Source: Planctomycetota bacterium
GTDB lineage: Bacteria; Planctomycetota; Phycisphaerae; Phycisphaerales; SM1A02
Length of the DNA stretch: 41,940 nt
Reading direction: 5' to 3'
Assembly: GCA_003671055.1 (NCBI GenBank)
Contig: QWPV01000019.1
Location: 1-41,940 of the forward strand
The notes beneath the pieces were generated by a model. That model did no database searches. It was given only the letters and a program-made list of their open reading frames with translations, and was not told where the DNA came from. Both the position numbers and the translations under genes were made by a program. Of the stretch, positions 1-41,940 are shown piece after piece. The first letter of the stretch is position 1, and each line of letters begins with the position of its first letter.

Positions 1-146
1 ATGCGGGGCGGCGGGCGAAATCGCTTGGTGCTTGGACGCTGGTGGGGTGCACGGTGAGTCCTGCGTTTGAGTTTCAGCACTTTGAGATTGCGCGGGACGG
101 ATGGGAACCCGCGGGCGCGGGCGTGGGCTCGGGCTCGGGCGCGTGA
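1..146 (+). CDS. 3' end of a DUF985-type cupin protein (partial)
   Basis: Only the last 47 codons are in the window (frame starting at base 3, stop TGA at 144-146). The readable part contains LVGCTVSPAFEFQHFEIA followed by a G-W-E-P. That is the usual final beta-strand signature of the DUF985/cupin_5 family, small cupin-fold proteins whose biochemical role is poorly defined. After the conserved part comes a low-complexity Gly/Ala/Ser tail of about 12 residues. It faces the vapC toxin gene tail to tail with only 14 bases between them. The family call rests on a short motif; the N-terminus and any metal ligands lie outside the window. Confidence 0.6.
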   Translation, partial: AGRRAKSLGAWTLVGCTVSPAFEFQHFEIARDGWEPAGAGVGSGSGA

Positions 147-160
147 TGCGAGTCGTTTGA

Positions 161-616
161 TTAACTTCGCGGAATTGCGTCGACGCCGAGTGTCATCGCA
201 GCGTGCGCGAGGTTTCGGTCGAGTGTGAGGAGTGTTGCGCGGCGTGTTTGCGCGAGTGCGAGGTAGGCGGCGTCGTAGGAGGTGAGGCGATGCGACTCGG
301 CGAGGGTTATGAGTTGAGTGAAATTGCGTGCGTCGGTTGATGGTTCGAGAGAAATGCCTAGCGATGAAAGTTGTTCGAGGACTCGTTGCGCGAGGACTTC
401 GGTTGTGCAAAACGCGAATGCGCCGTCGGTGCTTAGTGCGCGGTCTGCTGGCAACCGCCGCCGAAACATGAGGACGCTGTTGGCGACTTCAAGCACGAGC
501 AGATCTGGGGCAATGCATGCTGCGCGCGGATAGTCGCGCAGCGCTTGCACGACGAGCGCAGCATCGGGTTCTCCGAACATGATGGCGAGGACTGCGGATG
601 CGTCAATCACAATCAC
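161..616 (-). CDS. vapC: PIN-domain toxin (VapC-like RNase)
   Basis: A 151-residue PIN-domain protein, expected to be a Mg-dependent endoribonuclease held inactive by the antitoxin encoded just upstream. The acidic residues of the active site are all visible: Asp5 in VIVIDASAVL, Glu43 in LVLEVANSV, Asp115 in LTSYDAAYLALA and Asp133 in LLTLDRNLA. I chose the GTG at 616 because the PIN fold begins right there and because this GTG overlaps the antitoxin stop as GTGA, a layout that suggests translational coupling. A longer in-frame start at 703 would add 29 residues that do not fit the family. The cellular RNA target cannot be told from the sequence. Confidence 0.85.
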   Translation of the reverse strand: MIVIDASAVLAIMFGEPDAALVVQALRDYPRAACIAPDLLVLEVANSVLMFRRRLPADRALSTDGAFAFCTTEVLAQRVLEQLSSLGISLEPSTDARNFTQLITLAESHRLTSYDAAYLALAQTRRATLLTLDRNLAHAAMTLGVDAIPRS

Positions 617-894
617 GTCAAGCCCTCGCGTGTCATCGATTTCCAATCCTCGCGGGTGAAACTGAGGCCTGCTGCAGCGAGACATGCTCGGTCGACACGA
701 CAACTTTCATGCAGGCGTTGCGCGCGGTCGGCGAGCGTCATCGCTTGATCAACCGTATCCGCGGAATAGGCACGCAAACGCGCGACGCGTTCTCCATGAC
801 GAAGGATGATGATTTCCTCGCCGCGCTCGACGGCGTCGAGAAGCTCTGACAACTTTGCCTTGGCTTCGGTGAGTGTGACTGTGCGAGCAACCAT
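613..894 (-). CDS. Phd/YefM-family antitoxin
   Basis: A 93-residue antitoxin of the Phd/YefM type. The N-terminal half, VTLTEAKAKLSELLDAVERG followed by EEIIILRHGERVARL, matches the DNA-binding and dimerisation fold of that family. The C-terminal half is a less conserved tail expected to bind and block the toxin. It comes first in the operon and overlaps vapC by four bases. No Shine-Dalgarno sequence is visible before the ATG at 894, and the predicted -10 box ends only six bases upstream, so the mRNA may be leaderless. Autorepression is likely through the two GACTAGTC palindromes that lie inside the promoter. Confidence 0.85.
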   Translation of the reverse strand: MVARTVTLTEAKAKLSELLDAVERGEEIIILRHGERVARLRAYSADTVDQAMTLADRAQRLHESCRVDRACLAAAGLSFTREDWKSMTREGLT

Positions 895-900
895 GCCATG

Positions 901-929
901 AGTATCGTCTGACTAGTCTGACTAGTCAA
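901..929 (-). promoter_or_regulatory. Promoter and tandem operator of the Phd/VapC operon
   Basis: Read on the minus strand, TTGACT (924-929) is followed after exactly 17 bases by GATACT (901-906), a good -35/-10 pair. Two copies of the perfect 8-bp palindrome GACTAGTC (911-918 and 920-927), nine bases apart centre to centre, fill the spacer, one of them running into the -35 box. Their position would block RNA polymerase when bound, as expected for antitoxin autorepression. The predicted transcription start falls at about the A of the antitoxin ATG. Confidence 0.65.
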
Positions 930-977
930 ATAGAATCATAGTAGTTTTCATAGATTTTCGGGGTTGACCGGTTCGCT

Positions 978-1901
978 TCAACCGATCAACCAGATCGCGT
1001 AGAGGGAAGCGCTTGCGACGATGATCCAGAGGATTGTGGCTTGCGCGATTGCTCGGATGCCGACTGCTTGGAGTGCGCTTCTTGTGAGACCGGTACCGAT
1101 GAGGAAGAGGGCGGCTTGGAATCCGATGCCGGAGATGAATCGGATGTTTGCTTCTTGCTCTTCGAGTTGTGGGAAGAGTGTGCGGACTCCGCTGGCTGCG
1201 AGGAAGCATGGGATGAACCATGGGAACGGTGACTTGGTTCCGGCGCGGCTGGCGTCGATGCAGAATTTTCCTGCGAGGAGCGCGAGTGGGGTGATCCAGA
1301 TGACGCGCGTGAGTTTTACAACTGTTGCAGTTTCGTAGGCTTCGGCGCCGTATGCATTGGATGCGCCTGCGACGGAAGCGATGTCGTGGAGTGCGATGCC
1401 TGCCCATTGACCGAACTGAATGTCGGTGAGTCCTATTGCGTGTCCGATTGCTGGAAGCGTCCAGAGTCCGATCGCGTTGAGGATGAAGATTGCACCTGTC
1501 GCGACTGCCATGCTTGAACTGCTTGCGCCGATTGCTGCGCCGATGGCGACGATTGCGGAGCCTCCGCAGATTGCGGTGCCTGAGGTGATGAGCGTGGAAA
1601 TTTCGCGGCCGGTGCGGAGTAGTTTTCCGAGGAGGAGTCCGATGATGATTGCGCCGACGATGGTGCCGATGGCGAGCGCGACTCCGCTTCCTGCTGATTT
1701 CGCGAGGTCACTGAGATCGAGTCGGAATCCGAGGAGGACCACGCATGCTTGAATCAACCATTTCGAAACTGTCTTGCACTGTTTCGTCCATGCGGTGATG
1801 CCGAGGATGCCGAGCGCGATTCCAAGGACGAGCGCGATGTCCGCGCGCGAATATGGACTTGCTGCAGCGAGGAGCGCAATAACCACGATGCACGCAGCCA
1901 A
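978..1901 (-). CDS. YeiH/UPF0324-family membrane transporter
   Basis: A 307-residue integral membrane protein with about nine or ten hydrophobic segments. It matches the YeiH/UPF0324 family, annotated as putative sulfate exporters. Family-like stretches include WLIQACVVLLGFRLDL near residue 48, the Gly/Ser-rich loop SGTAICGGSAIVA near 106, and GQWAGIALHDIASVAGA near 163. Sulfate or sulfonate export is a family-level guess and nothing nearby confirms the substrate. The gene stands alone, divergent from the GH13 gene with about 160 bases between the start codons. The ATG at 1901 leaves little N-terminal extension before the first membrane segment. Confidence 0.8.
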   Translation of the reverse strand: MAACIVVIALLAAASPYSRADIALVLGIALGILGITAWTKQCKTVSKWLIQACVVLLGFRLDLSDLAKSAGSGVALAIGTIVGAIIIGLLLGKLLRTGREISTLITSGTAICGGSAIVAIGAAIGASSSSMAVATGAIFILNAIGLWTLPAIGHAIGLTDIQFGQWAGIALHDIASVAGASNAYGAEAYETATVVKLTRVIWITPLALLAGKFCIDASRAGTKSPFPWFIPCFLAASGVRTLFPQLEEQEANIRFISGIGFQAALFLIGTGLTRSALQAVGIRAIAQATILWIIVASASLYAIWLIG

Positions 1902-2061
1902 CAGCGAGGGCTTGGGGACGCTTTTTGAAGGGGCGCTGATTGGTTGCGTGCTGATGAATCACAGCGTACCGCGACCGCAAAGGTCCGGTTGATCGGTGAA
2001 TTCGCGTGAAACTTGCACAACACGTTCTCAAGTTCGCGGTTCGTGGATTAGGCTCACTTCC

Positions 2062-4614
2062 ATGTCCCTTCGACGACTTGTTGCTCTCGCTTCGATGCTG
2101 CTGGCTGCGCCGATTTTTGCTGCGCCACTTCCACCGATCACGCGTCCGCATGCGGATGAAGTGGTCTATCAAATCATGCCGATTGCGTGGCGCGATTCGA
2201 ACAATGACATGGTCGGTTCGATCTCTGCGCGCGTTGGGGACTTTGGTGGACTCGCTGCGACGGAGAGTCTTGACTACTTGCAGTATCTCGGCGTGACGAT
2301 GATTTACTTGCAGCCGATTTTTCCGTCGGCGGCCTATCACGGCTATCAACATGGTCCTGCAGACTTGCTCAACTCACGCTTCGGCACCGAGGCGGAGTTT
2401 CTTGCGTTCGTGTCTGCGGCGCATGCGCGTGGGATCAAAGTCATTCTTGATTTTGTCGCGTATGGGATCAGTCAGAACTCTGCGTATTTTTCTTCCGCAT
2501 ACGGCAACGCTTCGAGCCCGTACGACTTGTGGCTTGCGTTTACGAATGCAGGCAACACGACATTCGTCGGATCGAACTACAACACATGGAACGGTGCGCC
2601 AGTCGGATTCATTCATTGGAACCTTGCGAATGCATCAGCCGTCACGACGGTGACGAATTGGGCGAAGAAGTGGCTTGATCCCAATGGGGATGGCGACACG
2701 AGTGATGGCGTGGATGGATTTCGCCTTGATCACGCATGGGCGAGTGGCGGTGAAGGGTGGGGCGCGAACATCACCTTCTGGGAAACTTGGTGCACATCAC
2801 TTCGCGCAGTGCGCAGCGATGTGTTTATTTTCTGCGAGCCATCCGACTGGGGCAATTACGGCACGGACTTGTTGACGCCGACTGCGTTCAACGCGGTGAT
2901 CACGAAGCCATGGGAGTTTGCTGCGCGTAACGCCGTGAACACGAAGGCTGCGGCGGGTCTCTATAGCTCGATGAGTGCGACGCTGGCGGCGATTCCATCG
3001 GGAAAACATGCGGTTGCGGAGACGAGCGATCATGACGCGAACAGACTCGCGTCGGATTTCCTCAGCAACAACGCTCGTCAAAAAGTTGCTGCGGCGGTGC
3101 TTCTCACGCAGCCATTCACGCCGAACATTTATTACGGCGATGAAATCGGCATGAAGGGCGTGAAGGCTTCGACAGGCTCGGATGCTGATGACATTCCCAT
3201 GCGCGAGCCTTTCAAGTGGAAAGCAGTTGCAGGCGCGCCGATGACGAACTATCCCGCGTTGACTTCGGGCACGATGCCTCCGACCTATGCGGCGAACAAT
3301 GATGGTCGCAGCGTGGAGGAGCAGAAGGGCGTTGGGGGTTCGATCCTTGAAACCTATCGCTCGCTGATCACAGCGCGCAAAGCGTCGATCGCGTTGCGCC
3401 GTGGTGCGTATGTTCCCGTCACGAGCCCTCATGCGGGCGTGTATGCGTTCGTGCGTCATGAGGCGACGCAGACTGTGCTTGTTGCGATCAATCTTGAATC
3501 GTCCACGGCGAACACCACGCTCGATCTCAGCGCGTTCACGATTCCCGCAGCGGGCACGACGCCGTTGAATCTTGAGACGGCAGCCACGCTCACGCCAGTT
3601 ACGCCGTCGAACAAAGCTGCGTATCCGATTTCGATCGGCGCGCGTGGATGGTTTATCGCGAGCGCATCGATCACGCCGCCAGTGAGTACTGCGCATCTTG
3701 ATATCGATGGCCGCGCGATTCCAACGGATGCGACAGTGCAAGCGTTGGTTGCGAGTCAGACGTGTTTGTCGTCGTTTGCAGACAACGCGGGTGAACTCAA
3801 TCAACTCTTCGTGCGCAAAGATGGCGACGCGCTGCGAGTGTCGGTCAGCGGAAATCTTCCGCAAGATGGAACTGCGTTGGCGCTCTTCATCGATGTGGAT
3901 CCGAGTGCACGCACTGGGCAGAATCGACTCGTCACCGCGCATCTTCCGTCACCGCCAGGTGGCATTCCGCTCCTTGACGGCACTACCTTTGATGCGAGTT
4001 TTTCGCCCGATGCGTTGTACTTCGTGAACACCGTGAATTCGAATGTCTATGTTGATCGAGTGACGTTGCCGCGCGCGCCCGCGCTTGCGACGAAGACGTT
4101 TCTGGGTTGGGTCGGATTGAATTCCGGTCGCGGTGTACTTGCCGGTGGCACGAATGCAAGCGGCGTCGAGATCGCGTTTGACAATACCAACAGCGCAGGC
4201 ATCACCGCGTCGAGTGTTGCGGGCGCTGCAACAGCGACAAAGGGCGTTGAATGTTGGATTCCCTTGAGCGACCTCGGTCTCGCGAGTGGCTTCAACGGAC
4301 TGATCGGTGTCAGCGCGTGCATCGAGCGTACGAACGGAGCGCTTTCGAATCAGTGGTTGCCCGGACTTGCTCCACGAAGCGCGGATCTTGGTGTCGCGCC
4401 GAACTTGGGAAGTGTGTCAGGTCAGCAATTCGCGACGGTGTTTGTAGGGATTTTGGGCGACCTCGATGGCGATGCATCGGTGAGCGCAGCAGACCTTGCG
4501 ATCCTACTTTCCAATTGGGGTGCCGCTTCAACGCAGTGTGCAGCGTGCGATATCAATCACGATGCGTTCGTCGATGCGCCCGATCTTGCGTTGCTGCTTT
4601 CCAATTGGAGTTGA
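2062..4614 (+). CDS. Secreted GH13 alpha-amylase-family enzyme with C-terminal dockerin-like repeats
   Basis: An 850-residue exported glycoside hydrolase. A Sec signal peptide covers residues 1-20 (MSLRRLVALASMLLAAPIFA). The GH13 barrel follows: YQIMPIAWRD near 36, GFRLDHAW with the nucleophile Asp223, FIFCEPSDW with the acid/base Glu259, and ETSDHD with the transition-state His-Asp at 324-325. A beta-sandwich (about 470-550) and a region resembling a carbohydrate-binding or DOMON-like fold (about 560-780) come next. The last 55 residues hold two EF-hand-like dockerin repeats, each ending in LLSNW. The GH13 region I motif D-x-x-x-N-H is altered (DFVAYG at 130-135), so the exact specificity is uncertain. 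The ATG at 2062 is preferred over an upstream in-frame codon because it places the signal peptide at the N-terminus. Confidence 0.85.
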   Translation: MSLRRLVALASMLLAAPIFAAPLPPITRPHADEVVYQIMPIAWRDSNNDMVGSISARVGDFGGLAATESLDYLQYLGVTMIYLQPIFPSAAYHGYQHGPADLLNSRFGTEAEFLAFVSAAHARGIKVILDFVAYGISQNSAYFSSAYGNASSPYDLWLAFTNAGNTTFVGSNYNTWNGAPVGFIHWNLANASAVTTVTNWAKKWLDPNGDGDTSDGVDGFRLDHAWASGGEGWGANITFWETWCTSLRAVRSDVFIFCEPSDWGNYGTDLLTPTAFNAVITKPWEFAARNAVNTKAAAGLYSSMSATLAAIPSGKHAVAETSDHDANRLASDFLSNNARQKVAAAVLLTQPFTPNIYYGDEIGMKGVKASTGSDADDIPMREPFKWKAVAGAPMTNYPALTSGTMPPTYAANNDGRSVEEQKGVGGSILETYRSLITARKASIALRRGAYVPVTSPHAGVYAFVRHEATQTVLVAINLESSTANTTLDLSAFTIPAAGTTPLNLETAATLTPVTPSNKAAYPISIGARGWFIASASITPPVSTAHLDIDGRAIPTDATVQALVASQTCLSSFADNAGELNQLFVRKDGDALRVSVSGNLPQDGTALALFIDVDPSARTGQNRLVTAHLPSPPGGIPLLDGTTFDASFSPDALYFVNTVNSNVYVDRVTLPRAPALATKTFLGWVGLNSGRGVLAGGTNASGVEIAFDNTNSAGITASSVAGAATATKGVECWIPLSDLGLASGFNGLIGVSACIERTNGALSNQWLPGLAPRSADLGVAPNLGSVSGQQFATVFVGILGDLDGDASVSAADLAILLSNWGAASTQCAACDINHDAFVDAPDLALLLSNWS

Positions 4615-4698
4615 CATTCATCAGAGGAAGAAAAGCGCGCGAAGTGTGCCTGTCCCGAATGGTGGGATGCGCTTGAGTTCGTGCCTTGGAAACGGCTC

Positions 4699-5991
4699 TT
4701 AGCCCACCACGACGCCTGCGATTGCGCCGGTCATCCAGCACGCAAGCGCACCTGCGAGCATGGCGCGGAATCCGAGTTTGGCGATGTCGCCTCGGCGGCT
4801 TGGTGCGAGGGCGCCGAGGCCGCCGATTTGGATTGCGATGGAAGGGAGGTTTGCAAATCCGCAGAGCGTGTAGATCGCGATGGTGGAGGAGCGTTTGGAA
4901 ATTTCTCCATCTGCAATGAGGCTGGAGAGGTGGAAGTAGGCGACGAATTCTGTGGCGACGATGGATTCACCCATCAGTGTGCCGAGCGTTCTTGCATCTG
5001 CGCCAGCGCCCATCAGCCATGCGAGTGGTTGAAGGAGTAGACCAAGGATGTTCTGGAAGCTCAGGATTGGGAGGCCGATTTCTGCGCGAATACTTGCGAT
5101 AGGAAGCCACCATGTGTCCACTTCGCTGAGTGCGGTGAGCGGCCAGTTCAGCAGCGCGAGAATCGAGACGAAGGCGATGAGCATCGCTGCAACGTTGAGT
5201 GCGAGTTTGAGTCCGTCGGTTGCGCCTTCGGCAGCGGCGTCCATCACATTCGTTGCGGAGGACGACGTTTCGCGAAGTGCTTCGATGGACTCATCAGGCG
5301 GCGTTTCTGTTTCTGGGCACATCAACTTCGAAAGAACAATTGCAGCAGCGGACGACATCACGCTTGCTGCCATGAAGTGTTTCGCGACTTCGATGCGCAT
5401 CGCTTCATCGTCGCCTCCGACCATCACGATGTACGCACCCATCACGCTTCCAGCGATCGTTGCGAATCCGCCAACCATGATGCACATGAGTTGCGATTGT
5501 GTGAGTCGTGCGATGAATGGCTTGATTGTCAGCGGTGCTTCGGTTTGACCGACGAAGACGTTCGCGGCGGTCGACATCGCTTCAATGCCGGTGATGCCGA
5601 GCGTGTGCTGGAGCACGCGCGCAAACACCGCGATGATGCGCTGCATCACACCGATGTGATAGAGCACCGCCATGAGTGCTGCGAAGAAGATGATGATCGG
5701 CAGCACTTTGATCGCGAAGATGAAGCCCCATGCGGCGGAAGCATCCGTTGCATTGCCGAAGATGAATCGTGTGCCGTCTTCTGCGAAGGACACAACTTTG
5801 GTCACGATCGTCGCGAGTCCGTCGAAAACCAGAACGACCGGCGGAAAGCGTAAGAAGAGCAACGCGACGACGCCTTCAAGCAGCAATCCCGCGATGATCG
5901 TGCGCCAACGGATCGCGCGGCGATTGGTGGAGAGCGCGTAGCCGATGACGAGAATTGCGAGAACGCCGAGAAGACCAGTGAATTGCTGCAT
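4699..5991 (-). CDS. nupC: Concentrative nucleoside transporter (NupC/CNT family)
   Basis: A 430-residue inner-membrane symporter that should import nucleosides using an ion gradient. The CNT core is visible: AANVFVGQTEAPLTIKPF around residue 175, followed by LMCIMVGGFATIAGSVMGAY, and later ESIVATEFVAYFHL, stretches that line the nucleoside and cation sites in the family. The N-terminus starts directly in a membrane helix (MQQFTGLLGVLAILVIGYAL), which supports the ATG at 5991 over a longer in-frame reading. It is divergent from a uridine-kinase-like gene 71 bases away, with thymidine kinase just beyond, so uptake and phosphorylation of nucleosides sit side by side. No clear ribosome binding site precedes the start. 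Confidence 0.85.
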   Translation of the reverse strand: MQQFTGLLGVLAILVIGYALSTNRRAIRWRTIIAGLLLEGVVALLFLRFPPVVLVFDGLATIVTKVVSFAEDGTRFIFGNATDASAAWGFIFAIKVLPIIIFFAALMAVLYHIGVMQRIIAVFARVLQHTLGITGIEAMSTAANVFVGQTEAPLTIKPFIARLTQSQLMCIMVGGFATIAGSVMGAYIVMVGGDDEAMRIEVAKHFMAASVMSSAAAIVLSKLMCPETETPPDESIEALRETSSSATNVMDAAAEGATDGLKLALNVAAMLIAFVSILALLNWPLTALSEVDTWWLPIASIRAEIGLPILSFQNILGLLLQPLAWLMGAGADARTLGTLMGESIVATEFVAYFHLSSLIADGEISKRSSTIAIYTLCGFANLPSIAIQIGGLGALAPSRRGDIAKLGFRAMLAGALACWMTGAIAGVVVG

Positions 5992-6062
5992 AGGGGGGTT
6001 CGTGTGCCTCGCTAGGCAGCATACGAAACTGCGTGCACGCTGCGAGAGCGTATGGTGCACGG

Positions 6063-6707
6063 ATGACGAGCGATAGTGCTTCTTCGACTCCGCGGGTCTT
6101 GCATTGGCATGAGGCGGCTGATGTGATTCTCGCTGCAACGCGTGCCTTCAGCGATCGCGTGGTGATTGGCGTGACGGGGAGCGTCGCTGCGGGAAAGTCG
6201 ACGCTTGCTCGGAGGCTGTCCGACACAGTGGTGAGTACCGATCACTATCTTCCGAACTACGACGAGACGCCTGAAGCACTGCGGGATCTCGCGGAGTCAT
6301 CTGATCTTGAGGGTCTCGCGCGAAACATCGCTGCGCTGCGTGCAGGATGCGCGACGGACGCTCCTGTGTGGAGTTTCGAATCGCATCGTCGCGAAGGAAT
6401 GCAACGGATTGAGCCAGCACGCGTCGTGGTGGTTGAAGGTTTGCACGCGCTGCATGCTCTGCCGCGCGCGCATCTTGATATCGCAGTCTTTGTTGAAGCA
6501 TCGCAGCCGACGAGATGGTCGAGAGCTGCAGCGCGCGAAGCAGCAGGGGATCGCCCGTGGACGCGTGAGTATCTCGAGCACTTTTTCTATCACGTCGCAG
6601 AGCCGACCTTCGCGCTACACGCCGCCGCGTATCGCTCGAGTGCGCACTTCATCGTCGTGAACGATGCGCGCGATGGGCTCACTGTGCATCACGCGCCATC
6701 GGTCTGA
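6063..6707 (+). CDS. Uridine kinase-like P-loop kinase
   Basis: A 214-residue P-loop kinase of the uridine kinase/phosphoribulokinase superfamily. The Walker A motif GVTGSVAAGKSTLARRL lies near residue 36, the substrate-binding VSTDHYLPNYDETP near 57, and the hydrophobic Walker B strand VVVVEGLHAL near 122. The short basic stretch near 160 (ASQPTRWSRAAAREAAG) would be the lid. Its closeness to a CNT nucleoside importer and thymidine kinase favours nucleoside phosphorylation, but pantothenate or another small hydroxyl substrate cannot be excluded. The ATG at 6063 is chosen; an in-frame GTG at 6033 would add ten residues. Its 3' end overlaps the convergent thymidine kinase gene by 29 bases. Confidence 0.7.
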   Translation: MTSDSASSTPRVLHWHEAADVILAATRAFSDRVVIGVTGSVAAGKSTLARRLSDTVVSTDHYLPNYDETPEALRDLAESSDLEGLARNIAALRAGCATDAPVWSFESHRREGMQRIEPARVVVVEGLHALHALPRAHLDIAVFVEASQPTRWSRAAAREAAGDRPWTREYLEHFFYHVAEPTFALHAAAYRSSAHFIVVNDARDGLTVHHAPSV

Positions 6708-7245
6708 AGCATCGCGCGCAGGTCGCTTCGAAATCACCGATGCCGCCGACGATGATGCGACTGCTGTTGGCGACGAGTCGCTCACTATGCGTCGAAGGCG
6801 CACCGCATCGAGCGCACGATCCCGACAAACGCAGCACCTCCGTCGCAAGTGGAATGAGTACATCAAATGGCGCGAACGGTTCGCCGAAGTGATCGATGTC
6901 ACAGCCAGCAACGATGACGCGTTGACCATTGGCTCGCAATCGCTCGATCGCCGCAGTCGCCTCGCCGCCGAAGAAGTGAAGTTCATCGATCGCGATCGTG
7001 TCGAAGTCCTGCGCGTGCTGCGCGAATTCGTTCACGTGCGAAATCCCAATCGCCGCGACGCGTACATTCGTGTGCGTCACAAGTTCATGCGCCGCATATC
7101 GCGTGTCAAGCGTTGGCTTCACCACGCGCACTCTCTCGCCAGCCTCGCGCGCATGCTCAATCCGCCGCAACAATTCCGTTGTCTTCCCCGCGAACATCGG
7201 TCCGCAGATGACTTCTAGTGGGGAATGGTGGATTCGCGTTGGCAT
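6679..7245 (-). CDS. tdk: Thymidine kinase (type II)
   Basis: A 188-residue thymidine kinase that makes dTMP from thymidine and ATP for salvage. The P-loop GPMFAGKTTELL starts at residue 15, the Walker B/catalytic stretch IAIDELHFF holds Glu88, and the C-terminal zinc-binding lobe has two C-A-R-C pairs, near residues 150 and 179. This is the compact bacterial TK1-like form and the length is usual. The ATG at 7245 is preferred because only about ten residues then precede the first beta strand; the open frame runs further upstream with no family similarity. It converges on, and overlaps by 29 bases, the kinase gene ending at 6707. Confidence 0.93.
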   Translation of the reverse strand: MPTRIHHSPLEVICGPMFAGKTTELLRRIEHAREAGERVRVVKPTLDTRYAAHELVTHTNVRVAAIGISHVNEFAQHAQDFDTIAIDELHFFGGEATAAIERLRANGQRVIVAGCDIDHFGEPFAPFDVLIPLATEVLRLSGSCARCGAPSTHSERLVANSSRIIVGGIGDFEATCARCFRPMARDAQ

Positions 7246-7330
7246 CGGAGGATTGCGTGAAGCTGCACACCCCACGGCGCGCGCCACGCGCAGGATCGTA
7301 TCGAGGCTCAGCCTCGGACTGGGGCGCGAC

Positions 7331-7367
7331 AAAACGCGAACGCCCCGGCTATGGAGCCAGGGCGTTC
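7331..7367 (-). terminator. Rho-independent terminator of the initiator tRNA gene
   Basis: Arms at 7338-7350 and 7355-7367 form a 13-bp stem around the four-base loop 7351-7354. On the minus strand the only irregular pair is a U-G wobble; on the plus strand it would be a C-A mismatch. On the minus strand the stem is followed by GCG and TTTTGT. It lies 45 bases past the 3' end of the tRNA and upstream of tdk, so it should separate the two. Confidence 0.75.
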
Positions 7368-7411
7368 ATTCTTGAAGAGCGAACTGTCCAGTTTCGTGGA
7401 CCGTCCTTGAA

Positions 7412-7484
<73 letters not shown>

Positions 7485-7660
7485 GTGAGTGAGGATAGCA
7501 GACTGCGCGCGCCTGAGCAAGTGAGGAAGTCGCATGTTGTGGCGTTCTGATTTCTCCTTGGAATTGCGGCGTAATTGCGCTGCGCCGCGTGCGGTTGCTT
7601 CGTAGGATTGCCTCCCTTCAGGTCGCATTCCAGAGTTTTTACGAGAGATCAAGTTTCGCA

Positions 7661-9355
7661 ATGGCAACCAACGTACCCGCATCGCAACGCGTCATCTACA
7701 CGATGCTTGATGTCACGAAGCGCATCAATCAGAAGGACATCCTCAAGGGGATCTGTCTCTCGTACTACTACGGCGCGAAGATCGGCGTGCTTGGTCTGAA
7801 TGGATCAGGCAAGTCAACGCTCTTGCGCATTCTTGCGGGCGAAGACAAAGAGTTTGAAGGCAAAGTGGAAATGGCTGCGGGCTTCCGCGTTGGTTTCCTT
7901 GAACAAGAACCGCTGAAGCACGAGACGCGCACAGTCGATGAAGTCGTGCGCGAAGGCGCGGCTGAAGTGACGAAGTTGATGGACGAGTACGACCGTCTCA
8001 ACGAGAAACTTTGCGATCCGAATCTCAGTGCTTCCGAGATGGAGAAGACGCTTGATCGCGTTGGAAATCTCCAAGAGAAACTTGATTCGATTGATGCGTG
8101 GACGCTCGATAGCCAACTTGAAATGGCGATGGACGCGCTTCGTTGTCCGCCGAAAGAAGCAACCTGCGACACGCTCTCTGGTGGAGAGCGCCGACGCGTG
8201 GCGCTGTGCCGCTTGCTGCTTTCGAATCCAGATGTGCTTCTGCTTGATGAACCGACCAACCACCTTGATGCGGAGAGCGTCAACTGGCTCGAGCAGCATC
8301 TCAAGCGATACGCAGGCACGGTCATTGCAGTCACCCACGATCGATACTTCCTCGACAACGTCGCGGGATGGATTCTCGAACTCGATCGCGGCATCGGTAT
8401 TCCCCACAAGGGCAACTACACCGGTTGGCTTGAGCAGAAGGCAAAGCGCTTAAAACTAGAGGAAAAACAAGAGACCGTGCGTCAGCGCGTGCTCAATCGC
8501 GAGCTTGAGTGGGTTCGGCAAAATCCGAAGGGACGGCAGGCGAAGTCGAAGGCGCGGTTGGCGTCCTATGAGAAGATGTTGAACGAGGACCAAGAGAAGC
8601 GCGCGAAGGACATCGAGATTTACATTCCGCCAGGCCCACGGCTTGGAGATCTCGTCATCGAAGCGAAGGGTGTCTCAAAGGCATACGGCGACACGCTGCT
8701 GTTGGAGAACGCGAACTTCACGATTCCGCCTGGCGCGATCGTTGGCATCATCGGTCCCAATGGCGCGGGCAAGACGACGCTGTTCAGGATGATCACGGGG
8801 CTCGAAAGTCCCGATGCAGGATCGTTCAAAGTCGGCGACACCGTCACACTTTCGTACGTCGAGCAAACGCGCGACTCGCTGCCTGCGGGCAAGAATGTGT
8901 GGGAAGCGATCACGGATGGCAGCGAGGACATCAAGCTCGGTGCCGTGAAAGTGAACAGCCGCTCGTATGTCGCGCGCTTCGGATTTTCGGGAACTGATCA
9001 ACAGAAGATGGTCGACACGCTCTCGGGCGGTGAACGCAATCGCGTGCATCTCGCGCGACTCTTGCGCCAAGGATCAAATGTTATTCTGCTCGATGAGCCA
9101 ACCAACGATCTCGATGTGAACGTGATGCGCGGTCTCGAAGAAGCACTTGAGAACTTCGTCGGCACTGCGGTCATCATCAGCCACGATCGTTGGTTCCTCG
9201 ATCGACTCGCAACGCACATCATTGCGTTTGAAGGCGATGCTCGCGTGCACTTCCACAACGGCAATTGGTCGAGCTACGAAGAAGAGCGACATCGACGCTT
9301 GGGCGTGGAAGCCGACCAGCCGCACCGATTGAAGTATCGAAAACTCACGCGCTGA
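7661..9355 (+). CDS. ettA: Energy-dependent translational throttle protein EttA (ABC-F)
   Basis: A 564-residue ABC-F ATPase without membrane segments. Two ABC domains are complete: Walker A GLNGSGKST near residue 46, signature LSGGERRRVAL and Walker B LLLDEPTNHLD near 195-215; then GPNGAGKTT near 366, LSGGERNRVHL and ILLDEPTNDLD near 472-495. The inter-domain linker and the arm insertion (EEKQETVRQRVLNRELEWVR) match EttA, as does the ending PHRLKYRKL. EttA binds the ribosomal E site and gates entry of initiation complexes into elongation according to the ATP/ADP ratio. The ATG at 7661 fits the family N-terminus. An M24 peptidase gene follows after 22 bases, probably in the same transcript. 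Confidence 0.93.
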   Translation: MATNVPASQRVIYTMLDVTKRINQKDILKGICLSYYYGAKIGVLGLNGSGKSTLLRILAGEDKEFEGKVEMAAGFRVGFLEQEPLKHETRTVDEVVREGAAEVTKLMDEYDRLNEKLCDPNLSASEMEKTLDRVGNLQEKLDSIDAWTLDSQLEMAMDALRCPPKEATCDTLSGGERRRVALCRLLLSNPDVLLLDEPTNHLDAESVNWLEQHLKRYAGTVIAVTHDRYFLDNVAGWILELDRGIGIPHKGNYTGWLEQKAKRLKLEEKQETVRQRVLNRELEWVRQNPKGRQAKSKARLASYEKMLNEDQEKRAKDIEIYIPPGPRLGDLVIEAKGVSKAYGDTLLLENANFTIPPGAIVGIIGPNGAGKTTLFRMITGLESPDAGSFKVGDTVTLSYVEQTRDSLPAGKNVWEAITDGSEDIKLGAVKVNSRSYVARFGFSGTDQQKMVDTLSGGERNRVHLARLLRQGSNVILLDEPTNDLDVNVMRGLEEALENFVGTAVIISHDRWFLDRLATHIIAFEGDARVHFHNGNWSSYEEERHRRLGVEADQPHRLKYRKLTR

Positions 9356-9377
9356 GTTTGTCCGCTACCTTGAACGC

Positions 9378-10529
9378 ATGACGCAGCGCAGCGCGACCGT
9401 GATGGCGGGTCTTCCCACAACGAATCTCTCGCTCTATCGGGCGATTCGCTTCAAAGTGGGCGATCCCACCGCGCTGCTGTTGCTCCCGCGCGCAGACGGA
9501 CGCGTGGAGCGAGTGCTTATGATTCGCGATATCGAAATGGATCGCGCGCGGAAGCATGCGAAAGTCGATCGTGTCGTGTGTGCTGCGGAGTTTGAGCCAG
9601 TCGAAGGACTCTCAGGAGATCGGGAGACAGCGACCGCACAGGCAGTGGCGGAGTGCTTGCATCGCGAGGGCATCACCGAAGTCATCGCAGATCGCTCGCT
9701 GCCGTTGATGTTCGCGCACTTCATCGGATTGCGCGGCATTCGCGTTTCATGCGCAACGGAATTGGGCGTGATGGAACGGCGCGCGAAAGATCCACAGGAA
9801 CTTGCGTGGCTTAGAGATGCGCAGCGTGCGACGGAGCGCGCGATGCAGATTGCATGCGAGACGATCGCGCGCGCGCAGGTGGCGAGTGATGGAACGCTCG
9901 AACGCGATGGCTGCGCTCTGACTTCAGAGTCACTTCGAACGATGATCGATGTACTGCTTCTCGCCGAGGGCTACGACAATCCGAACTCCATCGTCGCGTG
10001 CGGCGCGCAAGGTGCGGATTGCCATGATCACGGTCACGGCGCGTTGCGCACGGAACAGCCCGTCATTGTGGACATCTTCCCGCGCAGTAAATCGACGCTC
10101 TACAGCGGCGACATGACGCGTACAGTTGTGCATGGCGCGATCGATCCATTGGTTGTGTCGATGCATGCAGCGGTCGTTGCGGCAAAGCGTGCGGCGATTG
10201 AAGCGGTGAAGCCTGGAGTCACTGGCCAAGCCGTGCACGAAGCGACACTCGCGTCCCTCGCGTTGCGCGGATTTCATGCAGGAATGCCCGCTGTTTCACG
10301 CGTGCCTGTGATGAGTCACGGAACTGGTCACGGCATCGGACTTGAAGTGCATGAGCCACCGCTCTTGGCGATGAAGGCTCCCGCACTTGTCGAAGGCGAT
10401 GTGTTGACGATCGAGCCTGGCCTATACGCGCTTGATGTTGGTGGAGTGCGCGTGGAAGACATGGTTGCAGTGACTGCAACAGGCTTCGAGAATTTCAACA
10501 CACTGCACGAAGGGTTGTGTTGGGCGTAG
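9378..10529 (+). CDS. M24-family Xaa-Pro aminopeptidase-like protein
   Basis: A 383-residue cytoplasmic 'pita-bread' metallopeptidase. The five metal ligands of the family are all present: Asp232 (VDIFPR), Asp245 (SGDMTRT), His318 (SHGTGHGIG), Glu346 (TIEPGLY) and Glu360 (VRVEDMV). The N-terminal 130 residues form the creatinase-like lobe. This suggests removal of an N-terminal residue preceding proline, but prolidase-type dipeptidases share the fold, so the exact substrate is open. It lies 22 bases after ettA and ends seven bases before a convergent unknown gene. Confidence 0.85.
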   Translation: MTQRSATVMAGLPTTNLSLYRAIRFKVGDPTALLLLPRADGRVERVLMIRDIEMDRARKHAKVDRVVCAAEFEPVEGLSGDRETATAQAVAECLHREGITEVIADRSLPLMFAHFIGLRGIRVSCATELGVMERRAKDPQELAWLRDAQRATERAMQIACETIARAQVASDGTLERDGCALTSESLRTMIDVLLLAEGYDNPNSIVACGAQGADCHDHGHGALRTEQPVIVDIFPRSKSTLYSGDMTRTVVHGAIDPLVVSMHAAVVAAKRAAIEAVKPGVTGQAVHEATLASLALRGFHAGMPAVSRVPVMSHGTGHGIGLEVHEPPLLAMKAPALVEGDVLTIEPGLYALDVGGVRVEDMVAVTATGFENFNTLHEGLCWA

Positions 10530-10536
10530 AGCCTGA

Positions 10537-11259
10537 TCAAACGTCTTCGTCGTCGCTCGGTTGATCGAGCACGGGAGTAGCAGCACGTCGACGCGAGGGC
10601 GGAAGTTCCGCGATGCGGCGATCTTCTCGCGCAGCAAGTTTGCATGCTTCCGCAAGTGCTTGATGCAATTTCTCGTGATCGGGGTGTGAGTCCACGCACT
10701 GCAGCAGCGCGTCCACCTGTCGAGCCGGCTCCATGCCGCGATCGATAGATGCAATCGCCGCGTCGCCGAGTTGTTCGAGCGCCGCGAGATACCACGAGAA
10801 GGAAGGCTTGTCCCAGTTCTTTGGTGGATTGATGCGCGTACGAATGGTGACTTGACCGATGCTCACGATCGGGCAGAGTCCCATTGCAGTGCGTGGTTCG
10901 CGGCACAGCACGAGTGACGGTGCTTCGCGTTCAAGCAGCGCGAGACGCAATCGCCGTGCATCCGCGCCCACAGCAGGGGGCTGAATGAGGTAGCAACCAG
11001 CGGGGATTTTTGTGTCTTCAGCGACGCTCTCATTCACGATCGTGATCTTGCCAATCTCCGCAGCCACTTGCATGCGCTGGCGTCGTGTTTCCTGCAGCGG
11101 CAGCGTGATGCGCGCCATCTCGTCAAACTCACGCGCAGCGCGTGCGAGTTCAAGCGCCTTGAGCGCCAGGCGTTCGGCTTCGAACCACTGATGACGCGAG
11201 AGGGCTTGTTCAGCCTTCGCGAGAAGTGGCGTGTTCGGGCTCATTCGTGCTGCGGTCAT
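10537..11259 (-). CDS. Unknown protein with TPR-like N-terminus
   Basis: A 240-residue soluble protein not recognised by family. Residues about 8-60 are helical and resemble a tetratricopeptide-type repeat (LAKAEQALSRHQWFEAERL, then ALKALELARAAREFDEM). A mixed central region with a beta-like stretch (EIGKITIVNESV, CYLIQPP, SLVLCREP) follows, then a second helical part (VDALLQCVDSHPDHEKLHQALA), and an acidic end. No signal peptide or membrane segment is seen. It is the last gene of the minus-strand run that starts with bamA, 40 bases after another unknown gene, so the two may work together. ATG at 11259 is used; ATG at 11244 is nearly as good. Confidence 0.6.
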   Translation of the reverse strand: MTAARMSPNTPLLAKAEQALSRHQWFEAERLALKALELARAAREFDEMARITLPLQETRRQRMQVAAEIGKITIVNESVAEDTKIPAGCYLIQPPAVGADARRLRLALLEREAPSLVLCREPRTAMGLCPIVSIGQVTIRTRINPPKNWDKPSFSWYLAALEQLGDAAIASIDRGMEPARQVDALLQCVDSHPDHEKLHQALAEACKLAAREDRRIAELPPSRRRAATPVLDQPSDDEDV

Positions 11260-11299
11260 AGAAAGTGTTGCAGTCTCAGGTTTACCCGCGTTGCGTGAC

Positions 11300-11908
11300 T
11301 CACCCGCGTTGCGTGGAAAGATTGGCGCACTCCGCGAGCATGGTCGCAAAGAGACGAGTTGTCATCGGGAATTCGTAAAGTAAGCAATCGCTCACCGCAA
11401 CATGATCTTGTCGACTCATGGCGAGCTTGAGCGTTTGCAGTCGTTCTTCGAGCGAGCGAAGTGCGTCGTCGATCTTGATCCCGGCAGCGAGTGCGCGATC
11501 TCGAGTGACGATGTTGAGCGAGAGACCCTGCGCAATCGCGGCCTGCACTTGGCTCCATGTGTTGAGCGCTTCGAGGAGCGCTGGATACGCGTCCTTCGCA
11601 CGATCCTCTTGCAGAAGCTTCGCAGCGGCGCGTTGTTGTTCGTCGGCGTTCAGAACGGCTTCAGCGGCGTGGAGGAATGTCTCGCGGAGAAGTTCCTTCG
11701 GACACGCAGTCGTGAGGCGCACTTCGCTCGCGCTGCGTTGCACGAGCGCGGGTGAGCCGAAATCTTCTTCGCCCCAGTGGACGCCATCAACATGCACGTC
11801 AACCACCATGCGCCCCGCGCGTTCCGCAAGAGCAGCGGCATTTGCGAGAGCATCAGCAATGTTGCTCGGAGAGAGGCCGGTATCGATTTCGTCGAGAAGC
11901 ACGCGCAT
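11300..11908 (-). CDS. Unknown protein, last part of the lpx operon
   Basis: A 202-residue soluble protein with no recognised domain. The N-terminus (MRVLLDEIDTGLSPSNIADA) and middle (MVVDVHVDGVHW) look like a small alpha/beta unit. Residues about 85-200 are mostly helical and alanine-rich (AEAVLNADEQQRAAAKLLQE). It begins 102 bases after lpxA and ends 40 bases before the next unknown gene on the same strand, so it probably shares the transcript. It may be a lineage-specific protein. The ATG at 11908 is preferred over upstream in-frame codons because an amphipathic beta start follows it directly. Confidence 0.6.
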   Translation of the reverse strand: MRVLLDEIDTGLSPSNIADALANAAALAERAGRMVVDVHVDGVHWGEEDFGSPALVQRSASEVRLTTACPKELLRETFLHAAEAVLNADEQQRAAAKLLQEDRAKDAYPALLEALNTWSQVQAAIAQGLSLNIVTRDRALAAGIKIDDALRSLEERLQTLKLAMSRQDHVAVSDCLLYEFPMTTRLFATMLAECANLSTQRG

Positions 11909-12010
11909 GGGGGATCTTGGATGATCGACTATTCGCGGCTTCCTGTTGACAATGCGGCGCGAATGTCGCAAACCGAATCCTACCCGCGCAAATCCAATGA
12001 TTGCAGGTGG

Positions 12011-12871
12011 TTAGGATCCCGGATCTTGCGGAATGGGGATGCCAGATCCGTGGCTCGTGAGTTTGTTGTCCGCGCGTTGTGCTTCGAGCGCACGGCCGTG
12101 GACTCCCTTTGCGCTTGCAATGAGCGAGTCGCAGAGCAGTTCCACCGGCACAACATTGGGGAACTCAAGTCGAAGTTCGATGATTTTCTCCGCCACAGTT
12201 CCACCGGTCTCGCGGAAAATCTTTCGGTAGACCTGCTTCACCGCTTCGATGTCGCTCGGCGAATATCCACGACGCGTCATCTGCACATGATTGTGACCGC
12301 GCACTTGCGCAGGCATTCCTTCGACGATGAGAAACGGAGGAATATCTTTCGAGCAGCGCGCGAATCCGCCAACAAGTGCGCACGACCCCACAGTGACGAA
12401 GTGATGAAACGCCGCACCGCCGCCGATGTTCGCACCAGTCTGGACATGCACATGGCCCGCGAGCATGACTTCGTTCGCAATCGTGATTTCATCTTCGAGT
12501 TGGCAATCGTGCGCAACATGCACGCCGACCATGAAGAGATTGCGATTGCCGATGGAAGTGGTACCACCGCCGTTGGCAGTACCACGGTGCATCGTCACGT
12601 GTTCACGAATGTGATTGCCGTCACCGAGCTGAAGCCAGGTTGGTTCGCCGCGGTACTTTCGATCTTGCGGCGTTCCACCGATCGCGGAGAAAGGGAAGAG
12701 TTGATTCCCTTCACCGAGGCGTGTGTGACTTTCGATGATGACATGCGATCGAAGCACGCAGTGCTCGCCGAGCGTCACGTTTGGTCCAACCACGCACCAT
12801 GGACCGACCTCCACCGTCGAGGCGAGCTCGGCAGTGGGATCGATGATGGCAGTGGGATGAATGCGTGTCAT
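12011..12871 (-). CDS. lpxA: Acyl-ACP--UDP-N-acetylglucosamine O-acyltransferase
   Basis: A 286-residue LpxA that performs the first step of lipid A synthesis, moving a hydroxyacyl chain from ACP to the 3-OH of UDP-GlcNAc. The left-handed beta-helix of hexapeptide repeats runs from residue 5 to about 185. The catalytic His121 sits in VHVAHDC, followed by the usual helical C-terminal domain (RGYSPSDIEAVKQVYR). The length is slightly above the roughly 262 residues of E. coli, with the extra residues at the C-terminus. It starts 15 bases after lpxC-fabZ ends, in one operon with lpxD. Confidence 0.95.
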   Translation of the reverse strand: MTRIHPTAIIDPTAELASTVEVGPWCVVGPNVTLGEHCVLRSHVIIESHTRLGEGNQLFPFSAIGGTPQDRKYRGEPTWLQLGDGNHIREHVTMHRGTANGGGTTSIGNRNLFMVGVHVAHDCQLEDEITIANEVMLAGHVHVQTGANIGGGAAFHHFVTVGSCALVGGFARCSKDIPPFLIVEGMPAQVRGHNHVQMTRRGYSPSDIEAVKQVYRKIFRETGGTVAEKIIELRLEFPNVVPVELLCDSLIASAKGVHGRALEAQRADNKLTSHGSGIPIPQDPGS

Positions 12872-12886
12872 GGCGTTCGTTGGAGG

Positions 12887-14299
12887 CTACTCAATATCCG
12901 GATCGACCATCATAAACCGGAGTTCCGCTTCCGCTGCAATCTTGTCGCCGACCTTCGCGCGGCACTTCAAATGCCCGGTGCGTGCGGTTGCGCGAATGTT
13001 TTCTGCTTCAAGGATGACTTGATCACCAGGCACGACAGGCTTGCGCAACTTCACGCGGTCGATCGAGAGTAAAATCGCGATCTTTCCTGTGTGTTCGAGC
13101 ACGGTTGAAAGCAGAAGACCACCCAATTGCGCCATCGCTTCGACGAGAAGAACGCCAGGCATGATCGGCGTACCGGGGTAATGTCCTTGGAAGAATGGCT
13201 CGTTGATCGTGACGTTTTTGATGCCGACGGCGCGGCGCGTGCCTTCGACTTCGATCACGCGATCGACGAGCAGCATCGGGTAGCGGTGGGGCATGAGCTT
13301 CTGGATCGATCGAATGTCCATCACGCGACCTTCGATCATCGTCTTCTTCATGTCTGCCGCGCGCATTTGCTCGCGGATCTTGATGCCGAGTTTTCGATTG
13401 AGCCCATGCCCAGAGCGCACCGCGAGAATGCGGCACTGCACCGGGCAACCAACTAGGGAGAGATCACCAATGACATCGAGCACTTTGTGACGCACAGGCT
13501 CGTCATCGAAGCGATAGCGATTGTCGATCGGTTCGCCGTCCTCGCCAATGACGAGAATGTCGCGAGGGCTGAGATGCTGGCAGAGTCCGGCTTCTTGCAG
13601 CGCGATCGCTTCTTCTCGAAGTGCGAACGTGCGACAGGGTGAGATCTCCGTCAGATAGTCGCCGCTTCCGAGATTGAAGGAGCACGTTTGGTGACGGATG
13701 CGCGTGCGCTTCGCTCCGTAGTCGAGGTCGTAAACGATGCGCATGCCGACGTCGTCATACGGCATCGCGGCGATCATTCCATCGCCCTCTTCCACGACGA
13801 TCGGTTCACGAAGTTTGAAGACCTTGCGTGGCGCATCTTGTTCGACGAATCCCGCTTCAAGAATGGGTTCCGCGAAGATCGCAGCACTTCCATCGCCGCA
13901 CGGAACTTCGGGTCCATCGATTTCGATCGTGGCGTTGTCGATGCGCATTCCCAACAGCGCACTGAGAAGATGTTCCACGGTTTCAATGGTTGCATCGCCC
14001 GCCTTCAACACGGTGCGACGAGGCTTCGGCGTGACATGCTCGACAGTTGCTGGAATGCGCACCGGCGGCTTGAGATCTGTTCGAACGAACGTGATGCCCG
14101 AGTGCGCAGGCGCGGGTTGGATGACGACTGTTGCATCGATGCCGAGCATCAATCCCTTGCCGCGAACAGTGACGGGGCGTGCGAGTGTGCGTTGTCGTTC
14201 GACAGCGGGCGCAGCGAGCGCGGAGTTCCCCAGCGCGGCCCCAACAGGGATCAGGGAGCCTTCTGCAGATCGACTAGATGCTTGAACATTTGATGCCAC
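12887..14299 (-). CDS. lpxC-fabZ: Bifunctional LpxC deacetylase / FabZ dehydratase fusion
   Basis: A 470-residue fusion. Residues about 34-315 are LpxC, the zinc deacetylase of UDP-3-O-acyl-GlcNAc: His110 (TVEHLLSAL), His271 and Asp275 (VRHKVLDVIGDL) bind zinc, and His298 (SGHGLN) is the general acid. Residues about 328-470 are the hotdog-fold FabZ hydroxyacyl-ACP dehydratase, with LMPHRYPMLLVDRV, catalytic His373 (FFQGHYPGTP) and Glu387 (VLLVEAMAQLGG). This fusion is known from Bacteroidetes and Planctomycetes. The start taken is GTG at 14299, 49 bases inside lpxD, as no ATG precedes the LpxC core; the first 33 residues are not conserved and the true start could be further in. Confidence 0.92.
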   Translation of the reverse strand: MASNVQASSRSAEGSLIPVGAALGNSALAAPAVERQRTLARPVTVRGKGLMLGIDATVVIQPAPAHSGITFVRTDLKPPVRIPATVEHVTPKPRRTVLKAGDATIETVEHLLSALLGMRIDNATIEIDGPEVPCGDGSAAIFAEPILEAGFVEQDAPRKVFKLREPIVVEEGDGMIAAMPYDDVGMRIVYDLDYGAKRTRIRHQTCSFNLGSGDYLTEISPCRTFALREEAIALQEAGLCQHLSPRDILVIGEDGEPIDNRYRFDDEPVRHKVLDVIGDLSLVGCPVQCRILAVRSGHGLNRKLGIKIREQMRAADMKKTMIEGRVMDIRSIQKLMPHRYPMLLVDRVIEVEGTRRAVGIKNVTINEPFFQGHYPGTPIMPGVLLVEAMAQLGGLLLSTVLEHTGKIAILLSIDRVKLRKPVVPGDQVILEAENIRATARTGHLKCRAKVGDKIAAEAELRFMMVDPDIE

Positions 14300-15297
14300 T
14301 GCGGCAGTTTACGGATCAATGCCCACTCTCGCAAAGCAGCTTTTAACTCTTGTGCGGGAGTCCCAGCCCAAGACGCACCGTCCGGAACATCGTGCATGAC
14401 TCCAGCGCCACCCGCGAGGCTGACGCCGTTGCCGATGGTGAGATGATCGCGAATTCTGCATGCGCCACCAATGCGGCAACCATCGCCAATCGTCGTGCTT
14501 CCTGCGATGCCGGAGAGTCCTGAAACCACGCATGCGCGGCCGATACGCACGTTGTGACCGATCTGGCAGAGGTTGTCGATCTTCGTCATTGCGCCGATAG
14601 AAGTCGCGCCGAATTTGCCGCGATCCACGCAGGAGTTCGCGCCAATTTCAACATCGTCGCCGAGTTCAACATGCCCGATATGCGGGACTTTCGCAATGCC
14701 CTTGCCTGCCGGATCAGGGAGGTAGCCGAAGCCATCGGTCCCAATGTTGACGCTCGAATGCAACACGACGCGAACACCAAGTCGAGATCGTTCGCGGAGC
14801 ACGACATTGCTGTGGAGCACGCACGCGTCGCCGACGACAACATCTTCGTAGATCCGCACGCCATCATGAAGCACGCAGTTCTTGCCGATCGTTGCACGCG
14901 CGCCGATGGAAACAAATGCGCCGATGTGTGCTGACGGATCGATCTGCGCCGACGGATGCACGTTGCTCGTCGGATGAATGCCGCGTGGCGGAACGCTCAT
15001 CGCCGAGTCGAATGCGTGTAACGCGGCGAGCATTGCGTGATCCGCGTTCTTCACTTTGATGAAGACCTTCCCAACACGCGCAGCATCCGTGAGGACGAGG
15101 TCATCTTTCACGATGATGACGGATGCTTTGCTTGCGTCGATCATGCGCGCGTGCCGGCCATCGCCGACAAATGTGGCGTCGCCCTCTTGCGCCTCGTGGA
15201 CAAACGCAAGGCCAGTGACGACGCGCGTGGGGTCGCCTTCGAGGACGCCCCCGACAAGCGTGGCAAGCGCCTGAGCGTTCGCTGGTCGATCAGCCAC
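14251..15297 (-). CDS. lpxD: UDP-3-O-acylglucosamine N-acyltransferase
   Basis: A 348-residue LpxD, adding the second hydroxyacyl chain in lipid A synthesis. The N-terminal uridine-binding domain (about 1-100) contains ATFVGDGRHARMI. The hexapeptide beta-helix runs from about 108 to 320, with GTDGFGYLPD near 187 and the catalytic His248 in LCQIGHNVRIG. The C-terminal helix (REWALIRKLPQWHQMFKHL) matches the family. The start is GTG at 15297, overlapping the upstream ompH-like gene by eight bases, which implies translational coupling. The 3' end overlaps the chosen lpxC start. Confidence 0.94.
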   Translation of the reverse strand: MADRPANAQALATLVGGVLEGDPTRVVTGLAFVHEAQEGDATFVGDGRHARMIDASKASVIIVKDDLVLTDAARVGKVFIKVKNADHAMLAALHAFDSAMSVPPRGIHPTSNVHPSAQIDPSAHIGAFVSIGARATIGKNCVLHDGVRIYEDVVVGDACVLHSNVVLRERSRLGVRVVLHSSVNIGTDGFGYLPDPAGKGIAKVPHIGHVELGDDVEIGANSCVDRGKFGATSIGAMTKIDNLCQIGHNVRIGRACVVSGLSGIAGSTTIGDGCRIGGACRIRDHLTIGNGVSLAGGAGVMHDVPDGASWAGTPAQELKAALREWALIRKLPQWHQMFKHLVDLQKAP

Positions 15298-15997
15298 CCG
15301 TTGCTGCTCCAGCGGGAGTTGCTGCGGGAGTTGTCGTGGTGGGCGCTGCAGAAGACGCGGCGCCCGCGGGAGTCTTGAACTCGAGGTTCAGCATTGCGAT
15401 GAGCTTCTCGGTGATGTCATTGCTTGGCGCAGCGAAGAGGAATCGTCGCGCACTAATTTGCGCGAGCATTTGCTTTGCGTTCGATGGTTCGACCGCCGGA
15501 ATCGAGTCGTCGAGCATGACGTAGTCGAAGCCTTCTGTCTCTGCAAAGCGCTTCGTCGCATCCTTCACGAGGAGGTAGGCATCGCGGAGTGCGCGTGCTT
15601 GCATCGATTCAATCTTCGCTTGCGCAAAGACCTGCAACGAGCGCAGTTCGCCCACCGCAGCTTGCAGTTGCTGCATCGACTTCAATTGCGCATCGCTGCC
15701 TGGTTGGTAGCTGTCAAACTCAGCTTCGAGATCCTTGATCGCAGCTTGCTGCGTTTCCGCTTGCGTCTTCAGATCGGACTCAACGGCTTTGATCGCGTCG
15801 AGTTTCGACTTGTACGTGTCGATCGAGTTGTAGACCTTCTCAAGATCGATCGTGCCGATGCGCGCGTCTGCGCCTGCATTGGTCGAGCTACGGTTGTTGA
15901 TGAGTGGAAGCGAGATCGCAGCGAGACCAACGAGGGCGACGGCGAGAATGTCGAAACGAATGCGTGTCATGGAGAGCATGGAGATCTTGGAAAGCAT
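15290..15997 (-). CDS. OmpH/Skp-like periplasmic chaperone (second of tandem pair)
   Basis: A 235-residue exported protein of the OmpH/Skp type, which keeps outer-membrane proteins unfolded on the way to BamA. An N-terminal hydrophobic segment (FDILAVALVGLAAISLPLI) is followed by the family opening IGTIDLEKVYNSID and a long helical coiled-coil arm with many Gln/Ala/Lys residues (about 60-150). The second strand FDYVMLDDS is near 163. The tail is rich in Ala, Thr and Pro. ATG 15997 is chosen because AAGGA lies nine bases upstream; ATGs at 15979 and 15970 are alternatives. It sits between another ompH-like gene and lpxD. Confidence 0.8.
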   Translation of the reverse strand: MLSKISMLSMTRIRFDILAVALVGLAAISLPLINNRSSTNAGADARIGTIDLEKVYNSIDTYKSKLDAIKAVESDLKTQAETQQAAIKDLEAEFDSYQPGSDAQLKSMQQLQAAVGELRSLQVFAQAKIESMQARALRDAYLLVKDATKRFAETEGFDYVMLDDSIPAVEPSNAKQMLAQISARRFLFAAPSNDITEKLIAMLNLEFKTPAGAASSAAPTTTTPAATPAGAATGG

Positions 15998-16030
15998 GGC
16001 GTGTGGTTCCTTCAAATGCGCTGCGTCGGA

Positions 16031-16699
16031 TTACCGTGGCGCAGCGGGGGCTGCAGGTGTCGTTCCAGCGGGCGCGGCGAGTGAGCGATCATTGTCAAGT
16101 TGGACGAGCAATTTCTCGCTGACATCCACAGCCTTCGAACCGAACAACATGCGCAGTGCGGCGATTTGCTCGAGCGCTTGCGCTTCCATCGAAACCTTTT
16201 CGTTGCGTTGCACGCGGAGTTCAGTCTTCGAGTCATCAACGAGCACAACATCAAGTCCCTCGCGCTCGGCGAGTTTCTTCGTGCCTTCGCGGATCGAGCG
16301 ATAGAGGCTCTGCCACTTCAGGCTGCGCTCGCGATCGATCTCCAACTTCTTCATGTTGAACCACTCGTTGTCCTTGATCTCCTGCATGCGATATCGATCA
16401 ATGCGTGATTCACGCTCCGCACCTTCGGACATCGGCTCAATCTCTTTCGCGGAAACCTCGAGTTTGGCGCGACGCGCGCGACCCTCTTCACTGATCGCGC
16501 TTTCAAGCGCCTTGAGTCGAACCTCCCACTCCTGGCGCTCTTTCATGCGATCAATCACGGTACTGAGATTCACAACGCCAACATTCGCAGGCGCATTCAT
16601 CGAAGCGTTCGCAGGTCGGAAAGCACCACTGGTCGCAGCGAGAGCAAGCGCAGCTGCAGCACTGATGACCGCAGCAAAAACAAGAGTGTGTCGAGACAT
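16031..16699 (-). CDS. OmpH/Skp-like periplasmic chaperone (first of tandem pair)
   Basis: A 222-residue OmpH/Skp-like protein. The signal peptide is residues 1-22 (hydrophobic LVFAAVISAAAALALAA). The mature part starts with VGVVNLSTVIDRMKER, the typical strand-plus-helix of the family. A charged coiled-coil arm (about 60-140) and a closing strand LDVVLVDDSKTEL follow. The C-terminus is an Ala/Pro tail like that of the neighbouring paralogue. It follows bamA by 83 bases and precedes its paralogue by 33 bases, so both chaperones are probably expressed with the outer-membrane insertase they serve. Confidence 0.8.
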   Translation of the reverse strand: MSRHTLVFAAVISAAAALALAATSGAFRPANASMNAPANVGVVNLSTVIDRMKERQEWEVRLKALESAISEEGRARRAKLEVSAKEIEPMSEGAERESRIDRYRMQEIKDNEWFNMKKLEIDRERSLKWQSLYRSIREGTKKLAEREGLDVVLVDDSKTELRVQRNEKVSMEAQALEQIAALRMLFGSKAVDVSEKLLVQLDNDRSLAAPAGTTPAAPAAPR

Positions 16700-16782
16700 G
16701 CGCGCACTATATGCGCGAAGTTCGATGCCGATCGAGGCACCGGGGGACGAGGGGGGCGCGAACGCTCAAGCGCGTCTTTGCG

Positions 16783-19281
16783 TCAGAACGGAATCTCCGC
16801 CGAGAACGAGAAGACTTGCGTTTCGTCGGTGGAATCTTTCACGATGGGGACCGCGAAATCGAAGGCGAGTGGGGCGGGGCCGAACTGTGGGATGTAGAGG
16901 CGAACACCGAAACCGATCGCGGCGCGCCAAGGCGAGAGTTCAACCTCGTCAGTGACTGTGCCGCTGTCGACGAACGCGACCATAGAGAAGGAGTTTTGGA
17001 AGATCGGTTGTTCGACTTGCGCGCCGAGGAACGCAAGCCAGTTACCGCCGACTCCATCGTTGTCAGGTGGTAGGCCTGAGACTGTTGCCGTTGCCTTCGG
17101 GCTGATCGTGCGGAATTGGAATCCGCGGAAGCTGCGACCACCGAGGTAGAACTGCTCGTAGGTTGGCGCGTCTCCGCCGAAGATGTAGCCGAGATCGCCG
17201 TTGATTTTCAGCGTCGTGCGTCGACCGAGGAAATCTTCGCTGAGCGTGAAGAAGTTGGTGAACCCTAAGCGCGTGACGGTGAATCCATCGCTGCCATCGA
17301 GCGACTGGAACTGCGTCAGCGCGAGTTCGAATTTCGTTCCACGCGAGGGACGCATCGCATTGTCGGTGTCGAGGAAGTTGATGTAGGGACCGATAGAGAA
17401 CCACGTATCGGGACCCGCATCCGCAGCGACCTCCACTGGTGTGAGATCATCAAAGTCCGTGAGTTCAATCCACTGCAGATTCGAGCGCACGCCGCCAGAC
17501 CAGAAGTCGCCGAGTCGTCGTGAGAGTGACGCGCCGAAACTTGCGCGCGCTTCATTCCAGTCTTGGTAAATCCGCTCGCGGAAGTAGGGGTTGATGCGCA
17601 ACGCAACATCCGACTCCATGAGGTGCGGCTCGGTGAAATCAAGCGACACAACGCTGACTTCATTACCTGGCGCAATGCTGATGGCGAACTGTTGACCACC
17701 ACCGCGATACGCGCGACCCGCAATGAGTTCTTCGAAGGTGAGCGGATGATCCTGGATGTCAAAGTTCTTCTGATTGATGGAGAACTCGCCGAAGACGCCC
17801 GAGTCCGTACCCATACCGAGTCCGAAGTTCACGGCGCCCGTGTTCTTCTCTTTGATTTCGACAAGCACATCGCGAACCTCGGTGCGAACACCGGCTTCGT
17901 CGATTTCATCTTGCGCGATTGCCTGATCTTCGGGACGCGCGCGTTGCACTGTGACGCGCACGTTGTTGAACAACTGCGATCCTTGCACGCGTTCTTTGCT
18001 CGTCGTCAATTCGCGACCATCGAGCACGCGACCTGGCTGAATGCGAACGAGTCGTCGAATGACGCGATCGCGCGTGAGGAAGTTGCCCTGCACCAGCACG
18101 ACACCCGTCACAACGCGCGAGCCCTCTCGCACGCCGATGATGAGATCGACTTCCGGATCTTCACCTGTGCGCACATAGCGATCGTTCACGCCGACATCGA
18201 CATGTCCCATGAGCAGGTACGCGTCTTTGATGAGCGCGAGAGTCTTATCGATCTTGAGTCGACTGAAGACATCGCCGGTGCGCAGCGCAGCGAGATCGCG
18301 CAATTGCTCTTCTGAAAACACGCCGAGTGGACGCGGTCCTTCTGCACCGATGCCTTCAACGGTGAGCGATCGAAGTCGATACTGGCGACCTTCATCGATG
18401 ATGAACGCGACCTTTGCTTCGGAGTTGTCGGCGGAGAGCGTCACGCGGCGATCGGCGCGAACATCGACGAATCCGCGATCTTTATAGAACTTGTCGAGCG
18501 CCGCGACATCGTCGATGAGAAGTTCTTCATCGAGTTCGCCCTTCACGAAGAGCGGGATCGAACTTCGTGTCCGAACCTCAGCGTTCAGTTCACGCGCATC
18601 GAAACTCGCGTTGCCGACGAATTCGATCTCCTTGATCTTCACGCGCGGGCCTTCCACGATGCGGATGATCAGGATGCCAGATTCCTTCAGCCGCGATTCG
18701 TCAACGGTGATTTCCGCGAGGTAGTTGCCACGCTTGCGATAGAGATCCTTGATCTTCTTCAGCGACTGTTCGAGAAGGAAGTCGTCGCGAGGTCCGCCTG
18801 CGTAGAGCGAAACAGCCTTGCGGAGTTCCTGATCGGAGATGATCTTGTTGCCGACGAATTGCAGATCGAGAATGATCGCTTGCTCAATGAACGCGATGTT
18901 GACCTCGACCGTGCCATTGGCAAGCAGTGTTGCGGTGGCTCCAACTGTTTCGAACTGCCCCAGTCGATACAGGTTTCCAACATCCGCACGAACGGCATTC
19001 GCTTCGAACGGTTGACCCGCAGCAACGCGAATGTTGTTCAGGACTTCTTGCTCAGTGACGCGCAAAAGTCCCTTGAAGCTGACCTTTGAAATCGGTCGAT
19101 CGGCGAGTGTTTCGTCATCAAGCTGCACCGCGCTCTGCGCGAAGGCTCGAGGAGAAGCCAGTAGCGGGGTGAGCGCGACGGCGAGTGCGAGAACGATGCG
19201 GATCGCGCGAATTCGCGCAGGGCACAATGACGTAACGCTGCATACGCGCTTGTCGAAGTGTCGCTCCTGCTCTCGCTCCAT
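16783..19281 (-). CDS. bamA: Outer membrane protein assembly factor BamA
   Basis: An 832-residue outer-membrane insertase. Residues 1-50 hold a long signal peptide (IRIVLALAVALTPLLASPRAFA). Then come periplasmic POTRA domains: ISKVSFKGLLRVTEQEVLNNI, ILDLQFVGNKIISDQELR, KIKEIEFVGNASFDARELN, and RLRSLTVEGIGAEG plus VVTGVVLVQGNFLTRDRVI further on. The Omp85 barrel occupies the last 370 residues, with GGRSFRGF-type sequence (FYLGGRSFRGFQFR) forming the family's conserved L6 loop, and it ends in a terminal Phe as outer-membrane barrels do. The start ATG at 19281 gives a Sec signal, though the basic n-region is longer than usual. It heads the minus-strand operon and is divergent from gcvT 116 bases away. 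Confidence 0.93.
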   Translation of the reverse strand: MEREQERHFDKRVCSVTSLCPARIRAIRIVLALAVALTPLLASPRAFAQSAVQLDDETLADRPISKVSFKGLLRVTEQEVLNNIRVAAGQPFEANAVRADVGNLYRLGQFETVGATATLLANGTVEVNIAFIEQAIILDLQFVGNKIISDQELRKAVSLYAGGPRDDFLLEQSLKKIKDLYRKRGNYLAEITVDESRLKESGILIIRIVEGPRVKIKEIEFVGNASFDARELNAEVRTRSSIPLFVKGELDEELLIDDVAALDKFYKDRGFVDVRADRRVTLSADNSEAKVAFIIDEGRQYRLRSLTVEGIGAEGPRPLGVFSEEQLRDLAALRTGDVFSRLKIDKTLALIKDAYLLMGHVDVGVNDRYVRTGEDPEVDLIIGVREGSRVVTGVVLVQGNFLTRDRVIRRLVRIQPGRVLDGRELTTSKERVQGSQLFNNVRVTVQRARPEDQAIAQDEIDEAGVRTEVRDVLVEIKEKNTGAVNFGLGMGTDSGVFGEFSINQKNFDIQDHPLTFEELIAGRAYRGGGQQFAISIAPGNEVSVVSLDFTEPHLMESDVALRINPYFRERIYQDWNEARASFGASLSRRLGDFWSGGVRSNLQWIELTDFDDLTPVEVAADAGPDTWFSIGPYINFLDTDNAMRPSRGTKFELALTQFQSLDGSDGFTVTRLGFTNFFTLSEDFLGRRTTLKINGDLGYIFGGDAPTYEQFYLGGRSFRGFQFRTISPKATATVSGLPPDNDGVGGNWLAFLGAQVEQPIFQNSFSMVAFVDSGTVTDEVELSPWRAAIGFGVRLYIPQFGPAPLAFDFAVPIVKDSTDETQVFSFSAEIPF

Positions 19282-19397
19282 CGTGTGCAAGATAGCCGCA
19301 TGCGCGAATTTCTGCCGTTGGCAATGTGTGCCTGTGCTTTGGCGGCATTGCGCAGTCGTGCGCTGTCGATTGGCGTGCGTGACGGTACGATTCTCCA

Positions 19398-20543
19398 ATG
19401 ACTTCCACTGCTCCAGCGCTCGCACGAACGCCGTTCTACGACATCCACACCGAGCACAAGGGACGTATGGTGGAGTACGCAGGTTGGGAGCTTCCCATCA
19501 CCTACGGATCCATCATCGACGAGCACAAGTTCACCCGATCGAGCGGCGGATTCTTCGACGTTTCGCACATGGGTCGACTTCGATTCAGCGGTCGCCACGC
19601 GCGCCGATTTCTCGATCGCGTCTGCACGCGCCAGATCTTCGGCATGGAGAAGGGGCAGATTCGTTACTCGCTCGTGTGCAACGAGAAGGGCGGCTGTCGC
19701 GACGACGTCTTGGTGTATTGCATCGATGACGACGAGTACCTCATGGTGTGCAACGCCGCGAACCGCGAGAAGCTGCTTGCGCACTTCGCAGAGGCTCGCG
19801 GTGACATGGTCTTCAAATTCGCGGATGAAACCAAGACCACTGCAATGTGCGCCATTCAAGGGCCGAAGGTGATCGAGTTGATCTCGAAACTTTCGAAGGA
19901 AGTGCCGTCGCTCAAGCGTTACCGATTCACCGTGAAAAATTTGATGATCATCAAAGTGCTGGTGAGCCGCACTGGCTACACAGGTGAAGATGGCGTCGAA
20001 GTGATTCTGCCTTCATCGATGGCAAGACTCGCACTCGGCATGGTGCTGAAGGACATGGGCGGTGAGTCGAGCGTGATCAAGCCCGTCGGCCTCGGCGCAC
20101 GCGACACGCTTCGACTTGAAGCAGGCATGCCGCTCTACGGTCACGAAATGGACGAGGACACCGATCCGATTTCCGCAGGACTCAGTTTCGGCGTGAAGCT
20201 CGACAAGGGCATGGCAGGAACGCCCGACGATCAGCACATCGGCAATTTCATCGGACAAGAAGCCCTGCGCGCCATCGCCGCAGCCGGTCCAACGAAGAAG
20301 CTCGTGGGTCTCCACATCGAAGGAAGACGCGCAGCCCGCCAAGGCGCACGAGTATTCTCCAACGGCGTGGATGTCGGCGTGATCACAAGCGGCTGCCTCA
20401 GCCCCACACTCGACCGCGTCATCGCAATGGCATATGTCCCGCCAACCCTCACCGCAATCGGCACACAACTCGAAGTGAACTTCAACGGCAGCAACACGCC
20501 AGCGACGGTTGCCGCGATGCCATTCGTAAGCACGACGCGGTGA
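19398..20543 (+). CDS. gcvT: Glycine cleavage system T protein (aminomethyltransferase)
   Basis: A 381-residue T protein that passes the methylene group from lipoylated H protein to tetrahydrofolate, releasing ammonia. Family marks include TPFYDIHTEHKGRMVEYAGW at residue 11, GGFFDVSHMGRLRFSG near 50, the folate-site stretch MVCNAANREK near 115, SRTGYTGEDGVEV near 193 and LGARDTLRLEAGMPLYGHE near 235. The other glycine-cleavage genes are not in this window. lipB, needed for lipoylation of the H protein, lies 13 kb away. It is divergent from bamA and ends just before a strong bidirectional hairpin. Confidence 0.93.
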   Translation: MTSTAPALARTPFYDIHTEHKGRMVEYAGWELPITYGSIIDEHKFTRSSGGFFDVSHMGRLRFSGRHARRFLDRVCTRQIFGMEKGQIRYSLVCNEKGGCRDDVLVYCIDDDEYLMVCNAANREKLLAHFAEARGDMVFKFADETKTTAMCAIQGPKVIELISKLSKEVPSLKRYRFTVKNLMIIKVLVSRTGYTGEDGVEVILPSSMARLALGMVLKDMGGESSVIKPVGLGARDTLRLEAGMPLYGHEMDEDTDPISAGLSFGVKLDKGMAGTPDDQHIGNFIGQEALRAIAAAGPTKKLVGLHIEGRRAARQGARVFSNGVDVGVITSGCLSPTLDRVIAMAYVPPTLTAIGTQLEVNFNGSNTPATVAAMPFVSTTR

Positions 20544-20559
20544 GCATTCAAAAACAAAC

Positions 20560-20596
20560 TCGCGGAAACCTACTGTGGATCAGTGGGTTTCCGCGA
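20560..20596. terminator. Bidirectional terminator-like hairpin between gcvT and rpoD
   Basis: An almost perfect inverted repeat: left arm 20560-20575 (TCGCGGAAACCTACTG) pairs with right arm 20581-20596 around a five-base loop 20576-20580, giving a 16-bp stem with a single wobble or mismatch. It lies 17 bases after the gcvT stop and 45 bases after the convergent sigma factor stop. The plus-strand tail lacks a strong T-run, while an A-run (20550-20553) gives some T on the minus side. So it may stop transcription from the sigma factor gene better than from gcvT. Confidence 0.65.
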
Positions 20597-20640
20597 ATTG
20601 CCTCGCGATCCGCGAGTTGCTTTGTGCGTTGAATGCGTGC

Positions 20641-21732
20641 TTACGCTCTTCGTGCGCGCTGGAGCGCTGCGAATCGGATCTGGATGCCTTGCAATCGTGG
20701 GGATTGCGGGAGCGCGGGATGCAGCGCTGGTTGCGCGGTTCCGTTGTTGATGCGGGTTGGTGCGCGCGACGGTGATTGCATGGGCGTCAGGGCGGGGATC
20801 GCCACGATGCGCATTGTCGCTTGTTGCATAAGTCTTACTTGCGGACGCCCTGTTGGCGCTGTGGGCGCTGCGGGCGTTGCTTCTGGTCGCTTGTTGGGCG
20901 CTGTGCATTCGTCGTTGAGTCGTTGTTGAAGCCGCTTGAGAGCTTCGACTTCGATCTGTCGGACGCGCTCGCGCGTGAGACCAACTTCGTGACCGATTTG
21001 CTTCAGCGTGAGTGGCTCCTTGCCCTCGAGGCCGTAGCGGAGTCGTAACACTTTCGCGTCGCGCTCGTCGATCTCTTCGAGCATCTGGAGCACGAGACTG
21101 AGGTCTTCCTTCTTCGCCACCGTTTCTTCAGGCTTTGTTGCGCGGTGATCTTGGAAGAGTTCGTGGAGCTCAGCACCTTCGCCGTTTTCACCACCAGGTG
21201 ACTGGCTCGGTGCGTTGTAGGCCTTCAGTGCGCGGCGCACAATGAGCAGCTTACGCAACGGCAATTTCAGTTCGTCGGCGAGTTCTTGTGGAGTGGGATG
21301 ACGCTTCAGCCGTTCCTCAAGCTTGCGGCTCGCCTCGCGGCAGCGCGAGATGAGGTCGACCATGTACGCAGGAATGTGGATCGGCTGGACCGCGTTGATG
21401 AGCGTGCGCTTGATCGCTTGTTTGATCCACCACGATGCGTAGGTGGAGAACCGCGCACCTTGCGCTGGATCAAAGCCTTCGACCGCGCGGATCAAACCGA
21501 TGTTGCCTTCCTCGATGAGGTCGGACAGCGGCAGTCCACGGTTGGTGTAGTTCTTCGAGATGGAAATGACGAGCCGAAGGTTCGCGCGGATCATGCGATC
21601 CTTTGCGTCTCCATCGTTGTCATTCACAACACGCCAACCTAAGTCTTTCTCCTCAGCTGGTGTGAGGAGCGCGACTTCGTTGATTTCACGAAGATAGATC
21701 TGGAGTTCTGTTTGAAGAGACGAGCGACCCAT
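20641..21732 (-). CDS. rpoD: Primary-type sigma-70 factor (RpoD/SigA) with long C-terminal tail
   Basis: A 363-residue sigma-70 of group 1/2. Region 1.2 is at residues 8-30 ([20 protein letters not shown]). Region 2 runs to about 112, with [18 protein letters not shown] and the -10-recognition stretch [17 protein letters not shown]. Region 3 (about 120-175) is followed by region 4 with the -35-binding helix-turn-helix [20 protein letters not shown] at 242-261. Region 1.1 is absent. After region 4 ends near residue 275, an unusual 88-residue Pro/Ala/Arg-rich tail follows, while most family members stop within some ten residues. ATG at 21732 is used. No second sigma-70 of this type is in the window to compare. 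Confidence 0.9.
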
Positions 21733-21888
21733 GAATGACCTCGATACAGCTTCGGGCTCTTGGGGCTTGCTTCCACCACTGATGCGGTAGTCGTTTGCCT
21801 GCAGTACTTCGGTGTCGACGCGTCGTTAAGACGATACGGCGACGGACTCAAACGATGGACCTCACCTACACGCAAGATTCGTTGCAGA

Positions 21889-21910
21889 AGTTCTTGAGGA
21901 CTCAAAAACT
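21889..21910. promoter_or_regulatory. 22-bp inverted repeat upstream of the sigma factor gene
   Basis: AGTTCTTGAG, two bases, then CTCAAAAACT: ten-base arms matching at nine positions. It lies 157 bases before the sigma factor start codon, in the range where a promoter and operator would be. The short two-base spacer fits a dimeric DNA-binding protein better than an RNA hairpin. The regulator is unknown. Confidence 0.35.
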
Positions 21911-22066
21911 CTTGGCGAAACAAAACCAAACAAAGGAAAACCTTGAGAGGCGCGCGAATCCTTCGCGGCTCTTTCATTCTTTCTGCTCCCTCGTTGCGCG
22001 AGCAATCGAGTAGCGGTGCATTCTCTAGGGCCCGAACTTCCTGCGGCACCCTGCGTCTAGTTGTCC

Positions 22067-22146
22067 AGAGGTGTAACCCTCTAGAGGCTGCGTCGACCTT
22101 TGCGGGTCGGGTCTTGAAGTCTACCCAACTCCCCGTCAACTGGGAG
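22067..22146. other. Gene-free stretch with three perfect consecutive hairpins
   Basis: The interval 21733-22489 has no gene I can support. Inside it are three five-base-pair perfect hairpins in a row: AGAGG/CCTCT (22067-22082), CGACC/GGTCG (22094-22109) and CTCCC/GGGAG (22129-22146). A larger imperfect stem (GCAGC...GCTGC) follows near 22200-22255. This could be a structured RNA, either free or in the sigma factor 5' leader on the minus strand. I found no landmark of RNase P RNA, tmRNA, SRP RNA or a known riboswitch. Confidence 0.3.
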
Positions 22147-22360
22147 CGTGATTCATACAGGCTGAGTGAAAGATTCCGATTATGCGGGGGGGCGAACAGC
22201 AGCTCTCAGAGGCTTTGCCGTAAAGGACTTGCATCGGGACGAAGCAAAGCTGCGGAAATCATAAACTGCACAGACGGACCTTGAGAATGAGGTAGAACTC
22301 CCGAACCCACAGTTCGCGCTCGGAACGCGGGTCACGATTGCGCTCGCGAATTGTGTTTCG

Positions 22361-22406
22361 ATCACTCGCTGCCGAGTTTGAGGAAGAGGGTTTTCTCTTC
22401 GCCTGC
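22361..22406. repeat. 46-bp direct repeat, left copy (M28 3'-end remnant)
   Basis: Identical at all 46 positions to 24253-24298, and 49 of 50 if four more bases are counted. On the minus strand it reads as the last 14 codons of the M28 peptidase plus stop (EEKTLFLKLGSE at the end), with no peptidase sequence attached beyond it. It contains the dyad GAAGAG-GGTTTT-CTCTTC at 22383-22400. It marks the left edge of an apparent 1.85-kb insertion. Confidence 0.85.
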
Positions 22407-22489
22407 ACGGTAGCGTGCACAGTGCGGGGAGAGAATTCCGTCGTCGATTGAGGATGTTCGTGAAAGTTCCATCAGACAGGAGATATTGG

Positions 22490-23503
22490 ATGAGAGTTGC
22501 CTCGTTGATTGAAAAATTCGGGTTGCAGGTCGTTCCGTGCGTAGTGGTCGGTGCATTCGGCGCGTTCGCCGAAGGATCCGCGTCGATCGACATCGCATCA
22601 CGAGCGACTACCGAAGGGTTAATCCATGACCTCGATGGCGATGGCTGCCCCGAAGGCCTGGAACAATTCACACAAAACGCGGAATCGTGGATCGGAGTGC
22701 GGATGTCGCTCGATGGTGCCGTCGTCCCACTGCAACGGCTGTCGCATGGCGAGTTGGTCGTCTGGCGCGCGTCAGGTACGGTCAACGACCTCGACGGCGA
22801 CTATCAGGCGGACTTCGTGATTGGCGTCATTCGCCGCGAACATAGTGGGCGAGGCGCATTGAGCGTTCGAGCGTACAGCGCATCCGACTTGACGCTCTTG
22901 GGACAACTCATCAACTCATGGGATGATGGCGGCGTGAGTGCGCCTTGGGTCGTTCAGGTTGCGGGCGACGTTGTGCCCGATGACGTGGTTGATAGCGAGG
23001 ATTTGGCTGTTGCCCTCACGGTGTTTTCCTCGGGGGGGATCATCGCGAGCGGATCGGTCGCGGTGGAAGCAGCGGCGGATAGGCTCGGTGACGGTTCAAT
23101 CGATCTTGGTGATGTTTTGCAATTGGCAGATGTGATCGCAAGTGGCTCAAGTTCGCAGGACGAGCTGCTTCAAGAAAGACTGGGTGAATTGGTTGAGGTT
23201 TCCGGTCTCTTTGGGCTCATACTGAGATGGTTTGGAGTCTTGAATTGCGCAGAGTGCCACGTTGAATATGCGGACGAGATGCAGCGGCACGCGGAATGGC
23301 TTGAAGATGCGAACGAACAGCTCGCCGACTGCAACGAATGTACCTCTAGCGTGAATTGTCCCATAGACGAAGTGATTCGTTGTGATAGGCTTTACAAGAG
23401 GTTGCTGCATGAGCATGCACTCCGCGTTCGCGACATCGCATCGGGCGCTGCCGGATGCATCCTCAAATGCTTCTCTCTCCCCAACATCCCGAGCCTCCCT
23501 TGA
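22490..23503 (+). CDS. Unknown exported protein with dockerin-like and Cys-rich regions
   Basis: A 337-residue protein of unknown function. ATG 22490 has a good ribosome binding site, AGGAG, seven bases upstream. A signal peptide is likely at about 1-28 (VVPCVVVGAFGAFAEG). Asp-rich calcium-binding-like loops follow: DLDGDGCPEG near 47 and DLDGDYQADF near 103, then two dockerin-like units near 168-225 (DDVVDSEDLAVAL and GDGSIDLGDVLQLADVI). The last 90 residues contain a short hydrophobic stretch and eight cysteines including C-A-E-C and C-N-E-C, suggesting a disulfide-bonded domain. It is the first of two genes between the 46-bp repeats, 11 bases before the next, so the two are probably co-transcribed. 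Confidence 0.65.
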   Translation: MRVASLIEKFGLQVVPCVVVGAFGAFAEGSASIDIASRATTEGLIHDLDGDGCPEGLEQFTQNAESWIGVRMSLDGAVVPLQRLSHGELVVWRASGTVNDLDGDYQADFVIGVIRREHSGRGALSVRAYSASDLTLLGQLINSWDDGGVSAPWVVQVAGDVVPDDVVDSEDLAVALTVFSSGGIIASGSVAVEAAADRLGDGSIDLGDVLQLADVIASGSSSQDELLQERLGELVEVSGLFGLILRWFGVLNCAECHVEYADEMQRHAEWLEDANEQLADCNECTSSVNCPIDEVIRCDRLYKRLLHEHALRVRDIASGAAGCILKCFSLPNIPSLP

Positions 23504-23514
23504 TCGGATCACGA

Positions 23515-24225
23515 ATGCGCCATGATCAAGGAGTTCTCTGCATCGCTTCCGCGTTGCTGTTGCTCACGTTGAGTGGAGTCTCGTGCAGCGAAGCTGGATC
23601 TGCGAGTGGCAATCGCGCTGCTACAGCAGACAGCGCAGACGTGAGTCGTCGACTTGAGTTGATCTGGTCTGGCCTCGCGTCGGAGAGTTCTGATGCTCGC
23701 GCGACGGCGCTGCAGGCACTGAGTGCGGATGGCGCGCTTGCATTTGAATCGTTCCCCGCCACATGGATCTCCGGGGGGGAAGCAAGCGATCTTTGGCTCT
23801 TCCCAAGCGGCGGCTTGGTCGAGTTTGAGAGCGGGCAGATCCTCGTGATCGCGGTAGCGCTGGACGAATTTGTAGGCAGGTCGACTTCCGATCCAGCAGA
23901 AGACGCGGCGCTGCTTTGGAGCGTGGAGCAACTTGGAACGCAATTTTGGAATGCCGCGAGCTCACTCACAACCGCCGAAGGTTCAAGCGCGCGCACGAAT
24001 GATTTCATCTACCTTGAGCGCTTGGGTGTGAGAAATAGCACACGTGCCTACGCTACCCTCTTACGCCAGATCGCATTGGAGAGGCTTCGAGCTATTGAGA
24101 CGGAGGAGGTCGACCAAGTCGAGCTCGCGCTCGCTCAGGATGCGCTCGTACAGGAGCGAAAGATTCTTGGGGACGGATATCGTGAGACGACTGCATTCAT
24201 GCGAAGGCAGGTTGGGGGCAGGTAG
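23515..24225 (+). CDS. Unknown predicted lipoprotein
   Basis: A 236-residue protein of unknown function. The N-terminus MRHDQGVLCIASALLLLTLS is a signal sequence ending in a lipobox-like SGVSC at residues 20-24, so membrane anchoring through Cys24 is likely. The mature part has a helical start (DVSRRLELIWSGLASESSDARA), a beta-rich middle (LWLFPSGGLVEFESGQILVIAVAL) and two long charged helices at the end. It begins 11 bases after the preceding unknown gene and ends 27 bases before the right copy of the 46-bp repeat. A longer in-frame start at 23455 would overlap that gene and hide the signal sequence. Confidence 0.6.
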   Translation: MRHDQGVLCIASALLLLTLSGVSCSEAGSASGNRAATADSADVSRRLELIWSGLASESSDARATALQALSADGALAFESFPATWISGGEASDLWLFPSGGLVEFESGQILVIAVALDEFVGRSTSDPAEDAALLWSVEQLGTQFWNAASSLTTAEGSSARTNDFIYLERLGVRNSTRAYATLLRQIALERLRAIETEEVDQVELALAQDALVQERKILGDGYRETTAFMRRQVGGR

Positions 24226-24252
24226 TGCGCCCTTTGTTCGCGTCCCGCTCAC

Positions 24253-24298
24253 ATCACTCGCTGCCGAGTTTGAGGAAGAGGGTTTTCTCTTCGCCTGC
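24253..24298. repeat. 46-bp direct repeat, right copy (3' end of M28 gene)
   Basis: The intact partner of 22361-22406. It consists of the stop codon and last 14 codons of the M28 peptidase gene plus one base beyond the stop. The dyad GAAGAG-GGTTTT-CTCTTC is at 24275-24292. Similarity to the left copy ends abruptly on both sides. Confidence 0.85.
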
Positions 24299-26194
24299 GC
24301 GGGTGATGACGATTTGCACTTCGCCTGATGGCTCGAGTTTGCGGAGTTCGCGCACGAGGTCTTCGCGGGTCTTGATCGCTTCCTTATTGAACTTCACCAC
24401 ATGATCGCCCTTGAGCACGCCGGCTTTGTCGGAGATTCCGTCCTTCGTGACATCGCTTACTTCGATGCCGGAGCCATCTTCTGCATCTTTGGTTCGCATG
24501 CCGATGCGCACGCGAATCGTCGTGCCGCGCATGGGTCCTGATTGATCGTCGAATTCGAAGCGTTCCGCGCGCTGCGCCATTTCCCACGCGAGGTCTTCCC
24601 ACAATCGCACTGCTTTGATGCCGCTCTCGCGATCGATGAGCTCGCTCACATCGCGTGAGGTGTGATAGTCCTCGTGGAAGTCGGCGATGATGCCGAAGAG
24701 GAACGGCACATTCACCGCGCGGAAACTCGCGTGATCGCTGCCGCCGCCGCCCATCGCTTCGTTGATGACGACGGTGCAACCACCGCGATCAAAGATTGGC
24801 TTCGCCCACTCAAGCATGCCCTTGGCGCTGTTGGCGCCGGTGACGCTGAGGCGATCCTTCGTCATGCGTCCGATCATGTCGAAGTTCATCATGAGCACGG
24901 TGTCCTTAAGTGGATACAACGGATGCTCGACATAGTGACGGCTGCCGTTGAGTCCGCTCTCTTCAGCGGTGAATCCCATGAACAGCACCGAGCGAAGATT
25001 CGCATCAGCAGGTGCAGCCGCGTACTTCGCGCTGAGATCTTCCGCAATGATCATCACGCCCGCAACGCCCGATGCATTGTCGTCCGCGCCTGGGTGCAAC
25101 TTGCCTGGGCCTTCACGCGAGCCGAAGTCGCCATTGCCGAGGTGATCGAGGTGACCGCCAACGATGATGTATTCGCTCGCAAGCGTTCCCTTGCCCTTAA
25201 GGATGCCGATGATGTTCTCGGCCTTCGTCTTCTTTTCTTCGTAGGTCGCGCTCACTGCGGCGGTTGCGCCTGTGAGATCGAAGCTTGCGCCAGCGTTGTC
25301 TGCTTCAGTACGCAGCGCCATGATGGAGCGGCTCTTTGGATCTGCAGCTTGCAGCACGCGATCCGCAGCATCTGCACTCATCATGAATACGGGCATCTGC
25401 ACGAGGCTTCGTCCACCCGAGGTGGTCAGGCTTGTCGCGCGAGGATCGTCTGCTCCTGGTGGATTGATGACGATGATCGCGGAAGGTTTGCGCTTGGCGA
25501 TTGCAGCGAGTTTGCCTTGAAAACCAGCCTGTGCCGACCAACCATCGCCGCCACTCCACTTACTCTTGCCTGCTTCATCCATGGGTTCAAAGCGGAAGCA
25601 CAGCGCGACTTTTCCTTCGAGGCTGTGATCAGCCGTGAAGCTTGTGTAACCCTCGGGGCCTTGTTCAATGCCATAGCCAACGAATGCGATGCCGCCTTCT
25701 GCATTGCCTTCACTACCGAGACCTGAGAGTTGGACATCTTGATTCGTAACGAGTGAGAACGCGGCGCCACCAGTTGGCGTGATGCTCACGGATTGATCCT
25801 TCGCAACGCGACGACCACCGAGATCGAATGCTTGTCGATACGTTGCGGGTGAGCCATCGGAACTTGGAACACCTGGTTCGATGTTCGCGCGCTTCAGCCA
25901 GTACTCCATGTAATCCATCGCAAACTCCATCCCGGGAGTTCCTGGAAGACGACCGCCCATCCACGGGCTCGAGAGCACGATGACATGTTCGTTGAAGCGC
26001 TGCGTGTCGATCGGGAGACCGAGAATGACCTCGTGAAGTTTCGGTGTGATCGGCGTGAGCGCACTGTTGTCGGTTGCAGTTCCGCCATCTTGGGCTGGCA
26101 CTGCAGCAGGTGCGTCACTGAAGAGCGCGGTTTGCGCGAAGGATGCGCTTGCGGCGAGAATGAAGGAAGATGCGACGGCGAATGAAGTCTTCAT
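24254..26194 (-). CDS. Exported M28 zinc aminopeptidase with C-terminal PDZ domain
   Basis: A 646-residue exported metallopeptidase. The signal peptide is residues 1-21 (MKTSFAVASSFILAASASFA). A protease-associated-type insert (about 150-300) precedes the M28 core with its two-zinc ligands: His in GGHLDHLGNG, Asp in GADDNASGV, Glu-Glu in FTAEESGLNGS, Asp in NFDMIGRM and His in DYHTSRD. The last 95 residues form a PDZ domain (DGISDKAGVLKGDHVVKFN). It probably trims peptides in the periplasm. ATG 26194 gives the best signal peptide; ATG 26206 adds four residues. Its 3' end is the right copy of the 46-bp repeat. The start region overlaps that of the divergent gene. Confidence 0.9.
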   Translation of the reverse strand: MKTSFAVASSFILAASASFAQTALFSDAPAAVPAQDGGTATDNSALTPITPKLHEVILGLPIDTQRFNEHVIVLSSPWMGGRLPGTPGMEFAMDYMEYWLKRANIEPGVPSSDGSPATYRQAFDLGGRRVAKDQSVSITPTGGAAFSLVTNQDVQLSGLGSEGNAEGGIAFVGYGIEQGPEGYTSFTADHSLEGKVALCFRFEPMDEAGKSKWSGGDGWSAQAGFQGKLAAIAKRKPSAIIVINPPGADDPRATSLTTSGGRSLVQMPVFMMSADAADRVLQAADPKSRSIMALRTEADNAGASFDLTGATAAVSATYEEKKTKAENIIGILKGKGTLASEYIIVGGHLDHLGNGDFGSREGPGKLHPGADDNASGVAGVMIIAEDLSAKYAAAPADANLRSVLFMGFTAEESGLNGSRHYVEHPLYPLKDTVLMMNFDMIGRMTKDRLSVTGANSAKGMLEWAKPIFDRGGCTVVINEAMGGGGSDHASFRAVNVPFLFGIIADFHEDYHTSRDVSELIDRESGIKAVRLWEDLAWEMAQRAERFEFDDQSGPMRGTTIRVRIGMRTKDAEDGSGIEVSDVTKDGISDKAGVLKGDHVVKFNKEAIKTREDLVRELRKLEPSGEVQIVITRAGEEKTLFLKLGSE

Positions 26195-27579
26195 GCTGGA
26201 TCTCATCGAGGTTCTCTGCAACTGCGTTGATCGCAGTGCTGTGTGTGTGGGTTGGCATTGTGCCGCAATCTCACGCGCTGCATGTGGCTGTCGCAGCAGA
26301 AATGCCGCGAGAATCGTGCTTTTTTCGCAGCGCGCACCCGCAAGACGGACCACACATCGATCTGCATGTCCGCGTTGAAGCCGATCGTGTGCTGCTGGAG
26401 ATCGGCATCAATCTCGTGTTTCTCGATTGGCTCGGCGAGTTTCCTCGGGAAGATGCTGAACGCGTCGATGCGTCGGAATTACCGAGCGTTGCCAAGCGGC
26501 TCGAGCGCGTTTTCGCGGAGCGCGTGCGCGTGACGGCCGATGGCGTTGCGCTGACGCCCGAGATCACTGAGATCGGCATCAACGATCCAGACGAAGCGCT
26601 GCTTCCGCTCTTTCCGGTGAGCGGTTGGCGCGGATTGCGGAAACTCAAACTTGAAGTCTCTTACGAACTCGTGACGACAGCGCATCCGTTGAAGACGGTG
26701 GACGAGGTTGCGTTGTTGTGGCCGTTCTATCCGCCTGATCTCTTGTCGCTTGAAGTCCCGCAGCCTCCGCTTGAGATCGCCGCGGAGTGGAGTGGTGAAG
26801 GATTACGCACGCCGATCACGCTGCGCAGCGCGTCGCCTGAGTATCGCTGGCGCAGCGGTGTATCGAGCCTTGATGCGCGAATGGCGCGATTGCCGCCGAT
26901 TCCTACGGCGGCGCTTCCGCTCATTCCAAGTTGGTGCATGCTTGCGATCGTTGTTGGCGCGATCGTTGCGCTCGGTGGATATGTGCTGAAGCGCCCGCGT
27001 GTTGGCGCGCTCGCAGCCATCGCGTTGGCGAGTTCAATCGCCATCACAAGGCCTGCGATGTTCCCACGCCTCGCGATTGGATCTGCAGGCATTGCAGTCC
27101 CTGATGATGCTGCGCTAAGCGAGATTTCTAGTGCTTTGCTGACAAATGTCTATCGCGCGTTCGATGCAGATGAAGAGTCTGCGACGTACGACGCGCTCGC
27201 TCGCTCTGTGAGTGGTCCACTCTTAGAAAAGATGTATCGCGATGTGCGCGCGAGTCTCGTGGTGGAAGAAGAAGAGGGCGCGATGAGTCGCGTGCTTGCG
27301 GTGGATGTGGGCGCGATCGTCATTGAGAACGCGATCTCGTTCACATCGCAAGAGGGTCATCCAGTCGTTGCAATGACAGCACGCATCGCGTGGAGAGTCG
27401 ATGGCCGAGTCACGCACTGGGGGCACACGCACGATCGATCCAATGCGTATGAAGGACGATTCGAGATCGCGTCGCTTCCGGAAGGATGGCGCATTGGAAA
27501 AGCCGACGTGCTCTCGCAACGACGAATTGATGGTGCGCCAGTCGTGCCGATTGATCCTGGAGCGGATGACGAGCTTTAG
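26182..27579 (+). CDS. Unknown exported membrane-anchored protein
   Basis: A 465-residue protein without a recognised family. The signal peptide is residues 1-32 (ATALIAVLCVWVGIVPQSHA). A beta-rich extracytoplasmic part (about 40-240) contains HIDLHVRVEADRVLLEIGIN. Two hydrophobic segments lie near 255-277 (CMLAIVVGAIVALGGYVL) and 282-300. The last 145 residues (SSALLTNVYRAFDADEESAT onward) are acidic and form a soluble domain with a beta-sheet ending. Its start codon shares a 13-bp palindrome with that of the divergent M28 gene. AAGGA lies 14 bases upstream, farther than usual; ATG at 26170 is an alternative. The 3' end overlaps the next convergent gene by four bases. Confidence 0.65.
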   Translation: MKSSCWISSRFSATALIAVLCVWVGIVPQSHALHVAVAAEMPRESCFFRSAHPQDGPHIDLHVRVEADRVLLEIGINLVFLDWLGEFPREDAERVDASELPSVAKRLERVFAERVRVTADGVALTPEITEIGINDPDEALLPLFPVSGWRGLRKLKLEVSYELVTTAHPLKTVDEVALLWPFYPPDLLSLEVPQPPLEIAAEWSGEGLRTPITLRSASPEYRWRSGVSSLDARMARLPPIPTAALPLIPSWCMLAIVVGAIVALGGYVLKRPRVGALAAIALASSIAITRPAMFPRLAIGSAGIAVPDDAALSEISSALLTNVYRAFDADEESATYDALARSVSGPLLEKMYRDVRASLVVEEEEGAMSRVLAVDVGAIVIENAISFTSQEGHPVVAMTARIAWRVDGRVTHWGHTHDRSNAYEGRFEIASLPEGWRIGKADVLSQRRIDGAPVVPIDPGADDEL

Positions 27580-28034
27580 CTGACTTTGGAGCCGGGCTTC
27601 ACAGGCTTCATCGTCGTGAGCACGACAACATCGCGATCACTCTCGGACAACTTCACGTCGCCGATTTGCACTGCGCCTTCGCGAAGATCACTCGCTGCGA
27701 GGATCATCCCTTGGCTGATTTCGCCGCGCAGCATGCGTGGTTCGAGATTCGCAACGATGACGACTTGCTTGCCCACGAGTGTGGTTGGGTCGTACCAGGC
27801 TTTGATGCCCGCGCAGACTTGCCGTCCCTCAGGCGTGCCATCATCGAGCTTGATCTTCAGCAATTTGTCGGCGTTTGGATGCGCCTCTGCGCTCACGATG
27901 GTCGCGATGCGAAGGTCAAGTTTCGTGAACAGGTCGTAGGAAATGTTCGGCACCGCAGTCGACATTGCGACCACGACAGGCTCGGCAGCCACAGGAGGCG
28001 TGACAAGCGGGGCAGTGGAGTCAGAGGTAGTCAT
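27576..28034 (-). CDS. Stand-alone tRNA-binding OB-fold protein (MetG C-terminal/Trbp111-like)
   Basis: A 152-residue protein. After an Ala/Pro/Thr-rich N-terminal extension of about 28 residues comes a complete tRNA-binding OB fold. The sequence FTKLDLRIATIVSAEAHPNA near 36, KLLKIKLDDG, then GKQVVIVANLEPRMLRGEIS and QGMILAASD match the C-terminal appendix of methionyl-tRNA synthetase and the free Trbp111/CsaA proteins. It would bind the tRNA elbow and help a synthetase or act as a chaperone; the partner is unknown. It follows a SurA/PpiD-like gene by 23 bases on the same strand. Confidence 0.88.
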   Translation of the reverse strand: MTTSDSTAPLVTPPVAAEPVVVAMSTAVPNISYDLFTKLDLRIATIVSAEAHPNADKLLKIKLDDGTPEGRQVCAGIKAWYDPTTLVGKQVVIVANLEPRMLRGEISQGMILAASDLREGAVQIGDVKLSESDRDVVVLTTMKPVKPGSKVS

Positions 28035-28057
28035 GCAGTGTTCCGAGTGAGAGCCAA

Positions 28058-29959
28058 TTACTTCGCTGCGTTGGTCTGTGCGTCTTCAGCGGTAGTGTCG
28101 AGGTCACTGCCACGAACACTCGTGAACCCAGCGCGCTCCATGAGCGACTTCTGGCTGAACAACTCGCGAGCATCGACCGCTGATGCCGGATCACGAGCAA
28201 TTCCTGCAAGTTGCGGCGAACTCGACATCGCTGCAAACTCTTCTGCGGAGAGCGGCGCGAGATCGGTGATCTGCACGACGAGCACAGTGAGTTGATTAGG
28301 AAGGTCGACAGCAAACGTGCGTTGTGCAACATCGACGCCGCTGGTTGGAGCGGTGAGCGGAAGCTTGGCTGCTTCGTCAACGATTCGCTTCAACGCATCA
28401 GCATTTGTTCCAATGATCGGAAGCGGCGACGGAAGCCGCACGCCGTACTGCACGAATTGAGGATTCGCCTCGCGCACTTGCGCAGCAAACTCCACTGCGG
28501 TGCCGTACTTCGTCGCGAGCGGCGCCATGCCACTCGCAACGGCATCTGTGACGAGCGATGCTTGATTGGCGGTGAGCCACTCGTAGCGACGCACAGATTC
28601 GAGATCTTTCAGGACATCCGCACGCACATCTGCAAGGCTCGCAGGTGCGCGTGATGCATCCGACTCCGTCACGCGGAAGAAGTAGAGGTCGCCACTTTCT
28701 GCAGTCATAGCCGGGCTCATCACCCCAGTCTGGAAGGGAGCGCTGGTGCTGTCCACGCCGAACTCTTTCACTGCAGCTGCAAGCGCATCGGTACGCACTG
28801 CGGTTCCAAACTTCGATGTGCTCGCACGGCCGAGACCTGGAATGAGCGCAACATCTGTTGGGCTGATGAAGTCAGCGCCACTCGTTTGGTAGACCGGAAG
28901 ATCGATTGTGTATTCCTTTGCGACCACGAGCGCGAGGTCCTGCATGGAAGGCATCTTCGTGGACCAGTCGGTTGGCAACTCGTAGTACGCACCCACACGC
29001 TTTACGGAGCGAAGCGAGAGCGCAGATTCATCGGCGATGAACTTCGCAACTTCGTCCATGCGCAACTTGATGAGTTCATCCTTCGTGCGCTGACGCACGG
29101 TCGCTTCGTAGGTTGCGAACGCTGGGCTCTGCGATGCGTCGGCGCCGTAGATCGCGGGATCTGCAGCGAATCGCTTCTTGAGTTCGAGCGTGGAAAGTTG
29201 TGGGCTTGTAGCAGTCGACGATTCAATCGACGCCTTTGGAATCATGACCCATTCCAATTTGACGCGATTGGGAAGGCGGTAGCCGAAGCCCTTATCGCCT
29301 ACGCCCTTCGCAGTCGATGCGAATGCGGTGAACTGCGCATCGAGTTCAGCATCCGTCACCGGCGCAAACGTAATCGCAGCGTTGCTCTTTGCATCAAGCA
29401 CCACCATGTCCGCGCTGACACCAAGCATCGAGCGTGCGATTTCATTCTTGAAGCGCCGATCGCTGAGGCGATCGACATTGGATGCAAGCACGACAAGTCG
29501 ACGAACGCCCGCAAGGTTTGCAAGCGCACGGTAGACCGTCTCTTGCTTGCCTTCGGAATTCGTGTTCGACATGAGCAAGCTCATGAGCTGCGGCACGGAG
29601 ATCTTCTGTGATGCGGCGATGCGTTCCACTTCAGATTGACCACCACTTGTGCTGTCGATGAGGCCTGCAGCCTTCGCTTCGCGCACAAGCAGCCACCAAT
29701 GCTCCGGCGCGCGATCGGCACCGAGGCCTGTTATGAATTGATCGCGCATCGGCTCGAGCACGGCGAGTTCCTGCTGCGCCTCGAACTGATCGGCACCCGT
29801 GTAGACCGCGCCGTCCGCGAGATTCGCAAAGGCAGTCTTCGAAGGCCCTTGATCACGACCGCAGCGCTGGATGGCGTTGGGCATGAGGAAGGTGATGAGA
29901 AGGAGGGTCCCGCCGACAGCGAGAATCCATTGGTTGTATTGGCGGAGGAACTTAAGCAT
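28058..29959 (-). CDS. SurA N-terminal/PpiD-like membrane-anchored folding factor
   Basis: A 633-residue protein with one N-terminal membrane anchor (WILAVGGTLLLITFLMP, residues 10-26), then a long extracytoplasmic part rich in helices. The layout resembles PpiD and SurA-N-domain proteins: helical chaperone halves on both sides of a parvulin-like position. A clear parvulin active-site pattern is not seen, so isomerase activity is doubtful. A role in holding exported proteins is inferred. The start at 29959 (MLKFLRQYNQW) puts the anchor right at the N-terminus. It is 130 bases downstream of rpsD on the same strand. Confidence 0.65.
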   Translation of the reverse strand: MLKFLRQYNQWILAVGGTLLLITFLMPNAIQRCGRDQGPSKTAFANLADGAVYTGADQFEAQQELAVLEPMRDQFITGLGADRAPEHWWLLVREAKAAGLIDSTSGGQSEVERIAASQKISVPQLMSLLMSNTNSEGKQETVYRALANLAGVRRLVVLASNVDRLSDRRFKNEIARSMLGVSADMVVLDAKSNAAITFAPVTDAELDAQFTAFASTAKGVGDKGFGYRLPNRVKLEWVMIPKASIESSTATSPQLSTLELKKRFAADPAIYGADASQSPAFATYEATVRQRTKDELIKLRMDEVAKFIADESALSLRSVKRVGAYYELPTDWSTKMPSMQDLALVVAKEYTIDLPVYQTSGADFISPTDVALIPGLGRASTSKFGTAVRTDALAAAVKEFGVDSTSAPFQTGVMSPAMTAESGDLYFFRVTESDASRAPASLADVRADVLKDLESVRRYEWLTANQASLVTDAVASGMAPLATKYGTAVEFAAQVREANPQFVQYGVRLPSPLPIIGTNADALKRIVDEAAKLPLTAPTSGVDVAQRTFAVDLPNQLTVLVVQITDLAPLSAEEFAAMSSSPQLAGIARDPASAVDARELFSQKSLMERAGFTSVRGSDLDTTAEDAQTNAAK

Positions 29960-30089
29960 GGGGTTGAAAGTACATCGGGCGACCAGTCGGTTTCGCGTTG
30001 GCGAATGTAGACCGGTCGCCCGTGCTGTTCTGACTTGAAGCAGGCGGCCCAACAAACTTGGTGGGCGCCGGCGTTTTTACGATGCAGTC

Positions 30090-30689
30090 TTAGCGATAGA
30101 ACTCGACGATGAGATTTGTGTTCACATCAAACGGGATCTGATCCGAGGTTGGCTTCGCGGTGATCTTGATGACCATGTCCGCAGGGATGACGCCGATCCA
30201 ACCTGGGGTCTGATGACCACCGAGTGATTCCATGTGCTCGCGGCAAACCTTGATGATGGAATCCTTTGCGGAGATCGAGTCGCCGACCGAGACTTGGAAG
30301 CTCGGACGATCGACCTTCTGACCGTTGACCTTGAAGTGACCATGCACAACCATCTGGCGTGCTGCCCAGATCGTGCGAGCAAAGCCCGCGCGACGGAGCA
30401 CGTTGTCGAGGCGTTGCTCGAGAAGTTGAAGCAAGTTTTCGCCTGTGTTTCCAGGACGACGCGCACCCTCTGCGAGGTAGCGGCGGAACTGCTTCTCTAG
30501 CACGTTGTAGTGATAGCGAACCTTCTGCTTCTCATCCTTGCGAATGCCGTAGTCCTTGCGGCGGCGTCCACGGAATCCGTGTTGTCCTGGAGGGGTCAAC
30601 GCGCGCTTGGATGTGTGCTTTGGGACGTCCGCAATAGGAACGCCAACCTTACGCGAGAGCTTCACCTTGGGACCGAGGTAACGAGCCAT
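30090..30689 (-). CDS. rpsD: 30S ribosomal protein S4
   Basis: A 199-residue S4, the 16S rRNA 5'-domain organiser of the small subunit. It opens with MARYLGPKVKLSRKVG, then carries PPGQHGFRGRRRKDYG near 33, and the S4 RNA-binding domain (NVLRRAGFARTIWAARQMVVHGHFKVNG) at about 96-123. The N-terminal zinc-binding cysteines found in some S4 proteins are absent (zinc-free form). It stands alone rather than in an S13-S11-S4-rpoA cluster. Confidence 0.97.
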   Translation of the reverse strand: MARYLGPKVKLSRKVGVPIADVPKHTSKRALTPPGQHGFRGRRRKDYGIRKDEKQKVRYHYNVLEKQFRRYLAEGARRPGNTGENLLQLLEQRLDNVLRRAGFARTIWAARQMVVHGHFKVNGQKVDRPSFQVSVGDSISAKDSIIKVCREHMESLGGHQTPGWIGVIPADMVIKITAKPTSDQIPFDVNTNLIVEFYR

Positions 30690-30850
30690 GGATAATTCAG
30701 TGGGAGAGGAGAGTGAGCGGAGCTACGAACTGCACGCGCGTGCAAAGTCGCATTCCTCGAGAGCGGCTCGAGGGGAATCGACAAGTAGACCAAATTGCAC
30801 CGTCTGCGTCAACTCAACTTCATGCGAATGCGCGGTGTGCAGAAGTCGGG

Positions 30851-32770
30851 TTAGTACGCCCGTTTACCGGACTCGCCGCGCCGCCAATTGAGGTAGGCGG
30901 TGTTGAGCACCTTGTAGCCACCTGGAGTTGGGTACTCGCCCGTGAAATACCAGTCGCCGGTGTGCTCAGGCATCGCGCTTCGGAGGCCGGAAACCGACTG
31001 ATAGACCACAAACAGGTCGCCCTTCCATTCAAGGGAGGGGATTCGGATGAGTTGTGCGACCTTTGCAGAGATCTGCTCAAGGCTTGAGATGCCGTAGAGG
31101 AGCGAAACATAATTTCGCATCGACTCCGGTTCGCCGTGTTCTTGCTCGCGGCATTTGGCTTCGATTTCGCCAAGCACTGCCTCGTTGCCAGATTCCTTCG
31201 CGAGCGCAACCGCTGCTTCAAACGCGATGAATCGACCGAGTTGGCTCATGTCGATGCCGTAGCAATCGGGATACATGATCGGCGGACTCGCGCTTGCGAT
31301 GACGATGCGCTTGGGTGCGAGTCGCGTGAGCATCGTGATGATGGACTCTCGCAACGTCGTGCCGCGCACGATGGAATCATCTACTGCGATGAGCGTGTCG
31401 CCTGCTTCGACGGTGCCGCGCGTGACGTCATAGATGTGCCGCACGAGATCGTTGCGCGCAGCGTCGTGCGTGATGAATGTGCGAAGGCGTTGATCCTTGT
31501 GTGCAACTTTTTCTGCGCGCACACGACCACCGAGCGCAGCGCGAACAGCGTCTGGTGTCGCTTTTCCTGCAGCAATCAGCGCGTTGATAGATTCGCCAGC
31601 CTTCACGCGCTGATGTGCTTCGAGCCCTTCCACAAGACCCATGTAAGAGGTCTCGGAAGTATTCGGAATGAACCCAATGACCGTGCGTTCGATTCCATCC
31701 GTGAGCAACGGAAGAATGCGCGGGACGAGATTATGCCCGAGTTGCTTGCGCTCACGATAGATCGCAGGATCATTGCCGCGGGAGAAGTAGATGCGCTCAA
31801 ACGTGCATTGCCGCAGTGGAAGCGGATCCGCGAACTGTTCGATGTGCATCGATCCATTGCGCTTGATGCACACCGCATGACCTGGCGGAATCGGATGAAT
31901 GCTCTCAGGCGCGACATCAAACACGGTGGAGAGCGCAGCGCGTTCGCTTGCAACGGCGAAAGCTTCTTCGGTCTCAAGATAAAACCCAGGACGAATGCCT
32001 GCGGGATCTCGGCAAATGAAAGCGTCGCCATTTCCAATCATGCCGACGAAGACATAGCCGCCGTCGAATCGGCTTGTCGCGCGACGAAGAATTCTCCCGA
32101 GGTCGAGCTGCTGTGAAACCGCCGTCGCGAGTGCGCGTCCCTCGAGGTTGAGGAACGATCCCTCACCCATCGCGTTCTCGAGCGAGGAATGTTCGCGATC
32201 GAGGAAATAGCCTAATTTCTCGAGCACAACGCCGGTGTCGCTGTCGCCAACTGGATGCAGTCCGTACTCCACGAGTTGCGCGAAAAGATCCGGCGCGTTC
32301 GTGAGATTGAAGTTTCCCGCGATCGCCAAGCAGCGACTCTCGCTGTTGGATTGCCGCAGGTAAGGATGGCACATCGAACTCGTGCGACCGCTTGAGGTGC
32401 CGTAGCGAAGATGCCCAAGTAACACTTCGCCGAGCATCTTGAAGTTGCGCTTGAGTTCAGTCGGTGACTGGCTCTGCAACTGCGCTGGCGTGAATCGATC
32501 AAGCGGCGCGAGCGCAGCATCAAAGAGTCGTTCAATGGGATTGCGCTTGGCTGTGCGTTCGCGTTCAAGAAACGAATCGCCCGCGGGCATATCGAATTTC
32601 ACGCATGCGATACCCGCGCCGTCTTGCCCACGATTGTGCTGCTTCTCCATGAGCAGGTAGAGCTTGCGCAATCCCCACACAGGATCGCCAAGTTCTCTTT
32701 GAAACCAGTCGAGCGGCTTCTTCAGCCGGACGAAGGCAACGCCGCATTCATGCGTTAGTGGATCACTCAT
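30851..32770 (-). CDS. purF: Amidophosphoribosyltransferase (long form)
   Basis: A 639-residue PurF that starts purine synthesis by moving the amide nitrogen of glutamine to PRPP. The N-terminal nucleophile would be Cys9 in THECGVAF, exposed after removal of eight residues. The glutaminase domain has EKQHNRGQDGAGI near 43, GHLRYGTSSGR near 119 and GNFNL near 152. The PRPP site is IAVDDSIVRGTTLRES near 455. It is over 100 residues longer than the E. coli enzyme, like the long forms of Bacteroidetes and relatives, with extra sequence at 65-105 and the C-terminus. No Fe-S-ligand pattern is evident. It is nine bases downstream of a metallohydrolase gene. Confidence 0.88.
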   Translation of the reverse strand: MSDPLTHECGVAFVRLKKPLDWFQRELGDPVWGLRKLYLLMEKQHNRGQDGAGIACVKFDMPAGDSFLERERTAKRNPIERLFDAALAPLDRFTPAQLQSQSPTELKRNFKMLGEVLLGHLRYGTSSGRTSSMCHPYLRQSNSESRCLAIAGNFNLTNAPDLFAQLVEYGLHPVGDSDTGVVLEKLGYFLDREHSSLENAMGEGSFLNLEGRALATAVSQQLDLGRILRRATSRFDGGYVFVGMIGNGDAFICRDPAGIRPGFYLETEEAFAVASERAALSTVFDVAPESIHPIPPGHAVCIKRNGSMHIEQFADPLPLRQCTFERIYFSRGNDPAIYRERKQLGHNLVPRILPLLTDGIERTVIGFIPNTSETSYMGLVEGLEAHQRVKAGESINALIAAGKATPDAVRAALGGRVRAEKVAHKDQRLRTFITHDAARNDLVRHIYDVTRGTVEAGDTLIAVDDSIVRGTTLRESIITMLTRLAPKRIVIASASPPIMYPDCYGIDMSQLGRFIAFEAAVALAKESGNEAVLGEIEAKCREQEHGEPESMRNYVSLLYGISSLEQISAKVAQLIRIPSLEWKGDLFVVYQSVSGLRSAMPEHTGDWYFTGEYPTPGGYKVLNTAYLNWRRGESGKRAY

Positions 32771-32779
32771 GGGAAAGGT

Positions 32780-33640
32780 TCAACGAGCCGGAAATGTAGC
32801 GGAGGATTCGGAGTCGTAAACGTCGATGCCATCGTCGGGGCGCGCAATGACAACGCGCGACCAAAGTTCGGGAGCATGCTTCTGCCAAAGAGCCTCAATA
32901 ACGCGGTAATCATTGCATTCGCGCGAGAGATGGAGGAGGACGATGCGGTTGGGCGCGCGTCTGCGGGAGATCGCTTGCACAAACTCGAGCGCCTGCGCAT
33001 TCGAAAGATGGCCGCTTCCACCCATGATGCGTTCCTTGAGAAACGCGGGACGCGGGGACTCGAGTTGCATCGCGTGGTCGTAGTTCGATTCGATTGCGAG
33101 AAGGTCGACGCCTTCGAATGCTTCGATCAAACTCGGTTCAACGCGTCCGAGGTCGGTCGCGAAACCAATGCTGCCCGCAGGAGTTTTGATGCGATACGCA
33201 ACCGCGCCCGCTTCGTCATGCGGCAGATCCACGGGCGTTACTTCAATGTTGTGAGGCAGTGAGAACGGACCCTCGAACGCATGCGTGAACTGCGTCGGTA
33301 AGCCACGCGCCTTCGCGAGCGGAAGATGCTTTCGCGCGCATCGCACAGTGATTCCGTGGCACATCACTGGTGTTGACCAATGCGGCCGCGCGTGATCCAT
33401 GTCGAAGTGCGTGTAGAGAATATCGGTGGTCTCGGTGAATTCGTAACCGAGCGCGCTCAACCGCCCGCGCGTGGCTTTCGCGGAGAGACCAGCATCGATC
33501 AAGATTTGGCGCGTTCCACCGTGACCAGGCACGAGTGGATCCATCCGGAGCACAGACGCGTTTCCAGAACTCGATGATCCAAGCACCGCAAACCGCATTC
33601 GATACGTCGCGGTTGAAGGAAGGCAATCGAGTTGCGTCAT
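32780..33640 (-). CDS. Metallo-beta-lactamase-fold hydrolase (YycJ/WalJ-like)
   Basis: A 286-residue MBL-fold protein resembling YycJ/WalJ, a family proposed to be 5'-3' DNA exonucleases. The core starts MRFAVLGSSSSGNAS at residue 15, followed by LIDAGLSAKATRGRL near 47, the metal motif THFDMDHARPH near 77, FATDLG near 158 and LLHLSRECND near 232. The usual H-x-H-x-D-H has Asp in place of the second His. ATG 33640 is used; ATG 33598 would start exactly at the conserved core and is a strong alternative. It lies nine bases upstream of purF and is divergent from lipB, 41 bases away. Confidence 0.8.
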   Translation of the reverse strand: MTQLDCLPSTATYRMRFAVLGSSSSGNASVLRMDPLVPGHGGTRQILIDAGLSAKATRGRLSALGYEFTETTDILYTHFDMDHARPHWSTPVMCHGITVRCARKHLPLAKARGLPTQFTHAFEGPFSLPHNIEVTPVDLPHDEAGAVAYRIKTPAGSIGFATDLGRVEPSLIEAFEGVDLLAIESNYDHAMQLESPRPAFLKERIMGGSGHLSNAQALEFVQAISRRRAPNRIVLLHLSRECNDYRVIEALWQKHAPELWSRVVIARPDDGIDVYDSESSATFPAR

Positions 33641-33681
33641 GGAGGGGCGCTGAGTGTAGTCGCCGCTAAGATTCTCGCGTC

Positions 33682-34404
33682 ATGGAAGCGCCCATCCCTT
33701 TCGACCCAACGCTCGACATCGAGGCAGTCGATCTCGGGCGCATGTCCTACGACGCAGCGCTGAGTGCGCAACGCGCGGAACAAGACGCGCTTCTTGTGAG
33801 TCGACCTTCGCGTCGGCGCATGAAAGTCTTTCTCGTCGAACATGATGCGGTGATCACGATTTCTCGACGACCCGAAGCGCGTGCACACCTACTCGCGACA
33901 CCCGAAATGCTTGCAACACTGGGGATTGCGGTTGCGGAGACCGATCGCGGCGGCGACATCACCTATCACGGCCCTGGCCAACTTGTCGTGTATCCGATTC
34001 TCGATTTGCAGCGCCTCGGCCTGCGCGTGCATCCGTATGTGCGCGTGCTCGAAGATGCGGCGATCGCGACATGCGCGGAGTTTGGTGTCCTCGCTCGTCG
34101 AGACGCAGGCTGCACTGGCGCGTGGGTTGGCGGTGTCGAAGGCGGAGTGGGCGAAGCGGGTGGTCGCAAGATCGCAGCAATCGGCGTGCGTATTTCACGA
34201 TGGATCTCGCTGCACGGCATTGCGATCAATGTTGATCCAGATCTCTCGCACTTTGATGCGATCGTCCCGTGTGGATTGCAAGGTCGTCCCGTGACAAGTC
34301 TCGCGCGCGAGCTTGGCGCACGAGCACCGTCGATGGACGCAGTTAAATCAGCGTTCGTTCGCGCGCTTACGCAGGCGATTCTTCAGTCACACCGAGTTCC
34401 TTGA
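33682..34404 (+). CDS. lipB: Octanoyl-ACP:protein N-octanoyltransferase
   Basis: A 240-residue LipB, which moves octanoate from ACP to lipoyl domains such as the glycine-cleavage H protein. Family motifs: DRGGDITYHGPGQLVVYPI at residue 88, the acyl-transfer lysine Lys163 in GRKIAAIGVR, and the catalytic Cys197 in IVPCGLQGRPVTSL. A glycine-rich insertion of about ten residues (VGGVEGGVGEAGG, 149-161) separates the usual W-V from the lysine strand. Its last 38 bases overlap the convergent ompH-like gene. Confidence 0.93.
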   Translation: MEAPIPFDPTLDIEAVDLGRMSYDAALSAQRAEQDALLVSRPSRRRMKVFLVEHDAVITISRRPEARAHLLATPEMLATLGIAVAETDRGGDITYHGPGQLVVYPILDLQRLGLRVHPYVRVLEDAAIATCAEFGVLARRDAGCTGAWVGGVEGGVGEAGGRKIAAIGVRISRWISLHGIAINVDPDLSHFDAIVPCGLQGRPVTSLARELGARAPSMDAVKSAFVRALTQAILQSHRVP

Positions 34405-35113
34405 TCACCGCATCGGTGATGTCAACCGCAGCAGGATGCTTCACGAAAGTTCGCAGTTGAATCTGCGAATAGACCTGTTGCAAGCCTTCAGCCTTGAACG
34501 GAACTTCAACGGGGATGTAGCGGAACACAAGGTCAATCTGCTCGCGCTCGCAAACGCGATCGACTGCAGTGACGAGTTGCTTGTAAGCATCTTCAGTCTG
34601 GCCCGCGCGCACTTGATCGACTTCCTTCAACTTGCTTTCGCGAAACGCTGTGTACTCAGCATTGAGCGCTTGAAAGGCTTGCATTCCTTCCTGTTGCCCT
34701 GCGTCACCAGGCTTCACATCCTTGTACTTCGCTTGAAGATCTTCGGCGCGCTTCTGGAACTCCGCGTCAGTCGCCATCGCTTGCTCTTCGAGTTCCTTCA
34801 CCTTCTCTTGAATCGAAGGACTCGCCATGAGTGCACGCATGACCCGATCCGAATGCACTGCGCCGATCGACCACGCGCGATTGGTTGCCTTGTCGCCCCA
34901 ACCGATGCGCGCTTCACGGTTCACGATCGAGAGCGGCTCGCCTTCGCTTGCAGTGAGGAGCAACTTGTCGGCTGGACCGAGGTCGCCCATCGAAGTCGGC
35001 GTTGCCGCGTTCGGCGCCGCAACTGCGGTGTTCTGCGAGCGTCCGAGCGACACAAGCAAGGCGAGTGAGGAGAGCGCGACGGCGCAGAGCGCGAGGATTC
35101 GATTCATTGACAT
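34367..35113 (-). CDS. Third OmpH/Skp-like exported protein
   Basis: A 248-residue exported protein with a signal peptide (ILALCAVALSSLALLVSLG, residues 5-23). Its coiled-coil region (about 95-165, IQEKVKELEEQAMATDAEFQ) and ending strand IDLVFRYIPVE resemble OmpH/Skp, although an additional 70-residue domain precedes the coil. It starts 18 bases after lepA stops, so it is probably co-transcribed with that translation factor. Start alternatives are ATG 35125 and 35107; 35113 is preferred because GGA lies seven bases before it. The similarity to the other two copies near bamA is structural more than exact. The 3' end overlaps lipB by 38 bases. Confidence 0.65.
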   Translation of the reverse strand: MSMNRILALCAVALSSLALLVSLGRSQNTAVAAPNAATPTSMGDLGPADKLLLTASEGEPLSIVNREARIGWGDKATNRAWSIGAVHSDRVMRALMASPSIQEKVKELEEQAMATDAEFQKRAEDLQAKYKDVKPGDAGQQEGMQAFQALNAEYTAFRESKLKEVDQVRAGQTEDAYKQLVTAVDRVCEREQIDLVFRYIPVEVPFKAEGLQQVYSQIQLRTFVKHPAAVDITDAVIKELGVTEESPA

Positions 35114-35131
35114 GGTGGGTTCCATAGGGAC

Positions 35132-36937
35132 TCAGTCACCCTGATCGAGGATGGCCATAAACGCAGCTTGCGGGATCGACACCGAGCCGATCTGCTTCAT
35201 GCGCTTCTTGCCTTCCTTCTGCTTCTCAAGAAGTTTTCGCTTACGCGAGATATCGCCGCCGTAGCACTTCGCGGTGACGTTCTTGCGCATTGACTTGATT
35301 GATTCGCGTGCGATGATCTTGCCGCCGATGGCGGCTTGCAGCGGAATCTCAAACTGGTGTCGTTCGATTTGCTCTTTGAGCTTCGACAGAATCACCCGCG
35401 CGCGCTGTTCTGCGTTGTCGCGGTGACACATGAGTGAGAGTGCTTCCACAACTTCGCCGTTCACGAGGATTGAAACTTTGACGAGTCGATCTTCGCGATA
35501 GCAGGTGATGTGGTAATCCATCGTGCCGTAGCCGCGCGTCACACTCTTGAGTTTGTCGTAGAAGTCATAGATGATTTCTGCGAGCGGAATCTCATAGCGA
35601 AGAATCTGGCGCGTCTCACTGATCATCTCATGCGCTTGGAAAATACCGCGGCGAGATTCCGCGAGGCGCATGAGGTCGCCGATGTTTTCACTCGGGCAGA
35701 TGATGTCAATCTTTACGATCGGTTCGCGAATCGATTGAATGACCGAACCATCGGGAAGGTCGGCAGGGTTGTGGATCTCTACCTCACTGCCATCGGACAA
35801 GCCAATCATGTACGAGACCGTGGGTGCAGTCTGCACAATCGCAACGCCGCCCTCGCGCTCAAGCCGCTCTTGCACGATGTCCATGTGCAGGAGTCCGAGG
35901 AAGCCGCAACGGAATCCGAAGCCGAGCGCTTCAGAATGCTGGGTTTCAAAGGTAAAACTCGAATCGTTGAGCGAGAGCTTCTCAATCGCTTCGCGCAATT
36001 GTTCGAAATCGCTCTTCTTGCCCGCTTCATCCGCAGTTGCTGGATAGAAGTCGCAGAAGACCATCTGCTTGGGTTCTTCGTAGCCCTCGAGCGCGATCTC
36101 CGCAGGATCGTTGTCAAGCGTGATGGTGTCGCCAACGCGCACATCGCCGAGCGTTTTCATGCCCGCGCATGCGGAACCAACTTGCGAGAAGTCGAGGGAC
36201 TTCGTCTTCTGCGGGAAGGGCGTGTAGCGCAGCATCTCACCGACGAAGAAGGTGCGGCCAGTTCCCATCAAACGAATCTTGTCGCCTTGTTTGAGGCAGC
36301 CGTCGAAGATACGCAGGTACATCACGACGCCGCGATAATCGTCGTACTTCGCATCGAACACGAGTGCGCGCAATTGCTTGGTTGTCGCAGGCTTTGGTGC
36401 AGGAAATCGTTCGCACACGCGGTCAAGCAATTCCGCAATGCCGCGCCCGCTCTTCGCGCTCACCAGTAAACAATCTTCAGCGGGGAAGCCGAACACTTGT
36501 TCAATTTCCATCGCGACAGCGTCGGGCGATGCTGCAGGAAGATCGATCTTGTTGATCACCGGAATGATCGTGAGATTCGCCTCAACTGCGAGATACGCAT
36601 TCGCGACAGTCTGCGCTTGCACGCCTTGCGTGGAGTCAACGACAAGAATCGCGCCTTCACACGCCTTCAGCGCGCGCGACACTTCGTACGTGAAGTCAAC
36701 GTGCCCTGGCGTATCGATGAAGTTGAGTTCGAAGTCTTCACCCTTGTACGTGTGGTGCACGGTGACCGCGGACGCCTTGATCGTGATCCCGCGCTCGCGT
36801 TCAAGATCCATCGAGTCAAGAATTTGCGCGCGTGCCTCACGCGCGGAGACCGCGTTCGTCGCCTGAAGAAGTCGATCGGCAAGCGTGGACTTCCCGTGAT
36901 CGATGTGAGCAATGATGCAGAAGTTACGAATATGCAC
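35132..36937 (-). CDS. lepA: Elongation factor 4 (LepA) GTPase
   Basis: A 601-residue translational GTPase that acts on ribosomes, associated with back-translocation or ribosome assembly. G1 is AHIDHGKST near residue 10, G2 RERGITIK near 48, G3 DTPGHVDF near 76 and G4 NKID near 130. The LepA-specific C-terminal domain ends with GKIIARESIKSMRKNVTAKC and YGGDISRKRKLLEKQKEGKK. Length is normal. The start is GTG at 36937, giving HIRNFCIIAHIDHGKST, as expected for the family. Confidence 0.97.
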   Translation of the reverse strand: MHIRNFCIIAHIDHGKSTLADRLLQATNAVSAREARAQILDSMDLERERGITIKASAVTVHHTYKGEDFELNFIDTPGHVDFTYEVSRALKACEGAILVVDSTQGVQAQTVANAYLAVEANLTIIPVINKIDLPAASPDAVAMEIEQVFGFPAEDCLLVSAKSGRGIAELLDRVCERFPAPKPATTKQLRALVFDAKYDDYRGVVMYLRIFDGCLKQGDKIRLMGTGRTFFVGEMLRYTPFPQKTKSLDFSQVGSACAGMKTLGDVRVGDTITLDNDPAEIALEGYEEPKQMVFCDFYPATADEAGKKSDFEQLREAIEKLSLNDSSFTFETQHSEALGFGFRCGFLGLLHMDIVQERLEREGGVAIVQTAPTVSYMIGLSDGSEVEIHNPADLPDGSVIQSIREPIVKIDIICPSENIGDLMRLAESRRGIFQAHEMISETRQILRYEIPLAEIIYDFYDKLKSVTRGYGTMDYHITCYREDRLVKVSILVNGEVVEALSLMCHRDNAEQRARVILSKLKEQIERHQFEIPLQAAIGGKIIARESIKSMRKNVTAKCYGGDISRKRKLLEKQKEGKKRMKQIGSVSIPQAAFMAILDQGD

Positions 36938-37008
36938 GGCAGGTTTGTGCCCTCAGTGGCACGAAGGTCGTTGGGGCAGGCAGGATCGACGATAGTAGCG
37001 CACCCGAG

Positions 37009-37986
37009 TCAGCGTGCGCGCGCGAGTCTCTCAATGCGCAATCGAGCGGATCGAACACGCGAAACCGACAGGGTTCCGTCCGTGACTGCTTTCGCGAGTG
37101 CTTCTATCGCCTCGCGCTGCCGTTCGATCGAGTGGCAGACGAGGAGCGCATCGACACCTGCGTTCACAGCGCGGACGGCCGCTTCTCCGATGCCGAAATG
37201 GTCGGCGATCGCCTTCATTTCGAGATCGTCAGAGATCAAAACGCCATTGAAATTGAGCTCGCCGCGGAGGAGTCCTTGGATGGACTTCGCGCTCATGGTG
37301 GCGGGAACTCCGGGGTCGACCGCTTCGAAAACGACATGCGTGGTCATGATGCATTCGATACCCGCGGCGATTGCCGCGCGGAAGGGGAGGAGTTCCACCG
37401 CATCGAGTCGCGCGCGGTTGTGCGAGAGTCGCGGAAGATCGAAGTGTGAATCCGTGTCGGTGTCGCCGTGGCCTGGAAAGTGCTTGCCGCACGCTGCGAC
37501 ATGTTCCTGCAAGCCAAGCATCATCGCGACACCGAGGCGCGCAACTGTTTCAGCGTCGCGCGAGAACGATCGATCGCCGATGACGGGGTTGAGCGGATTG
37601 GAATCCACATCAAGAACAGGCGCGAGATTGATGTTGAATCCCGCGTCGCGGACTTGCGCACCAAGGCGCGATCCGAACGCGCGAACGGCAGTCTCATCGA
37701 GTGCTGCGAGTTCGCGCAAGGACGGAAAAATCTCGAATCCATCAGTCAAACGAGCAACTCGTCCGCCTTCTTGATCGACGCTGAGCAGCAACGGATGCGC
37801 TGCAGCGGCGCGCAGTTCGTCGATCAGCGCACGCGTCTCATCACGCGTTCCACAATTGCGTGCGAAGAGAATGACCCCTGAAACTCCGGCACGAATGAGA
37901 TCAAGCGTCCCTTGCGGTGGCGTTCGTCCATCAAAGCCAATCCAGACAAGAGGTCGAACGAGTGCTTCAGCTTCGCTTGCATGCAT
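37009..37986 (-). CDS. nagZ: Beta-N-acetylhexosaminidase (NagZ, GH3)
   Basis: A 325-residue GH3 enzyme that removes N-acetylglucosamine from muropeptides during cell-wall recycling. Family marks are LLLSVDQEGGRVARL near 67, NLAPVLDVDSNP near 120, the catalytic loop KHFPGHGDTDTDSH at 168-181 and the nucleophile Asp in VLISDDLEM at 249-257. No signal peptide is seen, consistent with a cytoplasmic role. The presence of a GlcNAc-recycling enzyme fits an organism with peptidoglycan. It is 71 bases upstream of lepA on the same strand. Confidence 0.93.
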   Translation of the reverse strand: MHASEAEALVRPLVWIGFDGRTPPQGTLDLIRAGVSGVILFARNCGTRDETRALIDELRAAAAHPLLLSVDQEGGRVARLTDGFEIFPSLRELAALDETAVRAFGSRLGAQVRDAGFNINLAPVLDVDSNPLNPVIGDRSFSRDAETVARLGVAMMLGLQEHVAACGKHFPGHGDTDTDSHFDLPRLSHNRARLDAVELLPFRAAIAAGIECIMTTHVVFEAVDPGVPATMSAKSIQGLLRGELNFNGVLISDDLEMKAIADHFGIGEAAVRAVNAGVDALLVCHSIERQREAIEALAKAVTDGTLSVSRVRSARLRIERLARAR

Positions 37987-38088
37987 GGTTGATGAATGTA
38001 GCGGAGCGCGCCTCTCGATTGTGCCGATAGCGCGGAGCGGCCATCGTTACAGCCACTCGCCCGAAACTCGCCCGAGGAACTTCATCGT

Positions 38089-38244
38089 ATGGACACCATC
38101 ATCTTCATCCTCCTTTGCAGTTGCTTCCTCGCGATGTGGCACGGGAAGCGCAAAGCCGCGGGACTTCTCCTCGTCCTCACCTTCGTCGCTGTGATCCTCC
38201 TCTTCAACCATCACGCAACCGATGCATTGGAGATCTCACTGTGA
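38089..38244 (+). CDS. DUF5993-like small membrane protein
   Basis: A 51-residue membrane protein with two hydrophobic segments (IIFILLCSCFLAM at 4-16 and GLLLVLTFVAVILLF at 25-39), separated by a basic loop HGKRKAA and ending in NHHATDALEISL. The size, topology and final HHATD-L pattern match DUF5993, found next to dsbB-like genes. It has two cysteines in C-S-C (10 and 12). The stop codon overlaps the next start in TGATG, so the two genes are translationally coupled. The function is unknown; a helper of the disulfide system is inferred from position. Confidence 0.7.
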   Translation: MDTIIFILLCSCFLAMWHGKRKAAGLLLVLTFVAVILLFNHHATDALEISL

Positions 38245-38810
38245 TGCGTTCCCTCCGAGTAAATCTCGCGCAATTCTGCATCCTCGCGATCACCGGAGTC
38301 CTCATCGCCGCATTCGGCGTGCAGTTTGGCGCAGGCGAGTTGCCATGCCCGCTCTGCATGTTGCAGCGCATGGGAATGATCCTCGCAGCATTCGGACCAG
38401 CATGGCTGTTAATGCGAGCAATGCGCGGACCAATCGACGCGCGCGACTACGCCCAGTGCTACGGCATAAGCGTGCTCGCCGCAATCGTCGGCGGCGCAGT
38501 GAGCGTCCGTCAAACGCTCCTTCACATCGCCCCCGGCGACCCCGGCTTCGGCGAACCAGTGATGGGACTCCACCTCTACACCTGGGGCATCGTCATCTTC
38601 GCATCCGTCTGCATCGTGAGCGGAATCCAACTCCTCATGCTCCCAAAGAACAGCGAACGACTCCACATCGGCATCCGCGCCAAGTGCGTGCTGTTCCTCT
38701 TTGCAGCAGTGATCACAGTGAACACCGTCGCAGTCTTCGCACTCGAAGGATTCCACTGGGTGATCCCCGACGATCCAACGAGCTACCGATTGTTCGGGGA
38801 TGCGCCGTAA
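38244..38810 (+). CDS. dsbB: DsbB-like disulfide bond formation protein
   Basis: A 188-residue inner-membrane protein with about five membrane segments. The first periplasmic loop has the redox pair Cys35-Pro-Leu-Cys38 (GELPCPLCMLQRMG), diagnostic of DsbB, which passes electrons from DsbA to quinones. The second loop (LLHIAPGDPGFGEPVMGLHLYTW) lacks the second cysteine pair found in E. coli DsbB. The remaining cysteines are in or near membrane helices. It starts inside the stop codon of the DUF5993-like gene. A DsbA partner was not seen in the window. Confidence 0.85.
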   Translation: MRSLRVNLAQFCILAITGVLIAAFGVQFGAGELPCPLCMLQRMGMILAAFGPAWLLMRAMRGPIDARDYAQCYGISVLAAIVGGAVSVRQTLLHIAPGDPGFGEPVMGLHLYTWGIVIFASVCIVSGIQLLMLPKNSERLHIGIRAKCVLFLFAAVITVNTVAVFALEGFHWVIPDDPTSYRLFGDAP

Positions 38811-38873
38811 GCGAGAGATCCGTCATAGACCCGTCCGCCCATCATCAGCGCATCCGTAGGGATTCGTGACGGA

Positions 38874-39641
38874 ATGCCGAGCGCAGATCGCGACGAACAC
38901 AACGGAGAGACATCAAGTCCCGCGCCCCGACCGTACACTGACATCGTGCCGACCTTGGACGAATTTCCATCGACGCATCGCACGTTCCTCACGCAAGCTC
39001 TTTCTTTGGGAGATATTGAAGCGGCGCGGCAGCATGTGATGTCGCGTGCGTATGCGCCGTTGTGTGCATACGTGGGCGCGGCGAATTTGCGGCACATCGG
39101 TACGCCTGAAGATCTTGTCGGAGGATTCATGGCGTCTCGTTTCGCGCGTGATGATTACTTCACGCGGTGGATCAATCAACAGCCGCCGATGGCGCTACGG
39201 CGTTGGCTGGTGAATGGGCTGTTGTTTTACGCGCATGAGCGCATTGCTGAGGACCGTCGCGCTCGTCGAACACCGAATGTCACAGCATTCGACATGATTG
39301 TTGAGCCCGAGCCGTGGCGCGAGTTGGAACGCGCCTGGCGTCGAGGCGTACTTCAAATGGCATGCGATCGAGTTCAAGTCGCGTACACGCGCGAGGGACG
39401 CAGCGACTTCTGGAGGCTCTTCACGCGTCACGTGTTGGACGGTGTCGCGTACCCAGCACTTGAGATCGAACTCGCTATCCCAGCAGCCAGTGCACCGATG
39501 ATTACACGCACGGCGCTGCGGAGATTGCGGGCCGAGATTGAATTGATATTCGCGGACGAGTTCCTCGATCGAGCGGAACGCGCGCTTGAAGTGCGAGCGA
39601 TTCTCTTCGAAGACGACGAGGATCCCAGTGCCAGTGCCTGA
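38874..39641 (+). CDS. ECF-like sigma-70 family protein
   Basis: A 255-residue protein resembling the large planctomycete ECF-type sigma factors. Region 2 is recognisable at about 77-130: TPEDLVGGFMASRF, ARDDYF, then MALRRWLVNGLLFYAHERIAED, where an ECF has its EDLVQGFF and RxWLL motifs. The second half (about 150-235) is helical and could be region 4, ending with TALRRLRAEIELIFADEFLD. Region 4 helix-turn-helix is not obvious, so DNA binding at -35 is uncertain. ATG 38874 is used; a GTG at 38946 is also possible. A dockerin-bearing exported protein gene follows in what could be one transcript. Confidence 0.65.
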   Translation: MPSADRDEHNGETSSPAPRPYTDIVPTLDEFPSTHRTFLTQALSLGDIEAARQHVMSRAYAPLCAYVGAANLRHIGTPEDLVGGFMASRFARDDYFTRWINQQPPMALRRWLVNGLLFYAHERIAEDRRARRTPNVTAFDMIVEPEPWRELERAWRRGVLQMACDRVQVAYTREGRSDFWRLFTRHVLDGVAYPALEIELAIPAASAPMITRTALRRLRAEIELIFADEFLDRAERALEVRAILFEDDEDPSASA

Positions 39642-39906
39642 GTTTCGGCAGTTGGACGCAGCCGAGCGCGTACGTTTGCGGAACGCGCTCGCTCGGCACG
39701 TCGAGAGTGACGGGGCGACCAATCCATCCCCGTGGTTCTCGCAACCCCGATTCCGTCGCGCATGTGCCTGCGCCGCAATGATTTTCGCAATTCTCGTAAC
39801 CCAATGGCATGGCGGCTTGGTCGAGCCTCTCTCATCTCTCCAACCCCCAGCCTCGGCGCGCGCACAGATCGTTTTCGTGCCGCAAACCAAGGCGCAATCG
39901 GAGAGC
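39627..39906 (+). other. In-frame membrane-peptide coding stretch between sigma factor and LamG gene
   Basis: Starting at GTG codons (39627 or 39633) that overlap the sigma factor 3' end, the reading frame is open through the next gene without a stop. It encodes EFRQLDAAERVRLRNALARH, a Pro/Ser stretch and a hydrophobic segment ACACAAMIFAILVTQW. This looks like a small anti-sigma-type protein, but no stop separates it from the signal peptide at 39907. It may be a separate gene that lost its stop, a fusion or non-coding. Confidence 0.3.
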
Positions 39907-40860
39907 ATGAAGTTGAGACAACTGACAAGAGCAACCTTCACCGCGGCCGCCGCGATCCTCATGGCGTCAGGCGCGCAGGCACAATCTGAGGGATATGCGC
40001 ATTTCGGCGCAACCAGCGACACGATTCGGATTCAAGGAAACACAGTCTTTCCAACCGTTGACTGCACCTACGAGATGCGGATCCGGATTCAACCTGGATC
40101 ACCGATAGGTCGAGTCACGGATGAGCAGCGCGACACGTATGAAGATAAAGTTGTCATCGTGTCATCGACAACAATCGGTTTGTATCTGACGCGAGGGCAA
40201 GCTTGTAGTACAGAAAGTCTTGCTGCGCTTGCGCCGGGTACGACTGGCGTATGGCGCCATGTAGCCTGGGTTCGCAGCGGCGAAACAGTGATGCTTTTCA
40301 TTGATGGTTTGCTTACGAACTCGTGGGCCGTCACGGCCATGTGTGTCGGGAACTCACCAGATTCGCGCATGTCGATAGGCTCTTTCAAACACCAACTGGC
40401 ATTCCCAGTCTTTCCATCGTTTCTTGGCGACCTTGATTGGATTCATGTGAGTGCCGGCGCGCGGTACACAGCATCATTCACTCCGCCATACGAGTGCGAG
40501 ATTACAGCCGATGCCGACACGCAACTGCTTCTGAAGTTCAATGAGCCTGCGGGCACCACGACCCTCTACGACGAGAGTTGGAGTCACTATCAGTGTGATG
40601 TTGGGTACATGTACCCTCCGTACACAGGCACCTCACCAACCCTCGGCAACACCATCGACGGCTACCCCGCATGTGTCGTGCTTTGCGACTCCGACATCGA
40701 TGGTGACGGCAACACCGACGGAATCGACCTCGCAATAATTCTCACTCACTGGGGATCGACTGCTCCGAAGGCCTATCCGCGTGCCGACACCAACGCGGAT
40801 GGCATGCTCAATGGCGCTGATCTCACGATCGTTCTCAACGGCTGGGGCGCGTGTCCGTAA
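39907..40860 (+). CDS. Secreted LamG-like protein with C-terminal dockerin repeats
   Basis: A 317-residue exported protein. The signal peptide is 1-26 (MKLRQLTRATFTAAAAILMA, then SGAQAQ). Residues about 28-240 form a LamG/concanavalin-A-like beta sandwich (YAHFGATSDTIRIQGN, then WRHVAWVRSGETVMLFIDG). The last 60 residues carry two dockerin-like units, DIDGDGNTDGIDLAIILTHW and DTNADGMLNGADLTIVLNGW, which bind calcium in the family. A catalytic domain is not seen; glycan or protein binding at the surface is inferred. ATG 39907 is preferred because GGAG lies four bases upstream and a signal peptide begins there. Confidence 0.75.
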   Translation: MKLRQLTRATFTAAAAILMASGAQAQSEGYAHFGATSDTIRIQGNTVFPTVDCTYEMRIRIQPGSPIGRVTDEQRDTYEDKVVIVSSTTIGLYLTRGQACSTESLAALAPGTTGVWRHVAWVRSGETVMLFIDGLLTNSWAVTAMCVGNSPDSRMSIGSFKHQLAFPVFPSFLGDLDWIHVSAGARYTASFTPPYECEITADADTQLLLKFNEPAGTTTLYDESWSHYQCDVGYMYPPYTGTSPTLGNTIDGYPACVVLCDSDIDGDGNTDGIDLAIILTHWGSTAPKAYPRADTNADGMLNGADLTIVLNGWGACP

Positions 40861-40902
40861 CTTAAACTTGCCAGTAAAGCTCGTTGGAGGGATGACGCGG
40901 TC

Positions 40903-40935
40903 ACTCGCTGCATGTTCACGCATCAGTGAGTTTTT
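40903..40935 (+). terminator. Rho-independent terminator after the LamG/dockerin gene
   Basis: Arms 40903-40914 (ACTCGCTGCATG) and 40921-40930/31 (CATCAGTGAGT) pair with one mismatch and one bulged base around a six-base loop, followed at once by five T residues (40931-40935). It lies 43 bases past the stop codon. Confidence 0.7.
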
Positions 40936-41087
40936 CCGCCCCAAGTGCAGTGCGCTCTTGCAGCTTCGCGAGGAGCATCGATTTCTGCGGCAGCCGCGTC
41001 TGGTACTCAGCGATCAGCGCGACAGAGAGTACGCAACGTAACCGACGAAACGGCTGTTTCTCGAAACGCTCCCAAACTGCGGGTTGA

Positions 41088-41429
41088 TCAACTCCGCAGT
41101 TCGCGGACGATCGCAGCGCGTGTGCTTGGCAACTCATTGCGAACGATGGAATACAGGATCCTGTGATCAATCCCGTCGTAACCGTGTGCGATGACATTGC
41201 GCAATCCGATCGCCTCGCGTGCGCCTGGGATTCGTGCGAATCGCAGCGGGTCGCTTCGTTCGAGTCGACGCATCGCCTCGCCAAGAATCTCAAATCGCCG
41301 CTCGAAGATCGCCTGCAGATCGCGATCCGTGAGGAATGCACTCAGCGAAGTGCTTGCGGCCTTCTCGAGGAGATCATCGATCTGCTGCAGCAAGTCCTCG
41401 AGAATTGCCTGTGGCTCATGCGGCGACAT
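41088..41429 (-). CDS. hepT: HepT-like HEPN-domain toxin (DUF86)
   Basis: A 113-residue HEPN protein. The all-helical start AILEDLLQQIDDLLEKA and FERRFEILGEAMRRLER lead to the HEPN active motif R-N-x-x-x-H in GLRNVIAHGYDGIDH near residue 80. The Tyr two positions after the His is the residue modified by the partner nucleotidyltransferase in HepT/MntA systems. The protein is expected to be an RNase unless AMPylated. The ATG at 41429 lies 14 bases inside mntA. A longer open frame upstream is the overlapped partner gene. Confidence 0.85.
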   Translation of the reverse strand: MSPHEPQAILEDLLQQIDDLLEKAASTSLSAFLTDRDLQAIFERRFEILGEAMRRLERSDPLRFARIPGAREAIGLRNVIAHGYDGIDHRILYSIVRNELPSTRAAIVRELRS

Positions 41430-41730
41430 AAATGGGAATCTGAATCGCCTCATGAATCGCGCGCCATGTGGGGTTGCGAATGCCGTGGGTACTGATGACA
41501 TCGACGCGCCGACCAAACAGGTCCTGCGCGTCAAGGTAGAAGTGCACGGCGCGCATGCCGAGGTTGTCGGTGTACTCACCAAAGTCGACGAGGAGGTCTA
41601 GATCGCTCCGCATGGGATCAAAGTCGCCCGCCGCGGCAGATCCGACTACTGCGACGGAGTGCAACCCGTATCGCCGAGCGAGTTCGCGCAGCGCGGGGAG
41701 GTGCACTGAGATTTCTGCAGGAAGAGCCAT
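41416..41730 (-). CDS. mntA: MntA-like minimal nucleotidyltransferase antitoxin
   Basis: A 104-residue minimal nucleotidyltransferase. The active site reads VGSAAAGDFDPMRSDLDLLV at 29-48: the Gly-Ser and, after eleven residues, the Asp-Leu-Asp pair that bind metal. A third acidic residue in RRVDVIS lies near 75. In type VII systems the enzyme AMPylates HepT to keep it silent. It comes first in the operon and overlaps hepT by 14 bases. No ribosome binding site is visible before ATG 41730. Confidence 0.85.
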   Translation of the reverse strand: MALPAEISVHLPALRELARRYGLHSVAVVGSAAAGDFDPMRSDLDLLVDFGEYTDNLGMRAVHFYLDAQDLFGRRVDVISTHGIRNPTWRAIHEAIQIPIYVAA

Positions 41731-41738
41731 CGCGTGGG

Positions 41739-41744
41739 ATCATA
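41739..41744 (-). promoter_or_regulatory. Probable -10 element of mntA-hepT
   Basis: TATGAT on the minus strand, eight bases before the mntA ATG, differs from TATAAT at one position. A -35 box at the normal distance is weak (CTCATC). If real, transcription would start at or next to the ATG, giving a leaderless message. The remaining 200 bases to the window end show no gene. Confidence 0.4.
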
Positions 41745-41940
41745 CGGACAATCGGTTCATGGATGAGCGAGAGATCGCGTGTGTGAAAGATCAGGCATTC
41801 CTAGCGAAGCAAAGGCTTCATCGTCTCCACGAAAGCCTGAACCTATCATCCTGATTGCCGGTTGAGCGAGTAGGCGGGGGTAGCGGAACTCGGCCAAAAT
41901 GCGAATGATTAGTGCTGATGCGCGATCGGCAGCGAGAATT

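Follow-up and report, generated by a model that had tools for sequence, protein, structure and literature searches.

A gene pair between 46-base direct repeats stands in place of a conserved UVR-motif gene beside an M28 peptidase gene in a planctomycete

In the 41,940-base stretch of planctomycete DNA that was analysed as a whole (the window), a block of two genes bracketed by a 46-base direct repeat lies between a sigma-factor gene and the 3' end of a gene for an M28 peptidase. A resident gene with a UVR motif is conserved in this interval among relatives, including the congeners; it is missing here and the pair stands in its place, and the locus is therefore a replacement rather than an insertion into an otherwise intact locus. 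We tentatively favor, at nearly an even chance, a lineage-specific course of events in which the UVR gene decayed and the pair was then joined at the M28 end with duplication of the 46 bases. The locus looks like a modest local rearrangement and not a dedicated mobile element. On a small scale it illustrates the turnover, at a conserved locus, of genes whose exported products belong to no known family, and it offers a case of a UVR-motif gene next to a sigma factor that is dispensable in one lineage.

Repeat pair and enclosed genes

The first-pass annotation described two identical 46-base stretches, the right one consisting of the M28 coding end, the stop codon and one extra base, and the left one lacking any M28 gene. 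Each of these points was borne out: the identity is exact (46 of 46 bases), the M28 stop TGA at 24254-24256 falls inside the right copy, and no M28 gene is attached to the left copy (Table 1). The pair stretches to 50 positions with one mismatch and is the best direct repeat within the window, where a search at seed 14 and minimum length 26 bases returned a runner-up family of 29 bases at 79% and no further family at these settings. The proposed search for additional 46-mers found none besides these two in the draft genome (2,845,198 bases in 100 contigs); the central 27-mer occurs there at only 2 sites with up to 3 mismatches, and the reversed 27-mer pattern, used as a control, gave 0 matches. 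No difference separates the two copies over 46 bases, whereas identity with the congeners is 83-85% over 46-48 bases, and this disparity indicates that the duplication probably postdates the divergence from the congeners, provided that the copies have not been homogenized. At 6.5% divergence, the chance of observing 46 identical bases would be about 0.045.

Table 1. Features of the locus between the sigma-factor and M28 peptidase genes (positions in the window)
Feature	Position	Strand	Basis or remark
Sigma-factor gene, left neighbor	20641-21732	-	Open reading frame, synteny in relatives; named by reading the protein
Conserved region upstream of the sigma gene	21901-22194		75-82% identity with congeners
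Possible decayed promoter and 5' end of the lost UVR gene	22195-22360	+	Anchored alignment
Left (orphan) repeat copy	22361-22406	+	Without peptidase attached
Block between the repeats, 1846 bp	22407-24252		GC like the surroundings
Gene 1, predicted exported protein, 337 aa	22490-23503	+	Open reading frame list; signal-peptide-like N-terminus by eye
Gene 2, putative lipoprotein, 236 aa	23515-24225	+	Open reading frame list, read by eye
Right repeat copy	24253-24298	-	Final 42 coding bases of M28 plus the stop codon and one base
M28 peptidase with C-terminal PDZ domain	24254-26209	-	Open reading frame, domain scan

The two genes lie in tandem on the + strand between the repeat copies. Gene 1 probably starts at 22490, and gene 2 probably at 23515 rather than at the longer open-frame start at 23455. 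Both had been described earlier as predicted exported proteins of unknown function, and our scans named no family for either: gene 1, in which dockerin/EF-hand-like DxDxDG stretches can be seen by eye, has only sub-cut-off matches in Pfam and none in NCBIfam, and the same holds for gene 2. Single-sequence structure models of the two proteins reached mean pLDDT values of 45.9 and 44.2, which are too low for a fold search. No integration or transfer genes were recognized in the block, in line with the earlier remark that it holds no integrase. GC content at the three codon positions is 0.653/0.436/0.623 in gene 1 and 0.631/0.517/0.610 in gene 2, compared with ranges of 0.598-0.673, 0.405-0.486 and 0.608-0.719 in five neighboring genes; only the second codon position of gene 2 (0.517) falls outside these ranges, and composition gives no mark of foreign origin for the pair.

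No further match to either gene turned up in the draft genome of the window. A search for homologues next to other genes had been suggested, and it located distant homologues of gene 2 elsewhere in the class and weak matches only for gene 1. For gene 1, the 40 relatives gave no match, and weak matches came from 4 other genomes among the 397 of the class, with E values of 5.5e-5 to 1e-3 that apply to one genome each and are near chance over 397; three of the four fall wholly within residues 145-246, a stretch of dockerin-like appearance, and one contains an internal stop. Gene 2 was matched among the 40 relatives only in G003, on another contig and at 24%, and in the 397 genomes of the class two others match, G114 (26%) and G198 (short, weaker and with an internal stop). 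Direct comparison with phmmer backs the homologues in G003 and G114 (E values of 1.9e-8 and 7.6e-9 among the few open reading frames given), and the open reading frame of the G198 locus, L060, was not supported in this comparison. These homologues in G003 and G114 have different neighbors in the stretches read, and a match to gene 1 is absent from G003, G114 and G198. The pattern suggests that gene 2 belongs to a fast-changing family. The distant relatives at L029:7564-8328 and L059:1063-2181 are putative lipoproteins beside unrelated genes, and the neighbor of the relative in G003 reads as an aroB-like gene.

The locus in relatives and the missing UVR gene

In blastn comparisons the loci of three congeners match the window on both sides and differ in the sigma-M28 interval, which in each of them holds one open frame of 256-264 codons that is convergent with M28. 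The G002 protein, the one that was scanned, has a UvrB/UvrC motif at its end (PF02151, 22.2 bits against a cut-off of 21.5). With the M28 protein as query, 46 loci were collected from genome_contigs, and the order sigma-UVR-M28 was found in all 18 that have both M28 and sigma, 3 of which match the contigs of the three congeners. Another locus, L080, has M28 and UVR with no sigma match before the contig end; the other 27, which are at most 50% identical to the M28 query, have neither UVR nor sigma, and some are incomplete (e.g. L079). Among the 19 loci with UVR, 18 have 11-87 bases between the M28 stop and the UVR match, and L070 has 1,879. This locus, from a more distant relative, holds another two-gene block of about 1.9 kb in the M28/UVR junction (L070:9974-11853), with genes that read from their open frames as pseudouridine-synthase-like and rhodanese-like and with no strong direct repeat at its borders.

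The UVR gene had no match in the draft genome of the window (G000), which is 95.77% complete, so that a UVR gene elsewhere could be missing from the assembly; 28 of the 41 genomes searched have one. The locus had been described as an insertion, for which related genomes might have shown an empty site with a single repeat copy. No such site was found in the relatives compared, where the place is occupied by the conserved UVR gene. That the pair is lineage-specific among the genomes compared holds, and the pair is not a constant occupant of this place, as the three congeners lack it at this site; a clean insertion is not supported, since the congeners' site holds a UVR gene that was not found in this genome. 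Each congener has one match to the 46-mer, at its own M28 end, and a single copy at this position was found in all 19 of the relatives' loci examined. In a separate observation, the UVR-motif gene at L027:7324-8082 (253 codons), beside a sigma-factor gene, has no match in NCBIfam, and a literature search on the UVR domain and sigma factors in Planctomycetes found no paper.

To the left of the orphan repeat, a possible remnant of the UVR gene was examined by alignments anchored at the conserved AAAGATTCCG and scored against dinucleotide shuffles. With the anchored scores of the three congeners added up, 1 of 1000 shuffles did as well, for 22195-22324 and likewise for 22195-22360. Taken singly, G001, G002 and G003 gave 227, 15 and 1 of 1000 shuffles for the shorter stretch and 60, 7 and 14 of 1000 for the longer one, and among the congeners themselves all six comparisons came out at 0 of 300. 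In the congeners the start codon lies 105, 104 and 104 bases from the anchor, and by hand count 105 bases separate the anchor in the window from an ACG at 22274-22276, where the UVR ATG is expected. Free local alignment of 22220-22360 with the three congeners was equalled by 651, 33 and 28 of 1000 shuffles, the within-gene stretch 22285-22360 alone was at chance (672, 137 and 294 of 1000), and a profile search of the window with four models of the congeners' UVR start returned nothing at the left flank. Judged from these comparisons of sequence, the UVR promoter region is likely to have been kept, and a decayed UVR 5' end at the left flank is plausible. The possible remnant is 38-42% identical to the congeners, which are mutually 52-62% identical there; for the adjoining conserved stretch the corresponding values are 75-82% and 79-82%. 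Decay of the UVR gene before the pair came would fit the lower identity of the remnant, these being low identities in an uncertain alignment.

Origin of the block

In the order of events that we infer, loss of the UVR start codon and of most of the gene would have come first, so that a decayed 5' end remained beside the M28 3' end. The two genes, probably derived from a related bacterium, would later have been joined as a block exactly at the M28 end, and the 46 bases would have been doubled on joining if the incoming DNA carried an M28 3' end and crossed over there; a staggered break that was filled in may alternatively have produced the doubling. M28 would remain intact throughout, and the incoming pair may be served by the former UVR promoter region. 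The predicted intermediate was not found in any strain, and nothing pertinent to partial gene duplication was present among the literature matches listed. A dedicated recombinase is unnecessary in this scheme, and we favor recombination or repair of an ordinary kind at the M28 end once the UVR gene was lost, because no suitable recombinase and no conserved dyad was found and because the L070 junction takes a pair without a strong repeat. The tolerance of the M28/UVR junction for other insertions, as in L070, resembles an ordinary lineage-specific replacement; unlike such a replacement, the present locus has lost its resident gene and carries a 46-base copy of the neighbor's end at one border.

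The loss of the UVR gene and the presence of the pair coincide in place, and a single event could explain both if illegitimate recombination or template switching put the pair in the place of the UVR gene, with the left 46-mer as templated filler from the M28 end. We consider this somewhat unlikely, as the filler would need to come from the end bordering the other junction and what may remain of the UVR gene seems to predate the duplication. In addition, the 27 bases at 24226-24252 compare with the congeners' intergenic DNA at the level of chance (104, 1000 and 970 of 1000 shuffles).

Site-specific integration was proposed in the first-pass annotation, which suggested a cassette mobilized in trans. 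In the fuller form of this reading, the block would be a cassette or decayed integrative element, the 46-mers would be attL and attR, and a recombinase acting in trans would since have been lost. Several features accord with it: direct repeats stand at both borders, one of them restoring the 3' end of the target gene, the far-side repeat is identical and the cargo between them is unrelated. Gene ends are moreover the usual sites of tyrosine recombinases, according to PMC5704250. A suitable recombinase was sought in the element and, for the tyrosine and resolvase families, in the draft genome, and was not found. Two tyrosine recombinases were detected in the draft genome, both best matched by XerC/XerD models, with scores below the cut-offs for scanned stretches that comprised C-terminal parts only; the resolvase family had no match there, while its control matched in 10 of 14 genomes.

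The dyad GAAGAG-N6-CTCTTC, which had been likened to the core of a recombinase site, is present in the 46-mer as stated and overlaps the codons for EEKTLF. It occurs in only 1 of 19 relatives' M28 ends when the last 90 bases are searched, and its reading as a conserved recombinase core is rejected on this count; a search confined to the last 45 M28 bases, which leaves out some of the matching stretch in the 16 more distant loci, gave the same count. Inverted repeats of 6 bases in general, with 3-10 bases between the arms, are found in 5 of the 19 M28 ends. As RNA, the 46-mer folds unremarkably on the + strand (z = -0.28) and has a mild tendency to fold on the - strand (z = -1.82). The same attachment site was not recovered in other elements, as the genome holds no further copy and viral contigs no exact 46-mer. 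The cargo was likewise not found among mobile DNA: plasmids and phages gave no match to the block DNA, and a protein search of viral contigs, by a method that finds close relatives only, confirmed no relative. With XerC/XerD-like proteins only, no resolvase, a dyad in 1 of 19 relatives, no further 46-mer and a composition like the surroundings, the recombinase-site reading is weak, and we regard site-specific integration as unlikely.

The outline is nevertheless similar to that of a cis-mobilizable element (CIME), described in PMC5704250 as having lost its integration and transfer genes while keeping attL and attR. As in a CIME so described (PMC5704250), short direct repeats from the end of a target gene bracket an integrase-free cargo. 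Unlike the CIMEs described there (PMC5704250), the locus has no integrase-bearing element at the site and no third copy of the site, its block contains no recognized integration or transfer gene, and the resident gene has also been lost. Because a suitable recombinase was sought and not found, we do not file the locus as a cis-mobilizable element in the sense given there. A more specific proposal is that the pair forms a cassette without integrase, moved in trans, whose site is the 3' end of a protein-coding gene; in this Phycisphaerae-like lineage it would have displaced the UVR gene. We consider this very improbable. Such a cassette is not known to have been described from this group. If true, it would point to gene pairs being mobilized in trans in planctomycetes, a reading that the evidence does not favor.

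The genome of the window is a 100-contig draft, the records of the congeners are MAGs, so that it too is perhaps a metagenome assembly, and the repeat is short enough for ambiguity in an assembly graph. That the assembly falsely joined two strains or sequences at the 46-mer is nonetheless quite improbable, given that both junctions lie on one contig of even composition and neither gene occurs elsewhere in the genome. Least probable of all is a tandem second M28 on the left that was replaced except for its last 46 bases, an alternative offered earlier with which the orientation of the left copy would agree but which gains no support, as blastn against the congeners' loci shows M28 DNA only at the left 46-mer and the M28 gene, with no further M28 DNA in the block, and all 19 relatives have the single copy.

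The flanking genes

The M28 start at 26209 is a choice made here, the longest open reading frame beginning at 26353, and the orthologues in the three congeners are 85-87% identical at the protein level. On the other side of the locus, the GcvT-like and sigma-factor genes converge, and the gap between them contains an inverted repeat (20557-20599) with 19-base arms that are 89% complementary and 5 bases between them, which is perhaps a shared terminator.
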